From contig JACGCK010000047.1 of NCBI GenBank assembly GCA_014925825.1, forward strand, positions 186,001-250,000: a DNA stretch of 64,000 bases, given 5' to 3'. The stretch is from Pholiota molesta (lineage: Eukaryota; Basidiomycota; Agaricomycetes; Agaricales; Strophariaceae). Shown here one piece after another: positions 1-64,000 of the stretch; the stretch's first letter is position 1; each line of letters starts with the position of its first letter. The position numbers and the translations under genes are program-made. The notes beneath the pieces are model-generated. The model saw only the letters and a list, made by a program, of their open reading frames with translations, ran no database searches and had not been told where the DNA came from.

Positions 1-699
1 CTGATCAACATGCCCGCCCTCGCATTCGAGCCCTGCCTCAAAGTCATCGACCTCTCCCGCGCGAACGGGCCGAGCAGCGCCAAGGTCATCCTCATCCCGC
101 TCCCCAAGAACACCGTCGGCATTCTCTTCGGGGTGAGTGCGCCTCCTTCCCCGTGCACCGCGTCCCCCATGCTCATTGACACCCGCACACGCGCGGGCGG
201 CAGCAAATGCTCGCGGCCTGGCCGCAGCGCTTCAACACGTACCTGCTCGACACGAACAACATCGTCGTCAACCCGCAGGTCGTGTGGGACGCGTCCTCCG
301 ACGGGAGCCGCTTCGACGTGAGCCAGGTCGTCCCGATGAATCTGCTCCCGCAGGACAAGAACGTGTTCAGCGTCGGGCCGTTCTCTGAAGACCGCAATCT
401 CGCGGTGTACTGCTCGCACAAGAAGGCCGGCGCCACGAGCTACACGGAGAGCGACCCGCGCCACAGCTTCGTACGTGTTTCGAGCGTCTGCGCTGGGGCA
501 TGGAGCTGAATGGGTCGTGTTTGTGTATCTAGCAAGCGTTCAAGATTGGCAACAAGAATGCCATCTCGTTCACGATGGTGAGTGCGCTTTGTTGGGATAG
601 CTGTTGACTGGCAAGATGAGAACGTCAATATAGGTTAATGCGGAGGACGGCGGCGATACCGACTACCATGACACCGTTATCGGTGTTGCTGTGGCCTAG
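1..699 (+). CDS. 3' part of gene with PA-IIL-like calcium-lectin C-terminus
   Basis: The frame is open at the window edge, so the N-terminus is missing; 169 residues are visible. Exons read as 1-132, 204-470, 533-577 and 634-699, with introns of 71, 62 and 56 nt that all begin GT and end AG. The last exon encodes EDGGDTDYHD followed by eight residues and the stop. Bacterial PA-IIL (LecB) lectins have an E-D-G-x-D-x-D-Y-N-D loop that holds two calcium ions and the sugar, also close to the C-terminus. The glutamate and three aspartates line up; the asparagine before the last aspartate is histidine here. What is seen is the motif and its position. The inference is a calcium-dependent sugar-binding jelly-roll domain. 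A different calcium-binding beta-sandwich remains possible because the upstream 140 residues are not clearly recognisable. Confidence 0.55.
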
Positions 700-1089
700 T
701 AAGTTAAAGCATTTGGACGTAGTTTGAATGTTCGGCTGATGACTTTGAAGCATGACCAAGTGAGGGCCTACCGACGCCCAATTGGAACCTAAAAGTCGAA
801 GATAATGCACGGTGCTACCGTTTGCGAAATAAACATGTACTTGTAGTCTGCGTTCTCGAATGTTGCTCATATGCAAGAATATTGTGGTGTTTGCGAAGAA
901 ATTGAACGGATCTGTAATCAGTAGTACCTGGAAGTTCGAAGTTCGACGCAACGGTGCCTTGTCCTATGGCGATCCCTCGTCAACGAGCCTAGTACAAGTG
1001 AGATCGAGCGTTGCTATCGGGAAGATGAGATGGGTTACTTACTTGGACAGTGCTTCCTTGGGTGGAAAGCGCGAGACGGGTAACTGTCA
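700..1089. other. 3' flank, no gene seen
   Basis: The stretch follows the stop of the lectin-like gene. Only short open frames are present, with no splice or motif support. It probably holds the 3' UTR and intergenic DNA. Confidence 0.5.
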
Positions 1090-1225
1090 TCGCACGGCAC
1101 GGGAAGGGAACTAGTTAAATGCGAGATGGCGACGGTGGGTGGTACTAGTAGAGCAGGACTCGGATGATGGTCCCAGCGCACTACAGCGTGAGAGTTCGGG
1201 CCGCAATAATCCGCTCGCTCGTTCA
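1090..1225 (+). repeat. Dispersed repeat core, copy 1
   Basis: This is a diverged copy of a core found 11 times in the window. The core starts near 1165 with ATGGTCCCAGCGCACTACAG and runs into TTCGGGCCGC. The preceding 70 bases (TCGCACGGCA...ACTAGT...GCGATGGC-like) also precede the copy at 3625-3760, so these two copies are each other's closest relatives here. Confidence 0.6.
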
Positions 1226-2161
1226 CCATTCAACGTTCAACACCTTGCTCGTATGGAACTGCTACGCGCCTGCTCTCAAGTACCATCGGACTGGCTGTCC
1301 AAGCGACATCCAAGTACCGTGGCCGGCACTGGAATCCTCCGCTTGTATCTTGACTTTCCTTCTGGCTGCTATTATCCCAGTCGACGCATCACGTACATGG
1401 CCGCCAAATGTCTCGATAAAATGCTTAGGTATGTTCTCCGTATACATCACAGAGAAAGCGTGTATTTACAGTGTCCCGGCACTCGCAATAGATAAGTAAC
1501 ACACATCTGCCTACGAACCATCAAATCAGACAAAGTCTTTGTGCAGTCAACGTCAGTTGAACCGTCTACGCCATAACCACCGTCTCGCGATTCGTACGAA
1601 ACATTTGAAGTTAATGGAGCGCCGCGGACAGTAGCCCCTGGATGACTGTTTTCGAGGGGAACCTTTGAGCGCCGCAGGAGGCTTATTTGGCTGCTGGCAG
1701 ACGAATTTAACGATCTAATATGTGAGTATTCCCCGTCATGATATTGCACTGAATTGGTACTTCCCTCGATATTGTCAGTCCCATCGAGGATCTCCCTCAC
1801 ATGACGCCCCTGCCTTCAAGCGTATTCGTCACCACGACTTAGCCAGTTCAAGTACAATCGCATATGACGCTGCGTGAAATGAAAAGGAATCCGTGAGAAG
1901 GAAATCCAATCATGGCTTTGCATGCTGGCCCGTCGCCTTGCGGATGTCGCCTGGTTGCTCTGTACCAGCAGCTCCAACAAGGTGGTGCTTTCTGAGCGAT
2001 TCAGAATCAGTTGTGATAGTTACTATATAGACGTTTGGGGGAGCTGTAATGCAATCTCGTTTTATGTGATACAGTGCTTTTTGTAATTGAACTAGAGAAA
2101 CTATGATACATATACTGACACTGATAAGTACTACAGGTGTAATGTGTATCGCCATCTGCTA
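1226..2161. other. Mostly unassigned; one weak minus-strand ORF
   Basis: A 117-codon minus-strand frame (1800-1447) is Ser/Asn/Gly-rich and could be the tail of an old gene. It has no recognisable domain, no clear start and no paralogue in the window. The rest (1801-2161) shows nothing I can support. Confidence 0.2.
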
Positions 2162-3201
2162 TTACACTGCGTCAATATGATGCAAATATGACACCGGATC
2201 GAGCTCGGTTTTCATCCTCTCCAAAAGAGCAGGCGGGATCCGTATGTAATGCACTTTCCGATCTGGGCTTAGCACGCTGTTGAGGATCTCGTCGAAATAG
2301 CTCTTAGCTCGGGGCTGGGGCTGTTTGCTGAGATATTGTTGGGTATGTTCGGTCGTTTTGATGGTATCGCTTAACGCTTCAATACGACCCAGTAATCCTT
2401 CAATGGTATCGTTAGAAGGATTGAATTGGCGCATGGCGATGGCATCTATTGTGGGTATATTATTACAAGTTCATTTATTTATTGGCAGTAAGAGTGAAGG
2501 ATGTAATACTGGCTCACCTTGTTTCGCCGCGTCAAATTTGGCCAGATGGATACGTGCCTCAGCGCGCCTGAAATGCGCTTTCCCGCTACTTAGGGGATTG
2601 CTAAATAGATCCAAATCAAGAGCATCGGTAGCGAAGCTTTCTGCGAAGTCGAATCTAGTTGTGCGACATCCCGTCAGTGACAAGGGTTCGTAATATTTTT
2701 ACGGTGCGGAACTTGCTGGTTGAGCTTCAGAGCACACGCTGCTATGTTGTTAAGCGCATCGGGTGTCGGGAACGTAGAGACGGAACAGAAGTACAGCATC
2801 TCAGCCCGCGCGGTTTCGCCCTTCTTGAATTCTTCGTTTCCCTTTGAATAGACAATCGCCACACGATCAGTACGTGCTCAGAAGTTTCGACGGAATCCAC
2901 TCGCCTTGTCCTTCATATCCATTGCAGAAGTCAACATCTCGAATTCGGATAGTCCCCCTTCTTCCATGATCCGACTCCTGTTCTCGAGCAGAATGAGGGC
3001 GTGTCGGGTGGTTGCGCTTTGCCGCTCGTGGTATGCTGAGACTTTATCGAAGAATGCCTGCCAGGCGGGCGACAGGCCTTCCGGGATGTTGATGTTGAAC
3101 AACTCCTTGGCCTTCAGTCGGTTCGCGACGTCGTTCTTCCAGGATTGCATGAATGCGGCTTGGGCATTTAGAGTGGCTTGATTTGGGATGTCTTGGTCCA
3201 T
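2162..3201 (-). CDS. TPR-repeat protein, 280 aa
   Basis: Four exons on the minus strand (3201-2905, 2841-2717, 2654-2518, 2445-2162) join into 280 residues without a stop. From about residue 96 the product reads MKDKGNEEFKKG, then ALNNIAACALKLNQ, then GKAHFRRAEARIHLAKFDAA. This is the helix-turn-helix pattern of two to three tetratricopeptide repeats, as in Hsp70/Hsp90 co-chaperones and related adaptors. The N-terminal 95 residues are helical-looking and not assigned; the C-terminal 90 are also unassigned. Introns 1 (2904-2842) and 2 (2716-2655) appear to start with GC (GCGAGT, GCAAGT) rather than GT. Only this splicing restores the TPR register. Intron 3 (2517-2446) is GT-AG. The role is inferred as protein-protein interaction; the partner is unknown. 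Confidence 0.75.
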
Positions 3202-3624
3202 GACGAGCGTTTATTGAGCGTTTGCTGAATAGTTTAATTTAATGAGAACCCAATTCGGGACCGTAAGCAGCCGTGAGCAGATTGCAGTGTATGATGGACT
3301 CGGAGGAGAACGCGCTCAGAGGCTTATATTTCTTTGCGAGGTTTCAACCTGTTTCAACACGATGATGACGTATGACGCATGTACACAATGTGTAAAAGCG
3401 ATCGAAATAACATGCTCGCAATATTTCAAAATTCAACCAAGCTAACGGTTGAATTTCATGCACATGCCTGCCAGTGGATAATTAGGCAAGCGTAACCCTG
3501 GTCGTTGTCAAGTCGTTGCTCATGCACACCGTCAAAAATCCAAGCAAAAATCACCCGTTTTTTTGTCTCTCTGCCACCGCTCGTTATTTAGACATCTCCG
3601 CCTCTACCATTAAATATCGCGTAT
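3202..3624. other. Upstream flank of the TPR gene, no gene seen
   Basis: The stretch is AT-rich in parts and lies upstream of the minus-strand TPR gene, so it should contain that gene's promoter. I see no clear TATA box in the right place and no coding frame. Confidence 0.4.
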
Positions 3625-3800
3625 GCATCGCACGGCAGGGGAACTAGTCAGATGCGAGGTGGCGATGGCGGGCGGTAGAGCAGGAATCAGGGAATCGAAC
3701 AAGCCGTCGATGATGGTCCGAGCGCACTACAGCGTGAGAGTGCGGGCCGCATTTCCCATCGTATTGATGTCCTCGTTCATCATCGACATCCAACACGGAC
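3625..3800 (+). repeat. Dispersed repeat core, copy 2
   Basis: It starts with TCGCACGGCAGGGGAACTAG and reaches the core ATGGTCCGAGCGCACTACAG at 3713, followed by TGCGGGCCGC near 3741. It is closest to the copy at 1090-1225. It lies directly downstream of the minus-strand remnant at 3818-4138 and may have truncated it. Confidence 0.6.
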
Positions 3801-3817
3801 TGATAGCACCTCGCCGT

Positions 3818-4138
3818 TCACTCGCTCCACTCCCCACCACGGCCTCCGGCGCGGTCGATGATGAGCGCGATTCCCATTTGACGTACAGCTGTGCGTGTGA
3901 CTGAGAGATTATGGTATCGAGGAAAAGGTGAGCAGTGACTTTGGCTTGTTGAATGTACTGCCCCACTCACTCCCTTGCTCAGCTCCGTCACCGTCTTCAG
4001 CGCTGTCAACGCCGCCAAGGTTGCCGACACCTGCGCCATAGCAGCCTCATCCTTACGCCCTGCCGAAACTACGCCACGACGGTTCGTTATGAGCAAAGCT
4101 GCAAACTGAGGATTGTTTGCAAGCCCGGATGTCGTCAC
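3818..4138 (-). pseudogene. Minus-strand gene remnant, possibly roadblock/LC7-like
   Basis: The minus-strand frame contains PQFAALLITNRRGVVSAG followed by an alanine-rich helix (AMAQVSATLAALTALKTV). Roadblock/LC7 domains, found in dynein light chains and in lysosomal Ragulator and EGO-type scaffolds, have a similar hydrophobic strand, a turn with glycine and then an Ala-rich helix. A GTGAGT donor after TELSKG and a downstream CAG suggest a further short exon, but the frame ends early beside a repeat copy. The family call is tentative: no catalytic residue can be checked because such domains have none. Confidence 0.3.
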
Positions 4139-4323
4139 GCGCGCGGAGTAGGAGTGCGTATTTGGTTCTCATTCTTTTTTTGGGAGGTGACCAAACAAAT
4201 GAGAGTGGCAATCAGGACCAAAGAGCCATTGTCCAGCGGGCTTGATGGGCCACGGTAATGAACAATGGGGCACACAACGGGGCCACCCACTCCTCCATTG
4301 TCGCCTACCTTCCCTACATCCCA

Positions 4324-4330
4324 TATAAAA
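4324..4330 (+). promoter_or_regulatory. TATA box of the BTG-like gene
   Basis: TATAAAA lies about 320 bases upstream of the ATG at 4651, preceded by CCA. The distance fits a core promoter followed by a 5' UTR that holds one intron. Confidence 0.6.
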
Positions 4331-4463
4331 TGGCGCCGTTTACTCTGGAGAATTTCTCACCAGGTTTCCCCTGACCCCCTCTGCTCATTGCCAGCCTAGC
4401 TTCGTTTTGGCTTCGTTTGCTCTTTCGTCCTCTACGATCTCCTCAAGTTCTCAATCTATCTAG

Positions 4464-4515
4464 GTGTGTATCGACTATTCTTACCTTCCATGCCTGGCGT
4501 CTAACGTGCGGCTAG
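4464..4515 (+). other. Probable 5' UTR intron of the BTG-like gene
   Basis: GTGTGT follows TCTAG, and the 52-nt segment ends CTAACGTGCGGCTAG, which places a canonical CTAAC branch site about 12 nt before the acceptor. There is no coding consequence. Confidence 0.55.
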
Positions 4516-4650
4516 TTCCATCCTCTTTACGCACTTCATTTCATTCGCACTTCATTTTCGCAAGCATCACACGTCCTTGAATCGCCGGTCGATCCCTTTA
4601 CAAGCCCTTTCACGAACTCTCTTCTGCAACCTTACGACCAACTCAAAAAA

Positions 4651-6015
4651 ATGGCATTCAACAACACCACCGTCCTCTCCGTCCCCATGACCCTCGCCCC
4701 GGCCAGCCTCACGCACGCCATCGCCTTCCTCACGCGCCCCCTCCTCCCCGCGCTCGCCCCCGAAGCCCTCGCGCTCCTCCAAACCGCCCTCCGCCGCGCG
4801 CTCGCGGCCGCGTACGTCCCGAACCGCGCCTCGCGCCTCGTGCTCGGCTTCGCGGGCTCCGGCGCCCCGCCCCCGCGCCCCGTGCACGCCGCGTGCCGCG
4901 CCGCGGGCGTCTCGTGGGCCGCGTGGAGGCCGCTCCTCCCAGCGCATGGCGCGTTCGCGGTCGTCATCGAGCCGCGCGTGGTCAGCGTCGCGTACCCCGC
5001 CTCTGGGCTCGTCCCAGCCCAGAGCGCCGTCGTGTGGTCCGAGGCCGCCGCCGTGCCCCGGCGCCTCGCGCCCCTCTCTGCGCCGGCCCACACCGCCGCC
5101 GGCAAAGAGGAGACGCACGTGCGGATCAGCAAGGCGCGCGTGCAGGCCCCCCTGCGCACGACGCTGCACTCCGCGCTCGCGCGGTCGCAGACGCGCGGGA
5201 GCAGCACGACGCTCGCGCAGCGGCTGCTCGCGGTCGGGGAGAAGAAGGAGGCGGACGAGCTGTTCGCGATGCTCTACACGAGCGTGCTCTCGCCCACGCC
5301 CACGCGGGGCGCGTTCCCCGTTGGCGTCTCCCCCTCCATCGCGTTCTCGCGCTGTACGGATGACAAGGCGGCCTCGCCGTCGCCATCGCCATCGAGCTCG
5401 CGCTCCTCCACGCCCTCCTCGTTCGGCTCCGCGTACGACAGCGACGCGGAGAGCCTCACGTCCGCGTCGTCCGCGTCTTCGTTCGACTTCCTCGACTCCG
5501 CCAAGCCCAGCTGCACCACCGCTGCTCCCGTTCCGGTGCCCGCCGCTGCGACGCGCCCCGTGCCCGCCTTCGCGCGCCGCGTCCCCGCCCCCGCGCCGGC
5601 GGCCTTCGTTCCCCGGCCTTCGCCTTCGCTCTCTACCCCTTTTACATCTGCCACCGCTTCTACCCCTGCCGCTACGACGACGATGACCGCCGCGCCCGCC
5701 CGCGTGTGGATCGACAGCACCAAGAAAGACGTGACCAAGTACCTGTACCAGGGCGGCGTGAGCACCGTGCTCACCGGCGGGGTGATGCTCGGCGGCGGCG
5801 CTGCTGCCGCGCGGCCCAGGGCGGCTGCTGCTGCTACTTCCCCGAAGCCCAGCGCGGGTGCTGTGAGGCCCAGGCCCACAGCGCGCGCGGCGGCGGACGT
5901 GCCGAAGTACCGCGCCCCGATCGGGAGCGGGCGGTGGGGCGCGCCGGCGTTGCACGGGTTCTCTGCTGCGCCCGCCGTGGGTGCGGGGTCGTGGAGGCGC
6001 GCTGCGCGTGTTTGA
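4651..6015 (+). CDS. BTG/Tob (anti-proliferative) domain protein, 454 aa
   Basis: This is a single exon of very high GC. The first 115 residues fit the BTG/Tob fold. They run through a helical segment (FLTRPLLPALAPEALALLQT), a basic stretch, and then WAAWRPLLPAHGAFAVVIEP and RVVSVAY near residues 89-115. That end matches the family's W-x-P-x-L-P ... F-x-V-x-I-x-P-x-x-V-x-x-x-Y ending. Known BTG/Tob proteins bind the Caf1 deadenylase of the CCR4-NOT complex and promote mRNA deadenylation. A similar role here is inferred. Residues about 230-340 are Ser/Pro/Ala-rich and likely disordered. A second conserved-looking block (WIDSTKKDVTKYLYQGGVS) starts at residue 353. The ATG at 4651 follows a TCAAAAAA context and lies downstream of a TATA box and a 5' UTR intron. 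Confidence 0.65.
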   Translation: MAFNNTTVLSVPMTLAPASLTHAIAFLTRPLLPALAPEALALLQTALRRALAAAYVPNRASRLVLGFAGSGAPPPRPVHAACRAAGVSWAAWRPLLPAHGAFAVVIEPRVVSVAYPASGLVPAQSAVVWSEAAAVPRRLAPLSAPAHTAAGKEETHVRISKARVQAPLRTTLHSALARSQTRGSSTTLAQRLLAVGEKKEADELFAMLYTSVLSPTPTRGAFPVGVSPSIAFSRCTDDKAASPSPSPSSSRSSTPSSFGSAYDSDAESLTSASSASSFDFLDSAKPSCTTAAPVPVPAAATRPVPAFARRVPAPAPAAFVPRPSPSLSTPFTSATASTPAATTTMTAAPARVWIDSTKKDVTKYLYQGGVSTVLTGGVMLGGGAAAARPRAAAAATSPKPSAGAVRPRPTARAAADVPKYRAPIGSGRWGAPALHGFSAAPAVGAGSWRRAARV

Positions 6016-6815
6016 TCGATGGCACCGCACTGGGTTTTTTTTTTATGTATATTTTATGACGTCTCATGATTACGACTTCAAGACGGCGACGAACACATGA
6101 CATGCTACGCCTTACTCCTTTTCTCATTCTCGGTTTCCTTTGATTCTGTTCTTTGTGTACATATTTCTTGTAGCTGTATCCCATAGTCGCTCGCGCGTTT
6201 ATAGCGCGCTGTTCCATTTTTTCGTTCTTTGTCTTCTTCTGGGCTCCGTGTCGTCTAGAGCATGCAGCCCAATGCTTCCCTATCTCTCGCCCTCTTTCTG
6301 TGTCTGTTCGTAGTCTCCTCTGTAACCTGCATCCATAACCAACGCACTATCCACTATCGCTGGCTTCCGTGTGTCCTCCCCTTGCCTCGCTCTCCTCGGT
6401 GTGGTCTGAGTGGTTTGGTTGGCTTGCATTCTGAGTCCGGCTGTGGACTGTGCTCTTTCGAGCCCTTGCATACCGCGGAATTCCCCCAAAAAGAAAAAAA
6501 AATGTGAAGGCGCCCACATACCATCCGACGACTTCCTTCCTTCCAAGTAAACTGGTTGGCTAAAGCTCTTTTTGCACAGGTTGATCTCGCTGGTTTCGAG
6601 CTTTGCGAGGGGTCTGCAGAATTTTTGGAATCCGATGCGGTTTGGTATGTACCTGCGCGTTATTGTGCTCGCATCGCAACCCAACATTGTCATTGATTGA
6701 ACTACTTAACACGCAGCCCATAACATGTGATAGCAGATAGAAATCTCAAATGGGCAGTCGAGAAGACCTACGTAACAGACGTCCTTCAGCAGAGGAAGTG
6801 CCCTAGGATATCCAA
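6016..6815. other. 3' flank of the BTG-like gene, then unassigned
   Basis: It starts with T-rich sequence (TTTTTTTTTTATGTATATTT) suited to a 3' UTR. Short frames occur on both strands (plus 6262-6507, minus 6693-6280), but none has a domain, paired splice sites or a paralogue. I see no supportable gene. Confidence 0.4.
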
Positions 6816-8505
6816 CTAACTCGGCCAGGTGAGCCCATAGAACGCGCTCACTGGAAGCCGAGTAGATGAAAGTCCATGGGATCCACCTCCTCTTGCTATG
6901 GGGATGTCATGTATGACGACCAAGATAGGAAGAACAGGAACATATGTCTGCTTGGGATGGGCACGGAAAAGAGATAAAAGGTGAATTGCGATGAAAGCGA
7001 CGTGCGATGTGCATATGGTAAAACCGCCTCTACTTTCGCATGTGCCAGAGAAACATGCATGCGTCCTTCGGGTGTATCAGTCAGAGCTCGATTCGTTCGT
7101 TCAAAACATCGGCCCAGCTTTCGACGTCGCAATCTGCGAGCCATGAAGCATTATCATCTCCATTGTTAGAACATTCAAACTCGATTCATCCCTGCATCCG
7201 ATCTAGGGGTACGATTAGAACGCCCATCCCAGACGGGATGAAGAACCAAGACATAAGCGTGAATAAGGGAAATGTACGTGTACACATGTACAAGAAAAGC
7301 ACTTGACGGAGATGTGCTTACTTCAACTCGCCAAGCAGAGCGCGCAGAGAGCGCTCACTGGAAGCCAAATTGAAGGCCAAGTTGTGCTTCCTCTTGTACC
7401 AAGGATCGTACAATTGATCAGACACATTGGGGTAAAATGAGAAGTGAGTTATCGCACGAGCGCAGTCATTCCCCTGTGCCAGCGCGAACCTGAGATTCCA
7501 TATCAGAGGGAGACCCACCCCACACCTTATTACGATGGCTGAAAGGTAGATAGGAGATGAAAACTCTTTATCATCACGACCTATTGTCATGGCCGACGGA
7601 GACAACAGCGGGTGCAGCTCCGGCGGATGTCACGGAGGAGAATGTAGATTCTCCGAGGACGCCATGTCAACTGTACGCATCGAGAGTCATTCACCTCCTC
7701 CTAAGGGGGTTAGGGCGGTCCAAAGAAGATGGAGAATACAACGGTGGCCCGCGTCCTGACGCTGGAATAGTCCTGTCCAGCCCTGTCCATCCTCTGCCCT
7801 GCTGCCCGAGCCGAGGCGCATGACCCTTCAGCTGCATCGCTGCCGCCGGCGCGGCCACTCTGGCATACCACGATCAATACTCGCGTACGGAACAGAACAA
7901 AGAACGAGGATGGTAAGATAATGCCGGGCCTGAACGATTCCTGTCGGTAGGAGCCTCAAAGCCCTTGTCACTGGAAGGCTAATACCACTCCACACCTCGC
8001 AACGGTGGAGAAAAGGCAATAAGTGAACATAGCCATGACTGATAGAAACAGTGCAGAGCGCTGCTCTGGCGGACGTCAACAACGAGAGTGTGGGTTCTCG
8101 GTGAACACCATGTCAGGGATATGCAAGATAGCCACCTCGTCCACCGAGTTGAGATGGTCTACGGAGCAGAAGTAGGCGCATAGTGCAAGGGGATGACGGA
8201 GAAAGACGGGAGGCAAAGAAATACGCACCCCACATAAGCGCAGACGGCGATACAGTTTCGATGTTGTGTTCGACACCCCGTCCTGCTGCGATCCTTCTTG
8301 AAAGGATCCAGCATGAGCAGACGTAGGCAAAATGGACACACACCTGAATAGTTCCCCCAAGTTGAGACGAACGTCCGCGATCTTCCAAGCGAAATTTGTA
8401 GGAAGATCAAGAATGGCTGTATGTGAAGGTGTATGAACGAGTACTCAACGTTGCGAAACCAAATATCCAAGAGAATCGTGGATGTGGCAGCATCGATGGT
8501 GAGGT
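6816..8505 (-). repeat. Decayed minus-strand modules of the composite repeat (block C, left part)
   Basis: Several related pieces share GAACGCGCTCACTGGAAGCC and CCTCCTCTTG in plus reading. They lie near 6825-6900 and 7320-7400, with weaker relatives near 9900 and 10470. Read on the minus strand, the 7320-7400 piece gives an open tail ending SSERSLRALLGELK. Between them are short frames with no recognisable product. These look like old paralogous gene ends rather than working genes. Confidence 0.35.
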
Positions 8506-8560
8506 GCATGGTCCGAGCGCACAACTCGGAAGGATGCGGTTCGGGCCGCAATATTCCGAT
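8506..8560 (+). repeat. Dispersed repeat core, copy 3
   Basis: GCATGGTCCGAGCGCACAAC begins at 8506 and TTCGGGCCGCAATATTCCGA follows at 8540. The spacing and both ends agree with the other cores. Confidence 0.65.
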
Positions 8561-8708
8561 GACTGCACCGCTCGCCCTTCCTCTTGATCTCCTCGCTCAT
8601 AAACCCCACATCCTGCCGACTTGAGGCTCCTATGAAGGTACATACTACGCCACGCTCTGCGCCTCTAGGCTCTAGCCCTCGACCCATTCGCAATTAGAAC
8701 TTAGCCCT

Positions 8709-9110
8709 GTGCTGGGACCTGGGCATCTGCATCCGGCACCTCTTGTTTCGTTCGCCTCCAGCCTGCAACCCTCCATTTGCTTCTCGACCTGGGTTCTGGC
8801 TGCTGTTCTCTCAGCAGACGCGCCACGTATAGCGCCCGGTGCATGCACCGTTCCTTTGATTGGTGACGGTCTGGAAGCTCAAGACGTCGTGGAATTGATC
8901 TTTGGGGAGCTGGGGATTTGGGATGGTAACTATCCAATACCTCGTTCACATTCCTGCCCGCAGGCGTTCCAGCCATCATCACCACAGTCGCTCTCTGCGC
9001 TTGATCCTCTTCGGTTTATGCTGGTCCTAGTATCCTTCAACGTCCTTAGCCACGCTCAGGAACTTGTCGCGCGTAACTTCCTGGGCCGAATTCGGGAAGC
9101 TGAGCGCTGA
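8709..9110 (+). pseudogene. Exon-like segment downstream of core copy 3
   Basis: An open frame of 133 codons contains VPLIGDGLEAQDVVELIFGE. It corresponds by position to the segment around 48690-48740 in block E (TCGTGGAATTG in both), where a GT donor follows. Here a GGTAACTATCC donor could end the exon near 8926. The product is not recognised. It is probably a decayed or partial copy of the plus-strand gene of the composite repeat. Confidence 0.3.
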
Positions 9111-10640
9111 GCCCCGAACCTTCCTCTGGTTTCACTCTCAATCTATCTCTACATGACTTTATCTGTTACACTTGCTAGTCATCATCGGCGCTTCTCAGGA
9201 CCTTACCTAGCGCTCTTTCGGTCTTCTCACTTTCCTTCCTATGCTAGTAAAGTATGATGGCTTGCACTCGCCGTCCTGCATCACACGACGCGCACAGACG
9301 CCTCATTAGATGCACTTTCCGTGTTCGGGTCCCGGTTTATCTCACTTTGGGCATCGAACACTCGCAAGGTTGTTCCTTCGACCAGTCGCGGCCCCGCCGA
9401 ATATTTTGGCGGGAGCTGGAATCATCACTGAGCACTCAACTCATCCTACGTCTTACGCGCACTCGTATCTGACACAATGGTGCTTCGCTCAATCTGCAGG
9501 TGCGATAACGCGGAACACCACATACTATATAGGTTGTCAGAAAACATACAGACGGTATGGTAGACCAGATGCCCGTCTGTATATATACCACTTCTATCGC
9601 GCTTGCTTGTACCAATTGACCAATTCGGCTTGCGAATCTACTTTTTTGCAGACTTGGGAACTGGTTCGCATTTGCGTATGGTCTGTAGCGCATACTCAGG
9701 CCCATATGTACATAGTCTATCTCATGGATTGTCAACATACTTGAACCACCAGACAGCACACAGGCTATATCCATGAGCATGTTATAACCCACCGAACAAA
9801 GTCTATTCCACGGAACAGTAACCACAAAAAATCGGCAGCCAGAAGACCGCTGCAATCGACACCTTTGCATAAGAGGAGAGGGCACGCTTTTTATGCTTCA
9901 ACCTGGCCAGGTGAGCCCGCAGAACGCGCTCACTGCAAGCCAGGTACATGCAGCTCCAGTGTCCACCTCCTCTTGCGCTCAGGATGGGCTGCACGACAAA
10001 TGAGAAGGGGGGGGGGGTTACCTATGAGGGACGTACACCACGTACGGAAGGAGCTAAGAGGGAGCATCGGACGGGCACGCGATGCAAAATGTGGATGAAT
10101 GAAGCAAAATGAAAATGTGACATCGCGACATCGCCAATCCTATCGCCCGTTGCGTACCGAGGCGCATGGGGCTATCAAGCGCATCCCCGTGAGCCGTCAG
10201 GATCCATACGATTGTTCGAGACGACAGCATCGCTCTCCACGTCAAGGTATATGAGCCATTCATAATCAGCTTCATCTTCCCCAAAATCTGATCTGCGCAA
10301 ACTGAGGCCCTCGTGTCCCATTTCAAGGGTACGATCAGAGCCTCCGTTGTGGGATAAGTTAAGGATGGGGAGATGAGAGCGAATGCAGAAACATGCAGAC
10401 GAGGACCGATATAATCGGGGCCCTTGTACAGAAGGAAGATTGGAATTTTTTACCAGACTTTTACCTGGCCAGAAGATTCGACAGAGCGAACTCCTTGGAA
10501 ACCAGGCTAAAGGTGAGCTTTCCGATGTTGTTTGAGCAGGAATACGGGAAAGGAATACTCATGAAGGCATGAATGTAGATGACGCTTGCGTGGCGCCGTC
10601 CGTTCTGTACTCCACCACCTGCAGCGAGCTGCCTGAGAAT
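9111..10640. other. Block C middle, repeat fragments only
   Basis: The stretch contains two minus-strand module fragments (near 9900-9985 and 10465-10520) and a run of about eleven G near 10007-10017. No continuous coding frame could be joined. Confidence 0.3.
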
Positions 10641-10757
10641 TTCAGCTGCAGCACAAACATCTCCCGATCAGTTCCATCATCCACCCTAGGGGCCAATCTA
10701 GAACATCACGATGTATATTCCCATCCGCCCCAGAAGAGAATAAGTAACCACAGAATT

Positions 10758-11051
10758 TCAACAGTCTCTCGAAACATTGACACGGTCTCGAGGGTTCTGA
10801 ACCTTCACCATGGCAGGACGAGGTAGAATACAAGCCAGATTCACGATCGCCAGGGCTAACAGGAACATCAAAGAACGTGGTTCCAGTAGACCGTCACTGG
10901 TGATGATCCATACATCACCCGGATCCGTACCTCGTCTTAACCACCTGGGAACAGTCTGTGGGAAGCCCAAATAAGGTATGGGGATGTTATCCACAGCAGG
11001 GAACGACAAGCGCAAGGAAAATGGAGGCAGGAGGACGACAGAATGCTGCAA
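10758..11051 (-). pseudogene. Minus-strand exon fragment with SDGLLE motif and hydrophobic tail
   Basis: The minus frame reads IITSDGLLEPRSLMFLLALA and continues with a hydrophobic, possibly membrane-spanning segment. The same GTGACGG-CTGCTGGAG DNA recurs on the minus strand near 19540, 26690, 13845 and 23800, so this is a repeated gene module. The final part resembles the last helix of a multi-pass membrane protein, but I cannot name the family. Confidence 0.3.
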
Positions 11052-11237
11052 AACGCACCTGAACTATACAGAGACTGCGCTCTGAGGATAATACATATTA
11101 CATCATGTTCCCTGATGTGTCGTCGAAGTACCGGTGATCCTGGAACGAATTCAAAGTGAACCTGGTCTACTCAGCGCTTAGTGGCCTTTGTACATGCTAG
11201 GAAGTCGTGGTGCTGGTGATATCGATGGCGGTGATGT

Positions 11238-11317
11238 GCATGGTCAATGGTCCGGGCGCACAACTGCTTCGTGAGAACGAGTGAACGTGGTTCGAAGTGC
11301 GGGCCGTAATAGTCCGA
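11238..11317 (+). repeat. Dispersed repeat core, copy 4
   Basis: GCATGGTCAATGGTCCGGGC starts the core, which carries a small 7-base duplication of the ATGGTC part. It ends GTGCGGGCCGTAATAGTCCG. Confidence 0.65.
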
Positions 11318-12288
11318 CGACGGCACTTGCTCTTGACCTCCTCACTCGTAACTTTAACTTCTTGCTGGTATGGGGCCGCTATGGAAGGTGCCGCACGAGA
11401 ACCAGTTCGATTTCAATGATCCCTGCGCTCTTGAGTTTCGCAAGTATGCCGCTGCTCTTGAATTTAACTGCAGGCTGAATTCAGAGCGCTGAGAGCTAGG
11501 TATCATCGATCATCTTCTCGTTCTCTATTCGTCCCATACTTCCAACAGAAGACAGCATAGGTGCTATGCCTGTTAGATCGGGATTTCTCTGGCCATGATA
11601 AAATTCGGATATCCATGAGAAATATGGTCAGTTATTACCTCTTGCTCGTCGCCGTATTTTTAGCTCCCTACCGAGAACTGAAATCCAAACATCGACCATT
11701 ATCAGCGCGCTGGTGAGCATGTTGGTAATTCACGGGTCGAGAATGTGGGCAGAATGAGAATGCGCTGTTACATTAAAATTGACATCTCACCCTCCTCGCC
11801 TGAATCTAACTATCGATGCTATTGTTGTTTCAAGCATCCTCGTTTCACTCAACTTGACAAATCCTTTCGATGTACGATCTGTAATTCGTTAGTTCACATT
11901 GGTGCCACTCGGAGAACTAAGTACACCCTCAGCTCGGATCGGTAAAAACCGGCTTGTTGATCCGAGTCAGCGTGAAAGTGTTCTTGCAGACTCCCGCAAT
12001 GCGTCCGTGGTCAATTCTTCATTGTTCTACCACGAGTCAACGTCCTCGTGCCGCGCAGTTGTGTATCCGCTCACCATGCATGTGCACGCGGACACCTTGA
12101 AGTTTGGAAACAATGGTAGTTTCGTGCTATGTACCGAGATAAATTTTTTCGACGTATTCGGAGAAAATAGCAGATGCAGATGTGTGGTTAACCCTCAGAC
12201 AATTTATTATTTCACCTTGATATTCATGCAAAAAGGAAGGAAAATTCACTGCTTGAAGAGTCCTTATAGAATTACCAATATAATTTAC

Positions 12289-12447
12289 TATAAAAAATGC
12301 CATAGCTGCAGCGCAACATCTCTCATCGTATTTCTTATCCACCCATCTATTCGCGAGTCCCTTAGGCAATACCATACCAATGCCATCCTCCAATCACATA
12401 CCACATCCACCCACCGCACTAGCTACCTCTTTGATGACATTGACGAC
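12289..12447 (+). promoter_or_regulatory. TATA box and conserved 5' coding segment, block C
   Basis: TATAAAAAA at 12289 is followed 141 bases later by TTTGATGACATTGACGAC (12430). The same pair occurs in blocks A, B, D, F and E, with 114-154 bases between them. Two overlapping frames are open across the motif. One reads FDDIDD without a nearby ATG; the other starts at an ATG near 12383 and reads LMTLTT, then reaches a possible GTAG donor. I cannot decide which frame is translated. Confidence 0.5.
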
Positions 12448-13628
12448 CCCTTCGCCTACCGCACGGCGTCCGCGGTAGGCTCCTCACGCAGCCGCGAAGT
12501 GAGGGTTCGACACGGCCAACTGCGTACAACAGCGCACCACCGCCGTCGTCCTCATCCTCGGAACGGGCGGGCGATACCCCAGAGATCAATGTCTGGATTC
12601 ACGACCGAACACGCATTAGGGCTCACCAACACGGTTCCCCGGGACAGGGGTGCGTATCCATCTGAATCTCTACGGTTTCGGGTGTGCAAAGTTTTGGGAT
12701 GCTTGTTGACCTTCGTATTGCAGATCCGGGAACACGCACGTGGAGGACTGCTGGAGCGCGCGATGGCCCCGATGGGTGCGCAGATCTGCACGACCAGGTG
12801 TTCAAGAGGAGAGTCGCTGCTGTCGTATTAATGGGCTGTTTAAGGGAAAGGGATCCATGGGTCATTTGATAACTGCGTAGATTTTACCACTTCCATTCTA
12901 ATCAATGTATTCGAATTGTGAGAGTATAGTTAATGTTTCACTGTATATAGACCACGTCCATCCTCGAGCACAGTTACTTATTGCTGCATGAAAAACCTTC
13001 TCTGCGCGCGCAGCCTGAGAGCGATTGCATGCTGTCTGGGTGTCCATGTGTTGCGGGCCACTCCGAAATCTATTCTATGCCTATTCTGTAGAGGAATTGA
13101 ACAGTGCACGAGGTCGTAAACGTTCGAATTAGGGACCGCTGGCATTACAGGATCACCAATGCATTATCATGTACGAAATATATTACTACATGTATCTACG
13201 CGCTCAAATGAAATAGGCATAGTAAGTACTCTCATCTTAGGAAGAGTGAAGAGCCGAGAAGCTACATCTACACCAGAAAAGGGGCGGAAGACGACAGATG
13301 CAATCAAGTCCTTGGAGAAGAGGAATCAAGCGTTACTGATTTGATTGATTCGGCCAGAGAAATCCACAGTGGAATCGCTAGCGCCGAACTAAGGTAGGTC
13401 AGATATAGTTCCTGCTTTCTCTTGTATCCAGGGGCTGTACGACGACGAGAACACACCACGGAGATATACCAAAGAAGTCATATTAAAAGAATACGGGGAA
13501 GACATGGGTGCCTTGCACCCGAGACGCGTATATAGCGCTGTCTACCCTCTGGCTCGCTTTCTACAGCGAGGTGCGCGTACTCTTTGCGCATATGATACAT
13601 CTCCGTGGTGAGTTCCGTCGGCGGATGA

Positions 13629-14171
13629 TCAACTGCAGCGGTGATCCTGGACCACCGCGACGGATAGTTCAGTCTGGGTCAAGATAAATGACGAGAAAGA
13701 GTCAAACACGTTATCGCAAGACTGGAAGGGACCCGAGAGTCGGTATCCCTGGAAGGCGAACTCCGTGCCACACCGCACAATGACAGAGGAGGTGAAATCA
13801 TTCCAGATTTTCAAGCCATGGCTGATTGAGACAGCAGAGAGGGCTGCCGCTCCAGCAGGCGTCACTGTAGAGCACTCTACAAGGACGCTGTGCCATGGGT
13901 ACACAGGATCGAAACACCACGTCCGTGTCTGAGCGTTTGGAATGATGCACATTGCACAGAGAAAGAATGGAAGGGGTGGTCTGCAGTGGGGAAGAGTGCG
14001 TGCAGGAGAAGAAGAGGGCCCCGGAGAAAGGCGGAAGAGCGAGGAGCACACCTGGAATATGCGTAGACCGCGCTTTCGTATCTGCTCATGGCCCGAGTTG
14101 TCGTACAACTCACGTACAACCGTCTTGCAACGATACGTTCCAATCCCAACACTAGGCGGGTCGATGAACAA
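13629..14171 (-). pseudogene. Minus-strand module of block A
   Basis: A 180-codon frame on the minus strand has a counterpart near 23735-24090 in block B. The block B copy is shifted by indels and splits into shorter frames. The middle part contains the SDACWSG variant of the repeated SDGLLE module. Because the two copies differ in frame, I treat it as decayed or as an old exon cluster rather than an intact gene. Confidence 0.3.
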
Positions 14172-14310
14172 TCGCTATCATTGAGGATAGCAAGATGGAC
14201 AATTTAGCTGAGAAGACACGATCGTCAGCTGAAGGTGAAGCCCAGGCAGTCGGGACAGAATGGGAAGGATGGGCTGATGGAAAGTGGAGAGCGAGATCGA
14301 TGTTCGTGTA

Positions 14311-14356
14311 CATGGTCCGGGCGCACATCGTGAGAACGTGTGAACGCGGGCCGGTG
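14311..14356 (+). repeat. Dispersed repeat core, copy 5 (block A)
   Basis: CATGGTCCGGGCGCACATCG starts the core, which ends ACGCGGGCCGG. It matches the copy at 24248 in block B almost base for base. Confidence 0.7.
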
Positions 14357-15240
14357 TTCCCACCTCCTCCCTCCTCTGACGCGTTGCAAGCCCAGCCAAC
14401 CTCTCCTCACGCGCACGTCGCATCTACGCGGAATTGGGGCCTCTTCCACTTTCGACTCTCCTTGACAAGTACCGCGGCCATCCCCACCCCCTCTGCGTTC
14501 CGCCATTCCCTCACCAGACATCTCGCATGCCCGGAGGAAGACTGCAACTCGCGATGTATTCGGCGCATCCTCCATAGCATCATCCGATGGAAATCGAGGG
14601 TGAGGATGGTGGGCGCGTTTCCCTTTCGATAGGCGGATGTCTACGCGACTGAGACGTCATGGTATTGGGGACCAGGTGAGCCACGGGTTCTTGCATCTGG
14701 CGTATCTATTGCCCCAATCATGCTCCTGCTCACTACCACTATAAGCGCTGCTACCCTCCCCGCTACCGACGTCACTTTCGTCCTGTTCTCCGCGCGGCCC
14801 TGCCTCTCCCGAACTGGCGGCATATACGCGCCCAGGCCCACACGCCGACAGTGGGCCTCCTGAGCGTCGACTTTTACCGTGGCGTCGTTTATCCTCCTTT
14901 TTCAGTGCGTGAATGCATCGGAATCATGCACGCCCGCGGCCCTCACCTTCGACGCGACATTCGTCACTCGGTACTCAACTGACCTGCCTGCGCAACCCAT
15001 TTCCTCGCGGAACCCCAGGCATCCGAACCCGCTTCCGCGTCCCGCATTTCTTCGCTCTGATGCCGTCTTACCGATTGCGCTCGGCGCAGCGCAAGGGGCC
15101 GGCTCGCATTCCCTTCTCCCAGGCACTAACCCATCACAGCCTCTTGCGCAGGAAAGGCCGAACGAGCGCTGTGCACTTCCGCTTGGGACCGATTTACGTT
15201 GATTCGGGCATGGAGATGGGGGGATATCGATGGCGCTGCA
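14357..15240 (+). pseudogene. Exon-like plus-strand segments after core copy 5
   Basis: Open segments contain LGPIYVDSGMEMGGYRW near the end, matching IAVDLGMEKWRHWRFG at 20905-20952 after core copy 6. A CAGGTGAGCC donor at about 14672 matches donors after the other cores. Stops interrupt any single frame, and block B shows a different indel pattern. The product is unknown. Confidence 0.3.
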
Positions 15241-16262
15241 GTGAGTAGCTTCGCTTTGTCGATGCTCTTCGCTCATGAAATATCCTTGTTCAGCAGCATT
15301 GGCCCCACCGTCACCACGGACGGTCTTAGCGTCCCTGTAAAGACAGACCCAATCGCATCCTGCCAAGGAGGAATGATTTCTTATCGCGATCGTGATAGGG
15401 CTCACGCCCGTGTATGCGAGATGCGCGTATTTGTTTGTGGATACTACGATTTTTGCGTGAGTACAGCAGTTTTTTTTGATTCCTTAGACACGCGCTCGTC
15501 ATATCAAGCGCCACGATGCTTCGTCCAGTACCCATGCGATACACGTGGCATGTGAAAGACCCATTGGTCGGGGATCCTATGTACGATGGTGGCCCTGGCG
15601 AGTGCATTGGGAACGTACTTTGTTCTATGTAATGGGGTCGCGAATGTCTTCTGAAGCGCGTTTCGATGATCTCGGATGGATCATGTTGATGCACACCTAG
15701 ATATGTATATTGCAAAGAAATTGAACTTCAATATTGAATACTAGTCCCCACGAAACCTTGTCAGGGTATCGTCTGTAAGGAGTCCGAGTCGTTGTGGGAG
15801 ATGTCTCGTACACCGCAATACGCATTGGGCTTCGCCCATCTGGATCGTGCGTCTCCTTCCGGGTCACTCGTCAAGTTCACGGAAGCTTTGACGATGCGAT
15901 GCAAAGAAGAACTGTGCGGAGTGCGATGGAGCACACTGGCGGGGGTTGTGTCAATGGGAAGAGAATATGCGACGTAGTAATGCGCGTGGACGCATCGCAT
16001 TCGGATTGGATCCTGTAGGGATTTTTGGTGTTCTAGAGAGCCTGGTGGCTTATTTATCGTGTACGAGCTCTACTACGCTAGCTATCCGTGCGTCGTCGCT
16101 CGAAGCACAAACCCAAAGGACTGAATGAAAAAAATATGCCCGCGATCTGACGGGAGAAGGACCTGGGAGGCATGCGTGGATGAATACAACGAAGGTCTCC
16201 CATCTAGGTTGGAATAAAGGGTCATTGGGATAAGACGGGATGCGGACAGGGTGTGTAAGAAG

Positions 16263-16444
16263 ACTGATATCACCGACATTCCTTTGTACAAGAGGACGCG
16301 CAGAAATTCAAATCAGTATAATTTGGCGGAACACGGAATGGGCGCGTGAGAATACTGATATCATCGACGTCCCTTTGTACAAGAGGACGCGCAGGAACCC
16401 AAATCAGTATAATTTGGCCGGAAGTGCCCGCGGTGGGCACCAAC
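16263..16444 (+). repeat. 91-bp local tandem duplication, block A only
   Basis: ACTGATATCACCGACATTCC at 16263 recurs with small changes at 16354, together with TTGTACAAGAGGACGCGCAG and CAAATCAGTATAATTTGGC. Block B has this segment once (about 26037-26102), so the doubling arose after the A/B duplication or was lost in B. Confidence 0.7.
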
Positions 16445-16886
16445 CGGGGACCGAATTAACGATGCAGTACTTCCGGCGTCCTCTTGTACCCAGGCGAATC
16501 GAATACAGCGCTGAGATGGGACATGATTTCGATTACGCGAAGAAGCTTGGGATGACGAGCGGACGGTGTATCGGAGCGTTTGTAAGCCACCATCTGTCCT
16601 CTAGCCCGCGTGCGGTAGCGAGGTGCGTGAGCCGCAGGCTGCATCGCTGGCATCGCTGTCAGCCATCATCGCGGGGATTCTGGCGGACACGGCGGATACC
16701 TCAGGGTAAGAATAAAGCGCGAGAACGGGATGTGGTCAAAGTCAAAAAGGCATGCGCCCCCGATTAGAGAAGATAAACGGAGAAGACGGGCTGGCAGGCG
16801 ATCTCTGGTGACAGATTCAGAGCCCATACGCCGTCCGCATTGGAACACAGAGCAAGGGAAATAGGACATCGCCCAACCGCGAACAG

Positions 16887-16894
16887 CTCCCCCG
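16887..16894. repeat. Left 8-bp target-site duplication of the palindrome element
   Basis: CTCCCCCG directly precedes the element end CACCTGACAAG. The same 8 bases follow the other end (19417-19424). They occur once at the empty site in block B (26551-26558). Confidence 0.85.
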
Positions 16895-16925
16895 CACCTG
16901 ACAAGCCCACATCAGTGATCTAATT

Positions 16926-16956
16926 AGAGGTGGTAACATACGTTGTTACCACCTCT
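16926..16956. repeat. Small hairpin nested in the left arm
   Basis: AGAGGTGGTAAC, a 7-base loop, and GTTACCACCTCT form a perfect 12-bp stem. Its mirror lies at 19355-19385 in the right arm. Confidence 0.8.
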
Positions 16957-19354
16957 AAGGAGACGCCCTTTCCCTATTAACAGGCCTCTTTCATTAAACC
17001 TTCGTTAAAGTTAATTCTACTTAGAAAAATAAGTCCTCTGAGGGTATTCCGGGTAGCAACGGCACCGGGACCACTCCCACACTCATCCCGTCCCCTTTCC
17101 GCTCGGCATCAACGTCCCGCCGTGGGACATTGCCTAAATAGGGTGCGCGCTCCGCCGCCTGATGCGTGCGCGCCCGTCCATCCCCCTGCCTGTTGGCACA
17201 GAGAATGGGCTCTAGCTCAGTCCGTTTCTCCTCATTCCTGTCGCATTTTGGCACATAGATAGGTATAGTATATAGGAGTATTAATATGACGTTTTAAGTG
17301 AATATATACAGTGTGATTCATTAAAAATGCGGTTTCTTATGGCAGGGGAGGGGGAGCAGAGGCAGGTATATGCCTTCAACACATGAGGACTCTTATATTA
17401 AGAGAGGGATACTATCTATACTACTATAAGTACTCATCTGTTGAGCTATGGGTCCCTAGGTGTTGATAGAAGTGACCCATGGGGAGATCTAGTGGGAGGG
17501 TGTCATAGGGCATAAAAGTAACATGTTCCAATGCTCTCAGTATCAATTAAGTAACTGTACATGGTGTATTATACTCATATAGCTCAATATATGCAGCCAG
17601 ATGTACCACAGATACAGTCAGTCCTCTACCATTGACTCATCTACCTGGTGATACATTGGATTATATCTCAGCATCAGGGATAGATAGTCTCCTAATCTCT
17701 TCGGATTAGGGCTCCCCCAGGTCATATCTATCTATCCCTATCGCAATAATATAGCCAAGAAGGTTGGAACATATGGGTAGAGGCACCTGATGAGGCCTTA
17801 CATACTTATACATAGATATAGGCATATGTAGGGTGTTAAAAAATGATTGAGCATATATAACAGCGTAGAGGGGTACTATACCATACCTACATTGATTCTA
17901 TGGAGTAATAATGATACATCGCAGGCGGAAGTGGGTCATGAGGAGGTGAGACATGGCAGAGACATCTAAAGGACGTATTCGGCCTCCATAAATACAGGTA
18001 GGCGGTATAAAAATCTATAAAGCTGGAGTTTAGAAGCTATAACAAATTGCTACAAAACGAGATACGCCGGAAGGGAATCGAAGCAGTGGCTAGAAAGATA
18101 TGTTGGAATTAATGGTCAGAACATCGGAATAGAGTCAAGCCTACCTGGTCACACTTATGTGCCTATGTTTAGATCAATGTTAAAATGATGTCCATTACAT
18201 TGTTTCCAGCATATCTTCTCACTCACTCATTCAATTATCCTCCGGCCTATCTCATTCTGTAGGGATTTATAAGAGCTATAATAGTCTAGCTTCACAGATT
18301 TTTAGACCGCCTACCTGTATTTATGGGGGCCAAATACGTCCTTTAGATGTCTCTGCCATGTCTCACCTCCTCATGACCCACTTCCGCCTGCGATGTATCA
18401 TTATTACTCCATAGAATCAATGTAGGTATGGTATAGTACCTTCTACGCTGTTATATATGCTCAATCATTTTTTAACACCCTACATATGCCTATATCTATG
18501 TATAAGTATGTAAGGCCTCATCAGGTGCCTCTACCCATATGTTCCAACCTTCTTGGCTATATTATTGCGATAGGGATAGATAGATATGACCTGGGGGAGC
18601 CCTAATCCGAAGAGATTAGGAGACTATCTATCCCTGATGCTGAGATATAATCCAATGTATCACCAGGTAGATGAGTCAATGGTAGAGGACTGACTGTATC
18701 TGTGGTACATCTGGCTGCATATATTGAGCTATATGAGTATAATACACCATGTACAGTTACTTAATTGATACTGAGAGCATTGGAACATGTTACTTTTATG
18801 CCCTATGACACCCTCCCACTAGATCTCCCCATGGGTCACTTCTATCAACACCTAGGGACCCATAGCTCAACAGATGAGTACTTATAGTAGTATAGATAGT
18901 ATCCCTCTCTTAATATAAGAGTCCTCATGTGTTGAAGGCATATACCTGCCTCTGCTCCCCCTCCCCTGCCATAAGAAACCGCATTTTTAATGAATCACAC
19001 TGTATATATTCACTTAAAACGTCATATTAATACTCCTATATACTATACCTATCTATGTGCCAAAATGCGACAGGAATGAGGAGAAACGGACTGAGCTAGA
19101 GCCCATTCTCTGTGCCAACAGGCAGGGGGATGGACGGGCGCGCACGCATCAGGCGGCGGAGCGCGCACCCTATTTAGGCAATGTCCCACGGCGGGACGTT
19201 GATGCCGAGCGGAAAGGGGACGGGATGAGTGTGGGAGTGGTCCCGGTGCCGTTGCTACCCGGAATACCCTCAGAGGACTTATTTTTCTAAGTAGAATTAA
19301 CTTTAACGAAGGTTTAATGAAAGAGGCCTGTTAATAGGGAAAGGGCGTCTCCTT

Positions 19355-19385
19355 AGAGGTGGTAACAACGTATGTTACCACCTCT
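19355..19385. repeat. Small hairpin nested in the right arm
   Basis: It is the mirror of the 16926-16956 hairpin, with the same 12-bp stem and the loop reversed. Both sit about 30 bases inside the element ends, a place where transposase-binding sites are often found. Confidence 0.8.
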
Positions 19386-19416
19386 AATTAGATCACTGAT
19401 GTGGGCTTGTCAGGTG

Positions 19417-19424
19417 CTCCCCCG
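19417..19424. repeat. Right 8-bp target-site duplication of the palindrome element
   Basis: CTCCCCCG, then AACGCGAACGG, which continues the host sequence seen uninterrupted at 26559 onward in block B. Confidence 0.85.
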
Positions 19425-19749
19425 AACGCGAACGGACTGACGTGATCTGTTCCACCACAGATGACAGAGAGGAGGTCTCATCCGAAGATTTATTGGCATA
19501 TCGACATGGCCACTGGAGGTAGTATAAACTGCCACTCCAGCAGACCGTCACTGGGGAGAATATGGACTCTCTTTTGGACGCCGTGTCGAATGTATGCCTC
19601 GGGTGATAAACCTCGTTGAGCCAATGTAGGGACAGTTTGGATTGAATCACGAGAATAAAGATAGAAGAAAGTCCACGGACCACAGTGGAGAAGAGATTGG
19701 CCAAGGGAAGGAAACGAAGGGAAGAACGGAGCGCACGAGGGTTATACGT

Positions 19750-19890
19750 AGACGGCACCTTGATGTCGATTGCCTTTCGTGGTCACAGAAGTGTTGTCGA
19801 GCAGCCATATTGCGACGAACGATTTGAGTAGAGAGAATCCTGCATAGAGATCTAGAGACTGCGAGAGAGTCGTCGTGGTAGGATCGAAGC
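19750..19890 (-). pseudogene. Minus-strand exon-like frame upstream of core copy 6
   Basis: On the minus strand the frame reads FDPTTTTLSQSLDLYAGFSL and continues in the same frame as the block B counterpart (about 27030-26880). It lies immediately to the left of the core repeat, so the core sits between this leftward frame and rightward exons. It may be the first exon of a leftward gene with the SDGLLE module (19510-19560) as a later exon. Neither copy can be assembled into a full product. Confidence 0.3.
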
Positions 19891-19894
19891 TCAG

Positions 19895-19960
19895 GCGCAT
19901 GGTCCGGGCGCACAACTGCATCGTGAGAATGCTTGGGTGCTCGGGCCGCCGTCATCCGAT
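19895..19960 (+). repeat. Dispersed repeat core, copy 6 (block A)
   Basis: GCGCATGGTCCGGGCGCACA starts the core, which ends TCGGGCCGCCGTCATCCGAT. It is matched closely at 27035 in block B. Confidence 0.75.
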
Positions 19961-20146
19961 GGCCGCAACGCTCGCAATATGCCTCTCACTTTCCTCAACT
20001 CTCCGCAATCCGACCCGCGCGTCCTTCGTTTGTCCCCTCCTGTGACGCATGCTTGCAGCTGACGCCTCTAGATCCATCTTCTTCGACCATCCTCCCTCGC
20101 GTCGCATCTACGCAGACGCTGGGCCTCGTCCACCTCCAGTTATCCC

Positions 20147-20960
20147 TTGATTATTCCCCCACAAGTACTGCGCTCATCGCCTCTCCGAATCCTTACCCGC
20201 TATGCCCTCAGCAGGAACCTCACATGCATGGAGATAGACTGCGAACTGCCACGTACCCGGCCTATCATCGATTATGTCACAAAGTTCGACGGATGTTGGA
20301 CGGATGCAGAGAGCTGGCAGAGAGCGAGGATAGGCGCGACATCCTTTGACTAGGCGGTCGTCTGCGAGACAGAGAGTCATGGAATCGAGGGACAGGAGAG
20401 CCGGGGACTTCTGTTGCTGTTATGTCTATTGCTTCGCTCACATTCTTGCTCATCGCCATCACAGGCGTTGTCATCATCACCAACGCTCCCAACCTTGCCT
20501 CCTCCCTTGTTGCCATCGCAGCCATTCCTCTCCAGTTCTGAAGGACGGTATCGAACTTATCGCATATACACTGTTGGAACCGTACTCAGAACACGAGCTC
20601 TGAGCGCTGAGAATCAGGCCCTCTCTTGCAGTTGTGCTCGCCCTCAATCTCTGGTGCGTGCATGATATGTGGTGCTCGTTGGACACTGCTCGGCCTAGGT
20701 TCTCTACCTCCTGCATTCGAGGCTCGAGCGCTGATTTCCATTATTTTCCGCCGAATTGCCTGAGCTAAGCACGTTCTTACGCGACATGGACATTCCCTGC
20801 ATTCCGTGTTTCCGCCTATTGGCGTGGTTCTATCGCGATTATGTGCGAGCAGTTGGCCGCACATTCCCATAGTGTTACACTGGAAAGACGACCGCTTTGT
20901 CGTTCGTATTGCGGTTGATCTGGGCATGGAGAAGTGGCGGCATTGGAGATTCGGTGAGTA
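20147..20960 (+). pseudogene. Exon-like plus-strand segments after core copy 6
   Basis: A 68-codon frame at 20147-20353 contains YALSRNLTCMEIDCEL and TRPIIDYVTKFDGC. A related sequence follows the B-side core (about 31700-31800), with YALSRKLACTEVDYEP. A GTGAGC donor near 20394 and the later IAVDLGMEKWRHWRFG block at 20905 suggest a multi-exon gene. Stops and indels break it in both copies. No family is recognised. Confidence 0.35.
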
Positions 20961-22030
20961 TCTTAGTTCGGTATCTGCGCCTGTTAACCACGTCATTCAA
21001 ATCCCTCCTCCATCAGTACCGCCGCGATCATCGCAGCGGACGGTTATCTTGTTCGCTCCGTGCTATGTCATGACATCTGCTTCCACTTCTGCTGGCACGC
21101 GAGCGCTGCAGAGCGTCCGTCTTGTGCAAATGGAGGAGTAGAGACTGGGTCGACGACTTCCAAGTTCCTGTCCAAAATAAATGATTTCTTATCTGCGATA
21201 TGGCTCACGCCTGCATGCCAGACGCTCGGATCTGTTCGTGGTCACTGTTATTGTTTTGTGAAGATTGGCTACTTCCTTCATTCTTTATGCGCACTGAAAT
21301 CTGGCGCCGTGAGGTTTTGAGCGATAGCTTGACGTCACATTGCGAAAAACGAGGTATGTCGTCCGCCAGTAATACTACCGTTCGGAACTTCGCATTTCCT
21401 TCTAGTGCCCTCACTTGGATCTTTTCGATGAAGTGCTGGTGCCACTCGGAGGAACAATGGCGCCCAACTCACTTGGAAGCCATGTGTTATCGGATCTTCA
21501 GAGGACGCGTAAGTGGTAATCGATTAGTCGGTCCGAGTTCTGTGGATGTGATGATCGCGTTCTTGGGAGCTTTCATTGTCTCCGTCCATTGTTCCGTATT
21601 GTTCTACGACATTGAAATTCGAATTGTGATTTTGAGATGAGTAGAGATGCGGGCGATTTGAGCGAGTACTAAGTGTAGCCGGCGTGCACTTGCAGGAGTA
21701 CGTCGAGATTCGAGGAACACTGATTTGGGGTTGCCCACCTCCGTCCTTACACCGGGAGCTGTGATTTGTTTCTGTTCCCGGCGTACCAAAGAGGTGTCCC
21801 ATGACATTCGGTTCTGTGAGCTTCGCATTGTTCGACATATTCGCGAAGAGAGTAGCGTGTGCAGAGTGCAGTTTTTGGTGCTGGTGGCTGCAAACATGTG
21901 GATGGGATCGATGATTAATGATATCATGAATCAGATGTGTGTAGTCGACTCTGAAAGCAAACTTGAGTTCGATGTTTGCACCGCAGAAAAAATGGATGTT
22001 TTGATGCTTGAACAGCTCTTGCAAAATTAC

Positions 22031-22202
22031 TATAAAAAGGGCCATTGCTTCAGCGCTGAACCTCATCGTCTTCACCATCCATCTATCTCTTATTCTTAAG
22101 CGCTTGAGCAATACCATACCCTCAGAGCCTGATGACATTCTCCAATCGCATACCGCGTCGTAAACCCACACCATCGCAGCCCACTTTGATGACATTGACG
22201 AC
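22031..22202 (+). promoter_or_regulatory. TATA box and conserved 5' coding segment, block A
   Basis: TATAAAAAGG at 22031 is followed by TTTGATGACATTGACGAC at 22185. An ATG-led frame reads through CCCACTTTGATGACATTGAC as PTLMTLTT. Block B has the same arrangement at 33621 and 33759. Confidence 0.55.
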
Positions 22203-22594
22203 GATCTCGGCGACGCGCTATGGTCGTACTGGACAAGTAGGTTCAAATTGTACGCAACCCATAGTGTCGCAGCGTTACTGACCTACCCCGAAGGCAGAGC
22301 TACGGGCTGTGAATCGTGCACCCGAAGGCGAGACTTGCACTGGCAGACGCTTGGGGCGCTCTGGAAGACTTCGAAAACCTCGACACAAGGGTTCGTTACC
22401 TTTTTGTTCCTCATAAGTGCCGTATTGATGCGAGTAATATACAGAGCATTCCAGACAAATGTTTCTTCAACATAAGTTTATGGAGAGCCGGGAAACCGGG
22501 CAGCCATTCCTCCGACCCCAATTTTTCACCTCGCCCATTCAAGGACATCAACACAGACGCCAAAGTGTTCATATACATGAGGCAAGTTGCTTGA
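22142..22594 (+). pseudogene. Gene fragment, left duplicate
   Basis: The frame after about 22316 reads LADAWGALEDFENLDTR, then a 54-nt GT-AG intron (about 22388-22441), then SIPDKCFFNISLWRAGKPGS and FSPRPFKDINTDAKVFIYM. A 2-base loss relative to block B shifts the frame just after VFIYM and ends it. The product family is not recognised. Block B keeps the reading frame at that point but has lost about 31 bases upstream, so each duplicate carries a different break. Confidence 0.45.
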
Positions 22595-22640
22595 TGGACC
22601 AAACCGCCACCGCTGGGAACTGAGGAATGCCAACGTCAGC

Positions 22641-22998
22641 TGTGGGAGATGTCGAAGATGTTGCGGCGCCGGGACTTGATGTGAGGTTGGCTGATTCCTA
22701 TGTTTTCTTTATGTTGTCTTTTCTGCCATTTGCTTGTGCTTGTCGCTTTCATTGACGTTCTCTCGCTATTCTTATGTTCCTCCTTTGTCATCAACCCTTT
22801 TTGATCTATGCTCCGTCTTCCCTGTTCGTATTCACATTTGGTATTGTTCATTTGCTGTAAAATTACCACTATTTATTGGCATAAAAGACAGCTCTGTATA
22901 ATAAAATTGACCTTTTCCTCTTTTCAAAAGCCATTTCTGAAAACTGTATAGCTGCGGTGGGCCCATCACTGGTAAGTGTGGTACTAGTACGAAGTGAA
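22641..22998. other. Junction between blocks A and B, no gene seen
   Basis: AT-rich sequence without paired splice sites or conserved frames. It separates the end of block A homology from the start of block B homology. Confidence 0.4.
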
Positions 22999-24247
22999 AA
23001 ACCTGCTCTGTGCGCTTAGACTGAGTGATTGCATGCTGTCCGAACGTCAATGTGTTGCGGGCCACTCACAGCGCTCGAAGTCATACTTATGTTCCATTGC
23101 ATGTTGCCCGATAGCGAACTTTCGAGTCAGGTCTTAGGGACTGCTGGCGTGACAGGATCGCCGATGAATTACCATGTTAGAAATGGACTACTACATATAT
23201 CTGCGCACTCAAATAGAATAGGCATAGTACTCTCATCTAAAGAAGGATGAAGAGCCAAGAAGCTATATCTACACCAGAGAAGGGGCGGAAGACGACAGAT
23301 GCAATCAAGTCCTTGGAGAAGAGGAATCAAGCTTTACTGATTTGCTTGATTCGGCCAGAAAAATCCACAGCGGAATCGCTAGCGCCGAACTAAGGTAGGT
23401 CAGACATAGTTCCTGCTTTCTCTTGTATCCAGGGGCTGTACGACGACGAGAACACACCACGGAGATATACCAAAGAAGTCATATTAAAAGAATACGGGGA
23501 AGACATGGGTGCCTTGCACCCGAGACGCGTATATAGCGCTGTCTACCCTCTGGCTCGCTTTTCACAGCGAGGTGCGCGTACTCTTTGGGCATCTGGTACA
23601 TCTCCGTGGTGAGTTCCGTCGGCGGATGATCTACTGCAGCGTGATCCTGGACCATCGCGACGGATAGTTCAGTCTGGGCCAAAATAAAGGACGACAAGAG
23701 CTCGAACACGTTATAATGACAGAGGAGGTGGGTCTCAAGTCAGATCAAGTTGGAAGCCATGACTGATTGAGACAGCAGAGAGGGCTGCTGTTCCAGCAGG
23801 CGTCACTGTAGAGAACTCTACATGGACGCTGTGCCATGGGTACACAGGATCGAAACACCACCTCCGTGTCTGAGCGTTTGGAATGATGCACATCGCACAG
23901 AGAAAGAATGGAAGGGGTGGTCTGCAGTGAGGAAGAGTGTGTGCAGGGGCTAGGAGGGCGGAGAAGGATGGAATAGCGAGGAGCGCACCTGAGATATGCA
24001 CAGACGGTGCTTTCATATCTGCTCATGGCCCGAGTTGTCGTACAACTTGCGTACAACCGTCTTGCAACGATACGTTCCAATCCCACCACTAGGCGGGTCT
24101 GTGAACAATCGCTACCGTTGAGGATAGCAAGGTGGACAACTTAGCTGAGCAGGCACGATCGTAAGCTGAAGGTGAAGCCCAGGCAGTCGGGACAGGATGG
24201 GAAGGATGGGCTGATGGAAAGTGGAGAGCGAGATTGATGTTCGTGTA

Positions 24248-24295
24248 CATGGTCCGGGCGCACATCGTGAGAACGCGCGAACGCGGGCCGGTGTT
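24248..24295 (+). repeat. Dispersed repeat core, copy 7 (block B)
   Basis: CATGGTCCGGGCGCACATCG to ACGCGGGCCGG; nearly identical to copy 5. Confidence 0.7.
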
Positions 24296-26550
24296 CCCAC
24301 CTCCTCCCTCCTCTGACGCGTTGCAAGTCCAGCCAACCTCTCCTCATGATCACGCGCACGTCGCATCTACGCGGAAATTGGGCCTCCTCCACTCTCTTGA
24401 CACGTGTCTGCCTTCACCAGGAATCTCGTATGCCCCGAGGAAGACCGAAATTCGCACTGTATTCGGCCCATCTGCCTTCACATTATCCGCCGAAAATTGA
24501 GGGTGATGATGGCGGGCGCGATGCCCTTTCGATAGGCGGATGTCTGCGGGACTGAGACGTCATGGTATTGGAGACCAGGTGAGCCGCAGGTTCTTTCTTG
24601 CATCTGGCGTATCTATTGCCTCGATCATGCTCCTGCTCACTACCATTATAAGCGCTGCTACCGTCCCCGCTACCAACGTCGCTTTCGTCCTGTTCTCCGC
24701 GCGGCCCTGCCTCTCCCGAACTAGCGGCATATACGCGTCCATGCCCGCACTCCGACAGTGGGCCTCCTGAGCGTCGACTCTTACTGTGGCGTCGTTCATC
24801 CTTTCTTTCGAGTTGGAATCATGGACGCCGCAAGGGCCCTCACCTCCGACGCGACATTCGTCACTCGGTCCTCAAATGAGCTGCCTGCGCAACCCATTCC
24901 CTCGCGAAACCACAGGCATTCGAACCCGCTTCCCCATCTGCTTTCTTCGCTCTGATGCCGTCTTACCGATTGGGCTCGGCGCAAGGGGCCGGCTCGCATT
25001 CCCTTCTCCCAGGTCGTACCCCATCACAGCTTCTTATGCAACAAAGGACGAGCGAGCGCTGTGCCCTTCCGCTTGGGGCCGATGTAGGCTCGGGCATGGA
25101 GATGGGGAGATATCGATGGCGCTGCGGTGCGTAGCTTCGCTTGGTCGACGCTCTCCGAGACGCTTCGCTCATACTCCTGCTCGTTAGTGTTACCACCATC
25201 ATCACCGCGGACGATCTTAGCGTCCCTGTAAAGACAGACCCAATCGCATCCTGCCGATGGGGAATAATTTCTTATCGTGATAGGGCTCACGCCCGTGTAT
25301 GCGAGATGCGCGCATTTGTTTGCTCATGCTACGATCTTCGCGCGTGAGTACCGCGGTGTTTTCTAATTCCTCAGGCACGCGCGCATCATATCTGGCGCCG
25401 CCGTCCATCGTCCTTTGTCCAGTGCCTTCACGTCGCCGTGTAATACACGTGGCATATAAAATACCCATTGGTCGGGGATCCTATGTACGATGGTGGCCCT
25501 GGCGGGCACGTTGTGAACGTACTCTATGTACAGGGGTCGCGAATGTCTTCTGGAAACTGCGCGTTTCGATGATCTCGGATGATTCATGTTGATGTGCAAT
25601 GGAGCGGCCTCCGCCCATCAGGATCGTGCGTCTCCTTCCAGGCCACTCGTCAAGTTCACGGAACGGAAGCTTTGACGATGCGATGCAAGAAAGAACCTGT
25701 GCGGCGTGCGATGCAGCACACTGGCGGGGTTGTGGGAAGATAATATTCGACGTCGTAATGCTCGCATTCGGATTGATCCTGTAGGAGTTTTGTGGTGTTC
25801 TAGAGATCGTGGTGGGTTGTTTATCATGTACGAGCTCTACTACGAATAGCTATCTCAGACTGCGCATCGTCGCTCGAAGCACAAAGCCAAAGGAATGAAT
25901 GAAAAAATATACCCGCGATCTGACGGGAGAAGGACCTGGGAGGCACGCGTGGATGAATACGACGAAGGTTCTCCCATCTAGGTTGGAATAAAGGGTCATT
26001 GGGATAAGACGGGATGCGGACAGGGTGTGTAAGAAGACTGATATCACCGACATTCCTTTGTACAAGAGGACGCGCAAGAATTCAAATCAGTATAATTTGG
26101 CCGGAAGTGCCCGCGGTGGGCATCAACTGGGGACCGAATTAACGATGTAGTTCCTCCGGCGTCCCCATGTACCCAGGTGGATCAAGTACAGCACCGCGAC
26201 AGGGTATGGATCTCGATGGACAAAGAAGATCAGGACGATGAGCGGAGCGTCTGTAAGCCGCTATCCGTCCTCTAGCCCGCGTGCGGTAGCGAGGTGCGTG
26301 AGCCGCAGGCTGCATCGCTGGCATCGCTGTGAGCCATCATCGCGGGGATTCTGGTAGACACGGCGGATACCTCAAGGTAGGAATAAAGCGCGAGAACGGG
26401 ATGTGGTCAAAAAGGCATGTGCCCCCGATTAAAGAAAATAAACGGAGAAGACGCGCTGGCAGGCGATCTTTGGTGACAGATTCAGAGCCCATACGCCATC
26501 CGCATGAAACACAGAACAAGGGAAATATAACATCGCCCAACCTCGAACAG

Positions 26551-26558
26551 CTCCCCCG
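26551..26558. other. Empty target site of the palindrome element
   Basis: GAACAG-CTCCCCCG-AACGCG occurs here without interruption. The flanks equal those on the two sides of the element in block A. Confidence 0.85.
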
Positions 26559-27034
26559 AACGCGAACGGACTGACGTGATCTGATGCACCACAAAGGACA
26601 GAGAGGAGGTCTCATCCGAAGATTTGTTGGCGTATCGACATGGCGGCTGGAGGTAGTATAGAATGCCACTCCAGCAGACCGTCACTGGGGAGAATATGGA
26701 CTCTCTTTTGGACGCCGTGTCGAATGCATGCCTCGGGTGATCGACCTCGTCGAGCCAATGTAGGGACAGTGTTGATCGAGTCACGAGAACAAAAGTGGAG
26801 AAAGTCCACAGTGGGGAAGAAATCGGCCAAGGGAAGGAAACGAAGGGGAAGAACGGAGGCAGACAGACACACCAGGGTTATACGTAGACGGCGCCTCGAT
26901 GTCGATTCTCCTGCGTGGTCACAGAAGTCTTGTCGAGCAGCCACACTGCGACGAACGATCTGACTAGAGAGAATCCTGCATAGAGATCTAGAGACTGCGA
27001 GAGAGTCGTGGTCGTGGTAGGATCGAAGCGCAGG

Positions 27035-27100
27035 CGCATGGTCCGGGCGCACAACTGCATCGTGAGAATGCTTGGGAGCTCGGGCCGCCGCCATCCGATG
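27035..27100 (+). repeat. Dispersed repeat core, copy 8 (block B)
   Basis: GCGCATGGTCCGGGCGCACA to CTCGGGCCGCCGCCATCCGA; the partner of copy 6. The hAT element is inserted 36 bases downstream of the core. Confidence 0.75.
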
Positions 27101-27127
27101 GCCGCGCAACTCGCTCGCAATGCCTCT

Positions 27128-27135
27128 CCCCAACC
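27128..27135. repeat. Left 8-bp target-site duplication of the hAT element
   Basis: CCCCAACC precedes TAGTGTTGCC; the same octamer follows the right end at 31473-31480. Confidence 0.9.
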
Positions 27136-30100
27136 TAGTGTTGCCCAAAGCCAAGCTGGGCTTGAGCCGAGCTGTACCTTGGCTTGACAACGATCCCAAT
27201 TTAGCAGCTTGAGGTCAGCTCGGCTCAAGCAGCTTGGACCCTGTGTTAAAAATAATTAGATCTCCGTCCTGGGATGGCAGCGCGGCAAATGCGCGCTAAA
27301 ATACAATCAGTATTGCGATCAGAGTAGCATTGAAGACTGCATAGCACTTAGTTTTTTGAAATTCAAAGCCTTTTGTGTTTTTCAACCTATCCATGTTGCA
27401 TTGCTTCGTTATTTACTAGCTACTGACTCTATAGTAATATATTGGTAGCCTAGTAATCTAAATTTCCATCAATGAGAGTATAATTGGTTGCCATTAAGTA
27501 GACGCGCAAAGGTTCGCGTCTACGTGCTTTGACGCGTCTCTGTTTGTTGAATGGATGAAACACGATGCTCACAACATATCGAAATGAGCCCACACATACG
27601 CAAATCATCAACTCATATAAATTGAATATTCAAAGTGAATTTTGAAGTAATTAGTGCAATGCCGTGCAATTGCTCCAATCCACAGACGTGCTCATGCAAC
27701 CAGAATGTCTCTTCTCAGTCTGCATATCCATACTATCTTCCGGCATACCCTTCGACTCAAACTCCTGCTGCACCTATCGCACGTTATGGACCATATCAAT
27801 GGTCATATCCGCCATCTGTTCCGTTTTTATCTAATGCATCATCCCAAACACATCCTTCTGGTTTCCAGAATACCTTCCAGGCATCTTACTCTTCTTCCGA
27901 CTCAACTGCTCCTGCGTCTGGTGCTCTTAATTCTAATTCGAACTTCAATGTCACCAATAACGCGCAAACTATTCCTATGACATCACACACTACCGCTCCG
28001 ACTGCTAAGCGGAAACGCGCGCCTAACGGATCAGCTTCATCATCAAAGCGCCGGAACGTTACATTGGAGATAGCCAGAGATCTAGAGATGGAGAACACTC
28101 CGACCATCCAAATTCCCCGGCAGGCGATTCCAGGTGTTGGACCTCAGAATAGCAGTACTGACACATCATCCGAGCAACATCCCTCCCTCACTCGCACAAC
28201 ACGCACTTCCCATCATCTCGGTTCACTTCTGAATAACACTCAAGCTTCAGATAGCAATACCTCGAACGCATCGGATGTTTGGTACTTCATGCGAGCTCTT
28301 CAGGTGCAAGACCGACCTTCTACTTTACCAGAACGCGAAGATATATTTAAGAAACGCCCAGATGCAAAGAAATATCCGTTTATTGGTTGTCGCCTATGCA
28401 CGTAAGTGATTTTACACTGTATTTTTACTTGTATAAGTCTGAATATCTGGTTTAGAGGTGATGTCTGGAATACTTGGAAGAATGTTGAAGGGCAGACTTC
28501 CTCGATTCGTCAGCATCTCATGACCAAGCACCAGAAAATTTGGCGCGAGGTTGTTACTGCAGAGAAACTCAAAGGATGGCAAAAATGCGAGCGCAAATCA
28601 GGCCCACAAGCAGCCGACGTACGAGAGCCCTTCTCTCTTTCCGGATTTTACAACAGATTGATACGTTGGATTGCCGTCGATGATCAGGTACGTCTGACAT
28701 CTATGTTACTAGTAGTTTATTCACTTATCATTGCTATCTTACATCTCAATAGTCTTTAGATGTTGTTGATTGTCCCGAACTCAGGGATTTGCTTCTTTTT
28801 TTGAATGAGGATTTAGATGATAAAGACTTGCCACATCGTTCAAAATTCTCTGAGCTCATTACTCTCGCATTTCAGAGAGAGTATAAGGCAATGCTACACG
28901 ATATTCAGGTACGCTATTTTTAGACATGACGGGCACCTACACTTACATTGAATCTCGCTAGAATTCTCTCGGTCAAGTATCATTTACCAGTGATATATGG
29001 TCAAGTAAAAATATGAAATCTTACATGGCTGTTACTGCCCATTACTCTGCTAAAGATCCCAAGTCAGGAAATCTTGTAATTAGAGCACATCTGGTTGCAT
29101 TCCGAGAACTTCACGGCAGTCATACCGGAATAAATATTGGCAAAGTGTTCTTGCAAGTTGTCAAAGAAATTGATTGCCTTGATAAAGTGTGTTCTATTCA
29201 ATTATCAATTCCGACGATCTCATTAATTATTATACAAATCTAGCTGTCATCGATCACACTCGACAATGCGTCGAATAACCAGAAAATGATGGCTGAATTG
29301 GAAATCGAGCTTCGTAAGATTGGAATTCCGTTTGACAAAGACGGAAATCGAATTCGGTAAGGCTCTATATTTGTTCAATTAATATGTCTGGTATATTGAA
29401 TTGGGTTTTAGTTGCTTTCCACATGTTATTAACATCGCCGTAAAAGCGGGATTAAAGGCTCTTACCCAATCCCACCCCGAGATGACAATCTTCGAAGATA
29501 TTGATGAGTATTTCGATTCCGAGTTCATGTACGGCAACGGAGTCCCACCTGCAGATTCACCCGCACTTCCCAATCTGCCTCCGGAACTGACAAACAATCC
29601 GGAATATCTTGACGCCCTCAAGCGAGATGTTGTGGGGTTAGTGCGCCGTTATGTTACCGCGTGCCGTGCATCTGGTCAACGTCGAGAGCAATTCGAGGTA
29701 ATTCTGAAAGAAGGAAATGACACGGGAGGTTGGGGAGATGCAAACGAGCAATTACGGAATGTGGGACTGCTCAAGGACGTCGATACGCGCTGGTCCGCGA
29801 TATTTAACATGCTTGATCGATTTTTAGAAACTTACTTGGTAAGTTTATTAAAAACTGCAACCGCAATGATGTTCGGGTCAGTTGAGTTAATTTTCTTTTA
29901 GGTTTCGAAGAAATTGATCGAAATCAACCGCGATCTTTCACAACATGCCTTCAGTGACATTGAAATCAAGGTTGCCTCTGACATACGCCGCTTTCTCTAT
30001 GTTTTTCATGTTGTGCAAGAGCTTGTCTCGGCAGAGAAGACCCCGACATTGTCTATTGTCCTTCCACTCTATGAGAAACTAATTACAATGCTCAAATTAC

Positions 30101-31472
30101 TTCGTCGTGCATTGCCGGAATTGGTACATGGCATCGACGCATCGGTTGCCAAATTGGAAGAATATCTCGCGATTTCACGCGGTAATAGAATTTATGGTCT
30201 GGCAATGGGTGAGTATTAACCTTATAATTGAAATTTAATCCCAACGACCTCTTATATCTTACAGTGATAAATCCAACAATCAAATTTCAATGGCTAAAAG
30301 ATAATTGGACTTCAGACGATTACATGATCGCACGTACTTCCGTTGTCGACGCAGTAAGTAACAATTCACAAGCTGTTTACCAAAATTACATCTAATGGAT
30401 AACATCTAGATGATGGAATATCAGAAGTCATCTCGGAATACAGCTACACGGACAACACTTCCACAGGCGCCTATATCACGTCGCGTCGTCAAAACGGCCT
30501 CGGCATCAGGAGCGGCACTTTCGCAAGCTTCGGGACTAGCAAGGTTCAACTCCCTTGCGCGGTCTCTCTCGTGTCCGAATGTACCATCGAGCTCCACGGA
30601 TGTGGTGGGATCTCTAAATTCGTCTACATTGGAATCCGCTGAGGAATCTGCACGCCGCCTTGATGAGGAGGCGAGAAGGGCCGTATCTGCGGAAATTTCG
30701 GCCTACGAGGCGACAGGAATCATAGATGATGATCAGGAAGTCGAAGAGTTTGATTTGCTTCGATTCTGGCAGGTATGCTTACTCTCATTTCGCTTTTATG
30801 AATGCAAAACTTTGTGCTAATGAGCATTCTTTGCTGTTCCATAGGGAAATCAATTCAAATATCCCCTGCTCTATAGGATTGCTCTGGATATACTTCCTGT
30901 CCAAGCATCTGCAGTACCTTGTGAACGAGTTTTCTCGTCTAGCAAAGAAACCGACACTGATCGGCGCTCAAATCTATCAACGTACAAGATCGAGGAGCTT
31001 CAGATCTTGAAATTCGGCTATCGGAATGAACGCCTCAACTTTACGGACGGCTTAATATGCAGTGAGAGCGAACTATCCGTTCTTGACATTTCCTCTACGA
31101 CTGTCCGAGATTTAATGAGCCGGGGAGAGATCGATGAACTTAACAAGTACATCAATGAGTCTTGGGAGGGATGGGGAGCGGAAAAATTGTGATTAAATTA
31201 GACTTTTTACTGCTACATACTAATATGATACTTCTAATTGCAACATCTAATATTGATTCCTTTGTCTGGGAGGCCAGAGAGCTGAGACGCGAGAGACGCG
31301 AGAGATCCATCTTCGAGGTTCGCCATGCTGTGCCGCGGTGCCGGTATTTCCATATATGGGCCCAAGCTACCGAGCGCACAAGCCAAGGTACCCATCAACA
31401 AGGCTCAAGCCTTTCGGAGTTTGAAGAACGGTTAGCTCAAGCCAGCTTGGAGCTTGGCTCGGGGCAACACTA
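27136..31472 (+). mobile_element. Autonomous-looking hAT transposon, 4.3 kb
   Basis: The element starts TAGTGTTGCCC and ends GGGGCAACACTA. The terminal inverted repeats match over TAGTGTTGCCC and again at AGCCAAGCT. It is flanked by the 8-bp duplication CCCCAACC, the size fixed by hAT transposases. Many copies of GGCTTGAGC/GCTCAAGC-like words lie just inside both ends and could bind the transposase. It contains a full-length transposase gene without a frame break. It sits in block B only, so it inserted after the A/B duplication. Confidence 0.92.
27635..31192 (+). CDS. hAT transposase with BED zinc finger, 1008 aa
   Basis: Ten exons join without a stop: 27635-28401, 28456-28687, 28753-28908, 28962-29186, 29244-29356, 29412-29838, 29902-30208, 30265-30353, 30410-30772 and 30845-31192. 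The N-terminal 240 residues are Ser/Thr/Gln-rich. A BED finger follows with C252-x2-C255 and H276-x4-H281. The RNase H-like core shows TSDIW (D396) and TLDNASNN (D467), the first two catalytic aspartates of hAT enzymes. CERVFSSSKE (E920 as the expected third acidic residue) opens the C-terminal hAT dimerisation region. The enzyme should cut at the terminal repeats and create 8-bp duplications, as seen. All introns are GT-AG. An intact frame suggests recent activity. Confidence 0.92.
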
Positions 31473-31480
31473 CCCCAACC
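31473..31480. repeat. Right 8-bp target-site duplication of the hAT element
   Basis: CCCCAACC directly follows GGCAACACTA. Beyond it block B resumes with TCTCCCTTTCCTCGACTCTC, matching block A near 19985. Confidence 0.9.
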
Positions 31481-33620
31481 TCTCCCTTTCCTCGACTCTC
31501 CCGCAGTCCGTTCCGCGCGTCGTTCGTGCGTCCCCTCCTGTGATGCAAGCTTGCAGCTGACACCTCTCGATCCGGGTTCTTCGACTGTCCCCCCCTCGCG
31601 TCGCATCTACGCAGACGCTGGACCCCGTCCCCCTCCAATCATCCCTTGGTTAACCCCCGCAAGTACCGCGCACATCGCCTCTCCGAGTCCTTATCCGCTA
31701 TGCCCTCAGCAGGAAGCTCGCATGCACGGAGGTAGACTACGAACCGCCATGGACCCGGCCGATCATCGATCACATCACAACGTTCGACGGATGCAGAGAG
31801 CGAGGATTCAAATAGGCGCGATAACCTCTGACTAGGCGGTCGTCTGCGAGACAGGGGAGTCATGGAATCGAGGGACAGGTGAGCCGGGTATTTTTGCTGC
31901 GGTCATATCTAATGCCTCGCTCGGATTCTTGCTCATCGCCGTTACAGGTGCTGTCATCATCACCAACGCTCCCAATCTTGCCTCCTCGTCGTCGTCATCG
32001 GAGCCATTCCCCTCCCGTTCTGAAGGACGGTATCGAACCTGCCGCCATATACTTGCACTGCCGGAACCGCACTGCGCACACGATTTCTGAGCGTTGCGCC
32101 CTCCCTTGCAGTTCTACTCGCCCTCTCTCTCTGGTACATGCATGATACGTGGTGCTCTTTGGCCATCATTGATTCTCCTCGTCCTTGTTTCTCTCCCTGT
32201 TGAATCCGAGGCCTGAAGCGCCGATCGCCCACAGTTTTCTCAGGATAGCCTGGCGAAGCACGTTCTTACGCGACATGCACATTCCGACACGTCGTCTGCA
32301 TTCCGTATTTCTTGATCTTGGTGACGTTCTGTTGGGTGGATTGTATGCGAGAGGCCGGCCGCACATACCCGTTTTGTCGCGCGGGAAAGACGTGCATTGT
32401 GTTCTAGGTATTGCGGCTGGTATGGGCATAGAGAAGTGACGACGTCGAGTCGGTAGTATCATAGTTCGGTATCAGCGCCTGCGAACTGCGCCATTCATAT
32501 CCCTGCTCGTCAGTACCACCGCGACCATCGCAGTGGACGGTTATCTTGTTCGCTCCGTGCTATGTCCTGACATCTGCTTCCACTTCTGCTTGCAAGCGAG
32601 CGCTGCTGAGCGTCCGTCTTGTGCAGATGGAGAAGTAGAGGCTGAGTCAACGACTTCCGAGCTCCTATCCACGATAAATGATTTCTTATCCGCGATATGG
32701 CTCACGCCCACATGCCAGATGCCCGTATCCACTCGCAGTCACTGTTATCGTTTTGTGAAGATGGCAACTCCTCCATTCTTACGTGCACTGAAATCTGACG
32801 CCTTAGGTTTCGAGCGATAGCTGGACGTCACATTGCGAAAAACGAGGTATGTCATCCATCGGCAATACTACCGTTCTGAACTTCGCGTTTCGTTTAGTGA
32901 CCTTATTTGAACCCTTTAGATGCAGTGCGTAAGCGGTGGCCTTCGTAGAGATTTTCATTGGGTGCCACTCAGAGGAACAATGGCACCCTACTCGGAAGCG
33001 ATGTGTTATCGGATCTTCAGGGCCCAGGGGACGCGTAAGTGATAATCGATTAGTCGGTCCGAGTTCTGTGGAGGTGATGATCGCGTTCTTGGGAGCTTTC
33101 ATCGTCTACGTCCATTGTTCCTTGTTGTCGTACGACATGAAATTGAAATTGTGATTTTGAGAGGAGTAGAGATACGGGCGATCTGAGCGGGTATAGATGG
33201 GTGGGTAGGCTACCAGATGTTCCAGTGACTCTTCTATTCATCGATTACACATGCACTTGCGGGCGCTTCGAATATAATGATCGCATTATGAGTGATTGAG
33301 GTTCGATGAAAACTGATGTGGGACTACTCGCCTCTGTCGGGAGCTGTGATTGATCTCTGGCACTGGGCGTACCAAAGAGCTTGTGTCCCATGACATTCAG
33401 TTTGTGAGCTTTGCATTGTTCGACGTATTCGCAAAGGAAGTAGCGTGTGCGAAGTGGTGGTTTGGTGTCAGTGCATAGGATGAGAAAATGTGAATGGGAT
33501 CGATGATGATTGATGTCTGTATCGGATCTGTAGTTGATTCTGAAAGTAGGCCTTGAGTTCGATGTTCGTACCGCAGAAAAAATGGATCTTTGAAAGCTTG
33601 AACAGTTCTCGTAAATTTAC
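31481..33620 (+). pseudogene. Exon-like plus-strand segments, right half of block B
   Basis: The segments parallel 19980-22030 of block A, including the CAGGTGAGCCGGG donor (about 31877), the short frame with YALSRKLACTEVDYEP and the later GTGCCACTCAGAGGAACAAT block near 32959. Indels put the two blocks into different frames. No intact product can be assembled. Confidence 0.35.
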
Positions 33621-33776
33621 TATAAGAAGGGCTGCTGCTTCAGCGCTGCATCTCATTGTCTTCACCATCCACTGAATTCAAGCCCTTGAGCAATACCATA
33701 CCCTAATGATGTCCTCAGACCGCATACCACGCCGTACACCCACACCATCACAGCCAACTTTGATGACATTGACGAC
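33621..33776 (+). promoter_or_regulatory. TATA-like box and conserved 5' coding segment, block B
   Basis: TATAAGAAGG at 33621 is a weakened form of the block A box. TTTGATGACATTGACGAC follows at 33759. The ATG at 33706 opens a frame reading PTLMTLTT. Confidence 0.5.
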
Positions 33777-34572
33777 GATCTCGGCGACGCGCTACGGTCG
33801 TACTAGACAAGTAGGAGTAGGTTCGTATGCAACCCTTGTTGTCGCAGCGTTACTTACCTACCTCCAAGGCAGAGTTACGGGCTGTCAATCGTGCACCCGA
33901 AGGCGAGACCTGCAGACGCTTGGGGTGCTCTGGAAGACTTCGAAAACCTCGACACAAGGGTTCGTTCCCTTTTTCCCCCGTATTATCGCCGTATTAATGC
34001 AGGTAATATACAGAACATTCCAAACAAGGGAAACCGGGCAGCCATCCCTCCGACCCCAAATTTTCACCTCGCCCATTCGAGGACATCAACAAAGACGCCG
34101 GAGTGTTCATGTACATGAACGGAAAGTTGGTTGATGGACCGCTGAACATGGACCGCCTCCATCCTCAGTTCAAGAATTTCCCTGCCAACAGAGATGCCAA
34201 GTATTTGAACTATGATACATACAATGATGCAAGCGTACGGCCTTGTACGCATGCCGACCCGCGCCGGCTCCCCCAGTCAGCCCAGCCCTCCTTCCATCCC
34301 GCGCCCGCCGTCGTTATTACACAGCGACCGGCCCCGCGGTCGTTTTTCACGAAGATGTTGATTCGCCTCGCGCGGCCGCTTCTGTATGGGGTGGTGGTTC
34401 TTCCGGTATCCGCGCCTTCCAATGGGCTCGGCTGGTACCCAGCGCGCTTCCGACTCATAGGGCGGAGCTCGAGTACGAATGCGCATGCGAGGGTGTCGGT
34501 GGAAGGATACCGGCGGCGGCAGACACTGCGTGGTTGGGTATGCGAGTGGTATGTGGGACTGAATCTGAGTGA
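33706..34572 (+). pseudogene. Gene fragment, right duplicate
   Basis: It shares ADAWGALEDFENLDTR with block A, but about 31 bases including FFNISLWRA-coding DNA are missing, which shifts the frame. After that point the original frame is again open: FSPRPFEDINKDAGVFMYMN, then GKLVDGPLNMDRLHPQFKNF and NRDAKYLNYDTYND. This segment is lost in block A. A further open piece (SGIRAFQWARLVPSALPTHR onward) reaches a stop at 34572 and may be the C-terminus. The protein family is not recognised. Confidence 0.45.
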
Positions 34573-34789
34573 CTTCGTGCGATGTATCATGTATATTGTA
34601 AAATCCCTCATTAATCATGATTATTTTCCAACTTTTACTTCTTAGTGTTGAAGTAATCTGGAGGGCTCGTGAATTTGGGTTCTCACTCATCCCATATATT
34701 ACGATTTATCTTGTACAAAAATTTACTAATACAACTACGTCACAGTGCGCGTCGCCTAGAACGCGGACACAAGATGAATAGGCAGAGTA

Positions 34790-35790
34790 TCAGGTATCTG
34801 ACTTCAACAGAGCCTGCTGGGCATGAGAACATTGAGAAGGCAAAGGCACCATCGCACGCGTCGAGCTCTAACTCTTTGACTAACACGGTACCAGGAAGAT
34901 AACACCAACACTCGAAGACGAAGACAATAATATAGAAGACGGAGGAGATACTCGTGTATACAGTATGAAGAGGACCGTGCACACCTTCGATAATGACGTT
35001 GTATAGCTTGGCGAGATGCGCGCCGCACTGCGGCGCGGCGCGCACTCGGAGCCAAGTTAGGACTGGGCAAGGTAGCGTGTGCGCGTGTCCTCTTGTGGTG
35101 ACCGTTGGGGCGTGCGATGGATCGGACGCAGCGCTGACAGCGCCTGGCGTGCGTGTGGATGTGGAGGGTGGAGAATATCGGGGAGGAGAGGTTGCTTGCC
35201 GTGGCACGGCGCTGACGCGCCGCTGTCCGTCGTCCTCGAGCGCACTTGGCAGCGCAGGAGGGCGGCATGAATTGCAACGTCGCGGCATTACCCCGCGATT
35301 AGCGCGGACGCATCGACTGTGTCGTGCTCGATGCGTTCGGCGAAGGCACAATCGCACGGGTCGAGGGCCTGGTCCCCTCGGGGGTGAACAAACAGCAAGA
35401 TAAGACCAACGCCCGAGAACAAATGCGGAAGACGGAGCAAACACAATCGATACCCGTGTATAAGTATTGAGAGGACCGTGCACACGTGTCTCGACGCCAC
35501 ATAGCTTGGTGAGACGCGCGCCGCACTGTGCGGCGCGTGCGCTCGGAGCCAAGCTAGTAGGTAAGGTATCGTACGCGCGTCCTCTTGTACCCGAGGGGCG
35601 TATAATAAAGCGAATGCAGCGCTGAGAGCCTGGCGTGCGCGTGAAAAAGGGAGGATACCGGGGAGGAAAAGATGTCGCCGTGCACGGCGCTGACGAGGCG
35701 CTCCCCGCGCTCGAGCAGGAGAGTGGGGTGCAGGAGCAGTTCCGCGGCAGCGCCGTCGTCGCCGCGGGTACATGCTGCAGGACACGATGC
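34790..35790 (-). repeat. Two tandem copies of a roughly 500-bp GC-rich module
   Basis: AGAGGACCGTGCACAC occurs at about 34969 and again at 35470, with GCGCGCCGCACTG, GCTCGGAGCCAAG, GCGCGTCCTCTTGT and CCGGGGAGGA following in the same order in each. The two copies are roughly 70-80 percent alike by eye. Long minus-strand frames run through both, but they shift frame between copies. The module includes the GGGTACAAGAGGACG-type end found in other minus-strand modules. Confidence 0.6.
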
Positions 35791-36358
35791 GCCGCGGAGC
35801 GGGGACGAACGATGCAGAGGGCATCGGGGCGCCTCGGTAGGGCCCGCGACTGCGTTCCGTGGATGGATGGATGGGCGGGTCTACTACGTCTTGGCCTTCC
35901 CCACGAGCAGCTGTCTGCGATCGACCTCGTTCAGCCTGTAGGGACAGTTTGGGTAGAGCCCTGGCAGAGTAGGGAAGATGTTCCACGATGCAGACGTTGG
36001 ATAAGAGAAGCGGAAGCGAAAGAGAAAGGGAAAGAAAGGGAAAGAGCGACAGGTGAAAAACATACTAGGGATATGAAACGGCGCTTGGATGTTGAGTATT
36101 CTTGATAGCCATGGGCATGCTGCCGAACCATGGGTGGATATTCAAGTTACGTATCGTACATCCATCCTTCGGGATAGCATTTGCTGCTCTGGATGACGAG
36201 CATAGACTAAATTCCAAGCAAAGGGTAGGATGATACGATTAGTTGAGTACGACCAGCAGTAAAGGAGAAGATGACGAATCGGCTTCCATCTAGCAGCGAG
36301 TAGATTCGTAGCCTTGGTATGAATCGTGGTCGTGGTCGTGGTTGGGTCGAGGTTCGTG
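35791..36358. other. Left part of block D, unassigned
   Basis: Short minus-strand frames upstream of core copy 9 resemble the leftward modules of other blocks. A purine-rich tract (AGAAAGGGAAAGAAAGGGAA) lies near 36022-36045. No gene can be supported. Confidence 0.3.
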
Positions 36359-36360
36359 TG

Positions 36361-36430
36361 CATGGTCCGGGCGCGCTCACTGTGGGAACTTGTGAACGCG
36401 CTTCGACTTTCGGGCCGCGGTGATCCGACG
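36361..36430 (+). repeat. Dispersed repeat core, copy 9 (block D)
   Basis: CATGGTCCGGGCGCGCTCAC to TTCGGGCCGCGGTGATCCGA. A GTGGTCGTGGTCGTGGTTGG-like tract precedes it, as also before copy 11. Confidence 0.7.
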
Positions 36431-38353
36431 GCTGCACTTTGCTGTTGACGAGCTCTTGACCGCGCTTGTCCACTGTCCACCGTCCTCCCGAGCTTCGCCA
36501 CGGCCACCCTTATCCTTCTCCATTCCTCTCCTTGTGCCGCTGCTATGCCCTCGACAGGACCCTCGTATGCACGCAGATCGACGACACGCTACGTCTCTCC
36601 TCTATCCGATGTCCTTCGCGAATAGCAAGTAAGGATACACGACTGTCGCCGGGGATAGGGAGCAGTGGAAATGAAGATCAGGTAAGCCGGGGTTCTCGCT
36701 GCTGAAAGATTGAGTCTCGCTCATACTCCTACCTACCTCCAACAGGCTATGTTGCCGTCCACTGCCAAGTTCACCTTCGCGCTGTTGTCCTTCAACCTCC
36801 CGTTCCAGCTCTTGAGCACGTTCTGGGACTCGACACGTATATGCTCCCGTGCCTGCATCCCGCAACTTGAGCTCGAGGCCTGAGCGCCGCGCCTTCGCCT
36901 ATAGCTCCGCTTTCTCTCTCCCTCCAGTAGATGGTACGTATCATTCGTTCTCCGTCATTGACGCGTCTTTGGATCTCACATCCGACTCCAGGCTGGGCCA
37001 TCTATTACCATCATACCCTGTTCGATCCCTTCAACGGCCGTAGTCTCCGAGGCGATTGGTGTTGATCGAGGCATGGAGTGAGGAGGTCGAGGACCCGGTG
37101 AGTAGCGTAGTTTTGCATCGACTGGGACTGCTTTGCTCATACTTTTTGTCCATTAGCTTAGCGTCATCGTCACCGTGCATGGACGCAGGGTGACTTCCGT
37201 TCCATGCCAAGCATGATGGCCCTCCATCCCCCGTTCTGCTCGCAATTTGGATTGCAGCGGTACGCCTTCATGCGGACATCCCGAGCCCCATCCCCCCCCC
37301 CCCCCCCCCCCCCCCGTCTCCGGTTCTGCTGGCACGCGGGGCGTGCCAAGGTGTTCGCTTTGCGCGAATGTAGAAGTGGATGGCAGACTCGACGGGATCG
37401 CCTGGATAATAACCGCGATGACGGCGTCTGTCCGCAAGCAGGATGCTCGTCTTCGCTTGTGGATGCTGTCTTTGCCTTGTGAGTACCGCGGTTCTTTCCA
37501 TTCCTTACGCGCGCTCATATCTTTCGTTCAGTGTCTAAGCGTCTTCATTGGAAACGCGAGATATGGCAAAGATGGAGCGGTTAGGGATCTTGCGACCCAT
37601 GGGATTGATAGCACGAGGCGCCCACGCTGCAGATCTACTTTGTCTACACGAGTCAAGAATGTAGATAGGGTTTCACACCACTACAATGTTATGGCTTCTA
37701 TTCGAAATTGTTATTTACCGATGACGCTTATTCCGTAGTCGGATTGGCGAGTGAATCCGCAGAGGTCGTGGTCCATAATTTGTGAGTGCCACTCGGGCTT
37801 GCAGGAACAATAGGCTTCGCTCTGCTCTAGGAGGATGCACCCTCGGATCTTCAGATGACGCAGAGGTGATCAGTATCGGCTTGTTGTTCCGACGCCTTTG
37901 GGGGTCGTGAACACGTTCTTGTGCGCACTTTCATTGCCTCCGTGCTTAGTTCGTCATTGTTCGAACGCATGGACTTGGGAATGCGCTCGTGGGCGTTGGA
38001 TGGCTGTCTCGGCGATCCGAGTTGGATCTGAGTCAGTATGGATGAGGGGTAGATTGTCATCACTTCTGTAGCCTTAAGGCTGTCAATTGTTACTTCGCAG
38101 TCTTACCAAAGCGCCGTTCTTCCATGATATTCTGTGGTGCTCATTCGATCCTTTTGTACATGCATTGTTCGATGTTTTGGGAAATAGTAGCATGTACATA
38201 GTGCGATCTTTCTTTTTAGTGAATAGACGGTGAAGCGAAGTTCTTCTTGAATGCGATGAATTTCGATCGATGTGGATTGTTGGTTGAGTTTGAGAACAAT
38301 GTTCGGTTCGTTATTCTTACAACAAAAATCGATAATGGGCCTAATAAAATGAC
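36431..38353 (+). pseudogene. Exon-like plus-strand segments, block D
   Basis: It holds the CAGGTAAGCCGGGG donor (about 36687) and TACCTCCAACAG acceptor used by the other blocks. A TGGATTGCAGCGGTACG segment and a 24-base cytosine run (37292-37315) follow. Short frames are present, but no continuous product. The organisation is the same as in blocks A, B and E. Confidence 0.3.
37292..37315. repeat. Poly-C run, 24 bases
   Basis: Twenty-four consecutive C lie between CCCCAT and GTCTCC. Such a run can stall polymerases and is a place where assembly length is unreliable. Confidence 0.9.
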
Positions 38354-38520
38354 TATAAAAGCGGCACTGCTGGAGCGCTAATGTCTCATATCCTGGTCCA
38401 TTCGTTTATTCCAACTTGATTTCAACTCCCTTGCGCAGTCCCACACCCTATGTCGTCCTCCAATCACATACTACGCCGTATACACACCGCATCCACACCA
38501 CCTTTGATGACATTGACGAC
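38354..38520 (+). promoter_or_regulatory. TATA box and conserved 5' coding segment, block D
   Basis: TATAAAAGCGGC at 38354 and TTTGATGACATTGACGAC at 38503. An ATG at 38450 opens MSSSNHILRR and reads on through PPLMTLTT to a possible GTAGAT donor at 38548. Confidence 0.55.
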
Positions 38521-39822
38521 GCCGCCCTCGGCCTCCAAGCGTCCTCGGTAGATGTAGATGCACGGCGCGGTGCCGCTCCAATCTTCGCGCAAAATAAAAG
38601 TGGAATCCATGTACGCCAGCGCTTTGCCCATCGGTACCGGATATCTGCCCGCCCAGACCGAGGCGTTACCGTGAGGTGAGTATCGGGTGCCCTCCCACTG
38701 ACACGAGCGAGACAACTTATGACATGCACCTCATATAGAGCACTTGTGGCAAGACCCGATGGCGGAAGGTTCAAGGCAGCCCCGAATGGTCGATACGTCT
38801 CTTGGCTGAAGAGCTCAACAACGAGCTTGTCAACATTCCCAACCCATTATCGTGTGCGCCAGGTATCGACTCGGTCTCCGACTCTCCGGAGAGGCGGGGT
38901 GCACGGGCGGCGCTGGTGCAGTCGGGATAGGACCCCTGATAATGCCGTGGGAGGTCGGATACAAAATAGCCAAAATTTCGGCCGTCATAGGTGTTCGAAA
39001 TTTCGGCCATTTGGGGGAGATTTTGGGTGTTTTTGTGATCCGACATACAAAATTGGGCCGATATAGGTGTTTTTTGTATCCGACCTTTAAAAATGTCTAT
39101 AAAATAGCAAAAAATCTAAAAAAAATTTCGATGTCTAAATACAACCTAAGTACCGTCGTGCATATCATTTTGGATGTCTTTTTTATCGGGCGTTTGAGTA
39201 AGCACTTCATGGCTTCGAGGATTGCCTATCTTGCACTAGCATCTTCGTAAAAATGTTGTCAAAAAAGCTAGACACTAATTCTACTAATTTCTAGCGCCGT
39301 TTCGTTGTTGCGGGACCGGAATATTGAAGGGGGAGATAAAAAAGAAATGCAGTAGCAGGAGGATGGGCAAAATATCTTGTTTGAGCTTTGGGTGGAAAAT
39401 AGCGCGGAAAAAGCGCTGATTTCGATCGTGAAGTTTGCTTCCAAATTTTTGCCAAATTTGCATGGAAAAGTAACATTGTTTGTGATTGTCAGGGGGTCAG
39501 TGCCCCTTAGGTGTTCGGGATCTGACCTCCAAAAATTGGGAGCTCTTAGGTGTTTTTTGAGGCGGTATGAGACATAGAGATGAGTGCCATATCCGGTCGA
39601 ATATAGGTGTTCGCCTACGAAAATGTATCCAACTTTTCGCGGCCTGCGGCCGCGTTTATAGGCGTGGGAGTATCCGACCCACAACAGTATTATCAGGGGT
39701 CCTGTCGGGATGCCGCATGCCAGCGGCGTGACGCGGCCTTGGGGACGGAGCACGGGATCAGGCGAGATGCATGCGTGGGGATGTTCTTCTGCAAGTCGTG
39801 CCGCGTGCGAGCTGGTCATTGA
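38450..39822 (+). pseudogene. Block D gene with a MITE inside its last exon
   Basis: A frame reaching GVTV ends at a GTGAGT donor (38676). It continues after an acceptor at 38738 as RALVARPDGGRFKAAPNGRY and stays open to SRD at the 38928 insertion point. After the MITE and the second target copy, the same frame resumes at 39712 and stops at 39822, with a CKSC motif near the end. MITE plus one target copy is 783 bases, a multiple of three, but the MITE itself contains stops (first at about 39066). The first exon is uncertain: an ATG at 38450 with a GTAG donor, or a longer frame from 38416. The product is not recognised. Confidence 0.4.
38929..39703. mobile_element. 775-bp hAT-type MITE
   Basis: The ends AGGACCCCTGATAAT and ATTATCAGGGGTCCT are exact inverted repeats of 15 bp, followed by a weaker match through GTCGGATAC. 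GTCGGGAT flanks it on both sides (38921-38928 and 39704-39711), an 8-bp target duplication. No transposase is encoded. Internally TAGGTGTT recurs at least five times, often followed by TCG or TTTTTTG, in a regular fashion that suggests repeated protein-binding sites. Confidence 0.85.
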
Positions 39823-40397
39823 TGACTCAGGAGTTATGCTCAGTAAAAACACAAAATCTGATTGATGTCTGAGATAGGCACGGAAAAGTCTGATAGATGT
39901 CAAGAATGCGTTTTAGCTACACTGACTCTGACATATGAGCCGCAATTATGTCAGGTGGAAGTCGGGAGTGATGGCTCAATAATTAGTGTTGATCCGGAAA
40001 AGAGTCAGGTCCAGTCAGATAGTAGTCGAGTGCATATCCCATCGATTTCAAGGAAATGTCATATAAGAATCAAGTCAATCTCACGCTTATTTGCTTTATT
40101 AGTTGATTCAATTTGAATTAAATGTAAGCATGAATAAACATAATATTAGTCCTCAAAGTAATGTAAGCTACGAAACGGCAAATAAGGTCTAAGGTAAATA
40201 TGGTAAAAAAATCTTTATATCTTTCAATGCCTTGTTACGACCCCGAGGAATATGCTACTTGAAGACATTAAGCTACAGGCTCGGAAACATGGAATGCACG
40301 ATATTCACACCTTGTCAAGACATAATTGCACCTCTGCTGAAAGATACTGGGCATTCAAGATGTCGGAAATGAGTTCTGTGAAGGGAAGAAGTGAGAT
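39823..40397. other. AT-rich stretch, no gene seen
   Basis: It follows the block D gene. Only short frames occur. No splice signals or repeats that I can link to other blocks. Confidence 0.4.
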
Positions 40398-40900
40398 CTA
40401 GTGAGAAGACAAACAGAGATGCAGATATTCAAATTTCCGTACCTGAACTGGTAGGCTGGCTCTCGCCCAATGTCCCCCCAGGCTTCCGCTAATTCGTCTG
40501 GATGCCACACGAAGGCACTGCACGTCGACTGGAGGCCCGTTTTCGTCGTTTTCATTGGCAAGTGGAATAGATGGGCGGATCGCGGCCGAGCCGTTCGCGT
40601 CGTCGTTCATGGCGCTATCCCACAGGCCCTCCGCGCACTCGCCTGTATGCTGCGCAAAGGTACCTTACGTCGACTTCAGGTGAGTAGTCCCTGCACGGTC
40701 GAATCGGTGCCACACTCACTGACAACCTTCATACAAATCTCCTTCCTCGTCGTCATTCCGGGCCTGGTACGCGTTGCTGACAGTTGCTCTCGTCCCAACG
40801 CCCTCGCGAGTCGAATCGCTGTCGTCCAAGCCACGCTGTGAGTCGTCCAGCGTCGTCGTGTCATTGCGCACTATGCTGCGGTGTCCGTATATCGCTCATG
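40398..40900 (-). other. Possible minus-strand exon, unrecognised
   Basis: The minus frame ending at GTACGG (about 40440) carries NVQCLRVASRR-like sequence, here DVQCLRVASRRISGSLGG, before a plausible donor. The plus strand also offers a CAGGTGAGT donor at about 40680. With both strands possible and no domain, the call is weak. Confidence 0.2.
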
Positions 40901-41984
40901 CCGTTCGTAGTGTCATTGCGCCGACGGTGTGCCTAGTTTGCTGTGTGAGCGCGACGTCGAGAGGAGGGGAGATGGGACGAGATCCACACACCTGGGAGGT
41001 GCGCGCTGATCGGGTGCGTCCGCAGGTGGCCACTGGATGGTTGCAGGGCGGCACGTCGAGGGGGTGTGTGGATGGTCGAAGCGCTCAAGACGCATTGCCT
41101 GGGTTATCCGAGGCAGTGTCGCGCAGTGTCGCGACTCGCTCTAGTTTATGCACTGTCGAAGACTTAGTATGTAGAGATCCTAAGCAACTGAATGAAGCTT
41201 ACATACCAAGTCTCCTTGAAGTCCTTGGCCCTTTGACTTGTGTTGTAACATTGCGCTTTAGAGGACTGGGCGGCGTTGGGGAAAGAAAGGCTGTTAGGAG
41301 CTGGGAGTTCGACCGTATAAAGACACGACCGTCGACCACAAGACGGCATTCAAGTCCATGATGGTGGAACTTAGAGAACTTTCCTAAGTTCAAAGTTACA
41401 GCGAGCATTGTGCGTTGGAACTGAGAAACAAAGCGGGCACGTGCATATGAAAATGTTGACCTCGGCTTTTACTTGATTTCAACCTAATTTCTACCTGACA
41501 TCAAGTCCAATACAGATATCACTTGAATGTCAGAGATGTTTGATGGATACGGACTTTTTGTGGGGACCTGATACTACCTTGAAATGACTCTGACAAGAAG
41601 GCATTTTCGCGACTATGACACGACGTTTGCATGACATCAACCTGACTGCACCTGACTTGTCGTTTTTACTGAGAGTTATGGGTTTTATCTTCGTGTATAT
41701 TGTCTATTGATGAAATGGTATAAGCAAACAGAGTATCACACTTGTATGGTCCATGCACGGGATGAATCAAGTAGAAATACATTTGCTATCTAATATTGTT
41801 AGTGTAGTAAATCTTCGGATACAATATTGCGATAATTCAGATCAGCGTGCACTCATCACTTCGCCGCTTGTATGCTAGTCGCGTGAATTCCTGCAGTGGT
41901 AGCAATTGGGGTAAGTATTGGGATATCGATCCATTCAGATTGAGCGAAGCGAAACCCAGTTTATAATTCATAACAATATTTCAA
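40901..41984. other. Unassigned stretch
   Basis: Frames of up to about 195 codons occur on the plus strand (40774-41361) but lack motifs, and their codon pattern is not convincing. The right half is AT-rich and appears noncoding. Confidence 0.3.
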
Positions 41985-42119
41985 GCATCGTAAATTATGT
42001 ATTAAAGTGTCCGAACGAAAGAACGCGCGAGAATCAGTAAACATCTTATCTAGCATAGTAAATTATGTAGTAGAGCGTCCCAACGAATGAAAGCGCGAAA
42101 ATCAGTAAACACCCTATCT
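41985..42119 (+). repeat. 68-bp tandem duplication
   Basis: GCATCGTAAATTATGTATTA at 41985 and GCATAGTAAATTATGTAGTA at 42053 start two adjacent copies that share AATCAGTAAACA and TATCTAGC. They lie just downstream of the stop of the small secreted-protein gene. Confidence 0.75.
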
Positions 42120-42186
42120 AGCTCTACGAAACCGTCCCAGACAACCACGCCAAACCCCCCACCCCCACACCTTCTGCTCACTGCGC

Positions 42187-42675
42187 TCACACCGCGTGCT
42201 CAGGGCTGACGCGGCGCTTCTTGAGATAATTCCTGCGCGCCGCGCTGTCCTTGACCCCGCGGACGCTGTTCAGCGGGCGCGTCGGGAGGGGCGCGCGTGC
42301 GACGGCGTCGCGCCGCCGTGCGGTCCCCGTCCCCACCGCAGTCCCAGGGCAGAAGCCCGCGTCGGCGTCCTGCACCAGCGCTCCAGTAGTCTGCGACCAT
42401 AAAACATCCTTGCGTGAGCACCCATTCGCACTGGAGCTAAGTTATGAATGTGTGTGTACCTTGGAGTACGTGCAAAAGAAGTCGTTCGGGTCCTCCCCGG
42501 CGAAGGCGGGGTACGAGCAGAAGATGGGGTCGGTGGTGAGGTTGTTCTCCGCGAGGGGGAAGTTGGCGGTGTCCGCCGCGGGGCAGACGAAGGCGCTGGG
42601 GGTGCCGGACGGGTTGGCAAGCGCGGGGAGGACGGCGCTGAGGGTGAGGAGGGCGGCGAGGACGGTGAGATGCAT
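42187..42675 (-). CDS. Small secreted protein with conserved cysteines, 139 aa
   Basis: Two exons (42675-42460 and 42390-42187) are joined by a 69-nt GT-AG intron after YSK. The start MHLTVLAALLTLSAVLPALA is a clear signal peptide with an AxA cleavage site near residue 20. The mature part has four cysteines in the order FVC, FCSYP, FFCTY and FCPGT, including NDFFCTYSKTTGALVQDADA. This spacing resembles small secreted proteins common in basidiomycetes whose function is unknown. The C-terminal 40 residues are strongly basic (AARRNYLKKRRV). A TATATATATA run lies at about 42795-42805, upstream on the minus strand. Secretion is well supported. A role in wall, substrate or host contact would be a guess. 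Confidence 0.75.
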
Positions 42676-42809
42676 CGTATTTTTTGAAGCTGTGAGGATG
42701 GAGGTGCGGCTCGGTGTTCTCGACGTGCGGGCGCGCGGTTGGGGATGCAGAGTCAGTGGGGGAATTGACTAGGAGGACAGAAATTATGAGCGGTGGTATA
42801 TATATCGTA

Positions 42810-43690
42810 CGAGAGGCCCAGCCAGGCCCGCGAGATTAGAGGAAGAGAAAAACATCATCGCACCTGGAGTTAAAAATAAGCCCCATTGAATGATGAGCGC
42901 GACATGTCCTTTGCGGCCATTTATAGGGTAGGAGAGCGGTTCGTGATGGTGGCGCCAGTCAGAGAAGCCAACCTTGCTTGAGGGATGAACTTTTCCATTT
43001 TTTGTTTTGCGTGTGCGCTCCGCGGATGCGATGCGTGTGTAGATCGCGTCCTCCTCCTCGTCCTCCTAACAAATCGTTTCGTTCCAGTTTGTTGCGCCTT
43101 TGTATAAAAAATAAAACAAAATAAAAGAAGACAGCCGCCGCAAGGCCGCAAGTGACCGAAAACATGTCGTCAAAAATGGGAACCAAAAGCAAGTAATTAA
43201 GGGCATGCACCGGATGCACAATCTTTCCGCTGAATACTATCTCGAATCAGTCTCGAATAGCCGACCAAAGTCACCAAACCATGTTGTATTCTTGATGAGT
43301 TGTCCCCATGCGCGCTGCCCTGGGACGCCGTTTGGATGTTCTATCGAGCTCTGACACTGATAGGTAGTTGAAATTGCGCTTCAAAAGGCTGTCTCGTCGG
43401 TATCTAGGAGAATGGGAGAGTGAGAGTATGTAGAAGAGTTTGAGTTACTGACAAGACGCACTGCGGAAGGAATGATCGGCATCGCGGAAACTGCCGGCGG
43501 CAAGCGAGAGCCAGAGCGCTGCTGCAATCTCTTCTCCTTCCTTTCGTTTTACGCACCATCGTCTGGCAAATCTCTCCCCAAAATCTTTCGTTCTCTTCTC
43601 GTGGTATTACCTTTCTGCAGATCCGAGCATCGATCATCCTCAGCCTCCTCGACTAGGCTTGCAAAAGCACTCGTCACGCGCCTCAGACGC
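42810..43690. other. Upstream of the secreted-protein gene, no gene seen
   Basis: Short frames on both strands without motifs. The part near 43040-43140 is minus-strand T/A-rich. Block F homology starts at about 43700. Confidence 0.4.
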
Positions 43691-45488
43691 CCCGTCGTCT
43701 AGTCTTAGCATTGCCTAGTTTCGTCTCTATGTGGGCATTCGAGTATTATCTTGGGCGTGAAGAGGTCAGGGTGGTTCAGGGAACGGGGGATACAGTGAGT
43801 TCAACTCTTCTGCTGGTTCTGCCTTACTCACGCCCCTGTTCAGCAGGATTGCTGTCGTTGTTGTTGCCTCCCGCACCCTGTTCTCGTCTTCACGGCCCCC
43901 AATTCGCCTTCATTGGGTGTGCCGTCCAATTCGGAGTCGGGGCCACTTCGTGACGTGGTGGGGTTCGTTGGAGAGGAACGGTTGATGAATGGCACCCTGT
44001 TCGAGTTTTGTGTTATGCCTCGCGCAGTACGCTATGGTTCCTGGTGAGCATGCCGTTACCTCCTGAAACTCGTGCGCATATAGAGGTTTATAGGCGACAT
44101 CTCGGCCAACCATGATCATTCGATAAAGACGGACGCGAAGGACCGCTCGCGATCAGGCTACGACGTACATATTGAGAACTATACGAGCTTCGATACTGTC
44201 CGTAATGTCGATCTCTCGCTGTCCATACCCGCATCTTATATATCATCTTCGTCAGGTCGATCGCAAACCAGCGCACTTTCCGTGATCCTCGGATAACCAG
44301 TTGAGTGGTTCATTATCGTTTCGCCGCGTTGACACCCCCTTTCTCATAGGGAATCATCTGCCGATCGAAATGCATGTTGACGATGCAAGTCCTGGCTTTC
44401 TCAAGCACAGCGGTAGTGGTGGAGTCCCTGGTATTCGATGGCCTAAGGCTGAGCGAGTAGAGGCAGTGGGACAGATACTCGGTTCACCTGCTCGCGCTGT
44501 TCATCGGGTACGCATGGGTTTTCCTAAGTTTTCCTACTTTTTCGTGTTCCACTTTTCTCGCGCGTTCAGAGTCCAAACGGGCGTGTCTGCATTTTGTCCC
44601 GGCTTCATGCACAGGATCCGACGTCCCTCGTCGAATGTGGTTGAACCCAGAAATTTTCGTGTCACTCGACGTCCATTCAACCTTGAAAGCTTGCTCCCTG
44701 CGACGGTGACGTCGTCGGTGGGTGGCTTTCCTGTCTTGAGGGACCGGGTCAGATGTGGATTTTGGAGGAGCAACCTTTGCCACTGACAGTGTTCGTCGTT
44801 GATCCTGTCATGGACCGGGTGTTTGTGAGCGCAGCATTGGGTTCTGTTAAGGACCGTTCGGCGCTAGGCGTGGAGGCTGCGTGGTCTCGTTTGTGGGTGG
44901 CGTTCGCGTGGTAGCATGGCGGTGCAGCACGAACGCGCTGCTGGGCCATGTTCCCCTCCTCTTGCTCTGGGTACGGGTACTACAGCCGTCCTCATCCTCA
45001 TCAGGAATTGTGCCTCTGACCGCTTAGACTTTCATTGGAGTCCATTGTTATCCATATGTTTCCCCCGATCGCACGTACTCTATCGATAATTTGAAGCGCA
45101 GATTTTTGCAATTTGTTTCCGTACCTTGAACGTGATTGTATTTAGCGAGGAAATGGCGACCGGGGGTACGCAGAATTCAAATGACCTGTCCGCGAGGAGC
45201 TGAGATGTCATTTTGCGTGCATTGTTCGACTAATTGAGACATTTTTTGTGGACGGTATAATACCTTCCGAATCGTTATCGATGGAAGGAATGAAATTCGG
45301 TGCTGTATCCAATGGGATCGCTGATTCTGGATGGTCGGTATGAAGCTCCGTGTTGGTGCCACTCCGAGAATGGGGAGTAGATCGTGTATACAATGAGGGA
45401 GCCATTGTTCTCAGATAGTCGTAGCCACGCTACGGAAGATTGGCAGAAAGTGCAACCCTTCAATCGTGAATAGCTTGCATGAAATTAG

Positions 45489-45629
45489 TATAAAATGTAC
45501 CTTTCCTCGAATGTCAATTTACTATCGTCTCTCGATGTATTCTCTTCACCAAGTTCACCTACACAGTGTATCCCGCTATCGTACCCTGAATTCACTCTAT
45601 TCATGCCTATCTTTGACGACATTGACGAT
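45489..45629 (+). promoter_or_regulatory. TATA box and conserved 5' coding segment, block F
   Basis: TATAAAATGTACC at 45489; TTTGACGACATTGACGAT at 45612. Confidence 0.55.
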
Positions 45630-46380
45630 CCCTTGCGATTGCGACATCGCCTCGTCTCCGTCGGGATTACGATGGACAAATTCGAAAAGACGGGCTGATA
45701 CATACGGTACGAGCATAAGCAGTAAGTAAATCTCGCCCCTACCACCTGCTTTCCCATTGATGAGATTTACATGTACATTATACAGGATGATGCTTCTTTT
45801 CCAGCCATCGCGCCTCACTACGTGCCAGACGGGGCAGCCAGAGCACTTCGCCGGACGGAACTCGAGTGCGGACGCCCATGCCATGGCGTCATTGCAGCAG
45901 TACCATCTCGAAAGACCGTAAAGTGCAAAGTAAGTCGTCGTCGGTCCACTCTTATTCGTGTTCATATAAGCTCACGTATATCATCTTCTATCTACTTCTT
46001 TTGTTTGGTGACAGAAACCAGGATGCACGAAGTCCTACAAACAGGAAAAGGAACGAAACTACCACTATACTCATGGCAGATGTAAAGGAACTGGTATCCC
46101 CCGATGGCCTCGGCCTCCGTGCCCGCGCCTGCGCCTGCTCGCCCACCCTCATCCACACTTTCCCGCGTCCATATACGGTCTGCGCCTACACCTGCGCCCA
46201 CCACTAGCTCATGATCAAGCGCGCTGCCGAGCAGGCGCGAGTCCTCGATGGAGAGCATGGCAGGTGCATTGCCAGAAGACCGCACACCCGAATCGAATAC
46301 TGGGCTCAGTCCGCGCACTCGATCTGGATTTTCACAGATAGATGTGGCGGATGTGAGTTGGGGTAAGCTGGTGTTTTTTC
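45534..46380 (+). pseudogene. Block F gene copy with in-frame breaks
   Basis: An ATG at 45534 opens a frame reading SLTTLTIPCDCDIASSPSG and reaching a GTAAGT donor at 45722; the acceptor is at 45785. The second exon reads LLFQPSRLTTCQTGQPEHFA and ends AMASLQQYHLERP before a GTAAAG donor. A later piece reads SSMESMAGALPEDRTPESNT and SGFSQIDVADVSWG but has a TGA stop shortly before it. The exon junction also meets a stop in the simplest splicing. The copy in block E has different indels. It is Ser/Pro-rich and not recognised. Confidence 0.4.
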
Positions 46381-47097
46381 GTGATAGACGGTAGATATAC
46401 GTGTTGTAATTGTATTTTTTGCCGTCATTTTAGCTCCTTGCATTGTTTCTTTATATCGCGTCGAGGTGCGACAGCTTTTGTTTCTGTGTTGATATTTGTA
46501 TTTGAAGTGGGCGGAGTGGTGGAACCGACGGTCTATGAGAATACTTACCTACAAATATAGCGTAACATGTGCAAAATCTACTACCATAGTGTCTCTTATG
46601 TCGTTCCTGTCTTTGAATAGTAATATACCATCGATTGACTGAACTAGAACTGGTCATCAATGTGTGCTTAAGTTGCTGAATAATATTTGACACATAGACA
46701 AAGTGAGCTTGGATTACGGATGTACCACACAGGTGTATCGTTTCCTTTCGTACATTACTTGTAATGTGCCCCGTATATTTAAGCGACAGAATAAAAAGAT
46801 ATAATCCTTTCATAGGAGGCACGATGTCATCAATGCCTTGAACAGAACCAGGCGAGTTTCACAGCGAACCAAAACCTCGTCAGGAAGCCCATACACTGCG
46901 CGCGCTGCGCTCGATACATGGGGAACAAATACTCGACATCCACGACGCTCCTTCTACACCGCGAAGCGCTTCGATCAGCGTTATCAGGCCCCTCTGCGTC
47001 AGTTATCGCGCGTCCTTTACCCTTCCCGACCCACCCCTGCCGCAGACACCCCAGTCCTTGGACCGCAACCTCTTGCCGCCACTCGCCTTTCCTTTCT
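46381..47097. other. Right end of block F, mostly noncoding
   Basis: TGTAATTGTATTTTTTGCCG near 46405 matches 61625 in block E. A minus-strand frame of 123 codons (46822-46451) has no motif. I treat the stretch as 3' flank. Confidence 0.4.
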
Positions 47098-47950
47098 CTA
47101 TAAGCGCCCCAAGTACTGCGCCTCTAGTCTCCGCCCGTGGTGCGGCACGAACGCGCGCATATATCTCCAGATAACGTGCTCGACGTCGGGAAGGACGTCG
47201 TGCTTGGGGTATCGCGGGTTTGTGAGGGTTTCGGGGGGTGCGGTGATGGGTGCAACATCCACATCTATGACGGCGGCGGCGGCAGGGCCAGGAACTGGTG
47301 GAGATGGTCGTCGATGCTGAATAGGGGGCGGTGGCGAGGATGATGGCGCGACGGGCGCGGGCGCGATGAGGTCGTTCGATGAGGGTGACGACTGCGTGGG
47401 GTGTATGTGCAACGGCGGCGGCGGCACGGGCGGCTGGCGCGGCGCAGGCCCGATACGGATTGCGCTAGTCTTCGTTCTGTTACCTCCACCTCCCGCCACA
47501 CGCGCCCTCAGCCACGACACACTCTCGATCAAGGTTCTCAACACGCTCACACGTCTCTGTGCCGAGTGTCAGCGCGTTCGCGTGAATGACGCGCTCGAGG
47601 GGGCAGGAGTGATAATGGGTTCGAGTACGGTAGCGGAAATGGGAGCAGAATTGGAATGGGGACCTGAAGCGAGAGCGAGAGCGACTCCTCGAGCGACACC
47701 AGTCCTGATGCGGCGCAGGTGGGGGAACGGATGACGTGGCGATAAGCTGCATAAGAGGGACGGGCGAAGCAGGCACGGCTGGCACGGCTGGCAGCTGGCA
47801 CAGCGGAAACAGCGGGAACAGCAGGTGCTGCTGCATGATGAGCGGCGGTGACGGAGCAACAGGCCGCTGGACACGCGGGGTGTACTCGAGTTCTGAGAGC
47901 AGGCGGGGGGAGTGTTCTAGTTGGCATTGCCTCGCGAGTGCTTGAAAGCG
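47098..47950 (-). CDS. Proline-rich protein, frames not fully resolved
   Basis: The minus-strand frame 47550-47098 runs through Pro/Ala-rich sequence to TNPRYPKHDVLPDVEHVIWR and AFVPHHGRRLEAQYLGRL. Upstream (about 47950-47600) a different frame reads LARQCQLEHSPRLLSELEYT and LIATSSVPPPAPHQDW. The switch between them needs an intron near 47520-47620 that I cannot place. In block E the related minus-strand segment at 62297-62025 reads SDIERGYLERCVCAFVLQLA, so the C-terminal end is conserved with change. It could be a gene or a recent pseudogene; the function is unknown. Confidence 0.4.
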
Positions 47951-48411
47951 AGCCTCATCGATACGCCCGTTTTACCACGGATTTAATACAAATGCATGGG
48001 TCCGATAACGGACCCAAGATCCGCGCCTTCCTTTGACTACGTGCAGTCGCGGGAGAGGCGTTGCACTTGGGAAACACGTACGATACACGTGGCGTACTCG
48101 GAGGGCGCTGGGAGTGGTCTCTGCAGCGATGCTGGGATATGTGGAGTGGTACCAGGCTACCAGCCGCGGAAAGAGTCGATATCGGTGATGCTCGAGGTCA
48201 GTGCGATGGGCAGGCGGGTCTGGGGTGGTGTCGATATTCAATACTCGGTACTCAGTAGTAAGTAACCAGCGTTTAGCAGGAGAAATAACCGTCTATCTGA
48301 TCGTATTTCGTGGGGTGAGCTAACCGTAGACGCCATGAGACACAGAGCAAGGCAGCTTGGAGGAGCAAGTAAAGCGAAGACCTGGCGTGAGCTTGAGGGT
48401 TCCTCGAATTC
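47951..48411. other. Upstream of core copy 10, minus-strand module
   Basis: On the minus strand the frame near 48542-48273 sits to the left of the core as in other blocks. No product can be assembled. Confidence 0.3.
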
Positions 48412-48480
48412 GCATGGTCCGGGCGCGCACTGCATTGTGGGAACGTGTGAACGCGCTTCGAGTTTCGGGCCGCAATTGTC
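48412..48480 (+). repeat. Dispersed repeat core, copy 10 (block E)
   Basis: GCATGGTCCGGGCGCGCACT to TTTCGGGCCGCAATTGTCCG. Confidence 0.7.
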
Positions 48481-50515
48481 CGGGCCGCCTCGTGCGGGAA
48501 GTCGCCAACCATGCATCGTCCACTCTCCACTGTCCTCCCCAAGCATCGCCGCGGCCACCCTACCCCCTCTGCGTTCCGCTCTTTGTGCCACTTCTATGCC
48601 CTCACACGGCCCTTGTATGCATGGAGGTCTACTACTAGCGATCGTCTCTCCTCGATCATGAGGTCCTTCGCAAACGGCAAGCCTCGAGGATCGGCTGGCA
48701 CTGTCTTCACGACTAGGAAGTCGTGGAATTGGAGATCAGGTAGGCCGGGTTCTCGCTGCTGTGATGTTGAGCGCCTCGCTCACGCTCCTGCTTACCTCCG
48801 TCATAGGCTCTGTTGCCGTCGCCACTGCCGACTTCCGCTTCGCGTCACCATCGTCCTTCAAGCCCTCCCCTGCCAGTTCTCGAGCACGCTTCGGGAACTG
48901 TGGCGTATACGCCCCTCACTGTTCGACGCCGTCGACTGTCGTGGTCTCTTACGCCGGGAAGGACCGGGCGCTGTGCTCTTTGGGTTGTGATTGGAGTTGA
49001 TTTGGGCCAGGAGTCGTGAGGATAGACCATCGATCACTCGAAACCCTCCCCCGACTCCTGAACAACTACGCCGTCACTCAGGCGTCCCGAGCCCCATAAG
49101 CCGTCTAGCCTCAGCGCGTTCTAAGTTTCGTCTTCGTGTGTCCAGGAACGCCACTCTGCAAGCGACCTGGCTTATCCTCTGCAATCTCTGGCGCAAGGAA
49201 AGGTGGGCCTGCTGGGCATTCGGGTGTCATCTGGGACGTGGAGAGGTCAGGAACGGGGATATGGTGAGTTCGACTCGTCAGCGCGGAACACGGCTGGTTC
49301 TGCCTTGCTCACACTTCTGTTCAGCGCGATCGCTGTCGTCGTGGCCCGCACCGCTTCCTCGTCCTCGCGGCCCCCCAATTCGCTTTCAGCGGGTGTGTCG
49401 ACCAATTCCGAGTCAGCGGCCACTTTGTCGACGTGATGGGGTTCGTTGGGGAGGAACGGGTGATGAATGCCCCTGGTGCGTGATGTCTCGCGCAGACGAT
49501 GATTCCGGGTGAGCAGCCCGTACCCCCCTTGAAAACCCGTGCGCATATACTCACGTACGAAGTTTGTAGGCGACATCCCGGCCATCCTGGAGCATTCGAT
49601 GGAGACACGCAGGAACGCTCGGCGCTCAGCTATGACGTACGTACATACTGGGAACTGTACGCCTGTCCGGTACGTCGACCCCTCCCTCGCTGCTCGGATG
49701 TGCATCTTACGTACGGCCTTCGTCTGGTCGATCGCAATCCAGTGCACTTTCTGCGATCCTTGGATAGTCACTTGAGTGGTTCGTTATCGTTTCGCCGCAT
49801 TGACACCCCCTTGCTCATAGGGAATCATCTGCGGATCGAAATGCATGTTGACGATGCAAGCCCTAGCTCTCTGAGGCACAGCGTTAGTGGTGACTCGTGT
49901 GTGGTCGTCAATGGCCGGAGGGTGAGCGAATAGAGGTAATGGGACAGATAGTCGGTTCACCTGCCCGCGCTGTTCATCGGGTACGCATATAGCTTTCCCT
50001 ACGTTTTCCTGCTTCGTGTTCCACCTTTCTCGCGCGTCCAGGACGGGCGGGCATGTCTGCATTTTCTCCCGGCTCCATGCACAGGATCCGACGTCCCTCT
50101 TCGAACGTGGTTGAACCCAGAAAATTTCGTGTCACTCGACGTTTGTTCGAACTTGAAATTTTGCTCTCCGCGATGGTGCGTCGTCAGTGGGCTGCTTTCC
50201 TGTCTGGATGGCCCGGGTCGGATGTGGGTTTTGGAGGAGCAACCTTTTGCTCGGCGAGAAGTGTCGTCGTTGATCCTATCATGGACCGGGTGTTTGTGAT
50301 CGCAGCACTGGGCTCTGTTAAGGACCCATTCAGCGCTGTGCGCGGAGACTGCATCGTTTCGTTCATGGATTAAGTTCGCGTGGTAGAAAGGTAGTGCAGC
50401 GCGAACGCGCTGCTGGGTCATGTGTCCCTCCTCTTCCTTTGGGTATGCGTACTGCAGCCGTCCTCGTTAGGAGTTGTGCATCCTGCCGCTGAGAATTACA
50501 CGGGAGTCCATTGTT
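48481..50515 (+). repeat. Block E, left half: exon-like segments
   Basis: It follows the block order: ATCGCCGCGGCCACCC near 48545, a GGTAGGCCGGGTTCTCGC donor near 48748, a TCCGTCATAG acceptor, and then DNA matching block F from about 49200. GAGTCCATTGTT ends at 50515, the last clear match to block F before the insertion. Confidence 0.6.
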
Positions 50516-50562
50516 GTACGTGCACTCGCAGTATATAGAGTATACACGGTATCGGACGCTGG

Positions 50563-50573
50563 CGCTGGTGACC
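50563..50573 (+). repeat. Left subterminal inverted repeat of the 9.1-kb insertion
   Basis: CGCTGGTGACC, with TGA following it to make the 10-mer GGTGACCTGA. GGTGACC occurs again at 50578 and GGTCACC near 50607, a cluster of sites as expected for recombinase binding. Confidence 0.55.
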
Positions 50574-50639
50574 TGACGGTGACCCTCTGGGTTCGCAGTG
50601 GTTACTGGTCACCGGAAGTCACCAGTTGAATATACGGAT

Positions 50640-51130
50640 TTTGGTGAATATACTAGCCATGTGTACTCCCCGGATCATTCGCCAGAATACCATGAGGAGG
50701 CCCATTGGCCCGATAACTTTTGCCGTACCGCCAATCTCAATTATTTCCAAAGATAGAAATCGCCGGCCAAGATCTAATCAAATCGGGTGTGCCACATTTG
50801 TAGGCGCCCGCCGTAAATACCTTGTAAACCCATGAAATGCCCTACTGAAGCCTACACAATTGGGCTGTAGATACTATAGACGAGTGGTGTAACTTCCAGG
50901 TAATTATCTTAACCTCAAAAGCTGAATGAGCATACCAAAATGAGTAGAATAGTCGCAAAACACAAACCAGCATCACGTTTTCCATGATCGGAATTGTCTA
51001 AGATTGTCTACTGCCCTAAACTATTCGCCGCCGATGTCGCCCAAAAACTCATTGTCTCCTGTGTCGCTTATCTATGGGCCGCTTCCACCTGCACAATTTA
51101 CATTATTTGCCCCATAATTCCAATTAAACG
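50640..51130. other. Leader between left end and recombinase gene
   Basis: No ORF of note. It presumably contains the promoter of the recombinase gene; no clear TATA box. Confidence 0.4.
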
Positions 51131-54100
51131 ATGGATAATACATTTGTGGGCCAAAAATCCCCCCAAAAGCGTCGCTTTCTGCACCTTTCTGGGCATCCCG
51201 TTCCTGCCCTTCAAGCTAAGCAGCCTGACCACTCCGAACCTCTTCACTGCAGCGACAACCCATCTGACCAGATTTTACTTACTGGACATCTTCCGGATAC
51301 ATCGCCCATTCAAGAAGCCATGCTGTATACCATGAATGCGGATCCTTACACTGGCAATGTCCCCGACAATCCCAGTGTCAGCGCAGTCATTCCATCAGCG
51401 ACATCCCATTTTTCTGGCACTCCTGGATCACTCTCAGTCATTGAAAAAGAGTCGCATTTATTCCGTCAACAGCTTCAAGATAAAATGGCATCGGACAAGG
51501 GGACTGAAGTGGCCTACTTGAAGCATTTAAGGCGATATGAAGAATACTGGACGCAAGATCAGAAACGACGAGAGTCCGATGCTCAGGCAAATGGGGGTAA
51601 TTGGGAGGTTATTGGCCCTCATCCAATCACTGCAACGAAGGTGTGCGTATTTCTTGAGTATGAGTCTACTCGAAATAAGGTGTGCATTTAATAAGCAATC
51701 AAATCTATTCGTTCTATTCCAAACTTAATCTATATTCCAGTTTTCTTCAGGAGATGGAGCCGAAATTCCAGGTACTAGACTTGGCCCATCTGCAATAAAA
51801 CAACGAGTATCCGCACTCGAGTATTTTCGTTTTCATCAGCAACACGAGGATGCATACAAGGCATGTCCAGAATCGCAGAGGCCTTTACGCGACGACATCA
51901 GGATCAAGACTTTTGAGAAAGCCGCCCAAGCCACAGAGCCAGAACGGGCCTCGCAAGTCCAATCAATGAAAGCGGCCGGCATTCAGGCAGGTATGGTACT
52001 ATTAATCTATTTTTTACAAGGTCTTCAGGCGACTCACATTTCTACGTACAGATACGGTTACGCGCGAGCAACTTACAAAAGCATCAATCTATTATCTGGA
52101 GTCCGAGCCAAGACGAAATTCCACATCATCCCAGCTTCACACGTCAATCCGAGACCGTACCATGCTTCTCCTGTCAACTGCGATGGCATTCCGCGGTGAT
52201 AATGTGCGCGAGATAACTTGGTCAGATATCCTTATTCGTGAGATTCCCTTGGTTGACATCGGACTTGACTATAAAGCAATGGTCAGATTCTTTTCAACTC
52301 TGTGATATTTTTCACTCATTCTGTGATAACTTCAACAGGCCCTCGTTATCTACTCCAACCAAGGCAAGGAGAACACGTCAGGCCGAATCGATGAGCATGG
52401 CGCTTTCCGGCACCGCTTGCCAGAGCATTGCGGTGTTGGCGCCCTTGCACTCTATTTTTTTAGTATCTTCCATATCTCCGAATCAGATGTACCCGACTTT
52501 TCACCTGATTTTTCGCACTCGGAAGGTGGCCCACTTGGATTCCGCTCATGGTATCTCTTGCGCCTATTTCCAGGAGGTCAGAACGAATTCAGCAGGATGT
52601 CGTTACAAAGTGAGTTCGTCATAAAACAATACGCTCCAAAAATAATTCTAACACTGTATCTTACATCCTATAGACCATCAGAACCGTGTATGCAAAATGA
52701 AGGAGGAGACAGGCATTGACGTTGCCAAAGTCACGCATATTGGCCGTCCATACACCGCCAAAGTTGCCCGGGAGGCTGGAACTTCACAGGAAGGTGCGAT
52801 GGCGCTAGGGGTTTGGATGTCACCCTCAACTGGTTCTTTTCGTCCATGCTATGATCGTGCATTGCCACTGGATGGTCTACTTGGTGCTGCTGGATTCAAT
52901 GCACAGAGGCAGGAGACTTATTTTGTTGCACGTGAAATTCTTGGTATGCATTTCTTCCATCTCGCCTTGATTAAATTAATGACGCGCATTCTAAGACCCC
53001 CGGATGAGCTTGTCAAGTCCATATTTCCCTGGATTGAAGCCGAAGAAAATTCCCTTGCAGAGCGGTCCAAATTGTTTGGCAAGAAGGCGCATGATAATGC
53101 ACTCTTGTCATTGCTGAACACCCTTCGAATGTTTCGACGAGTGCTCCTACAAGACTGCGCGGTTCTCTTCGCAAAATATCCGACCCTTGCGCTGTTTAAG
53201 TACGCACCATTTACCTCCCCAATCTTTCATCAATTTTCCTCCGACTCCCTGCGCGCAATTCAGAGTGCAGAGGACTCTGCTCGCCGGAATCTCCAACAGC
53301 TTCCCGAGAAAATGGCATCAACATTCCGTGGCATCCTGGCGACGAACTCTCTCCACCAGGAAATAATGCAGCAGTCCATCCAATCGACTCATACGCAAAT
53401 CGATAGCAAAATTACTCTGCTCAAAACGATGATGGAAGCTACTCTAATTCGCGGATCGACGACGAAGAAACGGAAAGCTGTTGAAGAAGTATTAAAGCAG
53501 GTCTCAAGTGCGTTTCCTTCTCTTACTTGCATTAATAATTTTATTCAATGATATGTATATTATAGACCAATTACTACCACCAACAGCGGCTGAAATCACA
53601 GAGTCGGAACAGCTAGAATCTCAGAAGCGCCGCAAAGTACAGCCGTGTCAGCCTCAGGCCAGTTCATCAGAACTAGGGTTAACAGCTACTGCGACGTCAA
53701 CTGTACAAGAAATGCCACCTGAACCCATCCCTCCTTCGCAAATTCCTGAGCCATACGTCAGTCCATCAGGAAACATCTACCCATCTACCACGTTCGCAAT
53801 TTTGTCGGACGACCTCCATCTACGCGAAATTCAGCAAGCGTCGATTCAAAGACTCGAAAATCTCTTTACATATGAACGCATCGCAAAACATGTGTTCGAA
53901 TGGGAGACTAAACACGAGGATTGGTTGCCGCGCTTTGAAAGCTTTTGGAGGCCAAAGGGACGTGATTTGACAGTCGAGGATATCTGGAGGGAGGACCGGT
54001 TTGGAATCGAGGGGACATTCTCTATTCAGGAACTCACGGCTCGATGGGGCGCCCGGTGGAAGCGAAACGAACCACGTCTCAAGACCGAAGCAGGACGTCG

Positions 54101-54302
54101 CAAGAAAATTATTCAGTTGGTTGAAGAGCTCGGTGGGAAGGTGAACTGGACCACCGACCTAGCCCTTCGGTTTCTCCATGAAAAATATCCTATTGATTCT
54201 AAAAGTATGGTTGCTCATCTACGTACAGCCCGCTCATTTATGGAATATCTCAATAAGAAGACCAAGGAGGCTATTCTCGAGGCGTCAAATTCGTATCCTT
54301 AG
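51131..54302 (+). CDS. Crypton-type tyrosine recombinase with GCR1_C-like C-terminus, 956 aa
   Basis: Six exons join without a stop: 51131-51679, 51741-51990, 52052-52281, 52339-52609, 52674-53507 and 53566-54302. The central part has the fungal Ndc10/CBF3-domain-2 fold signature, which belongs to the tyrosine recombinases of Crypton transposons. STAMAFRGDNVREITWSDI holds the first arginine (R314). VTHIGRPYTAKVAREAG gives H455-x-x-R458. GSFRPCYDRALPLDG carries the candidate nucleophile Y493. All catalytic positions are present, unlike in yeast Ndc10, which has lost them. The C-terminus (VEDIWREDRFGIEGTFSIQE and WGARWKRN) matches the GCR1_C DNA-binding domain often joined to this fold. The enzyme would cut and rejoin DNA through a circular intermediate. 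The first ATG of the frame was taken as start; an upstream exon cannot be excluded. Confidence 0.85.
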
Positions 54303-54420
54303 TTAATTTAGCAGTTCGTACATTCTATCATTCCTCATAAAATCTATCGACTTTGATTGTATCCTAGCGCCCATCTTAAAAACTTCAGAGCCTGCTCATT
54401 GAGCTTGCTATACTAGTAAG

Positions 54421-54445
54421 TTGATTGATCAAACTGATCAATCAA
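54421..54445. terminator. Perfect 11-bp palindrome after the recombinase gene
   Basis: TTGATTGATCA, loop AAC, TGATCAATCAA. It lies about 120 bases past the stop. It could mark the right end of a smaller Crypton or a 3'-end structure; composition changes sharply to GC-rich just after it. Confidence 0.45.
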
Positions 54446-54676
54446 TCACCTTCACCGTGACGCGCGTCTCTCTCTCCCCTACCTCCATCAGCAACCTCGC
54501 TCCATAGGGCACCCAAGTGCGGCTGTCCGCCTCCCGGCTGCGTATGCACCGATGGCAAAGCCAGGACAGGGTAGGACTCAGATGAGGATTCAGATGGAGC
54601 CGACGTAAACGAACCCACAAAGGTCCGTGGAATGACCCGATGGATACACGATGGGCGACGGAGGGTTGCAGCAATG

Positions 54677-54778
54677 GTGAGTTTGCTTCTTTACGCGCGA
54701 CTTGAGCTCACTCCTGGGCTCGTCGCGCGTCTCTTCTTCCACCAGCGTTTTACTAACTCGTCCAACTTTTTTCGCCAG
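54677..54778 (+). other. Intron with structured hairpin, copy 1
   Basis: GTGAGTTTGCTTCTTT starts a 102-nt intron ending TTTTTTCGCCAG, with a TACTAACTC branch site. Inside, 54693-54730 folds as a 9-bp stem ACGCGCGAC/GTCGCGCGT, a TT bulge, a 7-bp stem GAGCTCA/TGGGCTC (one G-T wobble) and a 4-base loop. Confidence 0.65.
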
Positions 54779-56371
54779 AATCGACGACGACAACCGTCGT
54801 CCGCACCGACCGCCCTTGCGACCTGACAACGAACCGCAGCCTCGGCGGCTAGGCAGCCTGACCAGTGCACGACGCCGCTCAGCCGGCTCGATTCCTCCAA
54901 GACAAGGTGGCCTGCCCGCCATCCAAGTTTCACACCCGGAACTGGATGACGGCCAACGAGAACGACGAGAGGGAGGCACAGAGGGAGGCGTAGAGGGAGG
55001 CGCAGAGGCACCAATGAAGGAGATCGGCACTAGGCGAGTCTGATCTTCTACAAACGGCTTGAGCTCATGCCTGGGCTCGCCGTTTGTTATCATGATCTTT
55101 TTTTTACATACTAACTCAATACCTCCATTGCAAGGAAACACAACCCCACTGCTCTGCCCTCGTCCAACCGCTGTCGCCCTCGCAATGGAGCCCCGCCTCA
55201 CCCGTCATTCATCCTTGCCCTCGCCCTCGTCGACGACTCCTTGGCAAACGATGCAAGTCCTGATGCGGCTTGCATCGTGTCGGACTCTCTTATGCGGAGT
55301 TCGACGGCTGTTGGATTTCCTGGCAAACGATGCAAGCCCTTATGCGGCTTGCATCGTGTCGGACGCTCTTATGTGGAGTTCGGCTGCTGGGCTACGACAA
55401 CGAGGGGCTTCCTGGCAAACGGCGCCGGCTTACACGACGCCAGCGCCGTGCTGGGCTCTCATACGAGGAGCTCCAGCTGCCGGAAAGACGACGATGACGA
55501 TGGGGCTTCACCTGCGGCGACGACCACCCCACCAGCCATTGACGACGACGCCCAATCGAACGACTCGAGCAGCGATGCTCTCGCCGGTTCGAGCAGCATC
55601 GGCGGTGCGAGCGCCCGAGGAGCCCCAATGACCCATCGACACTCTGATGCGGCATTCGGCTGCTGGGCTACCACAACGAGCCTCGACGACGACGCCCAGT
55701 GGACGCCCACGCCCTGCGAATCGATGGACGGGGCTTCACCCGCGGCGACGACCATCCCACCAGCCGTCGACGACGACGCCCAATCGATGGCCATGCCCTG
55801 CGAATCGCCGTTTGCGACGACGACGAGTAACGGCGGCCTGGCCATCGACGACGACGCCGAATCGACGGCCGCGCCCTGCGAATCGCCGTGTATGACGAGG
55901 ACGAGTCCATCAGGCTTCGCCCGCGGCGGCGACCATCCCACCACCCATCGACGACGCCGCCCAATCGACGCCACGCCGTACGAATCACCGTGTGTGACGA
56001 GGACGAGTCCATCAGAGCCGGTGTTCGGCGCCGCGGGAGGCGTCCACCACCATCCAACTGCAACGGCATTCGCGACGAGCGCGGCGTCGACAATCCGACC
56101 ACCAACCGCCATAGGGGCCCGGCAACGAATCCACAAGAGCCGACGGTTGATGCAGACGACGAGGAGAACGAAACATCGACGACGACGCGCTGAGCGGCGC
56201 TTTGGGCGAGGACGGCAAGGCCAGGAGGCGCAGTGTTCGATGCCGCGGGAGAGACATTGGGGTATTGCTAGCAGACATGATCAATGTGAGCGCCCTTTCG
56301 TTGTTCTGAAATTTACACTTACCGCAGCCGTTCCAGTGCCACAGCAGCTCGCCGCCACGTACCGCCTCTAA
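54779..56371 (+). CDS. GC-rich gene with Asp/Thr/Ser-rich tandem repeats; start not found
   Basis: The frame IDDDNRRPHRPPLRPDNEPQ begins in an exon from 54779 to 55033. It joins across an intron (55034-55134, GC-AG) to an open frame through 56371, about 497 codons in all. It contains repeats such as DGASPAATT-PPA-DDDAQS and PCESP-TRTSPS. An optional 42-nt intron (56286-56327) keeps the frame. No convincing start codon links to the upstream exon: joining 54676 to 54779 in this frame makes a TGA. Alternative frames are also open over parts of the repeat, so coding is uncertain. No domain is recognised. If real, the product is a disordered, acidic and then basic protein. Confidence 0.4.
55034..55134 (+). 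other. Intron with structured hairpin, copy 2
   Basis: GCGAGTCTGATCTTCT starts a 101-nt intron ending TACCTCCATTGCAAG, with a TACTAACTC branch site at the same relative place as copy 1. At 55050-55087 the stem is ACAAACGGC/GCCGTTTGT with the same TT bulge, the same GAGCTCA/TGGGCTC upper stem and a 4-base loop. The lower stem sequence differs from copy 1 at most positions yet remains fully paired. Confidence 0.65.
55243..55420 (+). repeat. 79-bp tandem repeat
   Basis: GGCAAACGATGCAAGTCCTG at 55243 and GGCAAACGATGCAAGCCCTT at 55322 start adjacent copies; a third, partial copy begins at 55413. Because 79 is not a multiple of three, the copies are read in different frames. Confidence 0.75.
55535..56000 (+). 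repeat. Degenerate GACGACGACGCCCAATCG repeat array
   Basis: GACGACGACG-type units start near 55541, 55685, 55769, 55847 and 55950, each followed by a CCCTGCGAATCGCCG-like block in most copies. Spacing varies from about 78 to 144 bases. Confidence 0.65.
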
Positions 56372-56416
56372 TTCAAACGGCGCTCGCATCATCAAACCCC
56401 CTCGGCCGCGTACAAC

Positions 56417-56720
56417 ATGAAGATTCGCAGGCCATCGTCGACCTCACCGATCGTGGAGCCCCGCCGCTGCCACGCCCGTCGTTCGCACTCGCCCAGCTGG
56501 ATATCGGATGGAAACGGCCTCTCGCTGCTTACCAGCTATCACCACAACACGACAAGGAGGCAGAGAGGCACCACCACCTCTCAACGGCGTTCGCGTCGAA
56601 AGCCCTGGGCCGCCGCTTACGAGCTCTCGACGTCGCCTCTCCTCGACGACGACAGCGAGCCCTCCGGACATCTGCTCGTCAATGCCGCGTGCATCGCACG
56701 CACCACAAGCTCTGACCGAC
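56417..56720 (+). other. Possible exon, unrecognised
   Basis: One plus frame starting near GAAGATTCGCAGGCCATCG reads QAIVDLTDRGAPPLPRPSFA and LDIGWKRPLAAYQLSPQHDK for about 100 codons before a stop at 56720. It has a coding look but no start and no domain; two other frames are open over parts of the same stretch. Confidence 0.25.
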
Positions 56721-57372
56721 CCGGCCGTCCACGCACCGCCGGCGTCGTGTATGGCTGCCGCATTACCGTCTACACGCACAACGAACACTGCACTTGCAGT
56801 GTTCTGCACCGTTGAGACGCATCGCGGCAGTGCTTACATTTCCTGAGCAGTCTGCAGCCTTCAAACCGTGAGTACCATCGTCAAACCGCCGTTCTCGACA
56901 GCGTACCGCAGCGGAATCACAACACGGCCCAGGGAAATTGTCGGGGCAGGTCTATTTCGCTACTTCCTGCGCTCCGCCGATGTCGAATCGACAACCACGT
57001 GCTGCAACGCGCCGCCATCGACAACGCGACGACGACTGCAAGCCTCATACACTGTTTGGGGCTGGGAGGGCCGCGGTTGTACCATCGGCCATCGAGGGTG
57101 GCAAGGGGAAAGGCATATTTAAAGTAAAGTTATAACTGCAAGTTGGCAAATGTACTTAGTAGTAAAACAAATACACATAATATTTTTCTCTCATTTGTGT
57201 GAATGCCTCTGGAAATCTAAGGGTGATGGGTCAGTGCATCTATGGCTAATTTGAGTGAGATGGAAAGGGGTAAAATGAGACGGTGCTGGACAGTAGAGGA
57301 TGTAAGACATAAGCCGACATCTTGGCTTGAACCATCTCCTGCATCATCAAGAACATCATCCAATTAACCAAC
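56721..57372. other. Flank between repeat gene and nuclease gene
   Basis: Composition changes from GC-rich to AT-rich near 57120. The right part should hold the promoter of the nuclease gene. Confidence 0.4.
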
Positions 57373-59335
57373 ATGGGAATCAATGGACTCTGGGAGGTGT
57401 GTATAGCAAATGTTAGTATTGCAAAATACTAAACAAGATGGCCATTGGAATAGCTTCTCGGCCCCGCTGCGCAAGCCTACACTCTGAACGACATCAGCCT
57501 TATGAACGGCCGCGGCTGCTCTGCGACGAAGAAAAATAACGCTCTTCGTGTCGGTGTCGACATCAGGTATGTCTTATCTTCTTGGAGACATGACATTTTC
57601 TTAAATAACTGTGTCACCAAGTGTCATCATGAATGAATGTGTCGCTGCAAATCAAAATACTCACCTTTATCGGTACAAAACCGCGAACGAGCTTCGAATT
57701 TTCTTTTTCAAGCTGTGTAAATTCCTTCGCCAGGCGCCGGGCATCATGATCTTTGTATTTGATGGTCCCAACCGACCATCGTTCAAGCATGGCCGATATA
57801 TTGACACGCAAACCGAGCCGGAATGGTCTAACAATTGCAAGACCATTATTGAGGCGTTTGGGTTTTATTGGCATCAAGTAAGTGCTTTGTTTTATTGAGC
57901 AGCGGATTCATGACACTGAAATCAATTAGGCGCCCGGTGAAGCGGAGGCCGAGCTAGCAATGCTCAGTCGCTACGACGCCATCGATGTTGTTATAACGAG
58001 CGATAGCGACGCTCTTGTGTTTGGAGCACAATGTGTTATGAAACCGTACGTGCATACACTGCTCGAAATATAATTAAATTTCTAACTTCTTTCATATCAG
58101 TATTTCGGGCTCCAGTGGCAGCCGCTATCTCCTTTTCTCAATGGACGCAGTTGAGAACACAGTCGGCCTTTCTCATGGAGGCCTCCTTTTGATTGCTCTT
58201 CTTTCAAAGAGCGATTATTCAGATGGATTGGTTGGCTGTGGTCCCGGAATATCTGCTTCACTCGCGCGCTGCGGCTTTGGCGAGCGGATTCTTTGGGCTG
58301 TTGAACGACTGGAGGATTTCAAACTTCTCAGGGAGCTGGAGAGCATTTCTTCGGATATCCAGGCCGAGCTTCGAAGTAATTCCCGTAATCTTCTTAACTC
58401 GTGCTATCCACAGCTTGCGTCCAAGTTTAGCATTGACATTATTGCTCCGAACAAGGTCTCCGCATTCCTCGCTCCAATTGTCACCATCAGCTCGTCTTCG
58501 CCACGTCTCCTATTGGGTATGATCCCTAACTGGATCTTGAAGGAGCCCTGTATTCCTCGCATCAGCCAATTCTGTAGGCAGTCCTTGGGTTGGGAACAGA
58601 ATACACTGGAGAAGAAGTTCAAGAACATCTTGTGGCCAGGAGTCTTTCTCCGGATCCTCAGTTCGGTATGATCTTTCGAGTTCTACAAATGCTTATACTA
58701 CTTACTAATATAATTCTGTTTAAATTCAGCCTTTAATCATCTACGACCATGCTGAAAAGCTCTGCGCGACGCCGCACAATCAGACAGAGATTATGACGGC
58801 ATCTCTTCGCGAACGAAAGAAAGGAGCCGGACTCGGAAGATGGGTACGTGTGTGCTATTCGACGGACAACTTTCTCGCACTGCTGGAGATCAGCACGAGC
58901 AGTGCAAGAAAGCCCACGAATAAAACCTGGGTCTCTGCGGAATATCTTCCCCAGTACGTTATCTCGACACCCGCCCTGCCACGTTCTCGTCGTCATCATG
59001 TCACCACATCTTGTGTTTCTACGAGGGTAGTTCCAGCACCGGCGAGCATTATCTCGACACCTAATGTTCCACGTTCTCGTCAGGCCACACCCTGCGCTTC
59101 CACGAGCGTCCTAGCGCCAGCATTGATATCCTCTGCTTCCGAGTCACCCGATCCGCCAACCATCATGGATGTAATAGATTTGGTCAGTCAAAGTCGCAAA
59201 TTGGCTAAGATAGGCGTCCAAAACTCCGGAGAAGTCTTGGAGATCACAGATTCCGAATCCGAAATTGAGATTGTCCATTCACCTCACCAGCGGGTGCGCT
59301 CTTTTTCTCCAGAATACATCGTCATTAGTGACTAG
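57373..59335 (+). CDS. XPG/Rad2-family structure-specific nuclease, 559 aa
   Basis: Six exons join without a stop: 57373-57396, 57454-57566, 57622-57877, 57930-58045, 58101-58665 and 58730-59335. The start MGINGLWELLGPAAQAYTL is the family's N-terminal block, used by GEN1/Yen1 and FEN1 relatives. Metal-binding residues appear in the expected order: D44 (VGVDIS), D93 (FVFDGPNRP), E135 and E137 (APGEAEAELA), D156 and D158 (TSDSDALVFG). LLSKSDYSDGLVGCGPGIS (D208, D211) is the helix-two-turn-helix DNA contact. The family cuts flaps, bubbles or Holliday junctions. Which one applies here is unknown; the MG-N-terminus and the length suggest the GEN1-like side. The last 140 residues are Ser/Pro-rich. 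It lies near the right end of the 9.1-kb insertion in the same orientation as the recombinase. Confidence 0.85.
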
Positions 59336-59461
59336 TAAAGCACCTTCCATAAGCTTAGAATGTCTTTGTATAATATGTTTTGATTCAAGTTTTAATGTTA
59401 CATGTTACAGAACTAATAATTACATGCCATTGAATTCAAGAATGTTGTATAATTTACGACG

Positions 59462-59527
59462 GGGGGGAGAGGCCACCATGTTGTGTTAAGCGCTTGGAAC
59501 GAGCGCCTAGATTGCTACTCTCCCCCC
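59462..59527. repeat. Hairpin near the right end of the insertion
   Basis: GGGGGGAGAG (59462-59471) and CTCTCCCCCC (59518-59527) are exact reverse complements, with AAGCGCTT and GAGCGCC words in the loop. Confidence 0.6.
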
Positions 59528-59574
59528 GGCCCGTTCGGAGCCTAAACGAGCGATGCGCGCGCGCGCCAGGCCGA

Positions 59575-59614
59575 GGTCACCAGCGGCCATGTCACGCCGT
59601 CACATCAGGTCACC
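59575..59614 (-). repeat. Right subterminal inverted repeats of the 9.1-kb insertion
   Basis: GGTCACCAGCG (59575-59585) and TCAGGTCACC (59605-59614) are the reverse complements of two overlapping words at 50563-50576. GTCAC recurs between them. Confidence 0.55.
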
Positions 59615-60117
59615 CGCGCGCCAAAACCAGCTGGGAACCAGGCCACGTGACGACACCGATCAGGCGAAACGGTTTCGATACATAGTATACTTCCCCCCGA
59701 TCGCACGTACTCTGTCGATGATTTTGAAGCATAGATTTTGCAATCTGTTTCCGTACCTTGAATGTGATTTGTATTCGGCGAGGAATCGACCACCGTGGGT
59801 ACGCAAATGACTTATCCACGAGGAGCTGAGCTGTGATTTTGCGTGCATTGTTCGACTAATTGAGAAATGTTTTTGTGGAGGGTATAACCGTTCCGAATCG
59901 TTATCGATGGAAGGAATGAAATTCGGTGCTGTATCCAATGAGATCGTTGATTCTGGAAGGTCCGTGTTGGTGCCACTCCGAAAACGAGGAGTAGATCGTG
60001 TATACAATGAGAGAGCCATTGTTCTCAGATAATCGCGGCCACAAATTTACATGGCCAAGATAGTCAGAGAGTCCAATTTTCCAACCGTGAACAAGTGAAT
60101 GGCGTGCACGAAATAAG

Positions 60118-60249
60118 TATAAAATGTACCACTTCTCGAATGTTAATTTGCTATCGTCTCTCGATGTATTCTATTCACCTACACAGTGTATCCCGCTATC
60201 ACACCAGGAATCAACTCTATTCACCCCGATCTTTGACGACATTGACGAT
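60118..60249 (+). promoter_or_regulatory. TATA box and conserved 5' coding segment, block E
   Basis: TATAAAATGTACC at 60118; TTTGACGACATTGACGAT at 60232. Confidence 0.55.
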
Positions 60250-61171
60250 TACTGGCGGTTGCGACATCGCCTCCCCCGCGTGGTCTCCGTCGAGAGCACC
60301 ATGGATATGGAAAGATTCGAGGAGACAGGCTCAGGCGCATAGATATGGCCCGAGCATGAGCACGTAGTATGTATTGCCCGTGCTACCTGCGTTCGCATTG
60401 ATACGATTTACATGTACATTATACAGTGCGATGCTTCTTTTCCAGCCGTCGCGCCTCACTACGGGCCAGACTGGCAGCCAGAGCACTTCGCCGGACAGAA
60501 CACGAGTGCGGATGCCCGTGCCATGGGCCCATGGCATCATTGCAGCAGTACCAGCAGCAGTGGGGCGGTTATTACATGGCGCAGATGCAGCCGCCACCGC
60601 AGGACCTTCAAGACCTCCAAGTGCTGGGCGCTCCTTCGACCTCGCGGCGTGCACCGCCGCCGCCGCTGTCGCAGAAACGCATAGCTGCATCGCACGATTG
60701 GGCCTACCAAGCCTGGAGACGGCTGCTTGGATCGACAATCACTTGCATCCTGAAGGTAGATTGTCACTTTTTTGCGAATCGATTATCAGGCTAAACGCAC
60801 ATCATAGACCCAACTTCTCAGGAGGGTCAGACTTGGGTCAGACAGCCTTATTGAGCAAACAACAAATGGGCTACTCACCGAGCTTGGATATGCCGCGTTA
60901 CAAGGGGGCATCCGGCGCATTTGCGACCGTGCCCGTCGATCCATATTCGACCGGTGCTGATGTCGAAATGTCCCTCCCGCCTCCCGACGAGTCTCTTCAC
61001 AGACGAGACAACGGTCTACGTCGCGGCTACGCATCGTCTCTAGTAGCATCGCCCCAATCATCTACCCTCCCGCTCATCAGCTCGGTGGTTCGCTCCTCGC
61101 TTCCACACTCATCCGGCACATTGGCTACCGCACCCGCCAACCCCGTATGCGTACGGCGCCGATATCGATAA
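60161..61171 (+). CDS. Block E copy of the F/E gene, up to 316 aa, frame uncertain
   Basis: An ATG at 60161 opens an exon ending at a GTATGT donor (60367). It joins at 60427 to a frame open to 61171, giving 316 codons. The frame shares LLFQPSRLTT with block F. A 1-base difference then moves it away from the QPEHFAG reading of block F, and an 8-base addition follows. A different frame in the same stretch reads SLQQYQQQWGGYYMAQMQ and PPPQDLQDLQVLGAPSTSRR, which looks more protein-like. It is therefore either a gene with a changed frame or a pseudogene. The protein family is not recognised. Confidence 0.35.
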
Positions 61172-62024
61172 CCGCCGCACACAGCTTAGGAACTCTGTAA
61201 ACTCTGTACCAGATATGAGTAAACAAGGTGACTGGACAGTGTGATTGACGATGATATGAAGCTAATTATTTTACCAAAGTTCCTACTGAAAATCAGGATT
61301 GCTTCTACAAAGAGGCGATCGTAAATCACAACATGAAAGCCGACTCAATCGATGGATCGAGCAAATCTGTTCGATCCAGCGCTTTGGCAGTGAGGCTGCA
61401 TAGCCCACCTATCTACTCCGGCTTTCCAGGCCCCTCGTCCTACTTTCGCAGTTACAGAGATGCCACAGCAAGGTGGCCCCGTCATCGACTTGTTTTATCT
61501 TGCAGAGGTGAACACGAGCGCGATGGCTCAAACGGCCGGACAGATGTGGTGGATGTAAGGTCGGGCACCATCTATTTCACTCGTTTCCATTCTATTCTGT
61601 CTGGTGTTCCTAATACCTATATGTATTGTAATTGTGTTTTTTGTCGTCATTTTACCTCCTTGCTTTTTTCTTTATATCTCCGGTGTCCGCAGTCCTTTCA
61701 AGTTGGATTATAAATGTACCACACAGGTTTATGGAAGATGATTTTCTTCCGTGCCTTACTTGTAATCTACCCCTTGTATCTAAGGGATAGAATAGAAATT
61801 GATAGAAAAGTAATATCCTTTCAAAGGAGGGACAATGTGATCGACGCCTTTGGATGAAAGGAGGCAAGTTTTACGGCAAAATGGAAACCTAGTCAGAAAA
61901 ACATGTATACCGCGCTACTGGACCATATCTTAGGACCATCAGCAATCAAATTTGGATCGAACACTTACACGAGTCAGACCCATACAGCGCCATCGGGATA
62001 GCAGAATAGATTGTTAACTACCCA
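61172..62024. other. 3' flank of the block E gene
   Basis: AT-rich, with TGTAATTGTGTTTTTTGTCG near 61626 matching block F. No gene seen. Confidence 0.4.
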
Positions 62025-62430
62025 TTACAGTAAGCCGATGGAACGTCCGAGGTTGTGGGACTCTGTGATATACATGGCTTCGTATATGGTGGGGAGAGCA
62101 AGGGGAGAGGATACAAGATATCGAAAAGATATCACCGCAGCTTCCATCGCCCGCTCACCATTTTCTACAAGCGCCCTAAGCACTGCGGCTCCAGCCTCCA
62201 CCGCAAGTTGCAACACAAACGCACACACGCACCGCTCGAGATAACCGCGCTCGATGTCGGAACGGACGCCGCGCGCTTTAAATTGGGTTATCGCCATCTT
62301 GATGAGGGCTTCAGGGTCTGCGCGGCGACGGCAGAAGATAAGCCGGATTTATTCCAGTAGCGAGTGAATTCGTAGCCTTGGAATGCGGCTGGGGAATCGT
62401 GGTCGTGGTCGTGGTCAGGTCGAGGTTCGT

Positions 62431-62490
62431 GCGCATGGGAACGTGTGAACGCGCTTCGAGGTTCGGGCCGCGGCTGGCCGCGGTCACCCG
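62431..62490 (+). repeat. Dispersed repeat core, copy 11 (shortened)
   Basis: GCGCATGGGAACGTGTGAAC to GTTCGGGCCGCGG. The segment TCCGGGCGCACAACTGCATC-like is missing, an internal deletion of about 20 bases. Confidence 0.6.
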
Positions 62491-64000
62491 ATGACTGAAC
62501 ATGCGAAGTCGCCTCTTCTCAACCTACCATGACCTCGTAGCACGCGGCACGAATTCATCGTCTTCTCACTCTCCAAGAATCGCCGCGACCACCCCAACCG
62601 CCTCTGCGTTCCGCCCTTTGAACCCCTGCTATGCTCTCGACTGGACCTTCGACGGGACGCAGTTCAATGATAAATGTCAGGCGACTGTCTCTTCTGACAC
62701 TATGTAGGAGGGCATTACAGTGGAACTGAAAATCAGGTAAGCCGGGGTTCTCGCTGTCGAGTCTCTCTCTCACTCCTGCCTGCCTCCATCAGGCTCTGTT
62801 GCCGTCGTCACTAGCACTGCCGGTTTCACCTTCGCATTGACGTCGTTTTAGCCAATCCCTTCCTCTACTCAAGCACACTGCGGGCGTTGTCGCGTATACG
62901 CTTCCATGCACGCGTTCCGCGATTTTTGTCTGAGCCTTGAGCGTCGGTACGTGCCAATTGTTGGCCACCATCGACGTGTCTTCGGATCTCAAGATATTAC
63001 CTCTCTCCTACGCAGGAAACACCCGGCGCTGCGGCCTTGAATTGCGATTGGAGTTCGATTTGGGCATGGAGAAGTGTTGAAATCGAGGACCCGGTGAGTA
63101 ATATCGCTTGATACGAGCTGCGGACGGTGTCGCTCATAGCACTGCCCATCAGCATCACCGTCATCGCCGCCGTGGACGATCCCCAGCCCTCAATGATGCG
63201 CCGTGCACAACGACGCGACGCCGTCGCAGTGGACCCATGTCTGCAGCCACCTGGTGGCGACGATCACGGCGCGCTTGAGAACCAGGCGTTGGGGACGCGC
63301 AGGCGCGACGCACGACGCGATGGGACCCATTGGGGCGTGCGCGAGTGAGTTGGTGTTCGGGGGCGAGCCCATTCGCATCAGCGACACGTCAACGCGAAAA
63401 ATGACGAAGTCCACCCCATCCATCCCGCCTATCGTAGGTCTGGCCCTGGTTCGCGGACATGGGTTCCCCCGCGTATGGGCGGTATTCTACCGCTGCCGAA
63501 CATCCGTTTGCCCTCCCCCCCACACACTTGCCCCGACGCGCCGACAGAGGGATGGCGCTGCCTGCACCCGGTGACTGCGTCGACGCCTTTCCTTCTCCGC
63601 CGCATGGCGGGCGTTCGTGGCTGTCGCCCCAATACGTATGAGGCGCTGGAGCGCTTTCTGTGGGAGGGCGGCGCCGGCCGTCTTTGCGCTGTGAGTCGAA
63701 TTGTAGCATGCGGTTGATATTCCATAGTACCATGATGGGCGCGAGAATCATTTACATACGTACAAAACGGAAATAAGAATGGTAATGACCTCTAACAGGT
63801 GGACTGACTATCCACATCAGCAACGTCGAGATGATGCTTCTCCATGGGCGATGTGGTGTTCTGTGTTCATAAGAATGGCATCACGTCCCCATGGGCGCGC
63901 TCAGGAAAACCTTCTTCGCCACGCCCCACATACGACCGCTGTCCTTGTCCTAAGGCGTATCCTGTTTCCCGATCACATCTCACGGCCGACCCGTCGGGCG
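62491..64000 (+). repeat. Start of a further repeat block, cut by the window end
   Basis: It holds an ATCGCCGCGACCACCC element near 62580, a TGGACCTTCGACGGGACGCA segment, a CAGGTAAGCCGGGG donor near 62735, a CCTCCATCAGG acceptor and FDLGMEK-coding DNA near 63057. The order is that of blocks A, B, D and E. Beyond 63130, frames on both strands overlap without support. Confidence 0.5.

Follow-up and report, generated by a model that had tools for sequence, protein, structure and literature searches.

The window, a stretch of 64,000 nucleotides on contig C411 of the Pholiota molesta assembly (65.6 Mb in 625 contigs), contains an inserted element of 9,147 bp at 50537..59683 on the plus strand, running from AGAGTATACACGG to GTTTCGATACAT. 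Block F of a local repeat array runs uninterrupted through the site of the element. Positions 44009-45049 of this block align with 49477-50515, and positions 45059-45905 with 59691-60553, both at 79% identity, so ∼9.17 kb is extra in the block that holds the element. A second uninterrupted block, on contig C54, matches the window up to 50507 and again from 59700 at 84-85% identity, and reads GCAGGATTTAGTATAG at the place where the window minus the element reads GCAGTATATAGTATAC. These flanks bracket the element; its exact ends were transferred from a second copy on contig C235, for which an empty site was found on contig C422. A sequence-only reading of the window had placed an insertion at 50536..59689. 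That insertion is real, and the refined ends lie 1 and 6 bp from those it proposed.

The left part of the element encodes a tyrosine recombinase with NDC10_II and GCR1_C domains (51131..54302, plus strand), whose exons were spliced by hand (51131-51679, 51741-51990, 52052-52281, 52339-52609, 52674-53507, and 53566-54302). The GCR1_C match (PF12550) covers residues 830-899 with an E value of 1.5e-8. The Crypton-type recombinase with an R-HxxR-Y signature that had been read from the DNA carries all of the expected catalytic residues, R314 (52192), K353 (52366), H455 (52736), R458 (52745), W481 (52814), and Y493 (52850), and the R-H-R-Y set is found in the window gene and in 9-10 of the 10 aligned sequences. 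A search of the PDB by sequence gave no meaningful match to the recombinase. Folds were predicted for relatives of the two window proteins (P0001 for the recombinase and P0010 for the nuclease described below), and the P0001 model has a tyrosine recombinase fold at modest confidence, with a mean pLDDT of 64. This recombinase is of the CryptonF type. The exon at 52674-53507 may contain a further intron near 52944-52995 on the plus strand, where the C235 copy has one. The borders of this 52-bp intron break the reading frame in the window gene, which may therefore carry a one-base frameshift after Y493 if the C235 intron is also spliced there.

The right part of the element encodes an XPG-family nuclease of 559 residues (57373..59335, plus strand; hand-spliced exons 57373-57396, 57454-57566, 57622-57877, 57930-58045, 58101-58665, and 58730-59335). 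The protein matches PF00867 with an E value of 3.5e-17 and has seven acidic residues at the metal-binding places of the XPG family, which we take to have the same metal-binding roles here. The best fold match of the model of its relative P0010 is GEN1, by a clear margin over FEN1, EXO1, and XPG. The GEN1 alignment covers residues 1..398 of this model and includes strands at 329-380, the part behind residue 316 being barely tested by the comparison. A sequence search of the window nuclease for the GEN1_C/chromodomain profile (PF18380) gave no match. On the strength of the relative's model, the window nuclease appears to be GEN1-like. The sequence-only reading had suggested that it could process the excised circle or a recombination junction; likeness to GEN1 makes action on four-way junctions the more specific guess. 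A scan of viral contigs with the nuclease alignment found no relative.

Between the two genes lies a G+C-rich, repetitive middle (54303..57372), parts of which are also found at other places in the genome; the repeats found are a lower bound, with 40 of 66 candidates scored. Three genes in a common orientation had been proposed for the element. The recombinase and the nuclease are indeed both on the plus strand, but no third gene is supported, the sequence at 54.3-57.3 kb being G+C-rich and of low complexity.

Both ends of the element carry short repeated sequences. The target version of a putative crossover core, TATAT, lies directly to the left of the element (50532..50536, plus strand); at C235 it likewise precedes the element and is also present in the empty site, where GGATATAT leads into GTCATATAATTG. 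The element version, TACAT, forms the right end (59679..59683, plus strand), which reads CGATACAT in all three copies identified in the genome. TATAT and TACAT stand in this arrangement at both full copies and may be a short direct repeat; in the window AGTATA additionally stands on both sides. A target duplication of the DDE type was rejected, as the C422 empty site has no duplication beyond AT. Further inward are GGTSACC words, three on the left (50567..50613, starting at 50567, 50578, and 50607) and two on the right (59575..59614, starting at 59575 and 59608). Each of the two full copies contains five such words, all of them less than 130 bp from an end and none in the interior. Their distances are 31, 42, and 71 bp from the left end in both copies, and 70 and 103 bp (window) or 71 and 104 bp (C235) from the right end. 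The recombinase probably uses these clusters as arm-type binding sites. The 11-bp and 10-bp inverted words noticed at the ends in the sequence-only reading are confirmed: 50562-50576 and 59605-59619 match in inverted orientation at 14 of 15 bases, and none of 400 shuffles of non-overlapping dinucleotides reached the score that the two 130-bp ends give for an inverted match. The matching stretch begins at position 26 counted from one end and at position 65 from the other, and the very ends carry no inverted repeat; CryptonF elements are not known to have terminal inverted repeats.

The second full-length copy lies on the minus strand of C235 (251537-262050, 10,514 bp) and follows the order seen in the window, namely left end, recombinase (78-80% identity), middle, nuclease (69%), and right end (89%). 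Its flanks match C422 at 92-94%. When joined, they align end to end with this contig, 237 query bases against 246, the join falling short of the junction bases. The C235 copy has GGATATAT followed by AGAGGATACACGG at its left junction and CGGTTTCGATACAT followed by GTCATATAATTG at its right junction, where C422 reads CCACCATTGTAGGATATAT followed directly by GTCATATAATTG. C422 is thus a clean empty site of the C235 copy, whether it belongs to the second haplotype or is a paralogue of the C235 segment. The recombinase of C235 is interrupted between W and Y by an insert of 1.27 kb that has an 8-bp duplication; given this insert and the possible frameshift in the window, no copy in this genome is surely active. 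A third copy, on C242, is truncated. It keeps the nuclease and the right end and lacks the left part up to about the equivalent of 55.5 kb in the window; its right end stops at CGATACAT and keeps one of the two GGTSACC words, at 103 bp. The protein record P0133 belongs to this copy, matching C242 at 98-100% over three pieces, and has arginine instead of the glycine that precedes the first catalytic glutamate. About 4 kb beyond the C242 copy, a Copia-like frame was spotted by eye.

These copies bear on whether the locus holds one element or two. A short Crypton with its right end at about 54.45 kb could have come to lie beside, or nested with, a nuclease-bearing transposon to its right, for example an Academ-like one. 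Such an arrangement would fit the presence in the middle of sequence repeated elsewhere in the genome, the survival on C242 of nuclease and right end without the recombinase, the unequal divergence of the two halves described below, and the existence of other XPG loci (24-66% identity per stretch) that lack an NDC10_II/GCR1_C recombinase. However, the parts of the C235 copy are arranged as in the window between matching outer ends, which lie 10.5 kb apart, and this copy has one clean empty site; the inverted words and GGTSACC sites are common to the left and right ends, as expected of one element; and an adjacent recombinase-nuclease pair is also suggested in Mycena. Recombinase searches of the genome for a solo copy ending near 54.45 kb returned only the two full copies and a relic on C201. 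Separate insertions are therefore improbable. The proposal of a single mobile unit with defined borders has held up, as has the assignment of the nuclease to the recombinase's own unit: the suggested search for further copies produced C235 with the same two ends and an empty site on C422, and C242 retains the nuclease together with the right end. That the locus is a two-gene Crypton is, taken by itself, highly probable.

Both genes have evolved under constraint. Between the window and C235, the recombinase has a dS of 0.74 (bootstrap 0.64-0.84) and an omega of 0.13 over 914 codons, and the nuclease a dS of 2.21 (1.58 to saturated) and an omega of 0.14 over 506 codons, indicating purifying selection on the two alike. 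The nuclease genes of the window and C242 are much closer (dS 0.10, omega 0.39). The greater divergence of the nuclease half than of the recombinase half suggests that related elements have exchanged nuclease modules, the breakpoint lying at some place in the repetitive middle; alternatively, the two halves may have changed at unequal rates. The far greater divergence of the nuclease between the full copies also means that the two genes are not a strictly co-inherited unit.

The adjacency of the two genes was examined across the genome. The NDC10_II profile detects two copies above the cut-off, in the window and on C235, and the weak C201 relic with stops, and the GCR1_C profile detects only the window and C235 copies. 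A nuclease gene lies behind both NDC10_II genes above the cut-off (2/2), while no XPG match was found in the 1.5 kb on either side of the C201 relic. XPG_I gives at least 26 matches in at least 23 loci (counted by hand), three of which are element copies, two of these with the recombinase. At 21 of the 23 loci, C242 included, there is no NDC10_II or GCR1_C match on the contig, these counts again being lower bounds. One fragment, on C143, is a piece of an XPG gene with no recombinase match. The XPG nuclease family in this genome thus mostly lives apart from the recombinase. With 23 loci in 65.6 Mb, the chance that a same-strand nuclease lies less than 4 kb behind a given gene is ∼1/1,400 by a hand estimate, and the window and C235 pairs count once, as they share ancestry.

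Beyond this genome, linkage was judged from protein records, with ∼8,000 candidates scored per protein search and nuclease relatives taken from the best 120 of 170 and the best 120 of 224. In one Mycena kentingensis protein, P0159 (733 residues), the C-terminal part of a recombinase (residues 90-241) is linked to an XPG nuclease that starts at residue 251; this is the sole joined protein among the 171 examined, 162 of which were nuclease matches. The simplest explanation is a gene model that spans two neighboring genes, and the pairing thus also occurs outside Pholiota. P0153, another record from M. kentingensis and from a contig with an identical listed length, has a nuclease 93% identical to that of P0159 and is annotated as a nuclease alone. 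Agrocybe pediades has its recombinase relative P0004 and the XPG relatives found there (P0016, P0090, and P0136) on contigs that differ in length, so these genes are not linked in this species. As far as it was run, the test of adjacency set out with the sequence-only reading therefore came out in its favor, with both NDC10_II genes above the cut-off and one joined protein from M. kentingensis.

Whether the nuclease takes part in transposition is a separate question. It could be passenger cargo, an agaric XPG/PIN family member kept or swapped by a Crypton for reasons of its own, such as host repair, rivalry with other elements, or chance. This possibility deserves to be taken seriously, if with some reserve: many XPG paralogues are present elsewhere in the genome, the CryptonF structures in the available part of PMC3212892 include no nuclease, and the nuclease half has diverged differently from the recombinase half, as exchangeable cargo would. 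Yet the nuclease is under purifying selection between the full copies (omega 0.14), a recombinase C-terminus of this kind is likewise followed by such a nuclease in Mycena, and no other cargo gene was seen in the element.

We favor, with a probability of about 0.5, a CryptonF-type DNA transposon with two genes, in which the GEN1-like nuclease most likely completes the reaction by cutting junctions. By analogy with other Cryptons, the recombinase would release the element in circular form, with CGATAC-ATAGA-GTATAC, at the junction of the two ends, as the core site. The circle would then be pasted into a loosely similar AT-rich palindrome, AGTAT-ATAGT-ATACT in the window and GGATAT-ATGTC-ATATA at C235, an event expected to leave TATAT from the target at the left side and TACAT from the element at the right. 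The crossover spacer would be 5 bp long, ATAGA in the circle as compared to ATAGT and ATGTC in the two targets. Since the spacer of the circle differs from those of the targets, strand exchange would produce mismatches, giving a four-way junction that the recombinase might finish poorly. The element-encoded GEN1-like nuclease could cut such four-way junctions and so allow the reaction to be completed. That an element-borne nuclease of this type acts on mismatched four-way junctions specifically is a tentative proposal, and the wider picture of a Crypton family spread through mushrooms, with its own GEN1-like resolvase to finish strand exchange between mismatched sites, is more doubtful still. 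The junction-cutting proposal is consistent with the genes present and with selection having acted on both of them.

To our knowledge, it is not settled how a tyrosine recombinase pastes DNA into sites unlike its own core. A junction-cutting nuclease carried by the element suggests a division of labor with the recombinase, which is directly testable. Elements of this kind may also have given rise to the large families of XPG/PIN genes in mushrooms, and they offer a possible route for repair nucleases between genomes. A literature search, with most subscription journals outside its reach, found no paper bringing together Crypton and XPG; a narrower search on Academ and XPG likewise gave none, no title among those listed refers to an element of this kind, and the available text of PMC10799480 mentions neither XPG nor Crypton.

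Several known systems resemble the element in part. The likeness to Starships drawn in the sequence-only reading extends to a tyrosine recombinase at the left end pointing inward, another gene behind it, and short inverted words near the ends, and goes no further. Starships have DUF3435 captains and sizes from 15 kb in the available part of PMC12134995, whereas the window element, in Basidiomycota, is 9 kb long with two genes, has no DUF3435 (PF11917) among its Pfam-A matches at E 1, and carries the GCR1_C tail that is a CryptonF trait in the accessible text of PMC3212892. A basidiomycete or miniature Starship is accordingly very improbable. The nuclease resembles GEN1 and Yen1 in its XPG core, in its acidic residues, which are in place, and, by the model of the relative P0010, in its best fold match; it differs in being transposon-borne and shorter, with GEN1_C (PF18380) unmatched by sequence. 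Academ DNA transposons carry an XPG-like nuclease beside the Academ transposase, but the ends and first gene of the window element are those of a recombinase element. Cryptons have mostly been described with a single recombinase gene. CryptonF elements of fungi and oomycetes (Kojima and Jurka 2011), as far as the available text of PMC3212892 describes them, combine a tyrosine recombinase and GCR1_C in one protein, have short terminal direct repeats (4-6 bp, mostly 6 bp) and a low copy number, and include an oomycete group, CryptonF-2_PS, with an added C48 peptidase, and a Fusarium element, MarCry-1_FO, fused with Mariner. The window element shares with them the recombinase and GCR1_C in one protein, the low copy number, and possibly the short direct end repeats, and differs from those described there by its added GEN1-like nuclease gene, its length of 9 kb, and its clustered inverted subterminal words.

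The 9,147-bp element (50537-59683) lies within an array, spanning 12.3-63 kb of the window, in which diverged blocks of several kb are repeated in tandem. Block-versus-block sequence comparison gives these blocks a mutual likeness of about 70-88%, and related blocks are also located on contigs C54, C90, C100, C292 and C356, among others. Three of the four stretches that were translated have the capacity to encode a short peptide containing FDDIDD. An inverted repeat is also present at 16894-19417, with 979-nt arms that are 100% complementary and a 566-nt centre containing a second inverted pair (85%).

The middle of the element (54650-57100) is repetitive and G+C-rich, and pieces of it were found again on C78, C2, C224, C7, C594 and other contigs. 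As C78 and C2 are 93% alike across 2.5 kb, the element middle is common to another repeat family.

Some loci of this genome are present as pairs across two contigs, such as C19/C285, C90/C224 and C235/C422, as though two haplotypes had been assembled separately. The paired loci on C235, which carries the second full-length copy, and on C422, which carries its empty site, are 92-94% alike. The recombinase of the C235 copy is interrupted between the catalytic residues W and Y by a 1.27-kb insert, at the place equivalent to window 52814-52821. This insert has inverted ends (TAGTGATCGGCACGGGT) and shows a target duplication of 8 bp. We take it to be hAT-like.

The element nuclease ends in SPEYIVISD (59290-59335), and similar terminal words, IVISD or IDLT, occur in several of its relatives. 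This C-terminus resembles a SUMO-interacting motif and may be a candidate for one.
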